Below, piece after piece: positions 1-64,000 of a stretch of 64,000 bases of DNA; within the stretch, counting starts at the first letter, position 1, and each line of letters opens with the position of its first letter. The translations under genes were made by a program, and so were the position numbers. Source of the stretch: Arcticibacter pallidicorallinus (GTDB taxonomy: Bacteria > Bacteroidota > Bacteroidia > Sphingobacteriales > Sphingobacteriaceae). The stretch covers positions 310,001 through 374,000 of the forward strand of contig NZ_PVTH01000001.1 in NCBI RefSeq assembly GCF_003002875.1, written 5' to 3'. A model generated the notes under the pieces. The model saw only the letters and a program-made list of their open reading frames with translations, had not been told where the DNA came from and searched no databases.

Positions 1-1
1 G

Positions 2-397
2 TTGCGGTTGCAACCATCCTTTGAGGGACACGAAGTCGTTTTTATGTCCACTAAGACAAGTTTTGCTTCTACTGTTTCGGGTTATAAATTTTTAGTAGTC
101 CCGGATGCTAATAGGAAGAACCCTTTTAAAATGTTGTCCACTGTTTTGTCGGTGTTCAAGCACATCAAGGCAGTAAAGCCCCATATAATAATTACTACAG
201 GCGCTGCACCGGGGCTGATAGGCATAGTAATAGGGAAGTTATTCGGAATAAAAACAGCATGGGTGGACAGCATTGCTAACGTTCAAACAATATCAATGAG
301 CGGGAAAATAGCAAGATATTTCGCAACGAAAATATATACACAGTGGCCAGATTTAGCAACTAAGGGGACAATTTATAGAGGGAACGTTTTATCATGA
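2..397 (+). CDS. Alg14/PssD-like glycosyltransferase subunit (5' partial)
   Basis: Open at the window edge, so the N-terminus is missing; the apparent TTG at base 2 is probably internal. The visible 131 residues resemble the membrane-anchoring half of split GT28-type glycosyltransferases (Alg14, PssD, CpsF): an early GHEVVFMST segment, a hydrophobic stretch (TTGAAPGLIGIVIGKLFGIKTAWVDS shortened: TTGAAPG through WVDS) and a C-terminal QWPDLA motif. In this family the Alg14-like half anchors and activates the Alg13-like catalytic half at the inner membrane, adding a sugar from UDP-sugar to a lipid-linked acceptor. The stop overlaps the start of the next gene by 4 nt (ATGA), and that gene is the matching Alg13-like half, which supports the call. 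The donor and acceptor cannot be told from sequence. Confidence 0.85.
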   Translation: MRLQPSFEGHEVVFMSTKTSFASTVSGYKFLVVPDANRKNPFKMLSTVLSVFKHIKAVKPHIIITTGAAPGLIGIVIGKLFGIKTAWVDSIANVQTISMSGKIARYFATKIYTQWPDLATKGTIYRGNVLS

Positions 398-876
398 TAT
401 TTATCACCATTGGTACTCAAGAACCATTTGACCGGCTTATTAAGGCCATGGACGAAGTTGCGCCGAAACTTGGAAATCCTGAGATAATAGCACAGATATC
501 CGGTTCTTCGTATCTCGTAAAAAATATGAAAACCATGGATTTTATTGCTCCCAGCGAGTTTAACGATTTGGTTAAAAGGGCGAAGATAATTGTAAGCCAC
601 GCGGGAATGGGAACTATAATATCTGCCTTACAGTTACGTAAACCAATCCTTGTTATGCCACGATTATTGAAGTTTGGCGAGCATCGAAACGAACATCAAT
701 TAGCGACAGCGCGTAAGTTTGACCGCTTAAATTATATTAATGTGGCTTATGATGAACAAGAATTACAAGAGAAGATTCTCGAAATGTACTTTGGTGAATC
801 GAAAAGTTTACATGAATTGGGTGATTTCGCATCTCCAGAGTTAATAGAATCGCTTCAAGAGTTTATAAACGAATGA
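394..876 (+). CDS. Alg13/PssE-like glycosyltransferase catalytic subunit
   Basis: A 160-residue protein matching the GT28 C-terminal domain in stand-alone form. It opens with MIFITIGTQEPFDRLI, typical of PssE/EpsF/Alg13, and carries the nucleotide-sugar-binding HAGMGTI segment followed by KPILVMPR and HRNEHQ. Length is normal for the split form. The start codon overlaps the upstream Alg14-like stop by 4 nt, indicating translational coupling of the two halves. It likely acts at the cytoplasmic face of the inner membrane as part of polysaccharide repeat-unit assembly. Substrate is unknown. Base composition is AT-rich compared with the genes after position 4100. Confidence 0.88.
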   Translation: MIFITIGTQEPFDRLIKAMDEVAPKLGNPEIIAQISGSSYLVKNMKTMDFIAPSEFNDLVKRAKIIVSHAGMGTIISALQLRKPILVMPRLLKFGEHRNEHQLATARKFDRLNYINVAYDEQELQEKILEMYFGESKSLHELGDFASPELIESLQEFINE

Positions 877-1037
877 TCCGCCTTTTGGCGATTGTTAATT
901 GATTTTATAAAATTGGATCTTATTGCTTTGTTCGATGCTCGAGATATGGTTGGGCAAAATTTTGGCTAATCTTTTAAGCTGTCTAAAATGCAGGCAACTC
1001 TTTTAACTATTGTGTAATTCTTTAACTAAATACGATT

Positions 1038-1604
1038 ATGTTTTTACTTGACGAATCAATTCGTGCTGATTTGTTTCGATATGCCGGAGCGGTGAGCTAT
1101 AAGTTATTTTTCAAGTTCCTTTTTGTCCCAGGATTCAGATTTACTTTTTTTCTACGCAAATGTAACAAGCATGGTAAGAAATCATTTAAAGGTGTTCTCT
1201 ACCGGTTACTGTACCGTCGATACCTATTTAAGTACGGAATTCAAATCTATCCTAGTACTCAAATAGGTCATGGCTTTTATATGGCCCATTTCGGAAACAT
1301 TGTCGTGAACCCACAAGCTAAAATTGGGTCAAATTGTAATGTCGCACAAGGCGTAACTATCGGTCAGTCGAACCGAGGTGCCAAAAAAGGGAGTCCTACC
1401 ATAGGAAATTGTGTATGGATAGGGCCGAATTCGGTTGTTGTTGGGAACATTGTGATAGGAGATAATGTTCTAATAGGCGGCGGCGCCATGGTTAACATCG
1501 ACATACCGAGCAATTCCATTGTAATAGGGAATCCTTGCACGGTAATCCCCAAAATGGGTGCAATAGACGGTTATATAACAAACAAGTATTTTGCAAAAGA
1601 TTGA
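1038..1604 (+). CDS. Hexapeptide-repeat O-acetyltransferase (CysE/WcaF-like)
   Basis: A 188-residue left-handed beta-helix acyltransferase. The N-terminal half (about residues 1-70) is helical and basic; from about residue 75 there are hexapeptide turns (IGHGFYMAHFGNIVVNP, IGSNCNVAQGVTIGQS, IGNCVWIGPNSVVVGNI, IGDNVLIGGGAMVN) ending in a GNPC turn. The His in MAHFGN matches the catalytic histidine region of serine acetyltransferases. Such proteins in polysaccharide loci usually O-acetylate a sugar using acetyl-CoA. It lies 161 bp after the split glycosyltransferase and converges on the Wzi-like gene. True serine acetyltransferase activity is the alternative, but the polysaccharide setting argues against it. 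Confidence 0.8.
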   Translation: MFLLDESIRADLFRYAGAVSYKLFFKFLFVPGFRFTFFLRKCNKHGKKSFKGVLYRLLYRRYLFKYGIQIYPSTQIGHGFYMAHFGNIVVNPQAKIGSNCNVAQGVTIGQSNRGAKKGSPTIGNCVWIGPNSVVVGNIVIGDNVLIGGGAMVNIDIPSNSIVIGNPCTVIPKMGAIDGYITNKYFAKD

Positions 1605-1697
1605 GTTTGTTCGCTGTTGTCAGAGGTAGCGACATTCTCATAGATGCAGTCTTATAGCAAATATAAATCTTCCAAGAATTTTTGAGCTTAGAAGAAC

Positions 1698-3230
1698 TTA
1701 AAAATCCTTCCTGATCTTGAGTATTAGCCCTGTAGAATTATATAACAATTTTCCTTTGTCAGCAGCGGCAATGTATCCGACTGAAAATCCATTTCTTAAT
1801 TTTCTATTAGCTTCCAAATATGCCGAGAACTGGCTTACGGCCCCAAATAGGCCATAACGTGGAGGAACCACCAACGAGCCAGTAGTTCGGCCTTCTGGAC
1901 TTGTTGCAAAAGTTCCATGGTTTCTTGAGAAGCTTGTTTTTAAGAGATAATCCCATCTCTCTATCGAGGCATCAAGACCGAGATGAAATGCAACGACTCT
2001 ATTATTGATAAAAAAGTCTATTGGATCAGATGCACTACCTTTGCGTGCTACGTTATTAGCAGTAAAGAAAGGTGTGCCAAGTCCTAGACCCTTATATGAC
2101 CAGCCGCCACGATAGAAAAAATTATTGTAGTAGTTTTCGTCCCCAGATTTCGTGCGTCTTGACGAGTTGAGTCCGGCTTGATCTTTTGAATATAAAAACT
2201 CAAACGTCGCTTTTTTCCATCTTATTCCGTGGCTTTGATCTGTAAATTTCTTATTCGTTAGGGAGATTCCATTAAGTCCATCTTTAATGTTTGCAAGTTT
2301 CGCAATCGCCCCAACGTCATAGAAGTTTTGGCGATATACAAGTAAATTGAAGGTTGGAAAATCATACTCTACAGCTAGGTCTATGGACCCAAGATGGTTT
2401 CCAATTTTGGATCGAGGAATCCCATTTTCCTGAATACGTCCATAAGCTTTACCTGTGGCAACGAAGAAGAACGTCTCTATGGGAGATAGGCCGAATGTCT
2501 CGCCATATATATATCTTTCATTTCCCCAAATAACTTGGTGGTTGATTCCACCGTGTAGTTTGAGTTTCCAATTACTGGTCCCGAGCCTTGCATACAGCGC
2601 TTTTTGATGTAAGTAAGAGTCAACTCGATCGACCGGTGTTCGAATCGTTCCTCCTGGCCCCGTGCTCGAAATTACATCTGCGATATGAAGTTTTCCGGTC
2701 CAACCATGCGATAGCGAACCCTTTATGGCGATAAGATCGTTGAAAATGCTGGGCGACCAATATTCTGGGATTGAAACTGAAATTTTTGGTATACCTAAGG
2801 CGTTTCCAGAGACTGAAAAGTTGCCGCTACTTAATCTTTGATCACTATTGAAACCCATCACGTCTTTCGTTCTTCCTGCACTGAGTTCGAAAATACCTGC
2901 TCTGACTTTGATATAGCCCTCCGTAAGGATAAACTTAGAGGTACTGCCAAGGTTTGCTCGGGCTTCTGTTCCGAATCCCCAATCTATAGTCTTCGTGCTA
3001 TCATATCCTTTGTAAGCTTTAGCTATGAAGCTAGTGGAGGCTCCGGATAGTGGAATACTTCCAAATTGATTAGATCTCATCCAAAATGGAACAGTGCCAT
3101 TAGTGGTTCCATTTCCCTGCATCTCTAGATTTATATGTACCTTCGATATTTGGCTTTTCGACGCTGTACTACAGAATACTAGTACAGTAATGATAAGAAA
3201 GATTCGTATTTTAATATTCATATGTAGCAT
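1698..3230 (-). CDS. Wzi-like capsule assembly outer-membrane protein
   Basis: 510 residues with a signal peptide (MNIKIRIFLIITVLVFC followed by small residues and SQ), so it is exported. The body is rich in alternating aromatic/polar beta strands with a C-terminal strand ending in LKIRKDF, as in outer-membrane barrels. Phrases such as PFWMRSNQFGSIP, FILTEGYIKVRAGIFELSAGRTKD and YWSPSIFNDL match the Bacteroidota capsule-assembly Wzi family, whose members help attach capsule to the cell surface. The start is either the ATG at 3230 or the one 9 nt downstream (3221); the latter begins directly at the signal peptide. It converges with the acetyltransferase and faces away from a large AT-rich gap that probably holds its promoter. 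Confidence 0.8.
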   Translation of the reverse strand: MLHMNIKIRIFLIITVLVFCSTASKSQISKVHINLEMQGNGTTNGTVPFWMRSNQFGSIPLSGASTSFIAKAYKGYDSTKTIDWGFGTEARANLGSTSKFILTEGYIKVRAGIFELSAGRTKDVMGFNSDQRLSSGNFSVSGNALGIPKISVSIPEYWSPSIFNDLIAIKGSLSHGWTGKLHIADVISSTGPGGTIRTPVDRVDSYLHQKALYARLGTSNWKLKLHGGINHQVIWGNERYIYGETFGLSPIETFFFVATGKAYGRIQENGIPRSKIGNHLGSIDLAVEYDFPTFNLLVYRQNFYDVGAIAKLANIKDGLNGISLTNKKFTDQSHGIRWKKATFEFLYSKDQAGLNSSRRTKSGDENYYNNFFYRGGWSYKGLGLGTPFFTANNVARKGSASDPIDFFINNRVVAFHLGLDASIERWDYLLKTSFSRNHGTFATSPEGRTTGSLVVPPRYGLFGAVSQFSAYLEANRKLRNGFSVGYIAAADKGKLLYNSTGLILKIRKDF

Positions 3231-4101
3231 TTAGCTTGGTGTGGGGGCTGTAACGAAGAGTCTACTGGTGTGAGGCTTGCATTGCTCCAGGAACCAGGAA
3301 ATTAAATTCCATTTAATTTGAACAAAATAGATGTCGTACGAAAAATATTTCCTAAATCTGTGTTTTCTAAATATTGAAAAAGGAGTATTTTTTTGGTAGA
3401 AAAATGAATGCATGAGTGTGTCAACCTAAACATCTGTCCCTATTTACTGTTTGGCAAATGCTATAAATGTCGTAACAATTTTCACATTTATTAAATAAAA
3501 CTACCGTTGACAGTTATTTTGTTTTTTTAAGTTGGTATACTAGTGCCTAATCCTCTGATCTTTGTTCGCCTGCTTGGGAGATGTTAGTCACATCAATTAT
3601 AAGGGCAATAAAAAAAGTACTGGTAATCATTCGCGGTTTTTTTGACACTCTTTATTCGGCGAAATATACAGTTTTACTATTGGTACCATATTTCGGCAAC
3701 ACGCTCTCTTAGATGTCTTATTCTTATCGTCGTTTTAGGTATTTTTGGCGGTGTTATTACCATTTATAATGTAATTTCGACCTGTACAGTCGATCTGCTA
3801 ACGTAATGTTAGATTTTTGAACCGGTATGTGTCGACCAGTGACGACGGAACGAGGTGATCATAGGCGTAACAATGTCGATGAAAAATAGAGCACTAAACG
3901 ACCTTAGCACACTCCGTCGGATGAATTGACAAATGGATTTTAGATGCATCAAGATCTGCCTATTTTTCAATTTCGCGTGCGGAATTATATTATATTCGTA
4001 AAAAAAAGGTTCCTCAGTAATACATTTAGAGATAGGTTGTGTTAATTTGTCACTCTCGAATTATTGCTAATATGCTGATTGTTTTAAATTTAAGATAGTT
4101 T
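3231..4101. other. Gene-free AT-rich spacer
   Basis: About 870 bp between the divergent Wzi-like gene and ugd. No convincing coding region: a 60-codon minus-strand ORF (3231-3413) has no recognisable features. A short inverted repeat TCGAC-N7-GTCGA lies at 3777-3793. The stretch is visibly richer in A+T than the DNA to its right and probably holds the promoters for the two divergent genes; no clear Bacteroidota promoter (TTTG/TAnnTTTG) could be pinned down. Confidence 0.5.
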
Positions 4102-5502
4102 ATGACCAATATCAAAAAGATTTGCTGTATCGGTGCTGGCTACGTTGGTGGTCCTACTATGTCTGTTATAGCTAAGAAATGTCCGGATATTCAAGTGACA
4201 GTTGTTGACCTGAATGAAGCACGTATCGCTGCCTGGAATGATGAGGATGTGAATAACATTCCGATTTATGAGCCGGGATTGAGTGATGTGGTTGCGGAAG
4301 CAAGAGGACGGAATCTGTTCTTCTCTACGGATGTGGAAAAAGCGATCGATGAAGCGGATATGGTCTTTATTTCGGTTAATACACCTACAAAGACTTACGG
4401 AGCGGGCAAGGGCCAGGCAGCGGATCTGAAATGGATTGAATTATGTGCACGTCAGATTGCGCAGGTGGCCAAGAGTGATAAGATCATTGTGGAGAAATCG
4501 ACACTGCCCGTCAGAACGGCTGAGGCCTTGAAAGATATCTTGCATAATACGGGTAATGGGGTGAAGTTCCAGATCTTGTCTAACCCGGAGTTTTTGGCTG
4601 AGGGTACGGCTATGGAAGATCTGGATGCTCCGGATCGTGTGTTAATCGGTGGTGATAGTACTCTGGAGGGGCAGGAAGCGGTGCAGGCCTTAGTGGATGT
4701 ATATGCGAACTGGGTTCCGAGAGAACGGATCTTAACGACGAATGTATGGTCTTCGGAATTGTCGAAGCTGACGGCAAATGCATTCCTTGCGCAGCGTGTG
4801 TCTTCTATCAACTCCTTGTCGGAATTGTGTGAGCGTACGGAAGCGGATATTACGGAGGTGGCGAGAGCGATCGGTACGGATAGCCGTATAGGTCCTAAGT
4901 TCCTGAAGGCTTCTGTGGGTTTTGGTGGTTCTTGCTTTCAGAAGGATATTCTGAACCTGGTCTACATCGCCCGCAGCTATGGCTTGCAGGAGGTTGCGGA
5001 TTATTGGGAGCAGGTGATCATCATGAATGATCATCAGAAAAGACGTTTCGCGAATAAGATCATCCAGACTTCGTATAATACGGTTAACGGTAAGAAGATT
5101 GCTTTTCTTGGCTGGGCCTTCAAAAAGGATACGAACGATACCAGGGAGTCGGCAGCGATCTATGTGGCTGATCATCTCCTGAATGAGCAGGCTCAGGTGG
5201 CGGTGTATGATCCGAAGGTGGAAGCGAACCAGGTATATGGTGATCTGAATTACCTGCGTACCCGGGATGCGGAGGAGAATAAGGCCGGGGTGTCGGTTTT
5301 TGACGATCCTTATGAGGCTTGTAAGGGCGCGCATGCTATCGCGGTGCTGACGGAATGGGATGAGTTTAAGGATTACGACTGGCAGCGGATCTATGATAGT
5401 ATGCTGAAGCCTGCGAATGTGTTTGATGGCAGGAATCTGCTGGACTCGAAAAAGCTTCGTGCGATTGGATTTAATGTGAAGACAATCGGGTCTTCTTTAT
5501 AA
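4102..5502 (+). CDS. ugd: UDP-glucose 6-dehydrogenase
   Basis: A 466-residue UDP-glucose/GDP-mannose dehydrogenase of the eukaryote-like UGDH type, oxidising UDP-glucose to UDP-glucuronate with two NAD+. The N-terminal Rossmann motif is GAGYVGGPT near residue 12. The middle domain has the catalytic cysteine in [10 protein letters not shown] (Cys278). The C-terminal UDP-binding domain includes [18 protein letters not shown]. The length is typical. It is single-cistron: a long AT-rich spacer precedes it and a strong hairpin with T-run follows. UDP-glucuronate would feed the nearby polysaccharide genes. Base composition changes noticeably at this gene relative to the DNA before it. Confidence 0.96.
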
Positions 5503-5515
5503 TATTTTAATGTTG

Positions 5516-5561
5516 GTTTAATATCAAAACCCCCTGTTTTGGTATTAAACTGACATTTTTT
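5516..5561 (+). terminator. Rho-independent terminator after ugd
   Basis: A 15-bp stem (left arm 5516-5530, right arm 5536-5550, one G-T pair) with a CCCCT loop, followed by TGACATTTTTT. It begins 13 nt after the ugd stop codon. Confidence 0.8.
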
Positions 5562-5619
5562 GAATAATTTTGTTGCGTTATTCATAATTTGGTTGTATAT
5601 TCGATCAAAATTTACCAGT

Positions 5620-5826
5620 ATGAGCGCAATATCAGGTCTTAACACAAGTCAAAAAACAGGAATCAGGCACTCTAGTGCTCCTCTTCACACTTGCCCTAAA
5701 TGCTCGTCTTATACGGATGTTAGGGTGGAGAATCCTAAAGTTATCGACCGGTACTTTTTCTGGTTATCCTTAAAAAGGTACCACTGCACAGATTGTCAGC
5801 ATCAGTTTTATATCTCCGCTAAATAA
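5620..5826 (+). CDS. Small zinc-ribbon protein, unknown function
   Basis: 68 residues from the ATG at 5620. An upstream in-frame start at 5560 would lie inside the ugd terminator hairpin tail, so it is rejected. The protein has two Cys pairs, CPKC and CTDC, 31-34 residues apart, the layout of a small zinc ribbon. Between them is a YFFWLSLKRYHC stretch. Similar short zinc-ribbon proteins are common in Bacteroidota, but no function is known to me. A terminator hairpin starts within its last codons. It lies between ugd and the BLUF gene and may be a separate unit. Confidence 0.7.
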   Translation: MSAISGLNTSQKTGIRHSSAPLHTCPKCSSYTDVRVENPKVIDRYFFWLSLKRYHCTDCQHQFYISAK

Positions 5827-5843
5827 CCTTAGCGGTTTTTTTT
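5816..5843 (+). terminator. Rho-independent terminator overlapping a stop codon
   Basis: Stem CCGCTA / TAGCGG with an 8-9 nt loop, followed by eight T residues. The stop codon of the zinc-ribbon gene (5824-5826) lies in the loop. It separates this small gene from the BLUF gene. Confidence 0.85.
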
Positions 5844-5878
5844 GCTTATCTTGCTCTAAAGAATAAGCTGAACTGACT

Positions 5879-6277
5879 ATGTTGTATTATTTGATCTATT
5901 GCAGCGTTGCTTCGGAACTGATGGCTGAAGAGGACCTGAGGGTCTTGCTGAAGCAAGCCCGTGCTCGTAACCGCGAGCTGGTCATTACAGGGATGCTGGT
6001 GTACGTGGAGGGAGGATATGGAATGCGGAGACAGGGACGTTTTATGCAGGTGCTGGAAGGTTCCAGGTTTCTGGTGGAGACGCTGTTTGAGAAGATCAGA
6101 AACGACAATCGTCATCATGAGGTTGTGGTGCTGGAGGAAGGGGCTATTCATAAACGCAGTTTTAAAACATGGGAGATGGGCTTCGAAAGAACGGAGCAGT
6201 TTCCGCCTGCTGATGCCTCTTTTTCTTTCCTGAAAAGCTTCTATGATGAGCGTCAGGATAGAGACGTTTCCGCCTGA
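5879..6277 (+). CDS. BLUF-domain blue-light receptor
   Basis: A 132-residue protein that is essentially a single BLUF (blue light using FAD) domain. The flavin-network residues are present: Tyr7 in LIYCS, Asn31 in ARNRELVITGML, Gln57 in FMQVLEG, and Trp98/Met100 in WEMGF, aligning with AppA Tyr21, Asn45, Gln63, Trp104 and Met106. There is a small insertion before the FMQ strand (VEGGYGMRRQGR). A short C-terminal helical tail takes the place of an output domain, so it must signal through a partner. It starts the signalling cluster and lies 62 bp before rsbR, which suggests it feeds light input to the stressosome-like proteins. That link is inference from position. Confidence 0.93.
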   Translation: MLYYLIYCSVASELMAEEDLRVLLKQARARNRELVITGMLVYVEGGYGMRRQGRFMQVLEGSRFLVETLFEKIRNDNRHHEVVVLEEGAIHKRSFKTWEMGFERTEQFPPADASFSFLKSFYDERQDRDVSA

Positions 6278-6285
6278 AAATAATA

Positions 6286-6317
6286 TTTCTCATTGTTGAA
6301 TAGGTTGAGTACCTTTC
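6286..6317 (+). promoter_or_regulatory. Possible Bacteroidota-type promoter before rsbR
   Basis: TTTC, 20 nt, then TACCTTTC resembles the TTTG-N19/20-TAnnTTTG promoter of Bacteroidota, with the final G replaced in both boxes. It lies in the 62-bp gap between the BLUF gene and rsbR. The match is imperfect. Confidence 0.25.
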
Positions 6318-6339
6318 CGCGATAATTGGGATTCACTCT

Positions 6340-7212
6340 ATGTCATTTAATACACACAAATTGCTAGAATCAAAGAAGAAGGCCATCCTGGAACAATGGA
6401 TGAAAAATCAATTGGCCGACGATAGTCTGCGTGAGGATCTTATCTCCAATGAGGAGCTGCGCAGCCAGTCAGAAGAGCTGATTTCTGCCTTGGTGGGTAA
6501 CCTGTCGATGGCTGACTTAACTGATCTGGACTCAGACGAATGGAGTCCCGTCATTGAGATTTTAGGCGGCATTTCTATCACCCGCGCACGTCAGGGTTTT
6601 ACCCCTCGTGAAACGGGTAATTTCGTTTTTACTTTAAAAGAGGCTTTGCTGACTGTTCTGCAGGCGGAGATTTCTGACAACCCGCAGCTGTTGTTTGAAG
6701 AGAGCATGAAGATTAACCGCCTGATGGATAGTCTGAGCGTGGTGACGTTTGAGACTTTCATTAAAGGCCGTGAAGAGGTGATCCTCCGCCAGACGGATGA
6801 GATCGCTGATATTTCTACTCCGGTTATCCGGGTTTGGGACGGGATACTGGCTTTGCCGATCATCGGTACGCTGGACAGCGCCCGCACGCAGATCGTGATG
6901 GAAAACCTGCTGCAGGAAATTGTGGAAACGGGATCCAGTATCGCTATCCTGGATATTTCGGGTGTGCCGGCGGTGGATTCGCTGGTTGCTCAGCATCTGA
7001 TCAAGACGGTGAGTGCTACACGCCTGATGGGTGCGGAATGTATCATCAGCGGTATCCGTCCGGAGATCGCGCAAACGGTGGTTCATTTGGGTATCGACCT
7101 TTCGAACATCATTACCAAGGCTTCTCTGGCTAGTGCGCTGGCCTATGCTTTCAAGAGCATGCGTTTAGAGGTGAGGAAAGCGAATTCTGTGCAGAAGTCT
7201 AATACTTTTTAA
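6340..7212 (+). CDS. rsbR: RsbR-like stressosome sensor scaffold (STAS)
   Basis: 290 residues. Residues 1-150 form a helical RsbRD-type N-terminal sensor domain (HKLLESKKKAILEQWMKNQ at its start). Residues about 160-275 are a STAS domain with ILDISGVPAVDSLVAQHLI and ISGIRPEIAQTVVHLGIDL. In Bacillus RsbRA the RsbT kinase phosphorylates Thr171 and Thr205; the matching positions here appear to be Ser214 (VDS) and Ser237 (ISGIRPE). By family knowledge RsbR and RsbS form the stressosome core that holds RsbT until stress. It is followed 9 bp later by rsbS. No sensory cofactor motif is visible in the N-terminal domain, so the neighbouring BLUF protein may supply input. Confidence 0.93.
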   Translation: MSFNTHKLLESKKKAILEQWMKNQLADDSLREDLISNEELRSQSEELISALVGNLSMADLTDLDSDEWSPVIEILGGISITRARQGFTPRETGNFVFTLKEALLTVLQAEISDNPQLLFEESMKINRLMDSLSVVTFETFIKGREEVILRQTDEIADISTPVIRVWDGILALPIIGTLDSARTQIVMENLLQEIVETGSSIAILDISGVPAVDSLVAQHLIKTVSATRLMGAECIISGIRPEIAQTVVHLGIDLSNIITKASLASALAYAFKSMRLEVRKANSVQKSNTF

Positions 7213-7221
7213 AACACGGCT

Positions 7222-7632
7222 ATGGATAAAATTCCTATTCTGCGGATGGGAGCCTTTCTACTGGTTACGATCCAGGTGGACCTGTATGATCGTCTGGCAT
7301 TGAATCTGGAATCGGATCTGATCCAGATGGTGGATAAGACGAGGGCGAAAGGTGTACTGATTGATATTTCTGCGGTTTCTATAGTGGATTCATTTATGGG
7401 CCGCATCATCGGCAATATTGCCAGCATGTCCAGAATCATGGATGCGCAGACGGTTGTGGTGGGGATGCAGCCTGCTGTGGCGATCACGCTCATTGAGCTG
7501 GGTTTGCCGCTGAAGGGTGTGCATACTGCACTGAATGTGGAAAAGGGTATGGACCTGCTTAAATCAATGATCGATTTGGAAGAAGAAGACGAAGATCAAG
7601 ACTTAACTGAGGATGATCTTATCGCTGAGTAA
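7222..7632 (+). CDS. rsbS: RsbS-like stressosome scaffold (STAS)
   Basis: 136 residues: a single STAS domain opening KIPILRMGAFLLVTIQ, as in RsbS, with the conserved phosphorylation site Ser57 in VSIVDSFMGRII and the MQPAVAITLIELGLPLKGV helix. The acidic tail (EEEDEDQDLTEDD) extends beyond the usual RsbS length of about 120 residues. RsbS with RsbR would form the stressosome core and bind RsbT. The 3' end overlaps rsbT by 20 nt, so the two are translationally coupled. Confidence 0.94.
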   Translation: MDKIPILRMGAFLLVTIQVDLYDRLALNLESDLIQMVDKTRAKGVLIDISAVSIVDSFMGRIIGNIASMSRIMDAQTVVVGMQPAVAITLIELGLPLKGVHTALNVEKGMDLLKSMIDLEEEDEDQDLTEDDLIAE

Positions 7633-8026
7633 AGATACGATTGAGGTTGTTAAGGAGCAGGATGTGGTTTTTACGAAAAACCGCGTGAAGGAGGTCGCTG
7701 TAAGGATCAAAATGGGCCTCGTAAACCAGACACGATTAATCACGGCAGCGAGTGAATTGCTACGTAACATGATGCGCTATGCGAATGGCGGTAAATGTAC
7801 GATAGAAGTGGTGTCGAGCGGCCGTACGAATGGGATCCGCCTGACATTTACCGATAAGGGGCCGGGTATACCGGATATTGCTAAGGCGATGGAGGACGGC
7901 TTTTCTACGGGTAAAAGCTTAGGGCTCGGACTGCCGGGCACGAAGCGCCTGGTGAATGAGTTCGACATCAGGAGTAATGTGGGAGAGGGCACTACAGTGA
8001 CCATAATCAAATGGGCTAATGGTTGA
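7613..8026 (+). CDS. rsbT: RsbT-like serine/threonine switch kinase
   Basis: 137 residues of the GHKL/HATPase_c fold. Asn52 lies in AASELLRNMMRYA (N box), Asp81 in DKGPGIPD (G1) and the ATP-lid glycines in SLGLGLPGTKRL (residues 102-113), so it should bind and use ATP. RsbT phosphorylates RsbR and RsbS in the stressosome and is then released to act on a downstream partner (RsbU in Bacillus). No RsbU-like gene is here; the next genes carry related ATPase domains and could be the partners. The start ATG lies inside rsbS, and the end overlaps the next gene by 8 nt. Confidence 0.94.
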   Translation: MILSLSKDTIEVVKEQDVVFTKNRVKEVAVRIKMGLVNQTRLITAASELLRNMMRYANGGKCTIEVVSSGRTNGIRLTFTDKGPGIPDIAKAMEDGFSTGKSLGLGLPGTKRLVNEFDIRSNVGEGTTVTIIKWANG

Positions 8027-9029
8027 TGCAACGCATATTAGTTTTATAGCGAATGACAGGAGCTACTTTTCTCTGATCAAAAAGGAGATACACCGGGCAG
8101 CCGGGGAGGCAGGGTTTAGCGAGTTACGGATTAACATGCTCGACCTGATCGTAGCGGAAATGACTTCCAATCTTTTTAAATACAGCGACGACGGGGAGAT
8201 CCTGATGGGGATTTTCCATAACGGTGGTTCGCCTTATATCGAGCTGATCAGTATTGATAACGGCCCGGGGATGGTTAATCCTACGCGGATGATGCAGGAT
8301 GGTATATCAACCGGCAATACGCTGGGTCATGGGCTGGGCAGCATCAAACGTCTTTCGGATACCTTTGAGCTGTACTCGCAGATCGGATGGGGTACTATCG
8401 TGCTGAGCAGGGTCTACAACGATCCGAAGCAGGCTAAACTTCCTGTGAAAATGCTGATGCGCCCGATAGTGGTCTCCAAGCCGGGGGAAACGGTGAGCGG
8501 CGACGGCTTCGTGTTTAAGAAAACGGAAAGATATGTGAAGATGATGCTGGCGGATGGCCTGGGACATGGTCCGGAAGCGAACAAGGCGGTGAACGAGGCG
8601 GCGGCGGCCTTTAGGGTCTTCCCTGATTACAGTCCGTCGGCAACCATCCGCTTCATCCATCAGGCGATAAAGAAGACCAGGGGAGCGGTGATGAATATCA
8701 CGGCCTTCGACTTCAGGACGAGAACCTGGAGCTGCACGGGAGTGGGTAATATCGCCGCCCGGATGATCGGTCCGGCCAGCTTCAAGAACCACATGTCTTA
8801 TAATGGTATCGTGGGGCATAATATTCCGACGACGATGAGTGACCAGGAGTATCCTGCGGAACTATATAATCAGATCATGATGTGTTCTGACGGCTTCAAA
8901 ACCCGTATTGATCTGGCACGTTATCCGCAAATGTATAAATATGATCAGACGGTGCTGGCGGCGGCCCTGTATAAGGACCATGCCCGTAAGACGGATGATA
9001 TGTCGGTGGTAATGGCGAAAATAAAATAG
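8019..9029 (+). CDS. HATPase-SpoIIE phosphatase fusion (RsbX-like)
   Basis: 336 residues with two domains. Residues 1-135 are an RsbW/RsbT-type ATPase: Asn51 in EMTSNLFKYSDDG, Asp80 in DNGPGM and lid GHGLGSIKRL. Residues about 145-336 are a PPM/SpoIIE phosphatase like RsbX: Asp162 in SGDGFV, Asp179 in DGLGHGPEA, GVGNIAARM, Asp291 in CSDGF and TDDMSVVM at the end hold the metal-binding acids. RsbX dephosphorylates RsbR and RsbS to reset the stressosome; Bacillus RsbX has no ATPase domain, so this fusion could combine kinase-like and phosphatase roles. It overlaps rsbT by 8 nt and is followed by the histidine kinase after one base. Confidence 0.9.
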   Translation: MVDATHISFIANDRSYFSLIKKEIHRAAGEAGFSELRINMLDLIVAEMTSNLFKYSDDGEILMGIFHNGGSPYIELISIDNGPGMVNPTRMMQDGISTGNTLGHGLGSIKRLSDTFELYSQIGWGTIVLSRVYNDPKQAKLPVKMLMRPIVVSKPGETVSGDGFVFKKTERYVKMMLADGLGHGPEANKAVNEAAAAFRVFPDYSPSATIRFIHQAIKKTRGAVMNITAFDFRTRTWSCTGVGNIAARMIGPASFKNHMSYNGIVGHNIPTTMSDQEYPAELYNQIMMCSDGFKTRIDLARYPQMYKYDQTVLAAALYKDHARKTDDMSVVMAKIK

Positions 9030-9030
9030 G

Positions 9031-10236
9031 ATGATAACACTTGTCACGATTTCTCTTGAAAATGAAATGGACCTGGTGCTGGCACACAAGAAATCCATTG
9101 CGGTTGCAGGAAAGCTGGGTCTGACGATTGCGACGCAGACGACCTTTGGTACGGCTGTTTCGGAGATTTCGCGTACGGTGATAGAGCATACGGATACCGG
9201 GATCCTGCGCATTAGTCTGGAGGTCAATGGCGGGCGCTATTCGCTCAAGGCGACCATTACCTGTGATAGCGGCGTGGGCTTCAATAGTTACGACACGGGC
9301 TTTTATTATGCTCAGAAGCTGGTTCCGGAGTTTAGCCTGACGGAACAGCCGAACAATAAACTGATCCTAATCAGAATGGGCTTGCCGCGTTCGCTGAAGT
9401 TGGATCCGCTGAAAACCGCGATGCTGGTGAAGTATTTTCAGGAGTCGGAACCTTTGAATGCCTACGAGGAGATCAAGGTGAGGAATACCACGCTGAACCG
9501 GATTACGGAGGAGCAGGAGGAGGAACTGCGTCGCTCGAAGATCATCGACGAGAAGAAGACGGAGTTCATCAGTATCGCCAGCCATGAGATCAAGACGCCT
9601 ATAACCATTATTAAAGCGTACACGCAGATAGCGAAGTCTATGAGCAGCAAGGAAAACACGGAGCTGCAGACGATACTCGCGAAGGTTGATTTTCAGACAT
9701 CCAAGCTGCTTAGCCTGGTGCAGCAGCTGCTCGACGTGTCGAAGCTGGAGAACGGAAGCCTGCAGTACACTCCGGAGATTGTGGAAATAAACGCTTTTAT
9801 CAGCGATGCGGTGCAGGTTATTCAGCATATTCTCCCGGATAACAAGGTGTCTGTGGAGACTTGTGAAGACAGTTGGGTGAGTGTGGACAGGCTGCGGTTG
9901 GACCAGGTTATTTCGAATATACTGACCAATGCGGCCAAGTATTCGCCTGGAGGATCGCTGATCGAAATAAAATGTGTACGGAGGGTGGATGATTTCCTGC
10001 AGGTTTCGGTAAGGGATCGGGGCATCGGGATGTCGGAGGAGACCATTAAGTCTGTTTTTGATAAATTTTACCGGGACAAGGATGTGCTGCACTCGCACTC
10101 GGGTCTGGGTATGGGGCTTTATGTCGCCTCAAAAATTGTTGCCAGCCACGGTGGCAGGATCTGGGTGGAGAGTGTTGAGGGAACGGGCTCGGTCTTTCAC
10201 TTTACCTTGCCTTGTGTGTCCGGGGATCCGGAATAG
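9031..10236 (+). CDS. Histidine kinase with RsbT-like N-terminal domain
   Basis: 401 residues, cytoplasmic, no membrane segment. Residues 1-135 resemble an RsbT/RsbW ATPase fold, but the N-box position reads AVSEISRTVIEHT, with Thr where Asn is expected, and the glycine lid is lost, so this copy is probably non-catalytic. A helical linker (about 150-180, with EEQEEELRRSK) leads to a normal HisKA domain (SHEIKTPITII, the phosphorylated His) and HATPase_c (NILTNAAKYSP, DRGIGM, FDKFYR, GLGMGLYVA). It follows the phosphatase fusion by one base. The degenerate domain suggests it docks to stressosome parts, so RsbT release could control this kinase. Its response regulator is not in the window. Confidence 0.9.
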   Translation: MITLVTISLENEMDLVLAHKKSIAVAGKLGLTIATQTTFGTAVSEISRTVIEHTDTGILRISLEVNGGRYSLKATITCDSGVGFNSYDTGFYYAQKLVPEFSLTEQPNNKLILIRMGLPRSLKLDPLKTAMLVKYFQESEPLNAYEEIKVRNTTLNRITEEQEEELRRSKIIDEKKTEFISIASHEIKTPITIIKAYTQIAKSMSSKENTELQTILAKVDFQTSKLLSLVQQLLDVSKLENGSLQYTPEIVEINAFISDAVQVIQHILPDNKVSVETCEDSWVSVDRLRLDQVISNILTNAAKYSPGGSLIEIKCVRRVDDFLQVSVRDRGIGMSEETIKSVFDKFYRDKDVLHSHSGLGMGLYVASKIVASHGGRIWVESVEGTGSVFHFTLPCVSGDPE

Positions 10237-10295
10237 TTTACCCAAACATTGGCGTAGCTTTCTGAAAATGCGTAACTTCGTGGGCGCAAACACAT

Positions 10296-12014
10296 ATGCT
10301 CGATCTCAATTCCATCAGACCATTCCTGGAAGCTTCTCCTAATGCCTATTTGATCATGTGGGCTGACAAGCCCCATTATACAATGGTGGAGGCGAGTACT
10401 GCCTTTTATGAGATAGCAGGAAGCAGTGCTTCCCAAATAATTGGAAACAGTGTATTCGACGGGTTTAGTGCCCAGGGGGGTGAACACAACGAGAAAGGAG
10501 TCAGGGTGCTGAAGGACTGCCTGGATCGCGCCTTGCTGTTGAAAAAGAAGCAGCGGTGTAGTTTGCAACGGTATGACCTTCCGACGGATCAAGGTTATGA
10601 AGTGCGTTTCTGGACCTATGAAATATCACCGCTTATTAACGATGAAGGTGAGGTATGTTATCTGCTGCAGCATGTTGTTGACGTAACGGGAAGTGTGCTT
10701 TCGGAGGCTGAAGAGAAATCTTTTGACCCGCTGATCGATGCTTATCCGGACGCTGTGGGGTCGCTGGATCTAAAGGGCAACTTTTTAAGTGCTAACCTGG
10801 CTATGTTGAATTTGACGGAATGTTCGAGGGAGGACCTGCTCAGACGGTCGTTTGTTCCGTTTATCGCACCTGAAGATTTCGGTCGCGCTTTTTCAGGCTT
10901 TCAGAAAGCGCTTCTGGGTGAGATGGCGAAATTTGAAACGAACTTCATCAGTACTCAGGGTAGCCGATATGTAGCGAGTTGCACCTGTATGCCGATCAAG
11001 ATCAATCAGGATATCATTGGTGTGCACCTCATTGCCCGAAATATCACTAACCTAAGAAACGCGGAAAGGCAGCTTGAACACTACCATCAGCGGATGGCCA
11101 GTATTATCGAAAGTATACGGGATGGTTTTTTTGCAATGGACCGTAACGCTGTTGTGGAATACTGGAACCGGGAAGCGGAACACCTTTTGAAGATGAGCAG
11201 TGAGGAGGTGATCGGTCAAAGCCTGTGGCATGTTCTCCCGAAGGGTCTTTCCACTAAATTTTACGCCAGCCAGCAGCGTGCCGTTAACGAGCGGATCTCC
11301 ATTCGTTATGAGGAGTTTTCTGCGGTGTCGCAGGTATGGCTGGAGGTTTCGATCTTTCCGTCGCCGAATGGATTGTCTGTTTATTTCAAGGATATTACGG
11401 AGCGTATGGCGGCTGAACGGGCTCTGGAAGAGAGTGAAAAGCGGTTTAAAGCCCTCGTGCAGAACGGATCGGATGTTATATCGATAATCGACCGGAAGGG
11501 AACCTATTTATACATGAGTCCTTCTTCCATGGCTACGCTGGGGGTGGGGCCTGAATTCTGGGTGGGACGCAACGTGATGGAGTTTGTTCATCCGGACGAC
11601 GCAGAAAGGATCAGGGGGATGCTGCATGCTTCTTATACCAACAAACAGCTGCATATTCAACCCTTCCGTTTTAAACGGAACGGAGAGGAGTATCGCTGGA
11701 TTGAAACCGTTATTACGGATATGAGCGATGACCCTGCGGTTGGAGGTCTGGTAAGCAATACGCAGGATGTGACTGAAAGGGTAGAGTATATTCAGGCCAT
11801 CGAAGACCAGAATAAGCGGCTTAGAGAGATCGCTTTTATACAATCTCATATTGTAAGGGCTCCTTTGATGAGAATAAAGGGTCTGGCGGACCTGATCTGC
11901 AATTACGAAGAAGATGCCGGACAGGTGAAAATGATGCTGGGACTCATGAATGAAGCGGTAGAGGAGCTGGATAACGTTATACAGGACATTGTTGGTAAAA
12001 CGGATAATCTTTAG
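10296..12014 (+). CDS. Four-PAS protein ending in an isolated DHp helix pair
   Basis: 572 residues, no membrane segments. Four PAS-like domains can be seen: about 1-130, 145-255 (YPDAVGSLDLKGNFL), 265-375 (IRDGFFAMDRNAVVEYWNRE) and 380-500 (GSDVISIIDRKGTYLYMSPS, then a PAC segment ending VSNTQDVTERV). The C-terminus is a DHp-like helical hairpin with SHIVRAPLMRIKGL, the histidine-kinase H box, but the protein stops there with no HATPase domain. Such truncated PAS-DHp proteins are found in Bacteroidota; the His could be phosphorylated by another kinase, or the helices may serve for dimerisation. It lies 59 bp after one histidine kinase and before another. Confidence 0.85.
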   Translation: MLDLNSIRPFLEASPNAYLIMWADKPHYTMVEASTAFYEIAGSSASQIIGNSVFDGFSAQGGEHNEKGVRVLKDCLDRALLLKKKQRCSLQRYDLPTDQGYEVRFWTYEISPLINDEGEVCYLLQHVVDVTGSVLSEAEEKSFDPLIDAYPDAVGSLDLKGNFLSANLAMLNLTECSREDLLRRSFVPFIAPEDFGRAFSGFQKALLGEMAKFETNFISTQGSRYVASCTCMPIKINQDIIGVHLIARNITNLRNAERQLEHYHQRMASIIESIRDGFFAMDRNAVVEYWNREAEHLLKMSSEEVIGQSLWHVLPKGLSTKFYASQQRAVNERISIRYEEFSAVSQVWLEVSIFPSPNGLSVYFKDITERMAAERALEESEKRFKALVQNGSDVISIIDRKGTYLYMSPSSMATLGVGPEFWVGRNVMEFVHPDDAERIRGMLHASYTNKQLHIQPFRFKRNGEEYRWIETVITDMSDDPAVGGLVSNTQDVTERVEYIQAIEDQNKRLREIAFIQSHIVRAPLMRIKGLADLICNYEEDAGQVKMMLGLMNEAVEELDNVIQDIVGKTDNL

Positions 12015-12024
12015 TGTGGGCAAG

Positions 12025-12043
12025 CTTCACATAATGTGTGAAG
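12025..12043. repeat. Inverted repeat between two sensor genes
   Basis: CTTCACA-TAATG-TGTGAAG, a perfect 7-bp inverted repeat. No T-run follows, so it is not a normal terminator; it may be an operator or an RNA hairpin before the last kinase gene. Confidence 0.45.
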
Positions 12044-12122
12044 TACTGCGCAAATAATGTGTATTTTATTTCGGCTGGGGTATTTGTATCTTGGTGTCCC
12101 TACTTCTAATAGTAAATGGGTT

Positions 12123-13184
12123 ATGGGCAATGATTTTGACCTCGAACATTATTTTGAGCTATCGCCGGATGGTATATGCATTGTAGGACACGATGGCATT
12201 TGCATCAGGGTAAATAAGACTTTCGCCCAGGATCTGGGGTATTCGGTTGATGAACTGATCGGCAAAGCTACCCGGGATTTATTGTATCCGGATGACCGGC
12301 CGCGAACGCAGCTTGCTTTCGAGAAAATGAAGCATAACCTGACGCTGACGAATTTTGAGAACCGGTATCTGACGAAAACGGGTCAGATCCGCTGGTTCTC
12401 CTGGACGGCTATCCCCATCGAGAGCGCGCAGGTGTATTTAGGGATTGCCAAAGACATTTCCCACCAGCGGAAGCTGGATGATGACCGGAATCAGCTGCTG
12501 ACCAAAATGACGAAGAGTGTAGATAACCTTAAGCAGCTGACCTATGCCACTTCTCATGACCTGCGTGCACCCGTTAATAATCTCCTTGCCGTTTTTAGCT
12601 TATTGGACGTTTCGAAAATTCCCGACCCGGAGACCCGTAAGTTTATTGATATGCTCAAACTCGCTACTGATAACCTGAGGAGTACCCTGGATACGTACGT
12701 GGAGCTGCTGGGTAAGAAGGATGTAATGAATATTTCTCAGGAGGAGCTGGATTTGCGTGAGTGCTTTGAGGTTGTGACGGGCTCGGTAGCTTCTCTTATA
12801 GAACATACGCATGCCGAGATTCGCACGGATTTCAGCGCTTTTAGCCGCGTTCCTTTCAACAGGTTGTATATGGAAAGTATTTTCCTGAATCTCCTGACCA
12901 ATTCTATCAAATATGCCAAGAACGGCTCAGTCCCCAGGATATTCGTGCAGACCCGGTTGGGAGAGGGGGTAAAGCAGCTGGTCTTCTCGGATGCGGGCCA
13001 GGGTTTCGACCTGAACCAGGTTAAGGACAGGGTCTTTGGTCTTCATCAGAAGTTTCATAATCATCACGATAGTAAAGGGATAGGACTGTATCTGGTTCAT
13101 CATCATGTGACTTCTATGGGCGGGCGCATCCAGCTGGAGAGTAAGCCGGGGGAAGGGGCGACTTTTATTATTTCGTTTGAGTGA
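12123..13184 (+). CDS. PAS-domain histidine kinase
   Basis: 353 residues from the ATG at 12123, which directly precedes the PAS domain (FDLEHYFELSPDGICIV); an ATG at 12057 would add 22 residues without family character. Residues about 5-120 are PAS plus PAC (ENRYLTKTGQIRWFSW). HisKA has the H box ATSHDLRAPVNNL, and HATPase_c has NLLTNSIKYA, DAGQGFDL and GIGLYLVHHH, so it looks catalytically intact. No membrane segment is present. It is the last gene of the cluster, and its 3' end overlaps the convergent gmhB by 17 bp. No response regulator is adjacent. Confidence 0.88.
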   Translation: MGNDFDLEHYFELSPDGICIVGHDGICIRVNKTFAQDLGYSVDELIGKATRDLLYPDDRPRTQLAFEKMKHNLTLTNFENRYLTKTGQIRWFSWTAIPIESAQVYLGIAKDISHQRKLDDDRNQLLTKMTKSVDNLKQLTYATSHDLRAPVNNLLAVFSLLDVSKIPDPETRKFIDMLKLATDNLRSTLDTYVELLGKKDVMNISQEELDLRECFEVVTGSVASLIEHTHAEIRTDFSAFSRVPFNRLYMESIFLNLLTNSIKYAKNGSVPRIFVQTRLGEGVKQLVFSDAGQGFDLNQVKDRVFGLHQKFHNHHDSKGIGLYLVHHHVTSMGGRIQLESKPGEGATFIISFE

Positions 13185-13689
13185 GGGACTTAAAAGTGCG
13201 GAGCAGATCGGCGGTCAAAGGAATTGTCTGGTCAGCAAAAATGCTATCCTTCCCGGAAATAAAAACGGTGCTCATACTGAGTTCTTTTGCCGGGATGAGG
13301 TCTGTTTCGGAATCTCCTATCATCCATGATTTCTGGAAATTAATGACGTAATGCTCTGCAGCAGCAAGGAACAAGCCTTTCTTTGGCTTGCGGCAGCAGC
13401 AATTGTCTTCATCGAGATGGGGACAGACGAAGAATTTACTGATGTAGTTACCCGTTTTGTTATCGATGGCCTGGTTGATAACCTGGATATCAGCCAAGCT
13501 TATCATTCCACGGCCTATACAGCGTTGATTGGTGACGACGATAATTCGCCGGAATGTCTGATGGGCCCATTTCAGAAATAACGGAATACCGGGTAATATT
13601 TCAATATCCTCTGGTGTCAGTACATATCCTCCGTCTATTTTCCGGTTCAGCACACCGTCACGGTCGAGAAACAGGGTGTCGTACATCAT
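13168..13689 (-). CDS. gmhB: D-glycero-D-manno-heptose 1,7-bisphosphate phosphatase
   Basis: 173 residues of the HAD IIIA family. Visible motifs: nucleophile DRDGVLN near the start, VTNQRCIGRG, the zinc-binding cluster CPHLDEDNCCCRKPKKG and MIGDSETDL. GmhB removes the C7 phosphate of heptose 1,7-bisphosphate to give heptose 1-phosphate for nucleotidyl transfer. It is the last gene of a tightly packed minus-strand operon and overlaps hddC by 4 nt. With hddA and hddC next to it, the GDP-D-glycero-alpha-D-manno-heptose route is the best fit. Its 3' end overlaps the convergent kinase gene by 17 bp. Confidence 0.9.
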   Translation of the reverse strand: MMYDTLFLDRDGVLNRKIDGGYVLTPEDIEILPGIPLFLKWAHQTFRRIIVVTNQRCIGRGMISLADIQVINQAIDNKTGNYISKFFVCPHLDEDNCCCRKPKKGLFLAAAEHYVINFQKSWMIGDSETDLIPAKELSMSTVFISGKDSIFADQTIPLTADLLRTFKSLTQTK

Positions 13690-14405
13690 GAAGGGATTTG
13701 GCTGTGAAGGAGTTCTTGTGCTTTAAGAAAATCCTGAGGTATCCCGATATCAATAAATATTCCCGGGTAGCTTTTGCCGAAGGCATTCAGATCCTGAGTT
13801 TTACCTTGAAACAGATCCTGCTCTATGGAAAATTTTTTGGGCATGGGATATCGTGCTAAAAGCGATTTTCGCATAAGGTATATGCCGCCGTTGATGGTGA
13901 TGCTGGTATCGCTGCTTTGGCCTTTCTCCGTAAATGACTGTATTTTGCTGTTGGACGAACATTGCACGCTGCCATAGCGCTGCGAGTCTGTGGTTTCTTT
14001 AAGAGCAAAAGCCAGATCAGCATGATGGGTTTCGGCGAAGTGGTCCAGATCGTCTAACGATATGTCGAACCAAGTGTCGCCGTTTACGATAAATGCTTTG
14101 TCGTCTTTAGTCTGGTTGAATGCCTGGTATATGGCTCCACCGGTTCCAAGCAGTTCCTCTTCTACGCTATAAACAACTTCGAGTCCATAGCGATTCTGCT
14201 CGAGGGCGAGATGTTGCTGGATGATTTCGCGTTTATGGCCTACAGCGAGTACGACTCTGTTGATGTTGTTTTTCGCCAGAAAGTACATAATATAATCAAG
14301 AAAGGGACGTCCTGCGACTTCGGCCATGGGTTTGGGCACGTCTTTAACGATGGATTGCAGGCGTGTCCCCAGTCCGCCGGCAAGGATGATGGCTTCTTCA
14401 GTCAT
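13686..14405 (-). CDS. hddC: Heptose 1-phosphate nucleotidyltransferase (HddC-like)
   Basis: 239 residues. It starts EEAIILAGGLGTRLQSIVKD with KPMAEVAGRPFL, the signature of sugar-phosphate nucleotidyltransferases; VNGDTWFD holds the metal-binding Asp. The size and GmhB/kinase neighbours match HddC, which makes GDP-D-glycero-alpha-D-manno-heptose from heptose 1-phosphate and GTP. It overlaps gmhB by 4 nt and follows hddA by 5 nt. Nucleotide preference (GTP or ADP/UDP forms) cannot be read from motifs alone. Confidence 0.85.
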   Translation of the reverse strand: MTEEAIILAGGLGTRLQSIVKDVPKPMAEVAGRPFLDYIMYFLAKNNINRVVLAVGHKREIIQQHLALEQNRYGLEVVYSVEEELLGTGGAIYQAFNQTKDDKAFIVNGDTWFDISLDDLDHFAETHHADLAFALKETTDSQRYGSVQCSSNSKIQSFTEKGQSSDTSITINGGIYLMRKSLLARYPMPKKFSIEQDLFQGKTQDLNAFGKSYPGIFIDIGIPQDFLKAQELLHSQIPS

Positions 14406-14410
14406 TTTGT

Positions 14411-15442
14411 TTATGCGTTTGTTTTCCAGGTGAGTACGCCTTTATCATAGAAACTGACGCGTTCTACGAGTCCGCCGTATTCTTTCAAAACGTTGGTGAT
14501 ATGGTAAACGTAACAGTTCTTTACGTAAAACATCATGTAGCCGCCACCACCGGCACCGGACATCTTCCCGCCGAGGGCACCGTTGTGGATAGCGCTTTCG
14601 TAGATCTCATCGATCATGGGGTTACTGATCTCATCGGCTGTTTCCTTTTTGGACTGCCAGCCATCGTTCAGCAGGTTGCCAATTTGATTCAGCTTTCCGC
14701 GCAGCAGGGCCTCTTTCATATTGTAGGCAAGGCTCTTGAGGGAGTGCATGCCATCTATGGATTTTGTTGAATGGTCTGACACGTTCTTAACCTGGGCGTC
14801 GATGATGCGGGAGGAGAGGCGTGAGGTGCCGGTATAGTACTGTATGAGGGAAAACTCCAGCTCATGGATGTATTCCTGCTTGATGCGCAGGGGGTTGACG
14901 ACCACGCGGTCTGCATAAAACTCCATGAAGTTAAAGCCGCCAAATGTTGCCGCATACTGGTCCTGCTTGCCGCCGGAGAGTCCCAGATCTTCGCGTTCGA
15001 TGCTGTAGGCTAGCTGGGCGAGATCGTACTCACCCAGGGGGAGCCCGAGCCACTCAGCGAAAGCCGCCACTATGGCGACTACCAGCGTAGAGGATGAACC
15101 GAGTCCTGACCCGGGAGGGGCATCAACATAGGTCTCCAATTGATAGAACATGGGTTTGCTGATATTAAACTCCCTGCGGATGCGGTTATGGATGCCCTGG
15201 ATCAGGCGAAGCTTGGAATCCTTCAGGTCAAATTCGTCGACATTATTAAAAACGTGATGCTCATTGATATCATGGCATTTGATGACGATCTGGGGTATGT
15301 CCAGAGGCATCAGGGTGGCATAAGCAAACTTGTTGATAGTGGCATTCAGAATGGCGCCACCGAACTTGTCGCTGTAAGGGCTTACGTCGGTGCCTCCTCC
15401 GGCGAGGCCTAGTCTTAGCGGTGCTCTGGAACGTATAATCAT
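14411..15442 (-). CDS. hddA: D-glycero-alpha-D-manno-heptose 7-phosphate kinase (HddA-like)
   Basis: 343 residues of the GHMP kinase family: RSRAPLRLGLAGGGTDV at the N-terminus, the ATP loop PPGSGLGSSSTLVVA and the C-terminal GGKMSGAGGGGYMMF. This pattern is typical of HddA and related L-fucose kinase-like enzymes. HddA adds phosphate at C1 of D-glycero-D-manno-heptose 7-phosphate in the GDP-heptose route. It overlaps the upstream glycosyltransferase gene by 4 nt. The isomerase GmhA that supplies its substrate is not in the window. Confidence 0.88.
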   Translation of the reverse strand: MIIRSRAPLRLGLAGGGTDVSPYSDKFGGAILNATINKFAYATLMPLDIPQIVIKCHDINEHHVFNNVDEFDLKDSKLRLIQGIHNRIRREFNISKPMFYQLETYVDAPPGSGLGSSSTLVVAIVAAFAEWLGLPLGEYDLAQLAYSIEREDLGLSGGKQDQYAATFGGFNFMEFYADRVVVNPLRIKQEYIHELEFSLIQYYTGTSRLSSRIIDAQVKNVSDHSTKSIDGMHSLKSLAYNMKEALLRGKLNQIGNLLNDGWQSKKETADEISNPMIDEIYESAIHNGALGGKMSGAGGGGYMMFYVKNCYVYHITNVLKEYGGLVERVSFYDKGVLTWKTNA

Positions 15443-16542
15443 GATGTGGTGTTTTTAAACATGTTTACATAGGCTTTGACGAGCCTGCTGATGGCGAAAT
15501 TTTCTTCGGTATGGCCGGCTAGCTTTTGTTTAAGTTCCCGGTATTCGTCTTCGGGGCGGTCTATTGCCTCTTCGAGTACGCGTACCATGTCGCCTTCTTT
15601 AGCGAGGTCGAACATGTAGCCCGTAGTTCCGCTTTGGAAAAATTCGTGGAAACCTTCTGCATTGCTGGCCAGGACGGGGATATTATAGTTGTAGGCGATC
15701 ATCAGGGGGCCGCTCTGGGTGGTGTCGCGGTAAGGCAGCACCAGATAGTCGGCCAGAGCGAAGTAGTAGGGGATGTCGTCGTTTTCGATAAAGCCGATAG
15801 TGGCCGATACGAGATGCGGGTGCTGAATGAGCGGTGCGTACTTCTCTTCCCAGTCGGCGCTTCTGCCGGCGATTATGAGCTGGAAGTCCTGACGCTTTTC
15901 GGCCAGTTTGTTGATCGCATGCAGCAGCAGGTCGAGGCCCTTGTAATGGAGAATAAAGCCGAAGAAAAGGAAGGTTTTCTTAGCTGCCGGTTTCTCAATC
16001 AGGGGCATATCGCCGAAGCCGATGAGGGGCAGGGGAATGGAATAGACCTTCTTTTTTCCGTATTTCTCCCGTAAAATGGCTGCTTGGGGCTTTGAGTAGG
16101 TGAGGAAGGTATCGAACTTTCCGATCAGCAATTTCTTGCCGAGTGTTGTGAGCTTATCAAAGGCCGTATTGCTGTGGTTGACCACGTCGTGCATGGCAAT
16201 GATTGTCTTCTTCTTATCTAGTGCCAGCAGGATGGCGTTGAGATAGATCTGGTCGAAGTTGGCCACGAAGATGACGTCGGGGTCTACCCGCCGGATGTTT
16301 TCCAGGATGCCGTAATAGGTGATGAGCAGCCGGGGGTCTCTGAACCGGTATCTCAGCCGGGTAGGGATAAAGTCGATATTCTTCTCGAGGCAGTAGGCGC
16401 TGAGCTCTTCTTCTGAGTAGTTGGAATTCTTCACGGGAATGATCACGTTGTAGGTGACCGAGATCTCCTTGGGAAAATGGTGCAGCAGGTTGATCTGATT
16501 GTCTGCGAAGGCTGAGCTGGATAGATAGTATACCTTCATCAT
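15439..16542 (-). CDS. Glycosyltransferase family 4
   Basis: 367 residues, GT-B fold. The C-terminal half has KTFLFFGFILHYKGLDLLLHAI, LIIAGRSADWEEKY and the donor-site region YLVLPYRDTTQSGPLMIAYNYNIPVLAS, as in GT4 enzymes. No signal peptide, so it is cytoplasmic or peripheral. It overlaps hddA and the epimerase gene by 4 nt on each side, so it probably uses or builds on the heptose made by the same operon; that is inference from position. Confidence 0.85.
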   Translation of the reverse strand: MMKVYYLSSSAFADNQINLLHHFPKEISVTYNVIIPVKNSNYSEEELSAYCLEKNIDFIPTRLRYRFRDPRLLITYYGILENIRRVDPDVIFVANFDQIYLNAILLALDKKKTIIAMHDVVNHSNTAFDKLTTLGKKLLIGKFDTFLTYSKPQAAILREKYGKKKVYSIPLPLIGFGDMPLIEKPAAKKTFLFFGFILHYKGLDLLLHAINKLAEKRQDFQLIIAGRSADWEEKYAPLIQHPHLVSATIGFIENDDIPYYFALADYLVLPYRDTTQSGPLMIAYNYNIPVLASNAEGFHEFFQSGTTGYMFDLAKEGDMVRVLEEAIDRPEDEYRELKQKLAGHTEENFAISRLVKAYVNMFKNTTS

Positions 16543-17498
16543 ATTGTGCTTCGGTCAATGAGTTGGTTGACGTATTTGCGGATCTTTTCTTTGTTGTGAG
16601 CCGTATGCCTGCTGACGATTTCGGGCAACTCTTCTGCTTTTGTATGGAACTGGAAGCTATTCAGCAGTTCTTCGGGCATGGGTATCGATTTGATCAGGCT
16701 GCTAGTGTCTGCGCTGACATTCCTTTTGACACACTCTTCGACGACTAGTTCTGCCATGGCGCGGTGTGAAATCGGGTTTCCACTTCCGAGGTTATAAATA
16801 CCGTTCTCCAGGGAGCTATCAGTCAGGATCTCCAGGATGACATCGCATACGTCTTCCACCCATACGTAGTCGCGTTCGATCTGCTTATCAAACAGATCGA
16901 TAAAGCCTTTCTCGCGTATAAAGGAATAGAAGCGATGGGGGAGGCTGGCATTTTTGTCTTTATGAAACTCGCCCATGCCAAAGATGTTGAAGAACCTCAG
17001 TCCGATTACCCGGCTTTCAAATGCATGCATGTTGGCCAGCACGTACTTGTCGAACATCCATTTGGACCAGGAGTAGACGTTATGGGGATGCTCAAAAGCA
17101 TTGTCGATGATGCAGTTGCTGGAATTGCCGTAAACGGCCGAGCTGGAGGCATATATAAGGGGGATTTCTCTTCCGGTACAGTAATCCAGATAGAATCTGC
17201 TGTGCTCGTAGTTGGCGTTAAACATGATTTCGGCATCTTTTACGAGCACATCGGCATTGGCGCCGATATGCAGGATGGCGTCGATGTCGTGTTTGCTTAG
17301 CGCTTCTTCGATATGCGAGATTCCTTTCTTGTAGGTGATATAGTCGATGAACTGACAATCTTTGATGTTCAGGAGCTTGCGTTCGTCGTAGTTGTCGATA
17401 ATGATGATATTAGACTGGCCCCGGCTGTTCAGCTTCCTGATCAGGTTGGAACCGACGAAACCTGCTCCGCCTGTGATAACTATGGTCTTTTGCGTCAT
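16539..17498 (-). CDS. HldD-like NAD-dependent sugar epimerase
   Basis: 319 residues of the extended SDR family: GGAGFVGSNL at the N-terminus, YASSSAVYG and the catalytic pair in YSWSKWMFDKYV, then RFFNIFGMGE and RDYVWVEDV. The YSWSKWMFDKYV and GIYNLGSG segments resemble HldD, the ADP-heptose 6-epimerase, more than UDP-glucose epimerases. In this operon, next to GDP-heptose genes, it may epimerise a GDP- or ADP-heptose at C6 to the L-glycero form. A different 4- or 6-epimerisation remains possible. Coupled by 4-nt overlaps to both neighbouring glycosyltransferase genes. Confidence 0.75.
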   Translation of the reverse strand: MTQKTIVITGGAGFVGSNLIRKLNSRGQSNIIIIDNYDERKLLNIKDCQFIDYITYKKGISHIEEALSKHDIDAILHIGANADVLVKDAEIMFNANYEHSRFYLDYCTGREIPLIYASSSAVYGNSSNCIIDNAFEHPHNVYSWSKWMFDKYVLANMHAFESRVIGLRFFNIFGMGEFHKDKNASLPHRFYSFIREKGFIDLFDKQIERDYVWVEDVCDVILEILTDSSLENGIYNLGSGNPISHRAMAELVVEECVKRNVSADTSSLIKSIPMPEELLNSFQFHTKAEELPEIVSRHTAHNKEKIRKYVNQLIDRSTI

Positions 17499-18778
17499 AT
17501 TTGTTTTATAAAATTGCTGGAAACGGTTGCTTCGTTTTCGATCATGGACTCATAGGTGGCATACACCGTTGATACGATCGTTTCGATATCATGTCTGTTC
17601 ACGCCGATCTCGCGCGCTTCGGAACCGAGTTTTTCCAGCAGGTCCGGTTGTTTGTGGAGGTATAAGATCTTGCCGGCGAGGTCGTATGGGTCGTTGGAGT
17701 TATATAGGATGCCGTTGGCCCCGTCGCTGATCAGAGAAGGGATCCCTCCAACGTAGCCGGCGATGACCGGCATGCCCAGGAGCATAGCTTCGCAGATGCT
17801 GTTGGGGCTGTTGTCAATATGGGAGGGGTGCACAAAGAGATTGGCAGTGGAGACTTCCTGCAGCAAGGCTTCTCCTGCCTTAGATCCCTTAAAGGAGACG
17901 TGGTTATCGGCGAATCTGTCGCCGGTGATTCCTTCTATCAACTGCACGATCTCATTATCGGGTTCAAGGCCGATGACAGACCACTCGAATGGGAGCCTGG
18001 TTTTTCTCTTTAATATCGCTGCGGTTTCGAGAATGATCTCTATTCCTTTATAGATCTGTGGATTGATGATGGTGACCATTTTGAAGACCTCGTTTTTTGG
18101 TGGGGTCCAGACGCTGCGGTAAAAAACAGGCCGCAGTACTTCTTCGCAATGGGTGTATATGCAGTCGGGGTGGAACAGCTTGATGAAGTTTCTATCCCAT
18201 TCTGTTCTTCCAAAATAATATTTGGCATGCCTGATGATCTCTTCTTCGCGAACGGCGCGCTTTTGAAAGAGTTTGTATTCGAAATAGGTTCCTCTTCGCA
18301 GCAATTTGGCACGAAGGGAGGAATTCTTCCAGATATCACGCTGGGAAACCCCCTTGGGCAGCCAGGAGTAGAGATAGGGATTTACAAGTCCCTGGAGGTG
18401 TACCACCACGGGTATGTTAGTGAATTTTACGACTTCGCCGATTCCGGATTCGGTGCCGAAGAGATGAATGACATCGGGGTGGAAGTCATCGATCACTTTT
18501 TTAAGGGCGTCGACATTGGAGTCGTAGAGACTGGTGAACAGGCGCTGCACGATCTTACCCCCCAGAGAGTTGTATCTAAAAGGAACGGGGTAATAGGTAA
18601 CAGCATCCAGCTCGAACTTAAATTCGGGCTGGTTGTTGAAAAAAGCAATGGCCAGGTCGACGTCTCCGATCTTCTTGACATGGGCTTCCAGGGAGCCGAT
18701 CCAGCCACGGCCGGGGTCGTCTATATTTAAAGCTTTACTGGCGCCGGAAGCGGTATGCGTTAACCAAAGAACTTTCAT
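17495..18778 (-). CDS. Glycosyltransferase family 4, first gene of heptose operon
   Basis: 427 residues, GT-B fold; N-terminal MKVLWLTHTASGASKAL, C-terminal half with NPQIYKGIEIILETAAIL, FKGSKAGEALLQEVS and FVHPSHIDNSPNSICEAMLLGMPVIAG, typical of GT4. It heads the six-gene minus-strand operon that continues with the epimerase, a second glycosyltransferase, hddA, hddC and gmhB. A conserved motif shared with two other operons lies 97 bp upstream. Substrate is unknown. Confidence 0.87.
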   Translation of the reverse strand: MKVLWLTHTASGASKALNIDDPGRGWIGSLEAHVKKIGDVDLAIAFFNNQPEFKFELDAVTYYPVPFRYNSLGGKIVQRLFTSLYDSNVDALKKVIDDFHPDVIHLFGTESGIGEVVKFTNIPVVVHLQGLVNPYLYSWLPKGVSQRDIWKNSSLRAKLLRRGTYFEYKLFQKRAVREEEIIRHAKYYFGRTEWDRNFIKLFHPDCIYTHCEEVLRPVFYRSVWTPPKNEVFKMVTIINPQIYKGIEIILETAAILKRKTRLPFEWSVIGLEPDNEIVQLIEGITGDRFADNHVSFKGSKAGEALLQEVSTANLFVHPSHIDNSPNSICEAMLLGMPVIAGYVGGIPSLISDGANGILYNSNDPYDLAGKILYLHKQPDLLEKLGSEAREIGVNRHDIETIVSTVYATYESMIENEATVSSNFIKQI

Positions 18779-18874
18779 AAACTGTGCTATATATGTAACT
18801 GAGATATGTTATACGTCATTACCTAGGGAGGTAAAATTAAGACACTTGTGTTTTTTCGGGGCCGATCCGGAGAG

Positions 18875-18900
18875 CTTGTATAACTGTGTGTAAAGAATTA
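18875..18900 (-). promoter_or_regulatory. Shared EPS upstream motif, copy A
   Basis: Read on the minus strand the core is TTTACACACAGTTATACA. Nearly the same core is at 31183-31210 and 36406-36430, each upstream of a minus-strand polysaccharide operon. This copy lies 97 bp before the glycosyltransferase that heads the heptose operon. It is probably a promoter, activator site or leader element. Confidence 0.55.
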
Positions 18901-18938
18901 GGAAGCGATGCTCACAACATTATACAACAGGAAGCGAT
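18877..18938. repeat. Inverted and direct repeats in a divergent promoter region
   Basis: TTGTATAA (18877-18884) is repeated in inverted form as TTATACAA (18920-18927), and AGGAAGCGAT occurs twice (18900-18909 and 18929-18938). The block lies between the divergent heptose operon and the flippase operon, so it may be a shared regulator site. Confidence 0.5.
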
Positions 18939-19027
18939 TGTGAATGCCTGAAGTCATTTTTGTCTACTTTCGAGAATAATAATCGCTCTATTCTATGCAC
19001 GCTATTTTATGGCTATGTAGGACTATT

Positions 19028-20365
19028 ATGGACTCTCACACGTTAAAAAATAGTCGTACAGGCAAGCTTTTGGTCAACTCTGTTTCGTCACTGGCTCTGA
19101 AAGGATTCTCTATAATGACGAATTTTGTAATGGTGCCCCTGTGTTTGCAGGCGGTAAGTGCGCGGGAGTATGGCCTCGTGCTAACCATTACGTCTATCGT
19201 CAACTGGATCGCTTTTCTGGACATCGGAATAGGGAACGGATTACGTAGTAAGCTGAGTCAGGCTATTGCGGAAGGGGATGATGTGCTGGGCAGGAAATAC
19301 GTCAGCACGGCCTATTACTATATCACGATCATCTTTTCGGGACTTCTGCTGGGTTATAGTCTGCTGCACCCTTACCTGGACTGGTACGCGCTGCTGGGGA
19401 TCAGGACGGGGGATGTGGGGAACCTTTCTTCTTGCGTCTACATCGTCATTGCGGTGTTTACCGTTCGCTTTGTTTTGCAGCTGATTGGCGTGGTGTTGCT
19501 GGCCGATCAAAAGGTTTATCTCCATGATGCGATCATGCCGCTGTCGAATGTTCTGAGTCTGGGGCTGATCTTTGCTTTTTATAACGCCGATATGGCGAAC
19601 TTTGAAAATGTGATGCTGGCCATCAGCTGTACGCCCTTGCTGGTGCTGATATGCTTTAATCTGTATTTTTTCAGGGGTCAATACCGGAAGCTGCGCCCTT
19701 CGCTCAGCCAGGTGGAGCCTTCCATGCGGAATGAACTGCTTTCGCTGGGATACCGGTTTTTTCTACTGCAGATCTGCGGACTGATTATCTTCTCTACCTC
19801 TGAGATCCTGGTGGCGCGATTGATGGACCTGCAATCTGTTACGGTATTTAACATCACTTCGCGTTATTTCGGGATATCCTTCTTATTGGCCAACATGGTC
19901 ATGGCTTCTTTATGGAGCGCGTTCTCCAGTGCCTGGTTTCAGCGAGACTTTGCATGGATCAGCGGGATGATCAGAAGAATGCATTTTGTCAATATAGGTT
20001 TCATTTGCATAAATGTTATTCTATTCTTTGCCTTCAGGCCACTGACACAGCTTTGGCTGGGGCGGGAACTCGTTGTCACGGATCATCTGGCGCTGGCAAT
20101 GATCGTTTACAATGCGCAGCTGATCTTCAATAATGTGTTTTCCATGTTCCTGAACAGCACAGGAATCTTGAATTTACAGCTTGTATCGGGGCTTATCGGG
20201 GCTGCTGTTAATATTCCGCTGACGATACTGCTGGTAAAACATACGAATCTGGGACTTACCTCTGTTTGCCTGGCAAACATCATTAGTCTTCTGCCAGGGT
20301 CGTTAATTACTTCTATACAAACCTACCATGTTCTTAAACTGAAAGGAATTGAGGCTAATGGATAA
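19028..20365 (+). CDS. Wzx-like polysaccharide flippase (MOP family), copy 1
   Basis: 445 residues from the ATG at 19028; an ATG 33 nt upstream adds residues that do not match the paralogue. It has about 12-14 hydrophobic helices, starting LLVNSVSSLALKGFSIMTNF, with the FLDIGIGNGLRSKLSQAIAEGD segment of Wzx/PST exporters. It flips undecaprenyl-linked repeat units across the inner membrane. A clear paralogue lies at 32997-34358 (FDIGLGNGLRNKLTEALAD). It heads a plus-strand operon with the DUF5672 and beta-helix genes; its stop overlaps the next start by 8 nt. Confidence 0.88.
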   Translation: MDSHTLKNSRTGKLLVNSVSSLALKGFSIMTNFVMVPLCLQAVSAREYGLVLTITSIVNWIAFLDIGIGNGLRSKLSQAIAEGDDVLGRKYVSTAYYYITIIFSGLLLGYSLLHPYLDWYALLGIRTGDVGNLSSCVYIVIAVFTVRFVLQLIGVVLLADQKVYLHDAIMPLSNVLSLGLIFAFYNADMANFENVMLAISCTPLLVLICFNLYFFRGQYRKLRPSLSQVEPSMRNELLSLGYRFFLLQICGLIIFSTSEILVARLMDLQSVTVFNITSRYFGISFLLANMVMASLWSAFSSAWFQRDFAWISGMIRRMHFVNIGFICINVILFFAFRPLTQLWLGRELVVTDHLALAMIVYNAQLIFNNVFSMFLNSTGILNLQLVSGLIGAAVNIPLTILLVKHTNLGLTSVCLANIISLLPGSLITSIQTYHVLKLKGIEANG

Positions 20366-21215
20366 GAATGGAAAAAATTATAAAGTCGCAGTCATCGTAC
20401 CCGTCTATAGGGAATTCAGCGAGCTAACGGCAAATGAAGTGAATGCGCTGGGGCAGATCGCAAGAGTGCTCTATGCACGGGAGATCTTTTTTATTTACCC
20501 TCCAACCATCGATCCGGCAGAGTACATCAGGTACATGGAGCCATTGACAGCACGGGCGGTAAAGATCCCTGCCCGGTTTTTCGGAAGTCTGCAGAGGAGT
20601 AACAGGATGCTGGTGAGTCATTCCTTTTACAGACACTTCGCAGCTTTTGATTATATGCTGTTGCACCATACGGATGCTTATGTTTTTTCAGACCAGCTTG
20701 ATTACTGGTGCAGTCAGGGTCTGGACTATATCGGTGCCCCCTGGTTTGAAGGGAAGAAGGATCCTGTTATGCCGCTCAAATTTGTAGGGGTGGGAAACGG
20801 AGGCTTCTCTCTGCGGCGGATCAGTTCCTTTTTGAAGGTCACTGCTAACAGAGGTTTTATTCTGAAGTATTTTTTATCTACCAGAGCGTATACTTTTCTG
20901 CATGGGCATCATTACAAGTGGGTGCGCAAGTATTTCGGGATTGATCATCTGGTGGCTTATCTCCGGACTAATATTGGTTATGAGGATGAATTTTGGGGAC
21001 TTGTTGTGCCGAGGTTTTTCAGGTGGTTCAAGGTAGCAAAGCCGGAGGAGGCATTGAAGTTTAGTTTTGAGGTGATGCCGGAGGTGCTGCTGAAGCTGAA
21101 CAACAATGAGCTGCCGTTTGGCTGTCACGCCTGGGAGAAATATGATCCGGTTTTCTGGGAGCCCTTCATCACGCATCATGTGGTTCATGAACAACAAGTA
21201 AGTCCAAAGATTTGA
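20358..21215 (+). CDS. DUF5672 family protein, probable glycosyltransferase
   Basis: 285 residues from the ATG at 20358, which overlaps the flippase stop by 8 nt; a TTG 9 nt upstream is also in frame. It begins YKVAVIVPVYREFSEL, with LLHHTDAYVFSDQLDYW, DYIGAPWF and VGNGGFSLRRISS, the pattern of DUF5672 proteins, which resemble GT-A glycosyltransferases (the HTDAYVF segment sits where a metal-binding Asp motif would be). It has no signal peptide. Its place between a flippase and a beta-helix protein suggests a role in building or modifying the repeat unit. Activity is unproven for the family. Confidence 0.78.
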   Translation: MDKNGKNYKVAVIVPVYREFSELTANEVNALGQIARVLYAREIFFIYPPTIDPAEYIRYMEPLTARAVKIPARFFGSLQRSNRMLVSHSFYRHFAAFDYMLLHHTDAYVFSDQLDYWCSQGLDYIGAPWFEGKKDPVMPLKFVGVGNGGFSLRRISSFLKVTANRGFILKYFLSTRAYTFLHGHHYKWVRKYFGIDHLVAYLRTNIGYEDEFWGLVVPRFFRWFKVAKPEEALKFSFEVMPEVLLKLNNNELPFGCHAWEKYDPVFWEPFITHHVVHEQQVSPKI

Positions 21216-22519
21216 ATGTAAAATTACTCTTCGCCCTCTTTCTTTTTACGCTGCTCCAGGTGCGTCAGCCGGGGGCGGGAACGTCGGCGTTTGTGAATGT
21301 TAAGGACCATGAGGTGCGAGGCGACGGGATGCATGACGACAGCCAGGCGATTCAGCGCCTGATCAGGAGTAATACGAACCTGTTTTTCCCCAAAGGGGTG
21401 TACCGGGTTAACAGCCAGATCCGGATTACTGACCTGCGTAATCTCCTGCTTAAAGGGGAGCCGGGTACGGTGTTCAAGACCCCGCAGAACGTCGCCCTGA
21501 AGGTGAGCGGGAAGATCAGTAACCTGGAGATCAGGGGCATTTCGTTTGTTTCAGACCGGGTGAGTGATGAAGATGATGCTGAAGGGCTGATCTTCATTGC
21601 CAATTATGGGCGGGATGACGTAATGGATTGCATCCGGATTACGCAGTGTGCTTTCTCCAATCCGAAGACACATGCGAATGGTATCAAGCTGGTGAGTGAA
21701 GGCCTGTATGCAGAAGCGAGGAATATTGTCGTATCACACAATACATTTAAGGGGATTGGCCGGATGGGTGTGGAGTTTCAGAATCATGAGAATAGTTTGC
21801 AGCGTGCACGATTCAGGGATTTCGAGATCTCACATAACAGCTTCTTTGATGTGGGTACTATACAGCTTTTTCCTGCTCCTTCCTGTATATCGGTAAGTGG
21901 CAATTCCAGGAACGGGAAGATCAATTATAATCTTATTCAGGAGATGCGGATGGATACTTCGCCTTATATCTATTATGGGATTGAGAACGCCGGAACGATA
22001 GGCCTGGAAACGATAGGAAACCGCATGCGGGCTTCGAAGTACGGATTTACGGGAATCCTTGGATCAGGCCCGACCGGGGAGCTGACGCGCAGAACGGGAC
22101 AGCCGGAGAAGAGCGGATGGATCATCCGGGATAATAGCATTGAGCTGAGCGGGAGAGCGGGACACCGCGATAAGATCAGGGGGATGGAGCTGACGCATGT
22201 GAACGGATATACGCTGGCGGGTAATGTGATCAGGACGGATGGATATGCTGCCATGTTTATCGATTGCCGCAATGGCAAGATCATCTCAAACAGGGCCCGA
22301 GTGAAGGCCGGCAACGCGTTTTATTTCAAGGGGAGGTCTACGGGAAATGTTATGAGGATGAACAGGCTGGATTGCAGTGAAGGGCCTGATCATGGCGTCG
22401 TGATGTTTTATGGTGCTTCTGTGAAAAGGAATATAGCTTTTGATAATGAGCTGATCAGGACGGGAGGACGCCGGGGGAAGTATGTGAACCTGGAAGGCGC
22501 TGATAATGAGGTGGACTAG
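21212..22519 (+). CDS. Secreted right-handed beta-helix protein, EPS-associated (copy 1)
   Basis: 435 residues. The only sensible start is TTG at 21212, which overlaps the upstream TGA stop by 4 nt (TTGA) and gives a signal peptide (LLFALFLFTLLQV, then small residues). The mature protein is a parallel beta-helix of the pectate-lyase superfamily: GDGMHDDSQAIQRLIRSN near its start, FFPKGVYRV, then repeated strands with NP, NTF and NSFF turns. It is a full-length paralogue of the lipoprotein at 31549-32907, sharing FSNPKTHANG/A, GRMGVEFQNH, YIYYGIENAGTIGLETIGN and YGFTGILGS. It could be a lyase, hydrolase or epimerase acting on the exported polysaccharide in the periplasm. No catalytic residues can be assigned with confidence. 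Confidence 0.82.
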   Translation: MNVKLLFALFLFTLLQVRQPGAGTSAFVNVKDHEVRGDGMHDDSQAIQRLIRSNTNLFFPKGVYRVNSQIRITDLRNLLLKGEPGTVFKTPQNVALKVSGKISNLEIRGISFVSDRVSDEDDAEGLIFIANYGRDDVMDCIRITQCAFSNPKTHANGIKLVSEGLYAEARNIVVSHNTFKGIGRMGVEFQNHENSLQRARFRDFEISHNSFFDVGTIQLFPAPSCISVSGNSRNGKINYNLIQEMRMDTSPYIYYGIENAGTIGLETIGNRMRASKYGFTGILGSGPTGELTRRTGQPEKSGWIIRDNSIELSGRAGHRDKIRGMELTHVNGYTLAGNVIRTDGYAAMFIDCRNGKIISNRARVKAGNAFYFKGRSTGNVMRMNRLDCSEGPDHGVVMFYGASVKRNIAFDNELIRTGGRRGKYVNLEGADNEVD

Positions 22520-22541
22520 CCGTTGATAGAAGACCATAACG

Positions 22542-22579
22542 AAAAAAGGGTGATCATGATTTATGATACACCCTTTTTT
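22542..22579. terminator. Bidirectional terminator
   Basis: Left arm 22542-22557 (AAAAAAGGGTGATCAT) pairs with the right arm 22563-22579 with one bulge; a run of T follows on the plus strand and a run of A leads on the left. It sits between the convergent beta-helix and GME-like genes and can serve both. Confidence 0.8.
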
Positions 22580-22601
22580 TGTTGTGTTTAGCGTAAGATT
22601 T

Positions 22602-23609
22602 TTAGGCCAGCTCTTCTGCCTTGGGTACTTCTTGTTCTTTTGTATTCGCTACTTGTTCAGAGATCCATTGGTATGTCGTTGTGATACCTTCAATAAGAGG
22701 CCTGGAAGGTGCCCATCCTAATTTTTCTCTGATCAATTCGTTGTCGGAATTCCGGCCCCTTACGCCGAGTGGTCCCGGAATATGTTTAATATTTATGGTT
22801 TTGCCTGCTACCTGAGCGACCATTTCTACCAGCTCATTGATGGGCAGCATTTCTTCAGATCCGATGTTCACGGGACCGATAAACTCTCCCTCCATCAGTC
22901 TTCTGACCGCTTCTACGCATTCGTCTACGAAGAGGAAAGAACGGGTTTGTTTTCCATCACCCCAGATCTCAATCTCTCCGCCATCTTCGGCAGTTGCGAC
23001 TTTACGGCAAACGGCTGCAGGAACCTTTTCTTTTCCTCCATCCCAGGTACCTTCCGGTCCGAAGATATTGTGGAAGCGGCCAATGCGGACTTCCATCTGG
23101 TAATTTTTGTGGTAGGTTAGGAATAGTCTTTCGCTGAAGAGTTTCTCCCATCCGTATTCGCTGTCGGGAGATGCCGGGTAAACTGTATCTTCTGAACATT
23201 TAGGATTATCGGGATCCATCTGGTTGTGCTCAGGATATACGCATGCGGATGAAGAATAAAATATTTTCTTTACGTCATTCAGCCGACTAATCTCCAGCAT
23301 GTTCAGGTTAATAAGTGCAGAGTTGTGCATAACCGCGGCGTCGTTGTCGCCGGTAAAGAGGTATCCGGCACCGCCCATGTCTGCGGCAAGCTGGTATACT
23401 TCATCAATCGGTCTGTCGAAAAGTGCTTTGCAGACTTCAAAGTCACGCAGGTCTCCCACTACGAAGTCATCCGCATTTTCATTTCCATATTCGTGTGCTT
23501 TGATGTCTACGCCCCTGACCCAGTAACCTTCACGCTTGAGCCGGGTGACGAGGTGACCCCCGATAAATCCGCCTGCCCCACATACGATAGCTGTCTTTTT
23601 GTTGCTCAT
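22602..23609 (-). CDS. GDP-mannose 3,5-epimerase-like (GME) SDR enzyme
   Basis: 335 residues of the extended SDR family: CGAGGFIGGHL at the N-terminus, the GME-like AADMGGAGYLFT and YSSSACVYPEHNQ, catalytic YGWEK and the C-terminal RNSDNELIREKLGWAPS, which closely follow plant and bacterial GDP-mannose 3,5-epimerases. These make GDP-L-galactose (and GDP-L-gulose) from GDP-mannose. It is the last gene of the wza operon, 9 bp after the Wzy-like gene, so the polymer may contain L-galactose or a related sugar. Because the locus also makes GDP-heptose, a GDP-heptose epimerase role is an alternative. Confidence 0.8.
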   Translation of the reverse strand: MSNKKTAIVCGAGGFIGGHLVTRLKREGYWVRGVDIKAHEYGNENADDFVVGDLRDFEVCKALFDRPIDEVYQLAADMGGAGYLFTGDNDAAVMHNSALINLNMLEISRLNDVKKIFYSSSACVYPEHNQMDPDNPKCSEDTVYPASPDSEYGWEKLFSERLFLTYHKNYQMEVRIGRFHNIFGPEGTWDGGKEKVPAAVCRKVATAEDGGEIEIWGDGKQTRSFLFVDECVEAVRRLMEGEFIGPVNIGSEEMLPINELVEMVAQVAGKTINIKHIPGPLGVRGRNSDNELIREKLGWAPSRPLIEGITTTYQWISEQVANTKEQEVPKAEELA

Positions 23610-23618
23610 ACTGTTTGT

Positions 23619-24953
23619 TTAAGAAATTATGATTTTATTAGTTATTGTTTTTGGATTGGAAAACTCCCTGTGTTTTTTTACTGTCTGAAGAGGTGTTGCT
23701 TTCTTTTTCAAATGCAGCGTAGCAATATGGAAGAGAGTGACCGTTTTGAACATCAGGTAGATAAAATAGATTTCGCTGAATGATACCAGCAAGGTGGTAA
23801 GCAGCGCCGCCAGTGCCAGCTGGTTGCTGTTCTTGCCGGCAGAAGCCAGGCGCTTGTAGGATAAAAAAAGAGCAATGACGCTGAAAAGAAAAAATATCAG
23901 CCCGAACCTGGAAAGCAGGTCGGTTATTCCGTTTGTGCGGAGCACTTCTTTGTCGGCCCCCTGAATCCTGGTGTCGGGATGCGACCCGCGCCCAAAGAAA
24001 AGGGTTAGGGCATTTTCCTGGATTTCTTTCAGATCCAGATAAGCACTGGCCATGCGGGTATCACCACCTTTTTTTAATGCCTGGTATCTGGTTTCTTTCA
24101 GCTCTTTGCTGATTTTTTCGCCCAGGAAGTCGATCTTCTGGAAGCTGATGAAGGCGACCAGGAGAAAGATGAACAGGGAGCCCCATTTGATGATGGGGTT
24201 TTTGATGCCGATAAAAAAGTACGCGATGCTAAAGAAAAACAGCGCGAGGTATGTCGTGGTGGAGAAGGTTGTGAGGATCGCCGCCAGATAGATCAGGTTT
24301 TCTTTCCTGAAGAGGGTATGGTGGAGCAGCGTATTGAACATCAGTGCCAGCATCAGGTAACCGCCGAAGGCTCCTGGTTCCCAGAATGGCCCGCTGTTAC
24401 GGATCAGTCCTGTAAAGAAATCGGGAGGAAAGTGCATCAGCAGGATATTGTGCGACTGCGTCTTCCATCCGTAGACCTCTGTAGTAGTGACGGTATGGAA
24501 AGGCGACAGGGCGATTAGTTTGTCCACAAACGCCGGATTGATCAGGATCGGGATGAACAGCAACACAGCAATAGCGGCGATGATGAGCAGGATTCTGTTA
24601 TAGGTGTAGATCAGATTAATGCCAAGAACGGAGACGCTGGCTGCTGCCGCAAAGAAGAGCAGCGTTTGATAAATTGCCGTTTTGAAATAAAAGACCCCGT
24701 ACCAGGCTGCCTGGACAAACATGATCAGCGAAAAAAAGAAGGTATAGATCAGGACAGTGCGGAGGTTTGGCCGGTAATAGGCCAGCCCTGCTGCCACTAT
24801 TGCCAGGATCACCATTTCAAATCGTGAGTTGTTGACAAAGAGTGGGAACCCTGATGATATAATGATCAGGGAAGTCAGCAGGATCTGGTAAGCCTTATCG
24901 AACCATGCCGGTTTGCGGTACCTGAGACCGTCTTGCATGATTATTGAATTCAT
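23619..24953 (-). CDS. Wzy-like polysaccharide polymerase (membrane)
   Basis: 444 residues with about 10-12 hydrophobic helices and one large hydrophilic loop in the middle (about residues 150-200, containing WKTQSHNILLMHFPPDFFTGLIRNSGPFWEPGAFGG). This layout and the WEPGAFGGYL segment fit the O-antigen polymerase/ligase (Wzy/WaaL) group, which joins repeat units on the periplasmic side. Sequence is poorly conserved in this family, so the call rests on topology and place between the tyrosine kinase and epimerase genes. The tail (about residues 420-444) is polar. Confidence 0.75.
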   Translation of the reverse strand: MNSIIMQDGLRYRKPAWFDKAYQILLTSLIIISSGFPLFVNNSRFEMVILAIVAAGLAYYRPNLRTVLIYTFFFSLIMFVQAAWYGVFYFKTAIYQTLLFFAAAASVSVLGINLIYTYNRILLIIAAIAVLLFIPILINPAFVDKLIALSPFHTVTTTEVYGWKTQSHNILLMHFPPDFFTGLIRNSGPFWEPGAFGGYLMLALMFNTLLHHTLFRKENLIYLAAILTTFSTTTYLALFFFSIAYFFIGIKNPIIKWGSLFIFLLVAFISFQKIDFLGEKISKELKETRYQALKKGGDTRMASAYLDLKEIQENALTLFFGRGSHPDTRIQGADKEVLRTNGITDLLSRFGLIFFLFSVIALFLSYKRLASAGKNSNQLALAALLTTLLVSFSEIYFIYLMFKTVTLFHIATLHLKKKATPLQTVKKHREFSNPKTITNKIIIS

Positions 24954-24958
24954 GGATT

Positions 24959-27331
24959 TTAAAATCTTTTCAGGAAGTCCTTGAAGGGACTGCCACCTGG
25001 TGATACGTATCCCTGTTTATTATCTTGTTTGGCATAGTAGTTATAGCCATGATGGTACTCGTAACCGGACCTGGTGATATCCACTCCGTTGAATACGATA
25101 TTGAGATTTTTCATCTTCTTTTCGGCGTGGAGCTGATTGATATACTTGAGATGTGATTTATAAGTGTAGTGGTGTCGGATGATATATAGGTTCACGTCGC
25201 TCCAGCGTGACAGGATCATCGCATCGGTGACAAGCTGGATAGGTGGCGTATCGATCAATACTTCGTCGAAGTTCATGGACAGCCAGTGGATCAGTTCTTT
25301 CATGCGTGGTTTCTCCAGGAGTTCGGAGGGGAAGGTCGGCATGGTACCGGCACCGGCGACGTAGAGGTTTTCCTGTATCGAAGATGCTTGTATGATGGCA
25401 TCTTTACCGACCTCGCCGCTCAGGTAGTTGCTGATACCGGGGCCGGGACTGATGTTGAAATATTTGAAGATCATCGGATTACGCATGTCGAGCTCCAGGA
25501 TGATGGTTCTTTTTCCGGAGGCGGCCAAGGCAGAAGCCAGATTGCTGGTTACGAAACTTTTGCCTTCGCCCGACATGCCGGATGTGAGCAGCGTGACACG
25601 GCCCCGGTCGATATGCTCCGTCAGATAATACAGGTTCGTTCGCAAGGATCGGAACTGCTCGGCCACCATGCTTCTGGCATTTTCTTGCATGATAAGCGGT
25701 GACTTCGACTGCTGATAAGCAAGCTCTCCGAGGACGGGAACCTGGCTGTTCGACTGAATTTCGCCGGCGCTTTCTACCCTATTGTTGACGAGGTCGCGAC
25801 CAAATATGATTCCCATCGGAAGGAGCAGACCCATTAAGCCGGCAACTCCCAGGACAATCACCCTTACGGGGCTGTCGGGTCTCCCGAAATAGGCTTCATC
25901 TACCATGCGGCTTTCAGCGATGGTAGTGGCATAGCTGACTGCGGCTTCCTCGCGTTTTTGCAGAAGGTAAATATATAGTTCTTCCTTTACGCCCTGCTGA
26001 CGCTTCATAGTCACCACCTGTCGTTCCTGCCCAGGCAGCTGTCTGATCGAAGATTCAAACTTGGAGTTAAAGTTCTGCAGCTGGTTTCTTGCGGAGATAA
26101 GAGACGACTTGATTCCCCGGATATTGGAGCGCAGGGATTGTCTGGTTGCATCGATCTGTCTGTCGATACTTTCGAAGACGGGACTGCCTTCGGGAGTAGA
26201 TTCCATCAACTGCGTTCTTTGCAATTTTAGCGTGATCAGTTGGTTAACCAGGGCTATTAAGCCTGGATCGGTAATTCCTGCAGTGGCGGGCGCATTGTCT
26301 GCGTTCGATGAATTAATGAAGCGCTCTATCCCGTTGACAACTTCCAGTTGTACATTTACTTCGTTCAGCTTCATGTCGTTGTTTTTGACGTTCTCCAGAT
26401 AGAAGTTTGATTCAGAGGAGATATCCATAATTCCCTTGCTGCTTTTGAAGCCTTCAACGTCTTTTTCTGCGGAGGTCAGTTCGCCGGTGAGGGATGCAAG
26501 CCGTGTGTCGATGAAGTCGAGTGTGCTCTTGCGAATTTTGTTCTTATCATCCAGCGCTGCATTGCTGTATTCTTTGATCAGGTTATTGAGCAGGTCCTGT
26601 CCGCGTTCAGGAACGGTTTCCTTCACTGCAAGCTCTACGACAGTAGCATCTTTGTTGACAAGCTCAGCTGTGACGTTTTCCAGATAGTTGTCTGTAACAT
26701 CATTTGGGTTATTGATAATGACCGTGACCGTTTTTCCAATATAGTCTGCAAGTGTTGCCGTAGTGCCGACCTCCCATGGTCCGAAGTTATTCCTCAGCCT
26801 TGTGTTAAAAGGCAGGGTCTGCTCGATATCACCATCTTTCAGGGTGAAGCTCTTTTCGTCCAGGATGGTCACTTCAAACTTACGCGGTTCGGAGATAATC
26901 CTCGGCGGAGTGAGTAGTTTGACCTTTAAGGGGCTGGTGACGTATGCTGATTGCTTCCTGACAGGTCCGTGCTCCTGATAATCTACATACAGGCCGAGTT
27001 TGCGCACCACATTATACATGATGGATCGCGACTTTAGCAGTTCCAGCTCATTTTCGACCAGGGTGCTTGACTTGAACATATTTAGTTCCTGCAGTACGGG
27101 CTCGGTTCCCGTTCCTTTTTCCTCATCTTTGATGAGAAGGCGCGCCTTGACTGTATAGCCTGGAGCTTTCAGCTTAAGGTACGCAAATGCAAGGCAGGCG
27201 CAGACAAGCAGTGATACAACAAAAAGCGGCCAGTGAAAAAACAGCTTGTCTACCATGTTGCGTACATTGGCAGGTTTGCTGTCTCTTACGTAGTCGACGA
27301 AGGGCGCGTAGGGGATATTTTCAGTGTTCAT
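24959..27331 (-). CDS. Wzc-type polysaccharide co-polymerase/tyrosine autokinase
   Basis: 790 residues from the ATG at 27331; an in-frame extension to 27559 overlaps the preceding intergenic region and wecG-like gene and lacks family character. A Wzz domain with an N-terminal membrane helix (FFHWPLFVVSLLVCACLAF), a long coiled-coil periplasmic part and a second helix (about residues 495-515, VIVLGVAGLMGLLLPMGII) precede the BY-kinase domain. That domain has Walker A GMSGEGKS (585-592), Walker A' ILELDMRNP and Walker B VLIDTPP. The C-terminus has a Tyr cluster (SGYEYHHGYNYYAK). It controls chain length and export with the Wza-like lipoprotein at 30243-31019. Confidence 0.93.
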   Translation of the reverse strand: MNTENIPYAPFVDYVRDSKPANVRNMVDKLFFHWPLFVVSLLVCACLAFAYLKLKAPGYTVKARLLIKDEEKGTGTEPVLQELNMFKSSTLVENELELLKSRSIMYNVVRKLGLYVDYQEHGPVRKQSAYVTSPLKVKLLTPPRIISEPRKFEVTILDEKSFTLKDGDIEQTLPFNTRLRNNFGPWEVGTTATLADYIGKTVTVIINNPNDVTDNYLENVTAELVNKDATVVELAVKETVPERGQDLLNNLIKEYSNAALDDKNKIRKSTLDFIDTRLASLTGELTSAEKDVEGFKSSKGIMDISSESNFYLENVKNNDMKLNEVNVQLEVVNGIERFINSSNADNAPATAGITDPGLIALVNQLITLKLQRTQLMESTPEGSPVFESIDRQIDATRQSLRSNIRGIKSSLISARNQLQNFNSKFESSIRQLPGQERQVVTMKRQQGVKEELYIYLLQKREEAAVSYATTIAESRMVDEAYFGRPDSPVRVIVLGVAGLMGLLLPMGIIFGRDLVNNRVESAGEIQSNSQVPVLGELAYQQSKSPLIMQENARSMVAEQFRSLRTNLYYLTEHIDRGRVTLLTSGMSGEGKSFVTSNLASALAASGKRTIILELDMRNPMIFKYFNISPGPGISNYLSGEVGKDAIIQASSIQENLYVAGAGTMPTFPSELLEKPRMKELIHWLSMNFDEVLIDTPPIQLVTDAMILSRWSDVNLYIIRHHYTYKSHLKYINQLHAEKKMKNLNIVFNGVDITRSGYEYHHGYNYYAKQDNKQGYVSPGGSPFKDFLKRF

Positions 27332-27377
27332 GGGAGCGAAACTTTTCAAAAGGTGATCGTAAGGCAGATAGGCAGGA

Positions 27378-28202
27378 TTATGAGCTGACAAAGATGTCCT
27401 GACCTTTAGGACTCTCCGGATGCTTCCTGGTGAGTAGCGGGTATTTGGCCAGGCCGCTCTGCTGCAACATGAAATTGAATGAGAATACCGCATACATGAC
27501 AGTGTAGCGTTTCCAGAGCCGTTTAAAATCTTTTCCCAGCAAACGGTACATCCACTCAAATCCGGATTTACGGATCCAGTCGGGAGCCATTTTTATGCGG
27601 CCGCCAAAAAAGTCGAACGTGGCGCCGGAAGCGATCAGAACGGAACCTTTGATCTTAAAAAGGTGTTCGTCGATCCAGTAATCCTGTTTCGGAGTTCCGA
27701 GTCCGACGCATACAATGTCGGGTGCGAGGCGGTTGATCTCATCCACGATTGCCTGATCCTCTTCAGCTGTGAGTTCTCTGAAGGGTGGGGAATAGTACCC
27801 AACGATGTTGATATGCGGAAACTTATCTTCCAGATATTCTTTCATTTTTACGCAGACCTTAGGATCGCCTCCGTACAGGTAAAAAGTGTAGTTGGTGGTT
27901 TTTGCATGTTCTGCCAGCTGCAGAATGGTGTCGGGAGCTGCAATGCGGTCACATGCCTGCCCGTTAATCCGGCGTATCCATCTCACAAAAGGCATTCCAT
28001 CTGCACCCACGATATCGGCTGAATTGTAAATTCGTTTCAGACGTTCGTTGCTGAGCGAAAGGGCGATGTTATAGGCATTTACGCAGGCAATGTGATAAGA
28101 CCGACCTTGCTTATTCGCTATCCAGCCATCAATTTTTTTAAATAGTTCCTGGTAAGTGACCGGGTTCATCCCGATGCCGAGAAAATTCACTTCGTTCATC
28201 AT
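27378..28202 (-). CDS. WecG/TagA/CpsF family glycosyltransferase
   Basis: 274 residues matching GT26: FLGIGMNPVTYQELF, VNAYNIALS, ADGMPFVRWIRRI, YLYGGDPKVCVKMKEYL, VCVGLGTPKQDYWI and GATFDFFGGRIKMAPDWIRKSGFEWMYRL (read in parts), all standard for WecG/TagA. These enzymes transfer a ManNAc-type sugar to a lipid-linked acceptor at the membrane face. The protein has no membrane-spanning segment. It lies 46 bp before the Wzc start and 4 bp after the glycosyltransferase gene. An ATG one codon later is an equally good start. Confidence 0.92.
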   Translation of the reverse strand: MMNEVNFLGIGMNPVTYQELFKKIDGWIANKQGRSYHIACVNAYNIALSLSNERLKRIYNSADIVGADGMPFVRWIRRINGQACDRIAAPDTILQLAEHAKTTNYTFYLYGGDPKVCVKMKEYLEDKFPHINIVGYYSPPFRELTAEEDQAIVDEINRLAPDIVCVGLGTPKQDYWIDEHLFKIKGSVLIASGATFDFFGGRIKMAPDWIRKSGFEWMYRLLGKDFKRLWKRYTVMYAVFSFNFMLQQSGLAKYPLLTRKHPESPKGQDIFVSS

Positions 28203-28206
28203 GCGC

Positions 28207-29280
28207 TTAAATGGTTTTGTACAACCTGTTGAGGGAACCGATATAGTGGTCCAGGTTATATGATGTGTAAATGGTGTTTTTTGCGTTTTTACTTAGCGTA
28301 TATAGCTTGTTGCGGTTGCTTAAAAGCTGATCTATTTTGTCGTTGAGCTGTTCAAGGTTCCCTTTTTTAACGATAAAGCCGTTCTGGGAATCGCGAACAA
28401 CGGTGCTGATTGACGCATCGTCTGAAACCAGGGGAACGCAACCATGATTCATGCTCTCAAGCATAGCAATGGGTAGTCCCTCACCATACAGAGAGGGTAG
28501 CAGGAAGACATGGGACTCGGCAAATGCCTGGATCTTTTGCTCTCCCTTTGCGATACCGCAATAGGTGTAGTTTAAGCCCTCAATAGCCGATAGGCGAGTC
28601 AGGAATTCCTCCAGATCAGGTCCACTTCCATATACCTTGAATTCGAAGTCCTGAAGCTGTTTGCCCATGCGCGACAGGCATTCGGTGATGAGAAAGATAC
28701 CTTTAGCCTTGACGATTCTCCCCATAAACAGAAAAGAGAGCTTGCCGGAGAAGTCTTTATCAACAAGTATATTGTTGATTTCCACGGCGTTTGGCATGAT
28801 ATGGCAAGACGTTTTGTACGCCGCTTCTACCTGCCCACGTTCTAGTTCGCTGAGAACAACCCTTTGTGTGGCGCTCCTTAGCAAGGCCCGGATCATCCAA
28901 TAGAATATCGAGCTGCGCGAAGGTGGCTGCATCAGGAAGTGCCCACCATGGAGGTGGAGCAGTATTTTCTTTTTAAGAAGATACCGTCCGGTAATCGCCA
29001 GAGGAGTATCGCGCAGGATTGACATCGCCGTCAGATCCGTATTAAGATGAATGATGTCAATCTTATGTCGTATGACAAACGAAATATACCGGGGTAGGAT
29101 GGTGAGCTGTGTCAACAGCCATTTCCATCCTTTTTTCTCGGAATCTTTCTTGCCCAAACGGAAATGAAAGTAGGTGTGCGCTGCCGAATTGCGGGATATA
29201 ATGGTCTTCGTCAGACTGGAAATTCCGCTGATATTCAAGCTCTCATCTAATGAGGGAGCAGTAATTAGGATGTTGTACAT
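28207..29280 (-). CDS. Glycosyltransferase family 4
   Basis: 357 residues from the ATG at 29280 (MYNILITAPSLDES), which lies 7 bp after the upstream gene; an in-frame extension to 29412 lies inside that gene and is rejected. GT-B fold: IIHLNTDLTAMSIL and LLHLHGGHF in the N-terminal half, FLFMGRIVKAKGIFLITECL and LLPSLYGEGLPIAMLESMNHGCVPLVS in the C-terminal half, with the E-x7-E type donor site. Cytoplasmic. It probably adds one sugar of the exopolysaccharide repeat; donor unknown. Confidence 0.88.
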   Translation of the reverse strand: MYNILITAPSLDESLNISGISSLTKTIISRNSAAHTYFHFRLGKKDSEKKGWKWLLTQLTILPRYISFVIRHKIDIIHLNTDLTAMSILRDTPLAITGRYLLKKKILLHLHGGHFLMQPPSRSSIFYWMIRALLRSATQRVVLSELERGQVEAAYKTSCHIMPNAVEINNILVDKDFSGKLSFLFMGRIVKAKGIFLITECLSRMGKQLQDFEFKVYGSGPDLEEFLTRLSAIEGLNYTYCGIAKGEQKIQAFAESHVFLLPSLYGEGLPIAMLESMNHGCVPLVSDDASISTVVRDSQNGFIVKKGNLEQLNDKIDQLLSNRNKLYTLSKNAKNTIYTSYNLDHYIGSLNRLYKTI

Positions 29281-29287
29281 GTTTTGA

Positions 29288-30238
29288 TTACCTGTGCTGT
29301 AGCCGGGACTTATAGGAAGAGCTGAGTAAGTAATTTTTGCAGACCCTCCAGCCAACGTTTCTAATATGGTAGTATAGGTTTCCGGCGAAAAACGGCAGGA
29401 AATGAATGGCATTCCTGGTTGCGATCAGCGAGTAAAAATAAATATGCTTCAATGAGTAGGAAGACCTGAAGTCTGTAAGAAGGATATAAGCTTCTTTCAG
29501 CGTCAGGCGCTGCTTGCCGTCCAGGTTATAGGCGAACTGAGGAAGCTCATACACGATTGCACCATAGCTCACCAGCAGCTTGTAGCCCTTTTTCTTTGCC
29601 CTCAAGGGGATGTCCATGTCTCCGCGGTGTTTAAATCGTTCCTGATCGAACAAGCCGACTTCGTCAAATACAGTCTTTGGAATATAGAGTCCGCGCCCAT
29701 AGAGGTCAAAGGACGGCGTTGTATAGTCGTCACTGAGGCTTTCTCTATGCTGCAGGTGATTAATCTTCTTTTCTCTGGCGAACCAAGTATGCATCTGCCT
29801 GCCACCATAGAGTATGCGGTCTTTGCTTTCCAGGGTTGAGGTGGCGCAGCCAATCAGTGCATCTGGGTGGCTTTCGATATCTCTGATGTATTTTATTAGC
29901 CAGTCGGGGTCCAGTGCAACATCGTCATTTTGCAGAATAACTCCCTTCAGGTTCTGGAATCGGTTCAGTGCGTAGCTGATGCCGAAATTTACCGAGCCTG
30001 TCCACCAAAGGTCGCCGGTACCGACGATGATACGGATCTGAGGGTAATGAAGTCCTATCCATTCCTTGCTGCCGTCTGTCGAGCCATCATCTACCACGAT
30101 AACCTCGATGGCAGCGGGTCTGGAGGATGAGCGGGTATAATTTGCCACTGCAGCCATGATATATTTCAGCCCTTCTTTCGTTACCTGCAGTCTGTTGTAA
30201 ATAGGTATAACTATTGCATAGACGTTTGATCTGCTCAT
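29288..30238 (-). CDS. Glycosyltransferase family 2
   Basis: 316 residues, GT-A fold. YAIVIPIYNRLQVTKEGL, VIVVDDGSTDGSKEW and the DxD-like ILQNDDVALDPDW are standard GT2 features, similar to rhamnosyl- or galactofuranosyl-type transferases. A C-terminal segment with aromatic residues (YSLKHIYFYSLIATRNAIHFLPFF) suggests membrane association. It lies 4 bp after the wza-like gene in the same operon. Its donor is unknown. Confidence 0.9.
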   Translation of the reverse strand: MSRSNVYAIVIPIYNRLQVTKEGLKYIMAAVANYTRSSSRPAAIEVIVVDDGSTDGSKEWIGLHYPQIRIIVGTGDLWWTGSVNFGISYALNRFQNLKGVILQNDDVALDPDWLIKYIRDIESHPDALIGCATSTLESKDRILYGGRQMHTWFAREKKINHLQHRESLSDDYTTPSFDLYGRGLYIPKTVFDEVGLFDQERFKHRGDMDIPLRAKKKGYKLLVSYGAIVYELPQFAYNLDGKQRLTLKEAYILLTDFRSSYSLKHIYFYSLIATRNAIHFLPFFAGNLYYHIRNVGWRVCKNYLLSSSYKSRLQHR

Positions 30239-30242
30239 GTGC

Positions 30243-31019
30243 TTAGCGGTATATATTGGATAAGACTATTGCTATGATCGATAATCCGGAAAGTACGAGA
30301 GAGGCGGTGCGGTATCCCCGGTCTACGGTCGCGAACTTGGTGCGGTCCGGCTGTACATAGATCTCATCGTTATTCTTCAGATAGAAATAAGGCGAATTGA
30401 AGATGTTTTTGCTGGTTAGATCCAACCTCACCATTTTTCGCTCACCATTTTCGGTTCGGACCAGGAGAACGTTCTTGCGCATGGCCGTGATGTTGAGGTC
30501 GCCTGCAAGACTCAGGGCCTGCGTTACCGTGGTTCGCTCGTTTTCAAGGGTATACAAGTCGGGTTTAAGTACGTCTCCATAAATGGCAACCTTAAAGTTG
30601 ATGATCCGGATATTTACGACTGGATCCTTGTAGAAGGCCGTTAAGGATTTCGTCATATTATCTCTCAATTGGGTGGTAGTTAATCCCTTGACCTTTATCT
30701 TACCAATAAGAGGGAGGTGGATATTTCCCTCTTCATCCACCCGGTAGCCTATGACGGGGTTATCAGGCGTAACAGCATAAGAGCCGTTGACCGTGTTCAA
30801 GTTGTAATTGAAAATTGTTGCTGTTTCGGGATTTTTGCTGGTAACGTTGATGGCTAGCAGGTCAGATGGATTTATTGTTAGAGGAGACTCATTCGAAACA
30901 GGCTGTCTGGCTTCACCAGACTGGCTAAGGTCTTGATAATATGGGATCTGCTGGTAGCTGCTGCATGAAGATAGAAAAATGGCAATCAGCATTGCTCCAT
31001 AAGTACGGATATTTTGCAT
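30243..31019 (-). CDS. Wza-like polysaccharide export lipoprotein
   Basis: 258 residues with a lipoprotein signal (lipobox LSSC, Cys19). The polysaccharide-export domain has INPSDLLAINVTSKNPE and YRVDEEGNIHLPLIGKIKVKGLTTTQL, followed by a SLBB-like segment (KVAIYGDVLKPDLYTLENE). A C-terminal hydrophobic helix (ASLVLSGLSIIAIVLSNIY) fits the outer-membrane helix of Wza. It heads the operon of seven genes ending with the GME-like gene. Copy C of the shared motif lies 164 bp upstream. Confidence 0.92.
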   Translation of the reverse strand: MQNIRTYGAMLIAIFLSSCSSYQQIPYYQDLSQSGEARQPVSNESPLTINPSDLLAINVTSKNPETATIFNYNLNTVNGSYAVTPDNPVIGYRVDEEGNIHLPLIGKIKVKGLTTTQLRDNMTKSLTAFYKDPVVNIRIINFKVAIYGDVLKPDLYTLENERTTVTQALSLAGDLNITAMRKNVLLVRTENGERKMVRLDLTSKNIFNSPYFYLKNNDEIYVQPDRTKFATVDRGYRTASLVLSGLSIIAIVLSNIYR

Positions 31020-31548
31020 ATGAGAAATGGGTTAAATGAGTCGATATTACAGAGCTTCGCCACTTCACTTACAGCGAGCCAGCATTTTGTCGGTTTAGAT
31101 GGGATGGTTTTGCGTGAAAGTTTCCCCTTGTTGACGATATAAAAGTAGCGCTTATGACCATGATTTTTCCAAATCTGGCGATCATGTATAACCATGTGTG
31201 TATTAAGCAGGGTATGTTGAGAAACGGGTGCGATCTCGGTTATGAAAAACTGGGTAGTAGTTGATTGTGGTAATACGAGAGATACCGGGCCGATTAAATT
31301 ATAGAAAAAAATTCCTACGGTTAATTTCTTTAACTGGAATGTAGTATTTCGGCAGCATCCCTTATTTCAACGAAATTTCTTTTTGTCTGACATTATACGG
31401 GTCGGATTATTTGTATTGCGTTCATTTCTAGTGGGATAAAATGCGCGTTTGTGCGCTGTATTTGTGTAACTATTTGTGGTAATGTGAGTATAAGTGAGAA
31501 AAACAAGGGGCATAATGACCCTTTTTTTAACCATCTTATATTTATATT
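31020..31548. other. Divergent regulatory spacer between wza and a beta-helix lipoprotein
   Basis: About 530 bp without a supported gene. It holds copy C of the shared motif (31183-31210), a long leader for the wza operon on the left and, near 31445-31480, three TTTG boxes before the beta-helix gene on the right. A 69-codon minus-strand ORF (30986-31195) overlaps the wza start and is not convincing. Confidence 0.5.
31183..31210 (-). promoter_or_regulatory. Shared EPS upstream motif, copy C
   Basis: Minus-strand core TACACACATGGTTATACA, matching copies A and B at 14-15 of 18 positions. It lies 164 bp upstream of the wza-like start. Spacing varies between copies (66, 97 and 164 bp), which is compatible with a leader or promoter element rather than a fixed operator. 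Confidence 0.5.
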
Positions 31549-32907
31549 ATGAAGCATGCCTTTGCATTTTTAATCGCCGTTTCTTTGCTAAGTTGTAAAA
31601 AGGACCTGCAAGAAGACGCAGTCGTTCCAGTTGAGGGAATAGAAGTTACTCCGGAGAACCCCGATGAGTTAGCAAATTTGAACGTAAGGAAGAAGTTCAA
31701 TATAAGCCCTAGTACAACTTTGAATCAGACGAACGCAATCAGCGCGCTGATTCAAAATGACAAGAAGTTGTTTTTCCCTAAGGGAACGTATATCATTGAT
31801 GATGTTCTGCAGATTGCTAACGTGAAAAACGTGCTGCTGGTGGGTGAAAAAGGAACCATCTTCAAGACAACACGCAATAACAAGGTCATTCAGATTTCCG
31901 GGAATGTAAAAAATTTGGAGATTAGAGGCATATCGTTTATATCAAGCCTTGAAAGTAATCGTCATGATACTGAGGGGATGATTTTTGTAGCCAACTACGG
32001 TGCGCAAGATGTGATTGATGGCCTTTTGATCAGGGGATGTACATTCAGTAATCCTAAGACGCATGCAAATGCGATTAAGCTGATCAGTGAAGGCGAGAAC
32101 TCAATGGTCAAAAATATACGTATTATCGAGAATAAGTTTGAAAGTGTAGGCAGAATGGGCGTTGAGTTTCAGAACCATCTGAAGTCGCCGGTTAAAGCAC
32201 GTTTCAGAGATTATAGCATATCCAACAATACTTTTCATGACGTGGGTACGATCCAGGCATGGCCGGCACCATCTTCTATTTCAGTTAGCGGATATGCTTT
32301 GAATGGTAAGATCAACCATAACAAGATTACCGAAATGCGTATGCATACTTCAGATTACATCTATTACGGTATTGAAAATGCCGGTACGATTGGTCTTGAG
32401 ACAATCGGAAATTACATGAAATCATCAACATACGGGTTTACTGGAATACTCGGATCTAGTCCATCAGAGGCAGAGTCACGGGCAACAGGACAACCGATGA
32501 AAAGCAACTGGATTATTAAGGATAATATCATTGAACTTAGCGGCCGTAGTCATTTGGACAAGATCAGGGGTATGGAACTTAGCCATGTGGATGGTTATAC
32601 GGTATCAAATAACAAGATTTATGTAGACGGAATGGCCATCATGTTTGTTGGCAGCAAGAATGGAAACATCAGTAAGAATAATATCCGTTCAGGTGGGAAC
32701 AATGTTCTATACTTTAGAGATAATTCTTCAGCAAACACGATTACGCAGAATGTTATCGACGGAAGTATCGGTGAAGACCATGGATTGATTATGTTCTACG
32801 GATCTGGCGTGAAGAACAACCGTGTTGTTGACAATAAAATGATCTCCACAGGTGGAAGAACCGGCGTGTTTGTTAACCTGGGCGGAGCATCAGGAAATGG
32901 AAATTAG
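31549..32907 (+). CDS. Beta-helix lipoprotein, EPS-associated (copy 2)
   Basis: 452 residues with a lipoprotein signal: hydrophobic FAFLIAVSLLSC with a Cys at 16, so it is likely lipid-anchored. The mature part has an N-terminal spacer of about 40 residues and then the same parallel beta-helix as the secreted protein at 21212-22519, including SNPKTHANAIKLISEGE, GRMGVEFQNH and YGFTGILGSSPSEAESRATGQP (in parts). The family is the pectate-lyase superfamily with no clear catalytic residues. The two copies flank the wza operon, each beside a flippase gene, suggesting duplication and a split between soluble and anchored forms. It is transcribed alone and ends at a strong terminator. Confidence 0.82.
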   Translation: MKHAFAFLIAVSLLSCKKDLQEDAVVPVEGIEVTPENPDELANLNVRKKFNISPSTTLNQTNAISALIQNDKKLFFPKGTYIIDDVLQIANVKNVLLVGEKGTIFKTTRNNKVIQISGNVKNLEIRGISFISSLESNRHDTEGMIFVANYGAQDVIDGLLIRGCTFSNPKTHANAIKLISEGENSMVKNIRIIENKFESVGRMGVEFQNHLKSPVKARFRDYSISNNTFHDVGTIQAWPAPSSISVSGYALNGKINHNKITEMRMHTSDYIYYGIENAGTIGLETIGNYMKSSTYGFTGILGSSPSEAESRATGQPMKSNWIIKDNIIELSGRSHLDKIRGMELSHVDGYTVSNNKIYVDGMAIMFVGSKNGNISKNNIRSGGNNVLYFRDNSSANTITQNVIDGSIGEDHGLIMFYGSGVKNNRVVDNKMISTGGRTGVFVNLGGASGNGN

Positions 32908-32932
32908 GCGATTATTGTTTTCATCAGCGAAG

Positions 32933-32989
32933 CGTCTCCGGATCGGTTTTCAGGATATCACCTGAACCTGATCCGGAGACGTTTTTTTT
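32933..32989. terminator. Bidirectional terminator
   Basis: Outer stem CGTCTCCGGATC (from 32933) pairs with GATCCGGAGACG (32970-32981), with an inner TTCAGG/CCTGAA stem, followed by eight T residues. It separates the convergent beta-helix lipoprotein gene and the flippase gene. Confidence 0.85.
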
Positions 32990-32996
32990 CTGAGGT

Positions 32997-34358
32997 TTAG
33001 GCTGCCCAAATTCCTTTTGCCCGGTTGTTGAGTAGTTTGCTTACCTGGATTCGCTGGATAACCAGTCCGATGAGGCTGGAGAGCGTAATGCCGGTGATGA
33101 CGCCTGCACTGCTGTTGAGATATCTGGAAATGAATATAGCCCCTAACAGGTAAACAATTATGCCTGGCATAGCTAAAAAAGAGGTGAACCTTACCTTACC
33201 CATACCATTGATAAAGGCAGAGTAGGGTGCTTGGAACATATAAATGATAGCGTAAAGGGCCATAGCCAGGGAAATAGTGAAGGGGATTTCAACTTTGCCT
33301 TTGAGCCAGATATGATAAAGAGGGTTGCTGATAGCTAATAAGAGCAGTACTCCCAGGCTGAAAAGGACAGACAGGTAGTTGAGGCGTCTGAGCATTTTTT
33401 TCAGATAGTCGAAGTCTCTCAATGCGTAAGCCTCCGTCACGGACGACCAGATAGGCGACAAGCACAGGGTCATGACCATGATGGTTGCGTTAAAAATGGT
33501 GAAGGCTATGTTATACAGGATAACCTCGCTCGGATTGAAGAGGTTGGCAACCAATACATTCGCGCTGGCGTAGATGATTAGGGCGGTCACCTGTACGATG
33601 AAAAACTGCGAGCTAAGAAGGAACAGAGGCTTGCTGTAGGAAAGGCGAACTTGCGAAATGGAGGGTTGAAGCTCTTTGAAACGTGTTGTGAAGGAAATGA
33701 CCGTAAATGTAAGATAGACCAGAACCGGCGTAAGGGTGATGATGGCCGAAAGGAGGATGAGATTTCCGGGCGGCATGAGCAGGGAAACCAAAGCTACCCC
33801 GATCAGGCTACAAAAGCTACTGACAGTATTGATCAGATCATTCATAGAAGACTGCTGATGAGCCAGAAAGATTACCCCGATTAGTTGAAAAAAGAACCTG
33901 AGGATGGTGCCTGAAAAGGCAATGGAAGTGACCACCAGGAGCTCTTGCGGAGCTATCAGTTTTGAATTTAAAAAGCTGTTCCAGGGAATAAACTGGTTGA
34001 CTGCGTTGAAGGCAAGCAGTAAGGCGAGAGTGATTATACCCAGGAGAGCATAGGTGGTGCTGATGTAGGTTCTCCCCAGCTTCAGATCTCTATCGGCCAA
34101 AGCTTCGGTAAGCTTGTTTCGCAGACCATTTCCGAGGCCGATATCGAAAAGTGTCACCCAGTTTGTCACTGTTACCAAAGTTAACCAGATGCCATATTTC
34201 TCACTATCCAGATAATTCAGGAGCAGGGGAACATAAACGAAGGAGATGATAACGCTGACGCCCTTCAATAAAAAGGAGTATAACGCTTGTCGGATCACCA
34301 CCGATGTACGGTTCTGCTCTTTGAAGACGGCGTTGTAGAGTGATGCTACCTTGTTCAT
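32997..34358 (-). CDS. Wzx-like polysaccharide flippase (MOP family), copy 2
   Basis: 453 residues with 12-14 hydrophobic helices. FLLKGVSVIISFVYVPLLLNYL and FDIGLGNGLRNKLTEALADRDLKLGRTYIS (in parts) align along the first helices with the flippase at 19028-20365, so the two are paralogues in the same locus. Its start overlaps the end of the HAD gene by 4 nt, so the two are coupled. Two flippases in one locus may mean two repeat units or two stages of export. Confidence 0.88.
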   Translation of the reverse strand: MNKVASLYNAVFKEQNRTSVVIRQALYSFLLKGVSVIISFVYVPLLLNYLDSEKYGIWLTLVTVTNWVTLFDIGLGNGLRNKLTEALADRDLKLGRTYISTTYALLGIITLALLLAFNAVNQFIPWNSFLNSKLIAPQELLVVTSIAFSGTILRFFFQLIGVIFLAHQQSSMNDLINTVSSFCSLIGVALVSLLMPPGNLILLSAIITLTPVLVYLTFTVISFTTRFKELQPSISQVRLSYSKPLFLLSSQFFIVQVTALIIYASANVLVANLFNPSEVILYNIAFTIFNATIMVMTLCLSPIWSSVTEAYALRDFDYLKKMLRRLNYLSVLFSLGVLLLLAISNPLYHIWLKGKVEIPFTISLAMALYAIIYMFQAPYSAFINGMGKVRFTSFLAMPGIIVYLLGAIFISRYLNSSAGVITGITLSSLIGLVIQRIQVSKLLNNRAKGIWAA

Positions 34359-36340
34359 GCGGAGAGTCTCGACTTTATATAACTAATCACCGTGCTTTGG
34401 ATCTGTAAGCAACTGGAAACAAGTCTGCCTCCCCGGGTCAGATGTAAGCTTCCGTGAATCCATAAGTCGTTATACACATTCGGTTTCTTCCTCATAAGCA
34501 AGCTGATACAGTTCTTAAATGTTAAAGGTTTGGCTAGGGGATAGGAGCGGGCGTGGTTCTGATCTTCGCTGATCGACACACTCCCGAATATGCGTGCATC
34601 TAGGGGGCTTGGCTTACTGCAGAAATCTGTCAGTAGTATCTCCGTGATGGTTGTCCAATTGTCTGGATTGATAAGCTCCTGCTTATCGAGATGAGGCATA
34701 CTGGAGCAGAGAAGATCTGTGAATTCTAGGATTGACGCTTGCTGAACTTCGAGCCCCCAGTCAAGCGCTTCACGATTCTTTTCTTCTTTAAAAACGGGGT
34801 CGATACGATCGCTTTCTTTTTTATAGCCTATGACACTGCCGTGGGTTGCTTCGACGAATTTCTCGAGTATGACTACATTATTGAATCTCTTCAGGTCGTT
34901 CTCTTCGTCATAATACCAGGCGAAAAGTTTGTCTTCTTCTGAAGCCTTCAGCCGTTGACGCAATCCAAAATAAAAGCCCATTAGTCCGCCCAGCGGCTTA
35001 ATCCCTGCAATGTCCATAACCTGGCTCAGAGACCTTTGCAGCCTTCCGTTCCAGCCAATGTCGACAAATGCTATCCTGGCCTCTGCATGGATACCTTCCT
35101 GATTCAAATACGATACCAACGTTTGTCTGGCGACTGCGGCGCGCTCCAGCACGAGAGTTTGAAATTCAGGCGAATTGTGCAGGATGTGCCGAAGCTTCAC
35201 TCTTTCATCTGCATTGAGGTTATTATTCCAGGCAGATGGTTCAAATCCGTTTTCTAAAAGATACTGCTTTATCTGATCGGGCTTAAGGCCGACCCGGTTA
35301 AATATCAATTTTACGGAGAAAAAGGATGTGTCGTCATATAGCCAGTCCAGATGATCCCAATTATCTTTTGTGGCGGCAGGCAGGTGAAATGCTTGCCGTG
35401 AGCCGTAAAAGTATTTGCATTCTATCTGAAGCTGGAGTGTTGTGTTTATCCGGTCGGCTATCTGCTTCAGAATCTGGCCGTCCCGGGAAATGAAGTGAAG
35501 GGTTTTTAGTCCTTTTTTCTTAGCCTCCAATAAGGTCCACAGTGTGAAACCAAACAGGATAGGCGCGATCACTGTCGAGCTAATATGGTGAATATGGGCA
35601 GCGCGTTGATCCTTATGAGTGCTATTCAAACGACTCAGCCGAATGACACTTGCCAATTGCGATCGAAAGCCTGGGGGTAGATCCTCACTGCAGTTGATCA
35701 ATTGGTCTCTTCCCACCGCTTCAAAATGGGAATAGTGGACAGCGTTGACTCCCAGTGACTTGGGTGTTCGGTAGTCTGAAATGATGTTATCTCCTGTATG
35801 GCAGAGTTCTGCCGGATAAATGCCGAAGTGTTTTAATACCCTTAGAAAGAGTTTGCCGGTGTACTTCGTCTCCCCATAATCGGAAGATACAAAGAGTTCA
35901 TCTTCATGACATTCAATATCATTCGCGATCAGGGCCTTTTTAATAACCGTGGAAGGGAGATACATGTCGGAGATGAAGATTACCTTATGCCCATCTTTTC
36001 TGAGTGACTTGAGCTTGTTCACATGTGGCTTGATACTCTTCAGACTTGAAAGTTCCCATTTGATTTCAATCTGCTCCATTTGTTCGCGGAAATCTTCGGA
36101 GATCCGGAGCCTTCGACATATAAGCCGGTATATATCTGATAAGGAGATCTCTTCGGTTGTGGTCGCGGTGCGGGCTTCTGATTCTGCCGAAATTCGGAGT
36201 TGAATCCACTTCTCCGGTGGCATCGTTATAATATTTTTGCTATTCAGCTCTTGAGCCACTGAGTGAAACAGGTCGACAGGCTTGGAGTAACATCGTGTAA
36301 GTAGCGTATCAAAGATGTCGAACGAATAAATTTTCTTCAT
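34355..36340 (-). CDS. COG5610-like HAD hydrolase with a large C-terminal domain
   Basis: 661 residues from the ATG at 36340 (MKKIYSFDIFDTLLTR); an in-frame start at 36364 adds eight residues. Residues 1-225 are a HAD domain: DIFDTLLTR (nucleophile Asp), VIFISDMYLP and HTGDNIISDY. The remaining about 430 residues contain HFISRDGQILKQIADRI and FVDIGWNGRLQRSL, segments known to me from COG5610-type proteins in polysaccharide loci. Whether it is a phosphatase, a transferase or both is not known. It is coupled to the flippase gene and preceded by copy B of the shared motif. Confidence 0.75.
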   Translation of the reverse strand: MKKIYSFDIFDTLLTRCYSKPVDLFHSVAQELNSKNIITMPPEKWIQLRISAESEARTATTTEEISLSDIYRLICRRLRISEDFREQMEQIEIKWELSSLKSIKPHVNKLKSLRKDGHKVIFISDMYLPSTVIKKALIANDIECHEDELFVSSDYGETKYTGKLFLRVLKHFGIYPAELCHTGDNIISDYRTPKSLGVNAVHYSHFEAVGRDQLINCSEDLPPGFRSQLASVIRLSRLNSTHKDQRAAHIHHISSTVIAPILFGFTLWTLLEAKKKGLKTLHFISRDGQILKQIADRINTTLQLQIECKYFYGSRQAFHLPAATKDNWDHLDWLYDDTSFFSVKLIFNRVGLKPDQIKQYLLENGFEPSAWNNNLNADERVKLRHILHNSPEFQTLVLERAAVARQTLVSYLNQEGIHAEARIAFVDIGWNGRLQRSLSQVMDIAGIKPLGGLMGFYFGLRQRLKASEEDKLFAWYYDEENDLKRFNNVVILEKFVEATHGSVIGYKKESDRIDPVFKEEKNREALDWGLEVQQASILEFTDLLCSSMPHLDKQELINPDNWTTITEILLTDFCSKPSPLDARIFGSVSISEDQNHARSYPLAKPLTFKNCISLLMRKKPNVYNDLWIHGSLHLTRGGRLVSSCLQIQSTVISYIKSRLSA

Positions 36341-36405
36341 AGGGTGCACATAGAACAGTCCCAAAAATACTTTTTGATTTTCTTACGTTCTTACTGTTCC
36401 TGACG

Positions 36406-36430
36406 CTTGTATAACTATGTGTAAAGATTA
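36406..36430 (-). promoter_or_regulatory. Shared EPS upstream motif, copy B
   Basis: Minus-strand core TTTACACATAGTTATACA, differing from copy A at one of 18 positions, with matching flanks (CTTGTATAAC on the plus strand). It lies 66 bp upstream of the HAD-flippase operon. No plus-strand gene follows it closely, which ties the motif to the minus-strand genes. Confidence 0.55.
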
Positions 36431-36627
36431 AGGTAAATGTGAACGGGTCTTTGCATCATCTAAAAGTGTCATCAAGATCATTTTTCTATCAGCTTTTCCT
36501 GCGGATATTTGATTCAAAACGAAATACTTATGGAAACTCTAAGAAAAATATTTGAATACTTACACGGGGTTCTGACAAACCTTGATTAAGAAGCAGACGG
36601 TCAGCGGCCGTTGTCAGAACGATAGAG

Positions 36628-36658
36628 AAAAAGGCGGGAGGTTTCAACCCCCGCTTTT
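36628..36658 (-). terminator. Terminator after the 36659 gene
   Basis: GCGGG/CCCGC stem with a GGTTGAAACC-type inner part, followed on the minus strand by CTTTTTCTC. It starts directly after the stop codon of the minus-strand gene. Confidence 0.65.
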
Positions 36659-37147
36659 CTATTTAGACTTTTTGCTGATCTTCAGCACCAGGACCGCAGT
36701 GAGTGCAAGCCCTACCGCAATCTTCGTTAAAGCCGCTTTGCGGTTATACTTCCATTCAGCGTTCCATCCCCGCTCGGCGAAGATGTTGGGAATATGTCCT
36801 CTTTTTAAATCGTCAACGATCCCTTCGACTACGTTTATGCGGTCGGCGAGGATAAGCGGAAGCCAGTGTCCGTAGTGATTTTCGCTATATTCAAAGGCCT
36901 TCCTGCGGATCATTCCACTCAGTCCGGAAGGTGGCGTAGACGTTCCGAAGACAGCAGTAATGTTGGGGCGCTCATTCGAGTGCAGCACCTCCACGTCGAC
37001 GAACTGCTGGGTTGGGCGCTCCCAGGTATAGCCTTTATGTTCTTCATTGCTGCGTTTTTTCATTGGATATGTGGGATCATTCTTAGGATCGGCATCAATC
37101 GCCCAGCCGTTCTTGTCCCTGTGCTTTTCTTCTAGTGAATTTTCCAT
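36659..37147 (-). CDS. Unknown protein with one C-terminal membrane helix
   Basis: 162 residues, not recognised. The N-terminus is highly charged (MENSLEEKHRDKNGWAID), followed by WERPTQQFVDVEVLHSNERP and a middle part with SGMIRRKAFEYSENHYGHWLPLILADRINVVEGI (in parts). The last 20-25 residues form one hydrophobic helix (KIAVGLALTAVLVLKI) with a basic tail, so it is probably tail-anchored. It is followed 12 bp away by the alcohol dehydrogenase gene upstream in the same direction, suggesting joint transcription. Confidence 0.7.
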   Translation of the reverse strand: MENSLEEKHRDKNGWAIDADPKNDPTYPMKKRSNEEHKGYTWERPTQQFVDVEVLHSNERPNITAVFGTSTPPSGLSGMIRRKAFEYSENHYGHWLPLILADRINVVEGIVDDLKRGHIPNIFAERGWNAEWKYNRKAALTKIAVGLALTAVLVLKISKKSK

Positions 37148-37159
37148 TGTTCGTTTGTT

Positions 37160-38314
37160 TTAAAGCCGGGCTGCCGGCGGAATAAGGATTGGCTTTATAC
37201 AGTTGTCGAGCTTCGCTGAGAATATATGGTATGCGTCAGCAGCTTCTTCCAGCGGAATGCGGTGTGTAATAATTCCCTTTGGATTAAGACGTCCGGCCTG
37301 CACATGTTCAATCATCTTAGGTAACAGCCTTTTGACGGAAGCCTGGTTTGCACGGATGGTAATACCCTTGTTGACGACATTTCCAATCGGTACCAGATTA
37401 TCCGTCGGTCCGTACACCCCGACAATGGAAACAATTCCACCCTTCTTTACAGCGTTGATAGCCCAGTGAAGAGCAGTGGCAGATCCTGCCTGAAGGAGCA
37501 TTTTTCGTCCGGTTATGGTCTGCATGGTATTACCGGCGGCATCGCCACCCACAGCGTCAATACATACGTCGGCCCCCATCCAGTCGGTGGTTTTCTTGAT
37601 AAATACCACAGGATCTTCCAGAGATCTGAAATTATACGCTTCGCAGTCGGCGTAGTTTCGTGCAAACTCCAGTCTGTATTCCAGATGATCTATGACGATC
37701 ACTCTGCCAGCACCAAATAACCAGGAGCATTTTGCTGCCATGATGCCAATGGGGCCCGCCCCAAAAATAACTACCGTATCGCCTTTTTGAATGCCGGCCA
37801 TTTCTGCGGCCTGGTAGGCGGTCGGCACCACGTCAGTCAGCAATACCGCATCATCCGGGTCCATTCCATCCGGAATAACGGTTGGTCCGACATTGGCGTA
37901 AGGAACGCGGACATACTCGGCCTGGCCGCCGTCATAACCTCCGGCCGTATGGGAATATCCGAAGATACCACCCACCGCTGTTGCCTGCGGATTTGATTCG
38001 TGGCAATTGCCATAAAGCTCTTGCTTGCAGAACGCGCATTTGCCACAGGCAATGTTAAAGGGAACCATGACATGATCGCCCACTTTAAGTTTGGTTACTC
38101 CCGGACCAATATCCTCAACCACGCCAATGAATTCATGGCCAAAGGTCATACCGACACGGGTATCGGGTACCAGTCCGCCGTAGAGGTGAAGGTCGGATCC
38201 GCATATGCAGGATCGGGTCACACGAACGATAGCGTCGTCCGGATGCAGGATTTCCGGATATGGTTTCTGGTCAACGCGGATTCTAAAGGGACCGCGATAA
38301 TTCGTCGCTAACAT
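37160..38314 (-). CDS. Zinc-dependent alcohol dehydrogenase (formaldehyde-dehydrogenase-like)
   Basis: 384 residues, medium-chain dehydrogenase. Catalytic-zinc site CICGSDLHLYGG and GHEFIGVVEDIGPG; structural-zinc site CGKCAFCKQELYGNC; NAD(P)-binding VVIFGAGPIGIMAAK. The length and the GIMAAK/DVCIDAVGGDA region resemble glutathione-independent formaldehyde dehydrogenase and threonine-dehydrogenase-like enzymes common as general-stress genes. The substrate cannot be fixed from sequence. It lies 12 bp upstream of the membrane-anchored unknown gene, and a divergent 183-bp gap separates it from the baeRF-like gene. Confidence 0.88.
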   Translation of the reverse strand: MLATNYRGPFRIRVDQKPYPEILHPDDAIVRVTRSCICGSDLHLYGGLVPDTRVGMTFGHEFIGVVEDIGPGVTKLKVGDHVMVPFNIACGKCAFCKQELYGNCHESNPQATAVGGIFGYSHTAGGYDGGQAEYVRVPYANVGPTVIPDGMDPDDAVLLTDVVPTAYQAAEMAGIQKGDTVVIFGAGPIGIMAAKCSWLFGAGRVIVIDHLEYRLEFARNYADCEAYNFRSLEDPVVFIKKTTDWMGADVCIDAVGGDAAGNTMQTITGRKMLLQAGSATALHWAINAVKKGGIVSIVGVYGPTDNLVPIGNVVNKGITIRANQASVKRLLPKMIEHVQAGRLNPKGIITHRIPLEEAADAYHIFSAKLDNCIKPILIPPAARL

Positions 38315-38497
38315 AGAAGTCCTTTCTTCCTTAAAAATTGCATGTTTTTCATCTTTTGATTGTTAGGTAAGTAGATGAATAGAAAACGCATTACATCCGA
38401 TGATGTTTTCCGCATTATGAATTAGCGTGAGTTGGAAAATAAAAATAATTAAAGCAGGCTAATGGAATTTTTGTTGCTATTGAAAACATCTATTACT

Positions 38498-39673
38498 ATG
38501 GGAAAAACTAAAAAAGAAGATTTAATAAAAGAAGAATTTACAGAACTCACTAATTATAAGGCTTCGACCTGTATATCTGTTTATTTGCCGACACATAAAT
38601 CCGGCGCGGAGATCAACGAAAAACAGGATCTGATCGTATTTAAGAATAATTTACAGGAGTGCGCGAGACAGTTGGCTGCCCAGGGGAAGGAGAAGCCGGA
38701 AATAGACCAGTTGCTGCAACCGGCGTATGAGCTTCTGAAGCACGAAACTTTCTGGTATCAGCTTTCCGAAGGCCTGGCCGTTTTCATTGCCGACGGCTTT
38801 TTTAAGACGTATTGCGTACCGATGAAGGTAAAGGAAGAGCTTCATGTGAACAGTTCATTTTATTTGAGCCCCTTGATTCCTTATATCACCCATACCGCGT
38901 ACTTCTACCTCCTGGTGTTCAGCAAGGATGCCTGCAGTTTTTATAAAGGAAATGGATATGGCATGCAGAAGGTTGAAGTGGAGGGTCTCCCTCTCGGTAT
39001 GAATGACGTGATCCACTTCGAAGAAAAGGATGAACGTAAGCTATTCCGCGGCGGCGGCAATGCTCCTGGTGCAGAGGCGAATTTCCACGGTCATGGAAGT
39101 GGGCTTGCCGACGAAAAGGAGTATATAGCTCAATATCTTAAAGAGGTAGATCAGACCTTGTGGACCGAGGTACTGGCTAATGAGAAGGCGCCCCTGATCC
39201 TTTCATCGGTGGAGTATATGGTTGGCTATTACCGGCAGAACTCACGCTATAAGCATATCGCGGAAGAAAGCATTACGGGCAATTACGATCATGAAGGCCT
39301 GAATGCGCTCTACGAAAGAGCCAGGAAAATCGCTGAGCCGCTTTTAAAAGAAGACGTGAAGAAGGCGCTGCTTAATTATTATAATCAGGTGGCGACAGAT
39401 CTTACTACTTCTATGCCTGAGAAGATCATCCCGGCAAGCTACTATGCCCAGATTTCTGACCTCTTCGTACTGGAGAACTTCCATGTATGGGGTACGTTCA
39501 ATGAAGCTGATAACAAACTTGTTGTTCATCCGGAAAAGCAGGAGGGAGATGAATGTCTGGTTAACAGGGCCATAGTAAATACCTTGTCAAATGGAGGGGC
39601 AGTTTATGTTCTTCCACAGGAAAAGATGCCAAAAGAAAGTTCGATGGCTGCTTTCCTGAGATTTAAGGCTTAG
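38498..39673 (+). CDS. baeRF-like protein (archaeo-eukaryotic release-factor fold)
   Basis: 391 residues from the ATG at 38498 (MGKTKKEDLIKEEF); an ATG 36 nt upstream adds a hydrophobic stub that does not fit. It has STCISVYLPTHKSG near the start, a GLAVFIADGF strand, VFSKDACSFYKGNGYGMQKVE and a C-terminal region with VHPEKQEGDECLVNRAIVNTLSNGGAVYVLP (in parts). This is the layout of bacterial baeRF proteins, which resemble eRF1 and are predicted to act on stalled ribosomes. No peptide-release GGQ motif was seen; a GGGNAPGAEANFHGHG loop lies in the middle instead. A hairpin follows the gene. Confidence 0.75.
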   Translation: MGKTKKEDLIKEEFTELTNYKASTCISVYLPTHKSGAEINEKQDLIVFKNNLQECARQLAAQGKEKPEIDQLLQPAYELLKHETFWYQLSEGLAVFIADGFFKTYCVPMKVKEELHVNSSFYLSPLIPYITHTAYFYLLVFSKDACSFYKGNGYGMQKVEVEGLPLGMNDVIHFEEKDERKLFRGGGNAPGAEANFHGHGSGLADEKEYIAQYLKEVDQTLWTEVLANEKAPLILSSVEYMVGYYRQNSRYKHIAEESITGNYDHEGLNALYERARKIAEPLLKEDVKKALLNYYNQVATDLTTSMPEKIIPASYYAQISDLFVLENFHVWGTFNEADNKLVVHPEKQEGDECLVNRAIVNTLSNGGAVYVLPQEKMPKESSMAAFLRFKA

Positions 39674-39690
39674 TTTGTCACATAGAGAAC

Positions 39691-39743
39691 AGGTATTTAT
39701 CGCCCTGCGGTGTGTTTTACGCAGCAGTCGGTGATAAATACCT
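39691..39743 (+). terminator. Probable terminator hairpin
   Basis: AGGTATTTATC pairs with GATAAATACCT, with an inner CTGCG/CGCAG stem, followed by CTTTCTTTG. The T-run is interrupted, so termination may be weak. Confidence 0.5.
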
Positions 39744-39807
39744 CTTTCTTTGCTTTAATAAACCATTGAGAGCTGAGGGTGTTAATTTTCTGATTTACCT
39801 GCTCACT

Positions 39808-40566
39808 ATGAAGAATGTACCTATCCTGCTTTGTGCAGCTGTTTACCTTGCTTCCTGCGGAGGAAATAACACTCCATCGAATGTACAGGCACCGGGTGAT
39901 GAAAAAACGGCTAAAGACCGGCTGTTAGAAACCGGCGCTGACCTGTTACAGAACAAGAATCCTCTCAGGCATTTTAATACCTATCTGGATGGTTTTCACT
40001 TCTACAATGGTAACCCTGAAGCCCAGATGGAAGCTCATCATTATGTGCAACAGCTTAATGAGGATGTTCATCAGGCCATCATTTTTGATGGCAATGGTAA
40101 AGATGCCAAGATCATGGGCATCGAATACATTATTTCGGAAGCCTTATTCAAAAAGCTTCCGGAAGAGGAGAAAAAGTTATGGCACAGCCACCAGTACGAG
40201 GTAAAGTCGGGTACTCTCATAGCACCCGGCATTCCGCAGGCTGCTGAGCATGAATTGATGGAGAAGCTCGTATCCACTTATGGCAAGACAATCCATACCT
40301 GGCATACCGATCAGGAGCGATCTCTACCCCTGGGATCGCCCATGCTGATGATGGGCTTCACGAAGGATGGTCAAATACACCCGCATCTTGTCGAAGAAAG
40401 AGATAAGCGTTTCGGAGTATCAACAGCTGAGATCCGCGAGCAGCGCAAGGATATCGTCGCTCCACCCGTAGCGAAAGGAGCGAATGCCTGGGAAAGGGCT
40501 GAGATCAGACAATTTATGATCAGCAATAAGGCCGATTCGGCGCAGCATAAACATCAGATCAAATAA
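39808..40566 (+). CDS. DUF1264/OBAP-family lipoprotein
   Basis: 252 residues from the ATG at 39808; upstream in-frame codons run through the preceding hairpin and are rejected. The lipoprotein signal has lipobox LASC with the Cys at residue 16 or so, then a low-complexity linker. The body has HFNTYLDGFHFYNGNPEAQMEAHHYVQQLNEDVHQAIIFDG (in parts), MGIEYIISEALFKKLPEEEKKLWHSH and MMGFTKDGQIHP, as in plant oil-body-associated proteins and bacterial DUF1264. Function is unknown. It lies 13 bp before cyanophycinase. Confidence 0.82.
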   Translation: MKNVPILLCAAVYLASCGGNNTPSNVQAPGDEKTAKDRLLETGADLLQNKNPLRHFNTYLDGFHFYNGNPEAQMEAHHYVQQLNEDVHQAIIFDGNGKDAKIMGIEYIISEALFKKLPEEEKKLWHSHQYEVKSGTLIAPGIPQAAEHELMEKLVSTYGKTIHTWHTDQERSLPLGSPMLMMGFTKDGQIHPHLVEERDKRFGVSTAEIREQRKDIVAPPVAKGANAWERAEIRQFMISNKADSAQHKHQIK

Positions 40567-40579
40567 AAGCTTATTATCC

Positions 40580-41455
40580 ATGAGAAGAGAGAATAATCAG
40601 TTTTCGGCCCCTGTGCCAAACGGGATTCTATATCTCGTAGGCGGACACGAAGACAAGGGGGACCAGGAACAAGAGAAGGCAGGTGCTACACAGCCCCTGG
40701 AGGTTCTAAAAGCATTTATCGGACTGATAGAGAACGAGGACCCCATCGTTGAACTGGTTACTACAGGAAGTGCTGAGGGAGACGCTTCTTTTGCCGACTA
40801 TAAAAGTGCTTTTGACAAGCTGGGTTTAAGTCGGGTAGGCCATATACATCATGATATCAGGTCAGAAATTCTGGGAGATGAGCTTAAAAACGACATCGTC
40901 GAACGCGTCTCCAAAGCTGATGCAGTTTACTTTAGCGGTGGCGACCAGTTGAAGCTTACCTCCATATACGGCGGGACGAGATTTTTAAGCACACTTAAAG
41001 AACGATATATTTCCGATCGTTTGATTGTGGGGGGTACAAGCGCCGGTGCGATGGCCCTATCCACTCCGATGATCTATGCAGGGAATAAGGAAGTGCAGCA
41101 GATTGCGGGGGGTATCAAGGTCACGACCGGACTGGAGTTCCTGAAAGATGTGTGTATTGACACTCACTTTATAGACCGCAGCCGATTCGTTCGGATGGCC
41201 CAGGTGATTGCCAGTAATCCTGCATGTATAGGCATGGGGATCGAGGAAGATACTGCAGTCATTGTTCGCGAAGGACGCAGGGCTGAAGTTGTTGGCAGCG
41301 GAATTGTTATCCTGATTGAAGGTTTTGGTATAAGCGATTCAAATATCATGGATCACGGCTCAACTGAAAAGATATACATCCATGATTTAAATGTAAGCAT
41401 GTTGTCTGCCGGTTGCCATTATAAAATACCGCGGAACAATCCCCCTCACTGGTAA
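40580..41455 (+). CDS. cphB: Cyanophycinase (peptidase S51)
   Basis: 291 residues. LYLVGGHEDKGD near the start, YFSGGDQLKL, and the nucleophile serine in VGGTSAGAMALS, then DTHFIDRSRF, follow cyanophycinases, which cut beta-Asp-Arg dipeptides from cyanophycin. The protein has no signal peptide, so it is cytoplasmic. No cyanophycin synthetase is in the window, so another beta-aspartyl peptide may be the substrate. It lies 13 bp after the OBAP lipoprotein gene and ends 4 bp from the convergent GH1-RmlD gene. Confidence 0.9.
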   Translation: MRRENNQFSAPVPNGILYLVGGHEDKGDQEQEKAGATQPLEVLKAFIGLIENEDPIVELVTTGSAEGDASFADYKSAFDKLGLSRVGHIHHDIRSEILGDELKNDIVERVSKADAVYFSGGDQLKLTSIYGGTRFLSTLKERYISDRLIVGGTSAGAMALSTPMIYAGNKEVQQIAGGIKVTTGLEFLKDVCIDTHFIDRSRFVRMAQVIASNPACIGMGIEEDTAVIVREGRRAEVVGSGIVILIEGFGISDSNIMDHGSTEKIYIHDLNVSMLSAGCHYKIPRNNPPHW

Positions 41456-41459
41456 CTTC

Positions 41460-43343
41460 TTAAAGATACACCCGTACATTGGTATCCCTTTCTATTGATG
41501 CCGGCAATTCCTGCTGTTTCGGATTTACCAAATGCCAAATCCCCCTCTCATCGTCAAGAAGCAGGTCAAGGGTGCTGTTGACCAGCTCCCTTACGTCGGT
41601 AGATGTGAAGGAGACCCACTGCACCCGCTTAGACGATAGCTTTGGGCTTTGGTGCCATTCAGAACTTAAAAATACGCCTGTACGGATCATAAGCGCATCC
41701 TGATTCTGCAGCATTACATAATGCTCGGTCAGTAGATCCAGAGAGAATGTAACCATTCTTATGTTGTGCGCTTTAGTGAAGGCGGCCAGGGCTCCCGACT
41801 TCCTTGCTGTATTAAGATCGGGTCCGGCCCCAGCGTTTTTTCGGTATTGTGGATGACTGTCGGCCACATCAACGACCGCCCAGATCTCCCTCGGGCACAG
41901 GTCTTTGGGATTTATTTCCGCTGAGAGCCTAAGTTGCGTTCGGCTAATCAGCATATACGGTATATTTCGAAGCTCACACAAGCGGACGAATGTACTACCC
42001 ATTACACCTGATTTCGCGACGATGAGCAGGGCCGGTCCTGCTGACACCGGTTTGGTTGATCTTAAGGGAATGGTCTTATGGTACAATACCCGAACATCGC
42101 GTTCCCACCATCCCTTTTGCTTCAGCAAAGGATGCTTTGGAAGGATACCTGCAGCGGCCTCCCGAATCAGAGTGCTCATAGCTGTGGGCCTTGGTGTTCC
42201 CGATGAAACGTCGAAAACGCCTGCTTCGTAGTCGCCACATTCTTGCCTGAGGAGGCAATTCCACCCGAAGGAGCCGAGCAGCGCCCATGCGGTCACTGCC
42301 CGGATATCCGCTTGTTCTTTCTCGAGCCGGCGGGCATCCTCAAGTACACGGCTAAACCATCTCATCTGTTCTTCGCGTGTGCAATGAAGATGCACTTCAG
42401 TGACAGCGATCGGAAGCCTGTATCTGTTCCAAACCTCCTTTAATATTCGATAGGGGCCGTACGCTTTTTTACAGCCTACCCTGACTAGCTCTACATCCGC
42501 ATACCGATGTTTTCCATTCCCTCCGTGTGTATGTTCAGGATATATAGCGAGCTTTTCGTCTATATATCTTTCTGAGGTGAGATAGTGGTTAATGCCGACA
42601 ATATCTGGCGGGCAGGGATTGTTGAGAAAGAAACTCAGATCTTCGCTCGTGATGCCATTGTCAGTCAGATGTTTATATAGTGCATGGTTCTCATCAACTT
42701 TGCCGCAAAGAAGGTCCAGGCTTAGCCATCTCCTGTGATTCTCAAAATCAGCCTGATAACGTAATGCCCGGGTGCTATGTGTTCTGCCCATATCTTCGGT
42801 TTGAACAAGCATTGCTTCGGGATTCACCTCCTTTATCGTCTGCATGGCCAGAACGGTGGCCTTGCATTCGTTGATGAGAATCCGCAGAAATGTCTCAGCA
42901 CTCGAGCCATGAGGATGCCAGATTCCGTAAAGCCCGCAAAATCGGGCGGTTGTCAATGGTTCGTTTACGGGAGTGTAATATTTAATCCAGGGAAATTTTT
43001 TGGCGACCTTGCCCGCGTAGTCGGCGAGTCCTGTTGCAAAAGATTCATCGGCTATACTTACGTATGCCGGACCGCTGCCGTGATGAACCAGGCCAACAAT
43101 AGGTTCAACATCTAATTCCAGCAATCGTGACAACCTTATTGACGTGGCCGTCCAGTCGATCTCTTGTCCGCTCTCAGGCTGATGTTTTTCCCAAAGAACG
43201 GGATACCTTAATTTTTTTATGCCGAGGCCGGCAAGCAGATCCAGATCCTCAAGGCGATTATAGTGACCTGAATACTCCAGCTGGTCCATGTACTTGTCTC
43301 CAACGCGGTTGATCGTACATTCAATTCCTCCCCAAATCTCCAT
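41460..43343 (-). CDS. GH1-like glycosidase fused to an RmlD-like domain
   Basis: 627 residues, no signal peptide. Residues 1-400 are a GH1-type barrel: WGGIECTINRVGD at the start, acid/base Glu128 in YYTPVNEPLTT and nucleophile Glu316 in IAVTEVHLHC. Residues about 440-627 resemble RmlD/SDR-type sugar-nucleotide proteins (GPALLIVAKSGVMGSTFVRLC, then ISRTQLRL, IWAVVDVADSHPQ), but the nucleotide loop is weak and no clear Tyr-x3-Lys is seen. Similar fusions exist in other bacteria beside glycosyltransferases. It is divergent in function from a digestive glucosidase: cytoplasmic and next to a glycosyltransferase. It ends 4 bp from the convergent cphB. Confidence 0.8.
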   Translation of the reverse strand: MEIWGGIECTINRVGDKYMDQLEYSGHYNRLEDLDLLAGLGIKKLRYPVLWEKHQPESGQEIDWTATSIRLSRLLELDVEPIVGLVHHGSGPAYVSIADESFATGLADYAGKVAKKFPWIKYYTPVNEPLTTARFCGLYGIWHPHGSSAETFLRILINECKATVLAMQTIKEVNPEAMLVQTEDMGRTHSTRALRYQADFENHRRWLSLDLLCGKVDENHALYKHLTDNGITSEDLSFFLNNPCPPDIVGINHYLTSERYIDEKLAIYPEHTHGGNGKHRYADVELVRVGCKKAYGPYRILKEVWNRYRLPIAVTEVHLHCTREEQMRWFSRVLEDARRLEKEQADIRAVTAWALLGSFGWNCLLRQECGDYEAGVFDVSSGTPRPTAMSTLIREAAAGILPKHPLLKQKGWWERDVRVLYHKTIPLRSTKPVSAGPALLIVAKSGVMGSTFVRLCELRNIPYMLISRTQLRLSAEINPKDLCPREIWAVVDVADSHPQYRKNAGAGPDLNTARKSGALAAFTKAHNIRMVTFSLDLLTEHYVMLQNQDALMIRTGVFLSSEWHQSPKLSSKRVQWVSFTSTDVRELVNSTLDLLLDDERGIWHLVNPKQQELPASIERDTNVRVYL

Positions 43344-43415
43344 GTCTTAAAAAAATTATGTCGCCCCTTTTCAGGTGCGACAGGCTTGTGTCTTGTCCTT
43401 CAAAAAGCAGCGGGC

Positions 43416-44549
43416 TTAGCTTGCGAGCGAAATCTTTCCCTTATTTTTCAACGTACACTGTATCTTGTCCGTCATTGATGCGTAGGTGTTATCCCAGCAA
43501 TTGTCGGCAAGGAACGCATCAGATCTGCTGAGCCATTGAGATTTGTTGCTTATCGCCAGTTCCTGCGTAGCATATGCAATAAACTCCTCTGCCGTACTGC
43601 CTATATGAACAAGCTTGTTAACGCCGTATGGATGAACGACGTCTCTGATAGGAGTTGAAATTACAGGGCGACCGGCACTCATGTATTCGGGAGTCTTGGT
43701 CGGACTGATAAATCGCGTAGATTCGTTCAATAAGAAGGGAATAAGGGCAATATCCCATCCCGAGAGATATGCAGGTAATTCGTCATAGCTTTTTTGTCCC
43801 AGATAGTGAATGTTTGCATTTCTCGGCAAAATGTCCGGAGAAATCTTCACAACCGGACCAATCAGCACGAGTTGCCAATCCGGGCGTGCGTCGGCCATTT
43901 GCCTGATCAGTTCGATATCGAACCTCTCGTCAATCACTCCATAAAAACCCAGTTTAACGCCTTTGATCTTCGCCTGATCCTCGGGTTCAGCAATTTTTCC
44001 CCTGGCTGCGGCAAAGTGATCCTTATCGATACTGCTTGGGAAGGGGAAGATGTTTGCGTGCTGATTTTTCTTGGCTTCGTACAAGGCGTGGCCACCCGTG
44101 AATACGATATCAGCTTTATTCATCAGTTGTTTTTCGAGGTCTTTTAGCTTCGCCGGCGCATTCTTGAATGCAGAAAGCTCATCCATGCAATCGAATATGG
44201 TGATTTTCGGATTGTACTTCGACGTGAAGTTCAGGGCCATAGGGGTATAGTACCAGAAGGCAAAGTCTTCTACTGTTTTCGTTGCGAAAAATTTGTCGAG
44301 CAATTGGGTTAAAACAGTGTCAACAGCGGCTTCTTCGGAGTTTGAAATCAAGGGAACTCCCACCCATAGATTAGGGAGCTTCCTGGTAAACTGAATCGTT
44401 GACTCAGGTTCATCTGTGAACATAGGCTCCTCCAGAAAATAGACAATGCAGTCGTTTGCAAAACGACTCAGCAGATGTTGCGGACGTTGGTATACAAAGT
44501 CCCATCTCAAGTGCGAAAAGCACATTAAATAAGGCGGTATGTTTTTCAT
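43416..44549 (-). CDS. Glycosyltransferase, GT1/GT4 type
   Basis: 377 residues, GT-B fold, no signal peptide. It begins YLMCFSHLRWDFVYQRPQHLLSRFA, a signature of a glycosyltransferase group often found beside UDP-galactopyranose mutase or GH1-like genes; IFDCMDELSAF, YLGQKSYDELPAYLSGWDIALIPF and ISPTKTPEYMSAGRPVISTP are the donor-site parts. It lies 72 bp upstream of the GH1-RmlD gene in the same direction and starts 28 bp from the divergent second GH1-like gene. Substrate is unknown. Confidence 0.85.
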   Translation of the reverse strand: MKNIPPYLMCFSHLRWDFVYQRPQHLLSRFANDCIVYFLEEPMFTDEPESTIQFTRKLPNLWVGVPLISNSEEAAVDTVLTQLLDKFFATKTVEDFAFWYYTPMALNFTSKYNPKITIFDCMDELSAFKNAPAKLKDLEKQLMNKADIVFTGGHALYEAKKNQHANIFPFPSSIDKDHFAAARGKIAEPEDQAKIKGVKLGFYGVIDERFDIELIRQMADARPDWQLVLIGPVVKISPDILPRNANIHYLGQKSYDELPAYLSGWDIALIPFLLNESTRFISPTKTPEYMSAGRPVISTPIRDVVHPYGVNKLVHIGSTAEEFIAYATQELAISNKSQWLSRSDAFLADNCWDNTYASMTDKIQCTLKNKGKISLAS

Positions 44550-44577
44550 AGTTGTAGTAATTAATTAATTAACGCAA

Positions 44578-45876
44578 ATGATTGAGAATGGTTTTAGTGA
44601 GAAAATCAAAACGCAAAGCACTGAAAGATTGTTAGATATCGATAATCAGCTGCTTATGAATGTTAAAAATAAATTTATGTTTGCCACAGGGATAGAGAAT
44701 AGCTATCCCATGATTACGCTTCCAGACGGTACAAGAAAGCGCGTCGATGAAATGGAGAAATGCGGTCATTATAAATACTGGAGGGAAGATTTTAATCTGG
44801 TAAAAGAAATGGGAATTGAGTTTTTGCGCTATGGTCCGCCATATTTCAGCGTGAACACTGGTCCCGGGCAATATGACTGGAGCTTTGTCGATGAGACGTT
44901 CAGGTATCTGGAAGAACTGGGGATCACGCCTATTGTAGATCTGTGTCATTTCGGCCTACCCGATTGGCTCGAGAATTTTCAGAATCCTGACTTTCCCGTT
45001 CATTTCGAAGAGTATGCACTTGCCTTTGCCAAACGATATCCATACATACAGTTTTATACCCCGGTAAATGAGATCTTCGTGACCGCTGCTTTCTCAGGGC
45101 AGTATGGCTGGTGGAATGAAAAAGGGACGTCTGATCTAACGTTTGTAACTGCGCTTAAGCACCTCTGTAAGGCGAACGTGCTGGCGATGAATGCGATTCT
45201 CACCGTTCAGCCCGACGCAATTTTCGTCCAGAGCGAGTCGTCTGAGTATTTCCATCCGGAGACTCCCGACTGCGATCGTCTGGCAACTTTTTTAAATCAA
45301 CGTCGCTTCCTTTCGCTGGATCTCAGTTATGGTTATCCCATCAGCGTGTCCATGTATGAGTATCTACTTGAAAACGGTATGACGAAGGAGGAATATCAGT
45401 GGTTTGAAAGTAGTGTGATAAAGGGGAGTTGTGTGATGGGGAACGACTATTACGTAACCAATGAACATATGGTTCATGAAGACGGATCGACCTCTGCAGC
45501 AGGGGAGATTTTTGGGTACTATGTAATTACGCACCAGTATTACAGCCGGTACAAGCTTCCTATTATGCACACGGAGACTAATATTGCTGAGCCTAATGCG
45601 GTACGGTGGCTTCAAACGCAATGGGCAAATGTTAGAAGATTAAAGCGTGATGGCATACCCATATACGGTTTTACATGGTATAGCCTTACGGATCAGGTCG
45701 ACTGGGACTCAGCTCTGCGAGATGACGCCGGAAGAGTGAACAGTCTTGGATTATATGATCTCGACAGGAAAATAAGACCCGTAGGACAGGCTTATAAGGA
45801 ACTCATCAGGCAATGGCGACCAGCCCTTGAGGACGAGAAATATGTTCTGCACTTTAAGTCGGGGATATATCGATAA
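44578..45876 (+). CDS. GH1-like glycosidase, cytoplasmic
   Basis: 432 residues, no signal peptide. GH1-like barrel with acid/base Glu165 in YTPVNEIFVTA and nucleophile Glu333 in MHTETNIAEP, plus GYGW-like and WYSLTDQVDWD segments. It is distantly related to the GH1 part of the fusion at 41460-43343. The ATG at 44578 leaves only 28 bp to the divergent glycosyltransferase; the ATG at 44656 (MNVKNKFMFATG) would give a 106-bp promoter region and is a plausible true start. A terminator follows at 45882. Its role with the neighbouring glycosyltransferase is unknown. Confidence 0.85.
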   Translation: MIENGFSEKIKTQSTERLLDIDNQLLMNVKNKFMFATGIENSYPMITLPDGTRKRVDEMEKCGHYKYWREDFNLVKEMGIEFLRYGPPYFSVNTGPGQYDWSFVDETFRYLEELGITPIVDLCHFGLPDWLENFQNPDFPVHFEEYALAFAKRYPYIQFYTPVNEIFVTAAFSGQYGWWNEKGTSDLTFVTALKHLCKANVLAMNAILTVQPDAIFVQSESSEYFHPETPDCDRLATFLNQRRFLSLDLSYGYPISVSMYEYLLENGMTKEEYQWFESSVIKGSCVMGNDYYVTNEHMVHEDGSTSAAGEIFGYYVITHQYYSRYKLPIMHTETNIAEPNAVRWLQTQWANVRRLKRDGIPIYGFTWYSLTDQVDWDSALRDDAGRVNSLGLYDLDRKIRPVGQAYKELIRQWRPALEDEKYVLHFKSGIYR

Positions 45877-45881
45877 ACAGG

Positions 45882-45922
45882 GCGGAAAAAGAGATTAGGA
45901 CAATTTCTTTTTCCGCTTTTTT
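45882..45922 (+). terminator. Rho-independent terminator after the GH1-like gene
   Basis: GCGGAAAAAGA (45882-45892) pairs with TCTTTTTCCGC (45906-45916), followed by a T-run. It lies 5 bp after the GH1 stop. Confidence 0.85.
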
Positions 45923-46089
45923 CTAAAATTTAACTTTAATTTACTTTCTACTATTTCATTGGTAGAGATGATTTCTTTAGTGCAATACCATGACCCACGA
46001 GAGACATAACTTGCCTCCGGTTGGTTATGCTGATTAAGTTCTGGCAACATCTTCATCAGGTGATCACTCGCTCCATATCCGCTTTTCAT
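45895..46089 (-). CDS. Possible small ORF, unknown
   Basis: 64 codons with no recognisable domain. Its last residues (RKKRKKKLS) come from the A-rich arm of the terminator, and its stop lies in the hairpin, so it may be chance. It is listed because the stretch is otherwise empty and the first part (MPELNQHNQ-like) is not low-complexity. Confidence 0.25.
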   Translation of the reverse strand: MKSGYGASDHLMKMLPELNQHNQPEASYVSRGSWYCTKEIISTNEIVESKLKLNFRKKRKKKLS

Positions 46090-46474
46090 AACTTTCTGTA
46101 TTTGATTGTCTTAACAACTGTACTAGTCCATTGTTTCAAAAGAAATCTTTTTTGTTGATAAATGAGCATGACTGCAGTTATCGTTACCATAATTACTCAA
46201 TGGTTGTGTATTCGCGTTAGGAAATTTGCGTTTAAGAACCGCTATTGTCGTATAGCGATACGCGCATCATCTCTTAATTAGGGATCTCGGAATAAACGCG
46301 TTAAGGATTTAAGGAAAGCTCGACAGGCTCTGAGAGTACTCCAAACCAATCACTTTATGCACTCTCGTTCTTTCACGGGGATTCTCATTATGGTTCTCAT
46401 AATTGTAATGTACTGATAATCATGTGCAATCTTTGGTAGTTTTACCCTAATGAATTACATGAATTATTCACAGT
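46090..46474. other. Spacer before the unknown secreted protein gene
   Basis: About 385 bp, AT-rich, with no gene. It should carry the promoter of the 46475 gene, but no good TTTG/TAnnTTTG match was found (closest: CAATCTTTG at about 46430). Nothing else is evident. Confidence 0.45.
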
Positions 46475-48925
46475 ATGAAGCATAAGACAAGAGGATACTA
46501 TTCGATTTTTACCTTATCAGCTATTTGTGGTTTTGTATGGATTGCGCCTGAGGGCTTGAACGCACAGAGCGCGTATACGGCTCCCCAGGATACAGTTCGA
46601 ATAAGGCGTACTGCCGATGAACCCATTACAACCTATCGTGAATCGACAACACCATTTTCTGATTCGCGACTTGTTGGTGCAGCAGTCAAGGCAGCCGCTA
46701 TTCTTGCCGACACCCTTAAATATGATACTGAAAAAGGTGCGCCTGTAGAGTCAGTATTTTCAAAGGGAGATCTGGAATACGTTGCACAACAGGGCATGAA
46801 TGGCACGATTGCGCTATTTGAGCTAGTAAACAGCCACTTGCCTAAGGGTAAATTTCTGGCTTTCAGAACCGATTCGCAGCGAGTGGTAACGGCCGAAAAT
46901 CCGCTTGCGCTGAAGGATTTAAAAGTCCTGATATCAGCGAACCCTGTCAATAAGCAGGCTAACGGGTCACAATGGCGGGAACATGTGTATCAGGCTTATA
47001 TGGCCAGAGATTATGCGACCAGTTTACATAATACCATAACGATAACGTCTGCCACGAGGGAAATACGTGAGACCCCTGAGCTGCAACTGATCGACTTCGA
47101 TGGTGGGCCGATCTCCCTGGCGGAAATACTCAGAAGGGAGCAGGCCAAAACGAAAGATAAGATAAAAGCAGAAAAGGCTGCGGTTGCAGAATTCCGTTCA
47201 AGAACATATCCAGGAAACAGGATGTCCAAGGAGCACGCGAATGAAAACTACAAGCGGGCATTGTTCGAGCTTATGCGGTTGCAAGAAGGTGATATGAATC
47301 GCCACCCTGAAACCAGAGCGTTAATTGCCGCATTAAAGGGGGACCTCAGCAAAGGAGCCGGGAGTCGGGTAGTTCAGGCGCTGAAGGGAAGCAGCTTCTT
47401 TGATAGCAATGTTCCGGGGAATCTAGGTCCGGTCCTGCTGACCGAAACAGAGGTTATAAATCCAGACAAAATGCAGGAAGAATCAGAATCCAAAGCCATG
47501 GAGCTCATGATGCTGACTTCGCTGCATTATGGTGAACGGGATGCTGTAAAGCTTTTCAAGCGTTTGCTGGAGGGTAAAGGTGCAGTTCCGGCAAGTCAGA
47601 CAGGCGATTTCTCAGTAAAACGACTCGGACAGTTGAGAGATCACGGAACCGAAAAACTTAAGTCGCTTGGTTATGGTGAAGACAAGTCTGCAGGTATTAC
47701 CAGCTCAGACCTCGTGTTATTGGCAGTAGCAGCTCCGCAACCGCCTGTAGCTCTTGCTACTCCGGGGTATTTAAGTCTTCAGACCGCAGGGGAAAGCATC
47801 ATCAACTATTATTCAGTTGTTGAGATTCATGAGAATAAGCTTGCGATCGCGTTTAATCCGAGGATCAGGCTCGGCAGCCGTCATATTGAGCACAGGAGTT
47901 CTTACGATCCGGTTGACTTTGTGCCGGAAGTAATTAATGGTGCAGATATTGGTCAGACCGGTTCACGCATCGTCTTGAATGGTGTGGAAATGAGGCTGGA
48001 GTCGGATATTTATCTCTCCAACCTCCGCAAATTAACTGAGAAAGGCGTAAAGCCTTTTGTCTACCCACAGTTTGGCATCATCGCCGGCTTTGGTAACCGA
48101 AAAGTAGGATACGACGACAGAACCCTTATTGGTCCGCATGGACGAGTTCCTCAGTTTAGCACAAACTATTGGAATTGGGGAGGGCATATCGGTTTAAATG
48201 TAGGTCCTTTTCTTTTATCAGCAGACGCGACCGTCTTATCGACACCTGAACGAACAGATGCATACGAAAGGTTTTTCGATCTTTCGAATGGAATGACCTA
48301 TTACCGCTATGGCGTGCTTCTGCACGTGTTTAACAGACCTTTGGGTAAGATTAGCCAAACCGAGCGTTTCCGCTTTTTAGTGGACGCAGAGTTTGCAGGG
48401 GAAACCAACAACGAGGGTACTCCTAATCGTACGCACACCCAAAGCGGTGCCGCACAAACGGGAAGCGGTGAGTGGAGACGTGATTATGATCGTGCCCATC
48501 CGGGTGGAATATATAATCATGAAGTGGCTACACAAATGATTCTGAATGGAGATGTTAAGGGTTCTTATGCCGCAAGTAACTTTGCTGCCATCCATTTGGG
48601 CATCCAAAAACAGGGTTTCCTGTTAAAGGGTACTTTGGGATTGTATAATACCAGAGCAATCGAAGGATACAGTGAAGGCGGCGGTGAGTGGGCCAACAAG
48701 CTATTTCAAAATACTATCAAAGGTCATCTGTTTGGCGGAGCAAGCCTGACCTACTCGTTCGACTCACGAAGCTGGTCGGAAAGCAGGAAGAAAACATCCT
48801 CGTACAAGTCAACCAGGGAAGGGAAGTCTGATGAGGTAAATGAAGAGTCTTCTTCATCTTCAAGGTCTGTATCCAGAATAAGGGACCATGCTATTTTTAC
48901 CGGCAGGAAATCGGCAGGAAAATAA
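46475..48925 (+). CDS. Large secreted protein of unknown function
   Basis: 816 residues, not recognised. A signal peptide (YYSIFTLSAICGFVWIA, then LNAQ) points to export. Residues about 40-420 are mostly helical and charged (PISLAEILRREQAKTKDKIKAEKAAVAEF in parts). Residues about 440-760 look beta-rich with many aromatic strands (LAIAFNPRIRLGSRHIEH, FLLSADATVLSTPERTDAY, LTYSFDSRSW), like an outer-membrane or surface beta domain. The last 50 residues are Ser/Lys/Arg-rich. It stands alone before the metallophosphoesterase gene. No catalytic motif was seen. Confidence 0.75.
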   Translation: MKHKTRGYYSIFTLSAICGFVWIAPEGLNAQSAYTAPQDTVRIRRTADEPITTYRESTTPFSDSRLVGAAVKAAAILADTLKYDTEKGAPVESVFSKGDLEYVAQQGMNGTIALFELVNSHLPKGKFLAFRTDSQRVVTAENPLALKDLKVLISANPVNKQANGSQWREHVYQAYMARDYATSLHNTITITSATREIRETPELQLIDFDGGPISLAEILRREQAKTKDKIKAEKAAVAEFRSRTYPGNRMSKEHANENYKRALFELMRLQEGDMNRHPETRALIAALKGDLSKGAGSRVVQALKGSSFFDSNVPGNLGPVLLTETEVINPDKMQEESESKAMELMMLTSLHYGERDAVKLFKRLLEGKGAVPASQTGDFSVKRLGQLRDHGTEKLKSLGYGEDKSAGITSSDLVLLAVAAPQPPVALATPGYLSLQTAGESIINYYSVVEIHENKLAIAFNPRIRLGSRHIEHRSSYDPVDFVPEVINGADIGQTGSRIVLNGVEMRLESDIYLSNLRKLTEKGVKPFVYPQFGIIAGFGNRKVGYDDRTLIGPHGRVPQFSTNYWNWGGHIGLNVGPFLLSADATVLSTPERTDAYERFFDLSNGMTYYRYGVLLHVFNRPLGKISQTERFRFLVDAEFAGETNNEGTPNRTHTQSGAAQTGSGEWRRDYDRAHPGGIYNHEVATQMILNGDVKGSYAASNFAAIHLGIQKQGFLLKGTLGLYNTRAIEGYSEGGGEWANKLFQNTIKGHLFGGASLTYSFDSRSWSESRKKTSSYKSTREGKSDEVNEESSSSSRSVSRIRDHAIFTGRKSAGK

Positions 48926-48983
48926 GTAGATTCTTAAGTCACTGGTGCCGTAAACACTCTCTGTGCTGATGTGTTCATAAGGC

Positions 48984-50099
48984 ATGCGCAAATTCTTACA
49001 GCGAGTTCTGTCGGGACCAGTGATTAGACTGGCAAACAAATATTCTTCAAGGCCAGATAAGAGGCGGGTGCATGACGCCTTAACGGCTCTCTATGAAAAG
49101 ATCCTGGAAGATCCGGGGCATCGGGGATTGGTGATAGATTTTCACCAATCCTCAAAAATGATTGTGTTTTCCGATCAGCACAAAGGGAGCCGGAATTTCC
49201 GTGATGATTTCTTATTGGCCGAAAAGAATTATCTCGCGGCCTTGCAATACTACAATGAACATGAGTTTACATACTGCAACCTGGGTGATAGCGAAGAACT
49301 TTGGGAAAATACGGTTGAAGGTATTCTGAAACACAATAAACATACCTTTCATGCCGAAAGTATGTTTCTCAAGCGAAATGCGTTCATTAAGGTATTTGGG
49401 AATCATGACCTTTACTGGGACAACGACCCCTTGGCATCGCTTAACCTTTACCGTGCATACGGACAAAGAGTCAAGGTCTACGAAGGTGTCATCATTCGAA
49501 TGGAAATCAAAGGGAGAAAGCTAGATGTTTTTCTTACCCATGGGCATCAGGGTGATCTTCAGAGTGACGGTAACTGGTTCAGTAAGTGGTTTGTTTCAAT
49601 GGTCTGGGGGCCACTTCAGGCTTTTCTTAGAATAAATCCTAACACACCAGCCTACGACAATAAGCTCAAATCAGAACACAATCAGATCATGTACGACTGG
49701 ACTGCGATGCAGCAAAATCTTGTTCTCATAACAGGACATACCCATCAGCCGGTGTTTAATTCCCTGACTCACCTGGAACGCATGTACATTCGCTTACAAG
49801 AAGCAAGGAGGGACGGGAAGATGGAGCAGGCAAGAGAGATAGAAGCGCAGATGTCGGCCGGAAAAATCAGTGGAGATGCTTCCCCCAGGCTGGACTACTC
49901 GAAAAATACCTACTTCAATACGGGTTGCGGATGTTTTGATGACGGTGACATCACCGGAATAGAACTTGACAGCGGTATGATCAGACTTGTTGAGTGGAAG
50001 ACGATCGAAGGACAATCTAAACGTGTGGTTCTGGAAGAATCTCCACTGGAAGCGTTGCTGGATTCCACGGTTGTGCCGACAATAGCGGGAGAAAATTAG
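48984..50099 (+). CDS. Metallophosphoesterase
   Basis: 371 residues with the five calcineurin-type blocks: SDQHKG, LGDSEELW, FGNHDLYWD, THGHQGD and ITGHTHQP, which bind two metals. It has no signal peptide. Length is longer than the minimal domain because of a loop of about 60 residues (FLRINPNTPAYDNKLKSEHN region). The substrate is unknown; UDP-sugar pyrophosphatase-like or cyclic nucleotide activity are both possible in this fold. It follows the unknown secreted protein by 58 bp. Confidence 0.85.
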   Translation: MRKFLQRVLSGPVIRLANKYSSRPDKRRVHDALTALYEKILEDPGHRGLVIDFHQSSKMIVFSDQHKGSRNFRDDFLLAEKNYLAALQYYNEHEFTYCNLGDSEELWENTVEGILKHNKHTFHAESMFLKRNAFIKVFGNHDLYWDNDPLASLNLYRAYGQRVKVYEGVIIRMEIKGRKLDVFLTHGHQGDLQSDGNWFSKWFVSMVWGPLQAFLRINPNTPAYDNKLKSEHNQIMYDWTAMQQNLVLITGHTHQPVFNSLTHLERMYIRLQEARRDGKMEQAREIEAQMSAGKISGDASPRLDYSKNTYFNTGCGCFDDGDITGIELDSGMIRLVEWKTIEGQSKRVVLEESPLEALLDSTVVPTIAGEN

Positions 50100-50194
50100 C
50101 TGATTTTCGATTGCTATCAAGTGTAACAACTGTGTTTCAATCGATGCGGTGTCTCGATTTTGTAATGATGACAGGATGCAACAGGACGGAAGCC

Positions 50195-50213
50195 AACTAA
50201 AAACTTTTTAGTT
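50195..50213. repeat. Near-perfect palindrome before the pectin cluster
   Basis: AACTAAAAACTTTTTAGTT, 30 bp before the GH105 gene and 96 bp after the phosphoesterase stop. It may be an operator for the pectin genes or a weak terminator. Confidence 0.4.
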
Positions 50214-50242
50214 TAGATTACGATTATAAACCAGCTAAACCA

Positions 50243-51586
50243 ATGAAGGTAATTTGTATTGCTTGCATTCTGCAGATAGTCAGTACTGTGGCTTTCGGCC
50301 AGGTACAACCTACCGGCAACGATGTTACTACTCCTCTGCATTTGTTAAAACCCGATTATCCTGTAAAATATGGTGAAACCAAGCCTCAGGACATTAAAAT
50401 TGTGCTAGACAGGTTATACACTTATGTCGATGCTGCAACACCCATGCAATTAATAAATAAGGCTTCAGGCGAAGTAGTGCACAATCTTAAAAAGGCTGAT
50501 CAGAACTCTATTTTTAAGCAGGGCGATTTTCGTTTGATCAGCTATGAATGGGGGGTAACTTACACAGGGATGCTTCTGGCCGGACAGGTTACCGGCGACA
50601 AAAAGTTCAGCGAATACACGGCAAAGCGAGTTGATTTCATTTCTGAGGTAGCGTCAAATTACCGTCCGCTTTTTAAAACGAACCCAAAGGCTGAAACACC
50701 GGTACGATCGGTTCTTGATCCACATGCCCTCGATGATGCGGGTTCCATGTGTGCTGCCATTATTAAAACTTCAATGTCCGGTTCGTTAAAATCAGAGGTC
50801 CGCCCGCTGATAGACAATTATATAAACTATATTATGACCAGGGAGTTTCGCCTGACAGACGGAACTCTGGCACGCAACCGGCCGCAGCCCAATACACTAT
50901 GGTTAGACGATCTTTACATGAGCCTTCCCGCTTTAGTACAGATGGGAAAACTGACCGGAGAAACGAAGTACTTTGACGAAGCTGTCAAACAGTTTGAGTT
51001 GTTTTCCGGACGGATGTACAATAAGGAGAATGGGCTTTATATGCATGGCTGGGTTCAGGATATGAATCCGCATCCACAGTTTCACTGGGCTAGAGCGAAT
51101 GGTTGGGCGCTGCTTACTAAAATTGAATTACTGGATGCTCTCCCTGATGGATATGCAGGAAGAGAGAAAATATCAGGCCAGTTAAAAACACATATTAAAG
51201 CGCTCGCGTCTCTCCAGCACGGAACCGGGTTCTGGCACCAGCTGCTGGATAAAAATGATTCTTATCTCGAAACGTCTGCTACCGCTATTTATGCCTACTG
51301 CATCGCTCATGCGGTGAACAAGGGGTGGTTGGATGTAAAAGCATATGGGCCGATGGCCTTGTTGGCCTGGAATGCAGTGAGTTCAAAGGTGAATGCCAGG
51401 GGTCAGGTTGAGGGTACCTGCGTAGGTACGGGTATGGGCTTTGACCCGGCGTTTTACTATTATCGACCGGTGAACAATTATGCTGCTCATGGTTACGGCC
51501 CTGTTTTGCTGGCTGGTGCCGAGATGATCCGCCTTTTGCAAAACCATCCTTACGAGGTTAACGACAGTTCTATACAAATTTATTAA
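50243..51586 (+). CDS. GH105-type unsaturated rhamnogalacturonyl hydrolase
   Basis: 447 residues with a signal peptide (VICIACILQIVSTVAFGQ). (alpha/alpha)6-barrel signatures of GH88/GH105: SVLDPHALDDAGSM (Asp164/165), the conserved TLWLDDLYMSLPALVQMGK (Asp222/223) and QFHWARANGWALLTKIELLDALP. These enzymes remove the unsaturated galacturonate left by a lyase, here probably the PL11 lyase at 58436. It is the first gene of a plus-strand cluster of seven carbohydrate enzymes, 10 bp before the GH95 gene. Some GH105 enzymes act on ulvan or other uronides instead. Confidence 0.88.
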   Translation: MKVICIACILQIVSTVAFGQVQPTGNDVTTPLHLLKPDYPVKYGETKPQDIKIVLDRLYTYVDAATPMQLINKASGEVVHNLKKADQNSIFKQGDFRLISYEWGVTYTGMLLAGQVTGDKKFSEYTAKRVDFISEVASNYRPLFKTNPKAETPVRSVLDPHALDDAGSMCAAIIKTSMSGSLKSEVRPLIDNYINYIMTREFRLTDGTLARNRPQPNTLWLDDLYMSLPALVQMGKLTGETKYFDEAVKQFELFSGRMYNKENGLYMHGWVQDMNPHPQFHWARANGWALLTKIELLDALPDGYAGREKISGQLKTHIKALASLQHGTGFWHQLLDKNDSYLETSATAIYAYCIAHAVNKGWLDVKAYGPMALLAWNAVSSKVNARGQVEGTCVGTGMGFDPAFYYYRPVNNYAAHGYGPVLLAGAEMIRLLQNHPYEVNDSSIQIY

Positions 51587-51596
51587 ATAATAGCCG

Positions 51597-54014
51597 ATGA
51601 AGCGGTCTTCAATGTCCTTCTTTCTGATGCTGGTAATCCATGCCAGTTTAGCACAAGACAAAGACTTGGTTCTTTGGTATGATAAGCCTGCGAAAGAGTG
51701 GAACGAAGCACTGCCAGTGGGCAACGGCCGTCTGGGCGCGATGATCTTCGGCAGACCCGGGGAGGAATTAATTCAGCTTAACGAGGAGACCTTGTGGACG
51801 GGTGGTCCTGTCGATCTGAATCCTAATCCAGACGCTCCAAAGTACCTGGAGCCATTGAGAAAGGCGCTGTTTAGCGACAGTATTGACAAAGCCGTTTCGC
51901 TTCTAAAGAAAATGCAGGGCCCCGATACGGAAATGTATCAGCCACTTGGCGACATTCTTATCAAACACCATTTTAAAGGTGCTCCCGGCAATTATTACAG
52001 AGACCTAAACATCACAAAAGCTACCTCAGCAACCCGCTTCACAGCAGAGGGTGTGAACTATTCACGTGAGGTATTCGCTTCTGCGCCTGATCAAATCATA
52101 GTTATTCATTTAAAAGCCGACAGAAAGAAGGCGCTTAACTTCTCTGTCGGGGTGCAGCATGAGCTTAAATATCAAACAACGGTTTCCAATGATAAGCACT
52201 TGGTGTTGGCAGGAAAGGCGAGGGTTGATAGTTATGGTAAAAAAGTGTCAGGATCGTTTAGCTATGAAGATAGTCAACGGCAAAATGGTATGCGCTATCA
52301 GTTCAGGATTAAGGCAATATCCCCCGATGGTAAAATTAACAGTACTGATTCTTCTCTGGTTATCTCAGAGGCATCAGAAGTTACATTATACGTTTCGGCA
52401 GCAACCAGTTTTAACGGATTTGATAAATCCCCCGACAGAGATGGCATAGACGAGCAGAGGCGGGCATCAGACTATTTGAACGCCGCGTCGAAGAAGAGTT
52501 ACAGTCAACTGTTACATGCACATATTGCAGATTATCAACGTTACTTTAACCGAGTAAGTCTTGATTTAGCATCTGGAAAAGCTAAAGAACTGCCCATTGA
52601 CCAGCGATTGGTTCGATACAGAGAGGGGGAAGCTGACCTCGCGCTTGAGGAGCTTTATTTTCAGTTCGGCAGATATTTGTTAATCTCAAGCTCCAGACCA
52701 GGTGGTATTCCTGCCAACCTTCAAGGGATCTGGAATAATTCCATAAGCCCACCCTGGAGAAGTAATTTTACAACCAATATCAATCTGCAGATGAATTACT
52801 GGCCGGCGGAAATGACTAACCTCTCCGAGTTGACGGAACCTCTGACCGCTCACATAAAGAGGATGGCAAAGAACGGAGCGCATACGGCCAGGTATTATTA
52901 TAATGCGCGCGGTTGGGCAGCTCATCATAATTCGGATATCTGGGCGCAGACCAATCCGGTAGGAGAGGGCTCGGGCGATCCGAAGTGGGCCAACTGGTCC
53001 CTTGCAAGCCCCTGGCTTAGTCAGCATCTGTTTGAACACTATCGGTTTACAGCAGATAAAGATTACCTCAAAAATACAGCATATCCCCTGATGAAAGGCG
53101 CAGCAGACTTTTGTCTGGACTGGCTGGTAGAAAAGGACGGTATTCTGGTTACAGCACCCTCCACGTCTCCGGAAAATGTTTATATCATGCCAAATGGAAC
53201 AAAAGGAACAGTAACAGTAGCCTCAGCGATGGATATGGAGATCATCTGGGATCTTTTTACAAACGTTATAGAGGCTTCTGAAGTTCTTGGAACCGACCGT
53301 GAATACGCTTCATTGTTGAAACAAAAAAGAGCGATGTTAAGTCCTCTGAAGGTCGGGAAAAAGGGTAACCTGGTTGAATGGTTTGGCGATTGGGAAGACG
53401 AAGATCCACAGCACAGACATATATCACACTTGTTTGGCCTGCATCCGGGAAGGCAAATATCGCCGCTCATTGACAAGAAATTTGCTGAAGCCAGTCGTAA
53501 AACCCTTGAAGTTAGAGGGGATGAAGGAACTGGCTGGAGCAAAGCATGGAAGATCAATTTTTGGGCAAGAATGCTCGACGGCAATCATGCCTATAAAATG
53601 TATCAGGAGCTGCTGAAAGTTTCCACGCTGAATAACCTATTTGACACACATCCGCCATTTCAGATAGACGGTAATTTCGGCGCTACAGCCGGTATTACTG
53701 AGATGCTTCTGCAGAGCCATCTGAATGAGATCCAGTTGCTGCCTGCCCTGCCTGAAAAATGGGCAGAGGGGCACGTTAAGGGTCTGATTGCGCGCGGTGC
53801 CTTCGAGCTGGAGATGGTTTGGAAAGGCGGTAAACTTAGGAAGGCCTTTGTAATTTCCAAAGCGGGTGGGCAGTGCAGGCTTCGTACCAATCAGAAAATT
53901 GTCGTTAAGGGCTTAAAGGCAAACTTCCGGCTGGCTAACGAACTCGTTACTCCTCAATATATCACAACGTTCGATACCAGGAAGGGCAATGTTTACGAAA
54001 TAACAGTCAATTGA
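51597..54014 (+). CDS. GH95 alpha-L-fucosidase or alpha-L-galactosidase
   Basis: 805 residues with a signal peptide (FFLMLVIHASLAQ). GH95 signatures: LVLWYDKPAKEWNEALPVGNGRLGAM, NLQGIWNNS, NINLQMNYWPAE with Asn394 and Asn396, STSPENVY with Glu526 and QIDGNFGATAGITEML with Asp691, matching AfcA Asn421, Asn423, Glu566 and Asp766. The residue two before the first Asn is Thr392; as I recall, His here in AfcA marks fucosidases and Thr marks an alpha-L-galactosidase. It removes terminal L-fucose or L-galactose from plant polysaccharide. Stop overlaps the next gene's start by 4 nt. Confidence 0.92.
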   Translation: MKRSSMSFFLMLVIHASLAQDKDLVLWYDKPAKEWNEALPVGNGRLGAMIFGRPGEELIQLNEETLWTGGPVDLNPNPDAPKYLEPLRKALFSDSIDKAVSLLKKMQGPDTEMYQPLGDILIKHHFKGAPGNYYRDLNITKATSATRFTAEGVNYSREVFASAPDQIIVIHLKADRKKALNFSVGVQHELKYQTTVSNDKHLVLAGKARVDSYGKKVSGSFSYEDSQRQNGMRYQFRIKAISPDGKINSTDSSLVISEASEVTLYVSAATSFNGFDKSPDRDGIDEQRRASDYLNAASKKSYSQLLHAHIADYQRYFNRVSLDLASGKAKELPIDQRLVRYREGEADLALEELYFQFGRYLLISSSRPGGIPANLQGIWNNSISPPWRSNFTTNINLQMNYWPAEMTNLSELTEPLTAHIKRMAKNGAHTARYYYNARGWAAHHNSDIWAQTNPVGEGSGDPKWANWSLASPWLSQHLFEHYRFTADKDYLKNTAYPLMKGAADFCLDWLVEKDGILVTAPSTSPENVYIMPNGTKGTVTVASAMDMEIIWDLFTNVIEASEVLGTDREYASLLKQKRAMLSPLKVGKKGNLVEWFGDWEDEDPQHRHISHLFGLHPGRQISPLIDKKFAEASRKTLEVRGDEGTGWSKAWKINFWARMLDGNHAYKMYQELLKVSTLNNLFDTHPPFQIDGNFGATAGITEMLLQSHLNEIQLLPALPEKWAEGHVKGLIARGAFELEMVWKGGKLRKAFVISKAGGQCRLRTNQKIVVKGLKANFRLANELVTPQYITTFDTRKGNVYEITVN

Positions 54015-55339
54015 TATTATACATGAACAAATTCGATAGGTTTCTGATTGTTTTCTCTCTGATTGCTTTTCAAGGGTACGCTCAATATCGCGATGACCTG
54101 CAGAATGGCAAATCCTGGAAATTTGATACCGGATCAAAAAATGTCGGCCCCGGATATACAGGGGTCAGTACGACTGATGTTTACTCCGATGGCAGAGGCT
54201 ATGGATTTGACTTTTCTTCTCAACCGAAATCCGTCTTCAGAAAAGGGAAAAATCCGTTAAAAAGCGACTTTGTAACATCTGATAAACCATTTTATTTCTC
54301 GGTCAGGGTTCCTGAGGGGAACTACAAAGTCACCCTTACGCTCGGTGATACCAAGTCTCCTGCCAAAGCTACCGTGAAAGCGGAGTCCAGGAGACTAATG
54401 CTGGAGCACCTGGAAACGAAGGCTGGCGGGCATATAAGAAAAAGCTTCATCGTCAATGTGAAAGACAGGAAGATAGCCGCTAATCGGGAAGTGCATTTAA
54501 AACCCAGGGAGCTAACTAAGCTGGATTGGGATGATAAACTCACTCTCGAATTCGATGCTAACACTGCTCTGAACGCGATCGAAATTGAAAAAACAGATAG
54601 CCAGATTACTGTCTACCTTGCGGGAAACTCCACGGTGGTTAATCAGGAGGAAGAGCCCTGGGCTTCGTGGGGACAAATGATTCCGCGTTTTTTCAGACCC
54701 GGCGTCGCAATTGCTAACCACGCGGAGTCAGGTTTGTCTTTGGGTAGCTTTATTGGGAGCAGGCGTCTGGAAAAGGTACTGAGTGTCATTAAACCGGGTG
54801 ATTATGTTTTTGTAGAGTTCGGACATAACGATGAAAAAGAAAAAGGTCCGAATGACGGACCCTATAAGTCTTACACAGAACGATTAAAAATATTCTCCAG
54901 GGAAGTGAGAGCAGCTAAGGCGAATCTGGTGATCTTAACGCCGACAGCGCGCCGATCTTTTGATGCCTCGGGAAAGATGGTTAATTCCCATGGCGAATAC
55001 CCCGATGCTGCACGAAAGGTAGCTTCGGAAGAAGGGGTTCCCTTGATCGATCTTACCGCCCTGACCACGCGGATGTATGAAGCCCTTGGGCCTGAAGGGT
55101 CAAAAAGTGCTTTTGTAATTTATCCGGAAAGGAATTTGAATGACAACACCCATTTCAACCCGTATGGGGCCTATCAGATTGCAAAGATTGTAGCTCAGGA
55201 GATCAAAGGACAAAATCTCAAGCTCGCTGAATTTCTGGTCGATATGCCGGCGTTTGACAGTGCTTCTCCTGATCATGTTGCGTCTTTCAAATGGCCCCCA
55301 AGTCCCCATGTGAGTATTGTTAAGCCCGATGGTAATTAA
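54011..55339 (+). CDS. CE12-type rhamnogalacturonan acetylesterase with N-terminal domain
   Basis: 442 residues with a signal peptide. About residues 25-190 form a beta-sandwich-like carbohydrate-binding domain (FSVRVPEGNYKVTLTLGD). The SGNH domain follows: VYLAGNSTVV (nucleophile Ser; Asn in place of Asp in the GDS motif), VFVEFGHNDEKEKG, and the C-terminal DNTHFNPYGA with the catalytic Asp-His. CE12 enzymes remove acetyl groups from the rhamnogalacturonan backbone. Starts 4 nt inside the GH95 stop region. Confidence 0.88.
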   Translation: MILYMNKFDRFLIVFSLIAFQGYAQYRDDLQNGKSWKFDTGSKNVGPGYTGVSTTDVYSDGRGYGFDFSSQPKSVFRKGKNPLKSDFVTSDKPFYFSVRVPEGNYKVTLTLGDTKSPAKATVKAESRRLMLEHLETKAGGHIRKSFIVNVKDRKIAANREVHLKPRELTKLDWDDKLTLEFDANTALNAIEIEKTDSQITVYLAGNSTVVNQEEEPWASWGQMIPRFFRPGVAIANHAESGLSLGSFIGSRRLEKVLSVIKPGDYVFVEFGHNDEKEKGPNDGPYKSYTERLKIFSREVRAAKANLVILTPTARRSFDASGKMVNSHGEYPDAARKVASEEGVPLIDLTALTTRMYEALGPEGSKSAFVIYPERNLNDNTHFNPYGAYQIAKIVAQEIKGQNLKLAEFLVDMPAFDSASPDHVASFKWPPSPHVSIVKPDGN

Positions 55340-55421
55340 GCGGCTCTTATTGGATCATAATATATTTAGCTTACCGTGCCTTTTTAGAATGCATGGTTTT
55401 ATCGAAACAAACATTAACAAA

Positions 55422-58295
55422 ATGGTAAAAGGTTTTAGAAAGAACATCCTGACAGTATTTTTAAGTATCTCCTTTGCATTGCAAGGCATGGCTCAGGTGA
55501 GCGATAGGAAGGAAATACAGTACATTTCCGGTGTAGATAACAAGAACACGGTGACCTGGGATTTTTGGGTTACGGGCGGTAGGAAAAGTGGTGTCTGGTC
55601 AAAGATTGAAGTTCCTTCGCATTGGGAACAACAGGGCTTCGGATCATATAATTACGGGCGCGACTATGTTACCTATGGTAAGAATTTCCGTTTTGCTGAT
55701 GAAAAAGGGATCTATAAACACCAGTTCACGGTTCCCTCCAACTGGCAGGGGAAGGACGTCTTCATCGTCTTCGAGGGGTCTATGACCGATACCGAAGTGA
55801 AGATCAACGGAAAGCTGGCAGGTCCGGTTCATCAGGGCTCCTTCTATCGATTTAAGTACAATATCTCTGATAAGCTAAGTTTCGGCAAGGCTAATCAGAT
55901 CGAAGTGATGGTAAGCAAGATGTCTGCAGACAACTCTGTAAATAATGCCGAGCGCCTGGCTGACTATTGGATATTTGGGGGGATCTTCCGGCCCGTTTAT
56001 CTGGAGGCAGTTCCGAAAGAACATATCGAGTATACGGCTATTGACGCAAAGGCGGATGGGTCTTTTGCTATGAATGTGTTTCTGAAAAATGCGGAAGCCG
56101 GGCGTAATATCGTCGCGGAAATTAAAGATGCTGCAGGAAAAGTTGTAGCTACTGCCAGTGCCAGAACACAGGAAAGAGATTCGGTGCTTATGTTGAAAAC
56201 AAAGCTCAGCAAACCACTGCAGTGGACGGCTGAAACACCGCATCTTTATCGTGCTGATGTCAGCATTCGTAACGCGGGCAATGTGCTCTACAAAACGACT
56301 GAAAAGTTTGGATTCCGGACAATCGAAATACGTAAAGGAGACGGTATCTATGTAAACGGAACCAAGATCAAGATGAAGGGTGTTAATCGTCATGTCTGGT
56401 GGCCGGAAACGGGACGCTCCATCAACAAGGAGATCGATCTTAATGATGTTAAGCTGATCAAGGAGATGAATATGAACGCTGTTCGTTGTTCTCATTATCC
56501 TCCTGACAAGTCTTTTCTTGAGTATTGCGATTCCTTAGGCTTGTATGTTTTGGATGAGCTTGCGGGCTGGCAAAAAGCGTACAGCACCAAGGCCGGTAAG
56601 CCCCTGGTGAAGCAGATGGTTATCAGAGATGTTAACCACCCCTCAATTATCTTCTGGAGCAACGGCAACGAGGGTGGCCATAACTTTGATCTCATAAAAG
56701 AATATGCTAAGTATGATCTTTCTAGCCGTCCGGTTATCCATGGTCACCACAGACCAGGAAATGCTCTCAATGGCATAGACTGTAACCATTACGAAGATTA
56801 TTATAGCACTCAAAAAATTCTCGCCGACACCAATATATACATGCCTACAGAGTTTCTGCATTCTCAGGATGACGGTGGCGGGGCAGTGGCTTTGAACGAG
56901 TTCTGGGATCTCCACTGGTATGCTAAGAAGGGTGCAGGCGGATTTATATGGGATCTCGCTGACGAGGGAATTGTACGTACCGATCAGAATGGTATAATCG
57001 ATGTAAATGGAGTAAATGCACCCGACGGATTAGTAGGGCCATACCGCGAAAAGGAAGGGAGCGTGAATGCCATCAGAGAAATTTATTCACCCGTTAAAAT
57101 CACCTTGAAAGAACTTCCTGACAACTTCAAAGGCGAGATACCGGTAGAAAACAGGTTCCACTTTACAAATATAAACCAGTGCACCTTTAAATGGGAGCTG
57201 GTGAATTTTAAGAAGAGAGATGATCAGACCTCGGGATACACGGTTGCTAAGGAGGGATCGGCAACAGCTCCTTCTATTGCACCGGTGGCCAGGGGCGTGC
57301 TTAAGCTGAAGCTGCCAGGAGACTGGAAGAGCTATGATGCGCTTACATTGTCTGCTTATGATCCATCAAAAAATGAAGTGTATAAATGGGTGTGGAAAGT
57401 GAAGAAGAACAGCCAACTGCTTGACGGATTATTAGTTACTACGGGGTCTGAACAGGTCGCTGTTTCTGAAGCTGATAGTTTGATAACCTTAAAGGCTAGC
57501 GGTATATCAGTTTCTATAAATAAGAAAAATGGAAGGCTCGCTGATCTGGCAAACGATTTTTCCGCTAAGCTATCATTCAATAACGGACCGGTATTGGTGA
57601 GCGGAAATGCTGTATTCTCGTCCATCAGGCATTTTAAAGAAGGTGATGGTCACGTTGTCGAGGCTAGCTATACCGGCGATATGAAATATGTACGCTGGAA
57701 GATGTACGGTAGCGGCTGGCTCGAAATGACGTATGAATATACTCTGAACGGAACGTATCCTTTCACGGGTGTTTCTTTCAATTATCCGGAAAACTTTGTG
57801 CTGGGTGCAAAATGGTTGGGTAAAGGACCTTACCGCGTTTGGAAAAACAGAATGCAGGGCGTCACACACAACGTTTGGGAGAACCGATATAACAACACGC
57901 ATACAGGAAGCGCACCCTGGATTTACCCGGAGTTTAAAGGGTACTATGGTGATATCGCCTGGATGGAGTTGAATACGGTGCAAGGGAAATTTACAGTCGC
58001 TAGTCGGGATAACGATTTGTTTGTCCGCTTATTCGACTTTTACGCGGTATCAGGGGCCAGGCCGGCTCCTGAATTGCCAAGTGGTGATATCTCTTTCCTC
58101 GACGGCATTCCGCCAGCCGGAAGCAAGCTTGCGTTGAATGTCAGCTATAATACCTCGGCACTCGGCCCCGAGAGCGAGCCTAATAAGGTCGCAGGGACTA
58201 CGAAGCGGACATTGTATTTCTACTTTGGCTTGCCGAAGCCAACTACTGAGAATAAGCAGTTTGTTATGCCAAAAGAAAATATCCTGACGGATTAG
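55422..58295 (+). CDS. GH2 beta-galactosidase-like glycosidase
   Basis: 957 residues from the ATG at 55422 (MVKGFRKNILTVFLSISFALQGMAQ, a signal peptide); in-frame ATG codons upstream lie in or near the preceding gene. GH2 layout: sugar-binding jelly roll (YKHQFTVPSNWQGKDVFIVFEGS), Ig-like part, barrel with KMKGVNRHVWWPETGR, Glu417 in WSNGNEGG (acid/base) and Glu477 in PTEFLHSQDDG (nucleophile). It probably removes beta-galactose or a related sugar from pectin side chains. The C-terminal part resembles the beta-galactosidase small domain. It lies 82 bp after the CE12 gene. Confidence 0.9.
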   Translation: MVKGFRKNILTVFLSISFALQGMAQVSDRKEIQYISGVDNKNTVTWDFWVTGGRKSGVWSKIEVPSHWEQQGFGSYNYGRDYVTYGKNFRFADEKGIYKHQFTVPSNWQGKDVFIVFEGSMTDTEVKINGKLAGPVHQGSFYRFKYNISDKLSFGKANQIEVMVSKMSADNSVNNAERLADYWIFGGIFRPVYLEAVPKEHIEYTAIDAKADGSFAMNVFLKNAEAGRNIVAEIKDAAGKVVATASARTQERDSVLMLKTKLSKPLQWTAETPHLYRADVSIRNAGNVLYKTTEKFGFRTIEIRKGDGIYVNGTKIKMKGVNRHVWWPETGRSINKEIDLNDVKLIKEMNMNAVRCSHYPPDKSFLEYCDSLGLYVLDELAGWQKAYSTKAGKPLVKQMVIRDVNHPSIIFWSNGNEGGHNFDLIKEYAKYDLSSRPVIHGHHRPGNALNGIDCNHYEDYYSTQKILADTNIYMPTEFLHSQDDGGGAVALNEFWDLHWYAKKGAGGFIWDLADEGIVRTDQNGIIDVNGVNAPDGLVGPYREKEGSVNAIREIYSPVKITLKELPDNFKGEIPVENRFHFTNINQCTFKWELVNFKKRDDQTSGYTVAKEGSATAPSIAPVARGVLKLKLPGDWKSYDALTLSAYDPSKNEVYKWVWKVKKNSQLLDGLLVTTGSEQVAVSEADSLITLKASGISVSINKKNGRLADLANDFSAKLSFNNGPVLVSGNAVFSSIRHFKEGDGHVVEASYTGDMKYVRWKMYGSGWLEMTYEYTLNGTYPFTGVSFNYPENFVLGAKWLGKGPYRVWKNRMQGVTHNVWENRYNNTHTGSAPWIYPEFKGYYGDIAWMELNTVQGKFTVASRDNDLFVRLFDFYAVSGARPAPELPSGDISFLDGIPPAGSKLALNVSYNTSALGPESEPNKVAGTTKRTLYFYFGLPKPTTENKQFVMPKENILTD

Positions 58296-58314
58296 CAGGT
58301 CAGAGAAAAGAAAT

Positions 58315-58347
58315 CAGGCAAGGGTCTAAGAATAAGATCCTTGCCTG
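58315..58347. repeat. Hairpin between GH2 and PL11 genes
   Basis: CAGGCAAGG pairs with CCTTGCCTG across a short loop, 20 bp after the GH2 stop. No T-run follows, so it may be an RNA-stability element. Confidence 0.5.
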
Positions 58348-58435
58348 TAAATATTAACCATAGATCTGTAAGATACAAACCTCAGCAGATATCAAAAACC
58401 GTACTACAAACAAGTAAGTCATTTATAAGCCAGTT

Positions 58436-60349
58436 ATGAAACTAAAAGCCCTGATTTTAACCGGATTATTGGTTAGCTCCTGCCTGATTTCCAGCGCCCA
58501 ACGTCTGATGGAGAATCTGGGGCGTGGGCTGGTAGCGATAAACAAGGGGAATGGTGTTGTATACCTGGGATGGCGCTTGCTGGGGACGGATTCTGAGGAT
58601 ATTGCTTTTAATCTTTACCGCTCAACCAACGGAAGCAAGCCCCTGAAGTTAAACTCGCTGCCGCTCACTCTAACCACTGATTTCGAAGATAGCAGGGCGG
58701 ACCTTTCGAAACACAATTCTTATTTCGTCAAGACAGTTATTAAGGGAAAGGAGACCGAGACAAGTGATCCCTTCTTGCTTGCAGCTAATCCTCCAGCTGT
58801 CCCTTATCTTTCGGTGCCCTTACAAACGCCGGCCGGCTATACTCCTAACGATGCGTCGGTGGGTGATCTCGACGGTGATGGCGAATATGAGATTATTATC
58901 CATCAGGTAGGGGTTGGCCGGGATAATTCCCATGCTGGTATTACCTCAGCTCCGATACTGGAGGCTTACAAACTGGACGGCACTTTCCTCTGGAGGATTA
59001 ATCTGGGTAGGAATATCCGGGAAGGCGCACACTATACTCAGTTTATGGTGTACGACCTGGACGGAGATGGAAAAGCAGAGATCGCATGCAAGACCGCTGA
59101 TGGAACAATTGACGGACAGGGTAACTGCATCGGCGACTCTACCAAAGATTGGAGGAATAGCCGTGGCTATATTTTAAAAGGGCCTGAATACCTCACTGTT
59201 TTCGATGGTCTTACCGGTGCTGCAGTCAGCACAGTGAAATACCTGCCGGGAAGGCATCCTGATAAGGAAGATCCTGATCAGGAAGAGATGGCGGCAGTCT
59301 GGGGCGATGGTAATGGAAACCGCATGGACCGATTCCTGGGAGGGGTCGCTTACCTGGATGGCAGGAACGCCAGCCTGATTATGTGCCGAGGTTACTACAC
59401 TCGTTCGGTCATTGCCGCTTGGGACTTTAAAGATAAAAAGCTTACAAGCCGTTGGATTTTTGACAGTGATGCCTCGGCCGAAAATCGCAAGTATCGCGGA
59501 CAGGGGAACCACAGTCTGACTATAGCAGATGTAGACGCGGATGGAAAGGATGAGATCGTGTATGGAGCGATGACCCTGGATGATGATGGGCGAGGGCTCT
59601 ATAGTACCGGCATAGGTCACGGAGATGCACTGCATGTTTCAGATCTTGACCCCTCAAGGCCCGGGCTTGAGGTCTTCGATATTCAGGAGCGCTTTGGAGA
59701 CGCAGGTGCGAGCTTCAGAGACGCAAGAACCGGAGAGGTGATATGGAAAAAAGCCTCAATTAAAGCGGGTGATGATGGCGAGGGGCCGGGTCGCGGCCTA
59801 TCCCTGGATGTAGATCCGCGATATGAGGGCTTCGAATCATGGGTGGCGGGAGCTGGTATCACCGGAATGTTTGACGTCAGGGGAAATAAGATTTCAGAGG
59901 GGAATCCTTCTGTGAACTTCGGAATCTTCTGGGATGAAGACATGTTGAGTGAACTTTTAAATTCAACTACCGTTAGCAAGTGGGACTATCTCGCCGGAAA
60001 ATCAAACGTCTTGTTTGACGCTGCGTCTTATGATTGTGTCAGCAACAACGGCACAAAGTCTACACCCGCGCTAAGCGCAGATTTGTTTGGCGACTGGCGT
60101 GAAGAAGTGATGTTCAGAACACGAGACGGAAAGGAACTTAGAATCTTTACCACCACGATTCCAGCTAAAAACAGACTATTCACCTTCATGCACGATCCGC
60201 AATATCGTCAGAGCATAGCCTGGCAAAACGTAGCATACAATCAGCCGCCTCATACGGGTTTTTACATCGGTCCGAACATGAAACCACCTAAACGACCCAA
60301 TATAGAGGTCACGAAACGGCATAAGCAAGCAAAAATATCTCAAAAATAG
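58436..60349 (+). CDS. PL11-type rhamnogalacturonan lyase
   Basis: 637 residues with a signal peptide (LKALILTGLLVSSCLISSA). It then begins QRLMENLGRGLVAI, a PL11 signature, with the calcium-binding beta-propeller repeats DLDGDGEYEII, DLDGDGKAEIACKTADG and DVDADGKDEIVYGAM. It cleaves the alpha-1,4 bond between rhamnose and galacturonate in rhamnogalacturonan-I by beta-elimination. Length is normal for PL11. The unsaturated product would be the substrate for the GH105 enzyme of the same cluster. Confidence 0.94.
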   Translation: MKLKALILTGLLVSSCLISSAQRLMENLGRGLVAINKGNGVVYLGWRLLGTDSEDIAFNLYRSTNGSKPLKLNSLPLTLTTDFEDSRADLSKHNSYFVKTVIKGKETETSDPFLLAANPPAVPYLSVPLQTPAGYTPNDASVGDLDGDGEYEIIIHQVGVGRDNSHAGITSAPILEAYKLDGTFLWRINLGRNIREGAHYTQFMVYDLDGDGKAEIACKTADGTIDGQGNCIGDSTKDWRNSRGYILKGPEYLTVFDGLTGAAVSTVKYLPGRHPDKEDPDQEEMAAVWGDGNGNRMDRFLGGVAYLDGRNASLIMCRGYYTRSVIAAWDFKDKKLTSRWIFDSDASAENRKYRGQGNHSLTIADVDADGKDEIVYGAMTLDDDGRGLYSTGIGHGDALHVSDLDPSRPGLEVFDIQERFGDAGASFRDARTGEVIWKKASIKAGDDGEGPGRGLSLDVDPRYEGFESWVAGAGITGMFDVRGNKISEGNPSVNFGIFWDEDMLSELLNSTTVSKWDYLAGKSNVLFDAASYDCVSNNGTKSTPALSADLFGDWREEVMFRTRDGKELRIFTTTIPAKNRLFTFMHDPQYRQSIAWQNVAYNQPPHTGFYIGPNMKPPKRPNIEVTKRHKQAKISQK

Positions 60350-60372
60350 TCTTATCGATATTTCAAGAACTA

Positions 60373-61161
60373 ATGAAGAAGCTAAGCAAAAGCATAATGC
60401 CATTATACTGGAGGCTCCCATTTATGTTGGTAGTCGTCCTGACGAGTCTGGCCTTTACCTTTTCTCAACGACCCGCCCTTTATATAATCGGCGATTCGAC
60501 TGTAAGAAATACGAATGACTCCTTTATGGGCTGGGGCACTGCAATTCAATCGTTGTTTGATACCACCAGAATCGATTTGCGCAACCAGGCGATGGCTGGG
60601 AGAAGTACGCGAACCTTCGTTAAGGAGGGTCGTTGGTCTGCCGTGTCTTCTCAATTGAAGCCAGGAGATTATGTGATGATGCAGTTCGGACATAACGAGG
60701 GTAGTAAGCCCGATACCACTAGAGGCGGATACCGAGGAGTATTAAGAGGTATTGGTGAAGAAACCAAAGAACTTATCTGGCCAGATGGAACGCCTGAGAC
60801 CGTGCATACCTATGGCTGGTATATTCGTCAGTTTATACGTGATACGAAATCCAAAGGCGCCACCCCGATTGTTCTGTCTATGATCCCCAGAAACAGCTGG
60901 AAGGAGGGTATGATCGTGCGGGCAGATCAGGATTTCGGTCTATGGGCCAGTCAGGTGGCAGAGCAAGAGGGCGCTTACTTCATCGATTTGAATAAGATTA
61001 CGGCAGACCGATATCAGAAAATGGGTCCTGACAAGGTCAAGCAGCTCTTTCCAACTGACCATACCCACACGAATTCAAAAGGCGCGCTGATTAATGCCGA
61101 GTCGGTGATGAAAGGCCTGAAAAAGCAGAAGCAAATAGGGCTTCACTCTTTCCTGAAGTAA
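60373..61161 (+). CDS. CE12-type rhamnogalacturonan acetylesterase
   Basis: 262 residues with a signal peptide (WRLPFMLVVVLTSLAFTFS). Single SGNH domain with ALYIIGDSTVRN, the GDS nucleophile, YVMMQFGHNEG and FPTDHTHTNSKGA with the catalytic Asp-His. Shorter than the CE12 protein at 54011 because it lacks an N-terminal domain, so the two may attack different acetylated forms. Second CE12 of the cluster, 23 bp after PL11 and 26 bp before GH2. Confidence 0.93.
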   Translation: MKKLSKSIMPLYWRLPFMLVVVLTSLAFTFSQRPALYIIGDSTVRNTNDSFMGWGTAIQSLFDTTRIDLRNQAMAGRSTRTFVKEGRWSAVSSQLKPGDYVMMQFGHNEGSKPDTTRGGYRGVLRGIGEETKELIWPDGTPETVHTYGWYIRQFIRDTKSKGATPIVLSMIPRNSWKEGMIVRADQDFGLWASQVAEQEGAYFIDLNKITADRYQKMGPDKVKQLFPTDHTHTNSKGALINAESVMKGLKKQKQIGLHSFLK

Positions 61162-61187
61162 GATCCTCAATACACGACATACTATCT

Positions 61188-64000
61188 ATGGTTTCGATAA
61201 TTAAAATTCCTATCCTTTTTCTCCTGTTTTGCTTCTTCGTGCTTGCAGAAAGTGTATTCGCTCAACGAAGTAAGTATAACTTCAACTCCGGCTGGAAGTA
61301 TAAGGTCGCTGACCTCCAAGGTGCCCAAGGTCCAGGGTTCGACGACTCCGGCTGGAAGGCAGTTACCCTGCCCCATGCTTTCAATGAAGATGAAGCGTTC
61401 AGAGTCGCTATTGACAAGCATAGTACAGGGATCGTATGGTATAGAAAGGGGTTCAGATTACCTGCCGGGCAAGATGATCGTAAGGTGTTTCTCGAATTTG
61501 AGGGTATACGTCAGGCGGGTGACTTTTATTTAAACGGTCAATATATAGGCAAGCATGAGAATGGAGCCATGGCTTTTGGCCTCGATATTACCAACCAGGT
61601 CAAGTATAATGGAGCGGAGAATATCCTTGCCGTTCGGATTGATAACTCCTGGGAATATAAAGAAGTGGCTACGCAGACCAAGTTTCAATGGATCGACAAG
61701 AATTTTAATGCAAACTACGGAGGGATCCCTAAGAACGTCTTTTTGCATATAACAGACAGGCTATACCAAACGCTACCTCTATATTCCAATTTGAAGACAC
61801 AAGGCGTTTATATTTTCGCCAGGGACTTTGATATAGCAGGCAAATCGGCTACAATCACTGCAGAATCGGAGGTCCGCAATGAGTTTCCAACAGCGAAGAG
61901 CTTCCACTTCGAAGTCGAGGTGACCGACTTGCAGGGGAAGTCAGTTAAAGTGTTTCATGGCGGTATTACGCAGATCGAGGCGGGTGAGACCAGTAAGGTC
62001 AGCGCATCTGCAAGACTAGAACAACTTGAATTCTGGAGTTGGGGTTATGGCTACCTGTATACGGTGACCACCCGCCTGAAATCTGATGGAAAGGTTATTG
62101 ATGCCGTTAACACCAAAACCGGGTTCAGAAAGACAGATTTTTCCGACGGGATGGTTCGTTTGAACGACCGGGTTCTTCAGATGAAAGGATATGCCCAGCG
62201 CACCAGTAATGAGTGGCCTGCAATAGGGATGTCCGTGCCTGCATGGGTGTCTGACTTCAGTAATCGGTTAATGGTCAAAAGCAATGCCAACCTCGTGAGA
62301 TGGATGCATATCACCCCCTGGAAGCAGGATGTTGAATCTTGCGATAGGGTGGGCCTGATACAGGCCATGCAGGCCGGTGACGCAGAAAGGGACGTCGAAG
62401 GCATCCGATGGACGCAGCGTACAGCGCTGATGCGTGATGCGATTATCTACAACAGAAACAGTCCGAGCATACTGTTCTACGAATCAGGTAATGAATCTAT
62501 CAGCGAAGCGCATATGCAGGAAATGAAGGCTATTCGCGACCAATATGATCCTCAGGGTGGGAGGGCAGCCGGATCCAGAGAGATGCTTGATAGCAAGGTT
62601 GCCGAATATGGGGGCGAAATGCTGTATATTAATAAAAGTGCCCGGATTCCTATGTGGGCAATGGAATATTCGAGGGATGAAGGGTTACGCAAGTATTGGG
62701 ACGAATATTCTCCCCCCTATCACAAGGACGGAGACGGGCCGCTTCATAAGGGACAAGACGCTAGTATCTATAATCGTAATCAGGACTCACACGCAATAGA
62801 GAACGTCGCCCGATGGTTCGACTACTGGCTTGAGCGTCCGGGCACGGGAGAGCGCTCCAGTGCCGGTGGTGTAAATATTATTTTTTCTGATTCCAACACG
62901 CATTACAGAGGAGCGGAAAATTACCGCCGGAGCGGCGAGGTCGATGCCATGCGTTTACCTAAAGACGGCTACTTCGCACATCAGGTAATGTGGGACGGCT
63001 GGGTTGACATAGAACAACCACGCATTCACATCATCGGACACTGGAACTATGCGCCCGGTACAAAGAAAGATGTTCAGGTTATATCGGGTGCAGAGAAGGT
63101 AGAACTGTTCATCAATGGCTCATCGCAAGGTTTCGGAAAGCAAAGTAAACGGTTCTTGTACACATTTAATGATGTTGCCTGGGTGTCCGGTACGGTGACG
63201 GCGGTTGGGTATGATGAAGCCGGAAAGGAGCTCTGCAGGAAAGAAATCAGTACAGCGGCGAAGCCTCATTCTGTTCGATTGACACTGCAACAGGGTCCGG
63301 GGGGCTTCAAGGCAGATGGTGCGGACCTTTCATTCGTTGATGTAGAAGTAGTGGACGCAAAAGGTAATCGCTGCCCTACTGCTCTTAATCTGATCAGGTT
63401 TGAACTTGAAGGACCTGCGGAGTGGCGTGGTGGAATAGCCCAGGGTCCGGGTAACTATATTCTCTCCAAAACGCTGCCTGTGGAATGCGGCGTAAACAGG
63501 GTGCTTATCCGTTCTACAACACAGCCGGGAAAGATCAAACTAAGAGCATCGGCGGAAGGTTTGAAGCCGGACGCTATAAGCTTTGTTTCAAAGGCAGTTA
63601 AGGAAAGGAATGGCTTGTCAGATGAATTGCCTGGTTCGGAATTACCCGTATATCTCGACCGGGGGCCGACCCCATCAAGTCCTTCATACATCGTTTCGCG
63701 TAAAGCACTTCAAATTGTCAGCGCAAAGGCTGGGTCCAATCAGAATAAGGCGGCTATGAGTTATGATGACAATGAATTGTCCGACTGGTTTAATGATGGA
63801 AACTTGTCTACAGCATGGATCAACTACGAGCTTGATCGCCCGGCTCCAATTAGCGAGGTGACGTTAAAAATGAATAATTTCCGCACGAGAAGCTACCCGC
63901 TACGTATCACCATAGACGGTAAGGAAGTATACCGGGATTCTACGCAACGAAGCCTGGGATACTTCACCGCGAAGTTCAAACCTACTTCAGGTAAAAGTCT
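61188..64000 (+). CDS. GH2-family glycosidase (3' partial)
   Basis: Open reading frame from the ATG at 61188 to the window edge, 937 complete codons with no stop seen. Signal peptide: IPILFLLFCFFVLAESVFAQ. GH2 layout: GWKYKVADLQGA, WKAVTLPHAFNEDE, the jelly roll, then the barrel with YNRNSPSILFYESGNES (Glu436, acid/base) and PMWAMEYSRDEG (Glu493, likely nucleophile). A late part (about residues 850-937, SDWFNDGNLSTAWINYELDRPA) looks like a carbohydrate-binding domain. It differs from the GH2 at 55422 and probably acts on another sugar of rhamnogalacturonan-I. The 3' end lies beyond the window. Confidence 0.88.
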   Translation, partial: MVSIIKIPILFLLFCFFVLAESVFAQRSKYNFNSGWKYKVADLQGAQGPGFDDSGWKAVTLPHAFNEDEAFRVAIDKHSTGIVWYRKGFRLPAGQDDRKVFLEFEGIRQAGDFYLNGQYIGKHENGAMAFGLDITNQVKYNGAENILAVRIDNSWEYKEVATQTKFQWIDKNFNANYGGIPKNVFLHITDRLYQTLPLYSNLKTQGVYIFARDFDIAGKSATITAESEVRNEFPTAKSFHFEVEVTDLQGKSVKVFHGGITQIEAGETSKVSASARLEQLEFWSWGYGYLYTVTTRLKSDGKVIDAVNTKTGFRKTDFSDGMVRLNDRVLQMKGYAQRTSNEWPAIGMSVPAWVSDFSNRLMVKSNANLVRWMHITPWKQDVESCDRVGLIQAMQAGDAERDVEGIRWTQRTALMRDAIIYNRNSPSILFYESGNESISEAHMQEMKAIRDQYDPQGGRAAGSREMLDSKVAEYGGEMLYINKSARIPMWAMEYSRDEGLRKYWDEYSPPYHKDGDGPLHKGQDASIYNRNQDSHAIENVARWFDYWLERPGTGERSSAGGVNIIFSDSNTHYRGAENYRRSGEVDAMRLPKDGYFAHQVMWDGWVDIEQPRIHIIGHWNYAPGTKKDVQVISGAEKVELFINGSSQGFGKQSKRFLYTFNDVAWVSGTVTAVGYDEAGKELCRKEISTAAKPHSVRLTLQQGPGGFKADGADLSFVDVEVVDAKGNRCPTALNLIRFELEGPAEWRGGIAQGPGNYILSKTLPVECGVNRVLIRSTTQPGKIKLRASAEGLKPDAISFVSKAVKERNGLSDELPGSELPVYLDRGPTPSSPSYIVSRKALQIVSAKAGSNQNKAAMSYDDNELSDWFNDGNLSTAWINYELDRPAPISEVTLKMNNFRTRSYPLRITIDGKEVYRDSTQRSLGYFTAKFKPTSGKS

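Follow-up and report, generated by a model that had tools for sequence, protein, structure and literature searches.

A stressosome operon of Sphingobacteriaceae carries a histidine kinase with a putative degenerate RsbT domain

A five-gene operon, RsbR-RsbS-RsbT-RsbTX-HK1, keeps its order and strand at all 72 Sphingobacteriaceae loci that we compared with the window (the whole 64 kb stretch of DNA analysed here), and its invariant fifth gene encodes a histidine kinase, HK1, whose N-terminal domain is kin to RsbT and has lost the ATP site. Judged from alignments and a predicted structure, the first 120 residues of HK1 are a worn-down RsbT, a pseudo-ATPase domain turned probable signalling adaptor. 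We consider it fairly probable that this sigma-free stressosome controls HK1 by partner switching through the pseudo-RsbT domain, the binding itself being what we infer.

The operon and its conservation

Eight genes, from BLUF to HK3, run in a single direction on the + strand at 5879-13184, with intergenic distances of 62, 9, -20, -8, 1, 59 and 42 bases; the preliminary description of a unidirectional cluster with short gaps or overlaps is thus borne out, with coordinates and strand confirmed for all eight genes:

5816..5835, +, hairpin resembling a terminator, with a T run after it; lies just ahead of BLUF, past a small zinc-ribbon-like ORF (consensus match only)
5879..6277, +, BLUF, stand-alone, 132 aa (PF04940, 9.1e-28)
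6340..7212, +, RsbR, RsbRD_N sensor domain plus STAS (Pfam RsbRD_N 3e-28, STAS 7e-15)
7222..7632, +, RsbS, STAS scaffold with a phosphorylatable Ser (Pfam STAS 9e-8)
7613..8026, +, RsbT, switch kinase (Pfam HATPase_c 7e-15)
8019..9029, +, RsbTX, fusion of an RsbT-like ATPase domain and an RsbX-like PP2C phosphatase (HATPase_c_2 4e-6, SpoIIE 2e-4, both below cut-offs)
9031..10236, +, HK1, putative pseudo-RsbT domain, linker, HisKA and HATPase_c (Pfam, profile and fold matches)
9031..9390, +, putative pseudo-RsbT domain (HK1N), first 120 residues of HK1, lacking the ATP lid and the Asn of the N-box
10296..12014, +, HK2, PAS repeats and a terminal sub-threshold HisKA match, no ATPase domain (Pfam)
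12057..13184, +, HK3, kinase with PAS, sub-threshold HisKA and HATPase_c (Pfam)

Scanning the window for Rfam families and tRNAs returned nothing. Of 73 regions upstream of RsbR, one contains a Bacteroidota-type promoter (TTTG-N17-23-TAnnTTTG), where shuffled sequences give 0.68, and the region in the window contains none; a shared promoter upstream of RsbR was dropped as a candidate, the sole match in the window (5538-5572) being within chance.

The adjacent genes for RsbR (sensor domain plus STAS) and RsbS (STAS) place the locus among stressosomes. At the positions that we take to be equivalent to the known phosphosites RsbS Ser59, RsbR Thr171 and RsbR Thr205, all 73 loci carry Ser (Ser57 of RsbS), Thr (in the RsbR GT(I/L)D motif) and Ser, the last a conservative change seen in the alignment. 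RsbT has intact N-box and G boxes, with the E, N, D and G motif residues in 72/72 sequences when the RsbT of one locus (L009), split in two frames, is excluded. The N-terminal half of RsbTX matches the RsbT profile at 99.4%, and the weak SpoIIE match of its C-terminal half reflects a genuine RsbX-like phosphatase, with hits to a SpoIIE-family chain (3zt9, 6e-16) and to RsbX of Bacillus (3w40, 5e-8).

Of 399 Sphingobacteriaceae genomes, 70 contain RsbRD_N, at 73 sites in total, and the 72 sites outside the window all belong to the five-gene operon. HK1N gives 73 strong matches in 70 of the 399, the same 70 when the lists were matched by eye (at most nine candidates were scored per genome, and the list of genomes without a match covers part of them); weaker HK1N matches number only 35, all 1.4-1.7 kb from HK1, which is the spacing of RsbT. 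Mirror-tree correlations are high for every pair (0.70-0.92) and single out no partner; gene order, for its part, cannot separate a physical switch from co-regulation.

The two genes that follow HK1 are not part of this conserved set. HK2 is without a close counterpart in the 72 loci, the best protein encoded directly downstream being 31% identical (L066), and the nearest counterpart of HK3 is a 258-aa protein, 44% identical, encoded about 1.8 kb downstream of HK1 (L051). Three sensor proteins had been announced for this stretch: HK3 is a kinase, HK2 is an incomplete one because its gene ends after the HisKA-like segment, and HK1, labelled a sensor, contains no PAS domain and has the degenerate RsbT in its place at the N-terminus.

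The N-terminal domain of HK1

HK1 is apparently a soluble histidine kinase, judged by eye. In profile-profile comparisons its N-terminal domain matches RsbT with 93.6% probability (E 2e-7), against 0.2% each for the RsbR N-terminal part, RsbS and the phosphatase part, 0.7% for the ATPase part of HK1 itself and only 3.1% for the RsbT-like half of RsbTX. RsbT also matches the ordinary ATPase part of HK1 at 96.8%; superfamily-level matches therefore occur in such comparisons. Of 160 ORFs for RsbT the HK1N profile matches 151, and of 161 RsbX-type ORFs none (loci L076-L155 partly overlap L003-L075, and counts pooled over both sets are non-independent). The alignments comprised the window with either 31 of the 72 fetched loci (A1) or 59 of the 80 loci L076-L155 (A2).

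The predicted structure of the domain (pLDDT 92.9) agrees with this kinship: it superimposes on RsbW with Z 14.2 and rmsd 1.9 over 109 aa, whereas the ATPase domains of histidine kinases reach at most Z 7.7, SiaB (Z 11.0) and LvrC (Z 10.0) being intermediate. Fold and sequence kinship together place HK1N with the RsbT/RsbW-type ATPases. It does not retain the N-box and G boxes of an ATP site: the N-box Asn is absent from 73/73 HK1N sequences and present in 72/72 RsbT, and the lid is missing from both model and alignment. Some Chitinophagaceae copies retain the N-box Asn, and at a distant locus (L159) an intact RsbT domain is fused to a histidine kinase. Known-domain searches with 60 members gave no clear model, Pfam HATPase_c_2 being found in 3/60 (best 5e-4) and NCBIfam RsbA in 25/60 (best 1.4e-4); the copy in the window scored E 0.06 or worse against Pfam and NCBIfam, Pfam found no PF08673 (RsbU_N) in HK1, and a sequence profile search of the PDB brought up nothing notable.

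Candidate outputs and the proposed light input

That the module would act without a sigma factor, as the preliminary description proposed, is supported: RsbU_N has no match across the whole genome, and none of its six SigBFG matches exceeds the model cut-off (best 113 vs 234 bits), so that neither a sigma-B general stress pathway (RsbU plus a SigB-type sigma) nor an output kinase of the RsbU_N type is found. In five classic RSTX loci inspected in other Bacteroidota families, RsbU_N kinases occupy the place of HK1 in 5/5, with one match just below the Pfam cut-off. The proposal that a histidine kinase takes the output is supported too, HK1 being the probable output. RsbR and RsbS would form the sensing scaffold, RsbT would act as switch kinase, and the reset phosphatase would be the fusion of RsbT and RsbX. 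Upon stress, RsbT may phosphorylate RsbR and RsbS and depart from the scaffold; free RsbT, or else the emptied STAS surface, could then bind the pseudo-RsbT domain of HK1, through an RsbT/pseudo-RsbT heterodimer or by HK1 occupying the seat of RsbT. Such contact would alter HK1 activity via the linker, and HK1 might pass its phosphate to a receiver protein, which in some relatives could be the product of the next gene: a single-domain receiver gene lies directly downstream of HK1 on the same strand at only 13 of 72 loci, and 10/10 of those tested are Response_reg.

Alternatively, the pseudo-RsbT domain might be a docking decoy that replaces RsbT on RsbS or RsbR, so that HK1 is sequestered on the stressosome until stress releases it, RsbT and HK1 never touching. 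We regard this as somewhat unlikely. The RsbT-family fold of HK1N would permit it, and conservation within the domain is highest in strand 1 and helices 1-2 (mean 0.743 vs 0.455-0.584 elsewhere); however, STAS substrates of SpoIIAB sit at the ATP-lid side, and it is this side that is gone from HK1N. It is less likely still that HK1 is merely co-transcribed, an independent two-component kinase whose N-domain senses some other signal, with the partner of the stressosome lying elsewhere. HK1N kinases without rsbRST nearby at 2 of the 80 loci L076-L155 (L149 and L154), the lack of any hit for the receiver profile across the 64 kb window, and two further SpoIIE phosphatases elsewhere in the genome, which could be partners of RsbT, speak for such independence; against it stand the shared set of 70 genomes and the kinship of HK1N to RsbT, the very protein that stressosomes release.

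The most doubtful alternative is that the stressosome takes a light signal from the BLUF protein, which would bind RsbR or RsbS under blue-light control. Aligned to Tll0078, the protein keeps the BLUF Tyr, Asn, Gln, Trp and Met, which we take to be the key residues of the flavin site, and its gene lies 62 bases from RsbR on the same strand; about 0.02 BLUF genes would be expected within 500 bp of 73 modules (a rough figure from a hand-counted approximate BLUF number and mean genome size), and BLUF is commoner in genomes with RsbR (40/70 vs 91/329, Fisher 4.8e-6, uncorrected for genus). The preliminary description had named one outcome that would refute it, a BLUF gene not conserved beside the cluster in relatives, and this is the outcome seen: BLUF is in line with the operon at none of the 72 other Sphingobacteriaceae loci, it is absent from the fetched flank of 79 of the 80 loci L076-L155, and BLUF matches are lacking from both of the further genomes of the genus that have the module. 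In the exception, a genome matching Olivibacter jilunii, BLUF is encoded some 0.8 kb downstream of the operon, but is not an operon member because an opposite-strand 192-aa ORF intervenes; we rejected it as a second case. BLUF as a conserved operon member was likewise rejected. The BLUF protein further lacks a STAS domain, and the genome of the window holds a second BLUF gene elsewhere. BLUF looks to be a neighbour by chance or one specific to the strain, at most a strain-level addition, and light input through it is possible with little support beyond position. The base composition of the BLUF gene gave no sign of foreign origin (GC 0.496 vs 0.472-0.512 for RsbR to HK1).

Comparison with known stressosomes

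A conserved kinase that has an RsbT-derived domain and shares its set of genomes with RsbR is a concrete candidate output partner for sigma-free Gram-negative stressosomes, and its degenerate copy of a switch protein suggests a route by which they relay their signal. Whether this extends to a general scheme we hold to be evenly balanced: the stressosomes of Sphingobacteriaceae, and those of some Chitinophagaceae and Flavobacteriaceae, would reach two-component systems by a partner switch in which RsbT and a pseudo-ATPase derived from it, carried on the histidine kinase, take part. Such a switch would add a third output route to those through RsbU and through RsbU_N kinases, and RsbT, RsbT-X and pseudo-RsbT would compete for the same surfaces.

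Known systems share parts of this arrangement. The Bacillus subtilis stressosome (RsbR, RsbS, RsbT and RsbX, acting on RsbU-RsbV-RsbW-sigma B) has the same RsbR, RsbS and RsbT motif residues and an RsbX-like phosphatase; in the present case, by contrast, RsbU_N has no match, SigB matches stay below the cut-off, RsbX is fused to an RsbT-like domain, and the output gene is a histidine kinase. YtvA/RsbL LOV-STAS proteins likewise associate a blue-light flavoprotein with the stressosome; here the flavoprotein is of the BLUF type instead of LOV, and it is unfused to STAS. The combination was called little-described, which holds in part, stressosomes with two-component outputs having already been published (PMC9237108). 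In the sections of that paper considered here, Gram-negative RSTX modules such as that of Vibrio vulnificus also pair a sigma-free module with downstream signalling kinases; of the downstream signalling proteins considered, some were reported to carry RsbU_N and most to lack it, and an RsbT:VvD1 interaction could not be demonstrated. Those modules have a globin-type RsbR and a stand-alone RsbX, whereas the docking candidate in the present operon is the pseudo-RsbT domain. Histidine kinases with RsbU_N beside stressosome genes, as portrayed in part of PMC12143880, likewise carry an N-terminal partner-binding domain; RsbU_N is the partner of RsbT, whereas HK1N is kin to RsbT itself.

The gene cluster and its conserved operon

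The eight genes reported in the preliminary description (BLUF, RsbR, RsbS, RsbT, RsbTX, HK1, HK2 and HK3) lie where it placed them in this 4.1 Mb, 23-contig genome, all on the + strand with gaps of -20 to 62 bases, and domain searches are consistent with the names given. RsbR combines RsbRD_N and STAS and aligns to a solved RsbR over most of its length; RsbS lines up with its solved counterpart around the phosphorylated serine, and RsbT is matched to the SpoIIAB kinase. RsbTX is a fusion of an RsbT-like ATPase domain with an RsbX-like phosphatase, and its C half matches both Bacillus RsbX and 3zt9, a chain of the SpoIIE family. HK3 is a PAS kinase by domain search. In HK2 the PAS repeats are joined by a HisKA match below threshold; a neighbouring protein, for example HK3 or HK1, may phosphorylate it.

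Features in and around the cluster (window positions)
5620-5826, + strand: small ORF resembling a zinc ribbon, with two CxxC pairs and a Pfam match under cut-off; between a sugar dehydrogenase gene and BLUF, a terminator-like hairpin then following
10296-12014, + strand: HK2, ending right after the HisKA-like segment, without an ATPase domain
13168-15442, - strand: D-glycero-D-manno-heptose phosphatase-, nucleotidyltransferase- and kinase-like genes (named by eye), facing the cluster

RsbRD_N occurs at 73 places in 70 of 399 Sphingobacteriaceae genomes. All 72 places other than the window's were fetched, and RsbR-RsbS-RsbT-RsbTX-HK1 is found in identical order and strand in every one. One locus (L009:8367-8799, - strand), a copy in a two-module genome, has its RsbT divided between two frames, reflecting either decay or a sequencing error. 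The histidine kinases had been suggested as a possible output; HK1, the fifth gene in 72/72 loci, is the conserved output candidate of the operon. HK2 and HK3 lack a close counterpart in most loci. The best matches to them are, for HK3, a protein of 258 aa with 44% identity lying about 1.8 kb past HK1 on its downstream side (L051) and, for HK2, a protein of 378 aa with 31% identity directly downstream (L066); some operons have other histidine kinases nearby. In 13 of the 72 loci the gene immediately after HK1, in the same orientation, encodes a single-domain receiver. A profile made from 12 of these 13 (Response_reg confirmed in the 10 checked) finds a receiver match no farther than 3 kb away, in either orientation, in 26 loci and nowhere in the window, where HK2 and HK3 occupy that place.

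A profile of the first 150 residues of HK1, scored on up to nine candidates per genome, gave 73 strong matches in 70 of the 399 genomes among the matches listed, the same 70 that hold RsbRD_N (lists compared by eye); its weak matches, 35 in number, fall at a distance of 1.37-1.66 kb from HK1, which is the spacing of RsbT. Among named loci from a scan with HK1 (best 80 of 312 coding stretches), 76 hold the full operon, including one with a split RsbR (L153); of the remaining four, two sit at contig ends and the others have an HK1-type kinase with rsbRST not nearby:
L149:5546-6760: HK1-type kinase
L154:9587-11254: HK1-type kinase, a receiver-like gene then following (by eye)

The N-terminal domain of HK1

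Residues 1-120 of HK1 are, judging from profile comparison and a predicted fold, a degenerate RsbT. The domain matches RsbT at 93.6%, the RsbT-like half of RsbTX at only 3.1%, HK1's own ATPase part at 0.7%, and the RsbR N-part, RsbS and the phosphatase part at 0.2%. RsbT matches the ordinary ATPase part of HK1 at 96.8%, so the method also picks up matches at superfamily level. The domain profile recovers 151 of 160 RsbT ORFs at E < 0.01 and no RsbX-type ORF out of 161; in these counts some loci are entered twice. The predicted model (pLDDT 92.9) matches SpoIIAB (Foldseek 9.8e-6) and RsbW (Z 14.2, rmsd 1.9, 109 residues); after anti-sigma factors come SiaB (Z 11.0) and LvrC (Z 10.0), with histidine kinase ATPase domains reaching Z 7.7.

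The N-box Asn is present in 72/72 RsbT and absent from 73/73 HK1 domains of the family, and the ATP-lid region is missing in both alignment and model; some Chitinophagaceae copies retain the Asn. Conservation within the domain is highest in strand 1 and helices 1-2. The window's domain has no clear Pfam or NCBIfam match; some members have weak RsbW-type matches. In the same run of genes, locus L159 (of another class) has a histidine kinase with an intact RsbT domain fused to it, a plausible intermediate.

BLUF as a neighbour

Aligned to Tll0078, BLUF keeps the key BLUF residues Tyr, Asn, Gln, Trp and Met. It had been suggested as a possible light input; it is outside the conserved system, since profile searches found no BLUF gene in line with the operon at any of the 72 other family loci. 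BLUF genes of RsbR genomes mostly lie tens of kilobases away or on a different contig. Of the two nearest, one is about 14 kb off on the other strand with an internal stop (G324), and the other, in a genome matching Olivibacter jilunii (BLUF identical), lies about 0.8 kb past HK1, beyond an opposite-strand 192-aa ORF. Blastp with three BLUF proteins found a BLUF gene in one of the 80 named loci (best 80 of 312; 5.3-20.4 kb each), Olivibacter again. Profile search matched BLUF in neither of the two other RsbR genomes of the genus. Outside the family, 3 of 16 genomes have BLUF, near RsbRD_N in none. The second BLUF of the window's own genome, 45% identical to the first, is on another contig (C2:349898-350194), with no Rsb match in the 18 kb fetched around it.

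Two observations nevertheless favour a link between BLUF and the operon. For the 73 modules, adjacency within 500 bp is expected roughly 0.02 times by chance, and genomes with RsbR more often have BLUF (40/70 vs 91/329 without, genera pooled). A terminator-like hairpin (consensus match only) stands just before BLUF and the motifs tried found no promoter between BLUF and RsbR, so co-transcription of the two is possible.

A proposed signal route without a sigma factor and its relatives

Bacillus RsbT, once set free by the stressosome, binds RsbU (PMC12143880, in excerpt). The window's genome has no RsbU_N match and no SigB-type sigma factor over cut-off (six weaker matches), supporting the suggested stressosome without sigma factor; two more SpoIIE phosphatases are encoded elsewhere. 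In the simplest model, RsbT, or the site it vacates, would act on HK1 through the pseudo-RsbT domain, either by an RsbT:pseudo-RsbT heterodimer or by competition for the STAS surface.

In the phylum, 85 of 395 genomes have an RsbRD_N match, many in short weak proteins. Of 14 places fetched, mostly picked for RsbR-sized frames, five hold the R-S-T-TX-HK1 operon (L156-L158, L160, L162) and five a classic R-S-T-X with stand-alone RsbX (L163-L167); one is the intermediate L159, and three (L161, L168, L169) are without the module. The next gene in all five classic loci encodes a PAS kinase with RsbU_N (four above the Pfam cut-off, one at 25.0 vs 25.5 bits), followed by a NarL-like regulator (family named by eye). 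Thus either RsbU_N, the known partner of RsbT, or pseudo-RsbT appears to serve as docking domain at the same position. One classic locus also encodes, about 4 kb from its PAS kinase, a protein without a kinase part:
L167:1399-1812, + strand: stand-alone pseudo-RsbT-like protein, 137 aa (2e-5 vs the pseudo-RsbT domain)

Among the open-literature matches listed (titles and abstract starts), none describes a histidine kinase with a domain derived from RsbT, or BLUF with rsb genes; the 2005/2017 reviews of Pane-Farre and colleagues may have described Bacteroidetes loci earlier. Sigma-free RSTX modules have been described in several phyla including Bacteroidetes, some of their downstream kinases having RsbU_N and most lacking it (PMC9237108, in excerpt); the operon studied here resembles these Gram-negative modules in being likewise sigma-free with kinases downstream.
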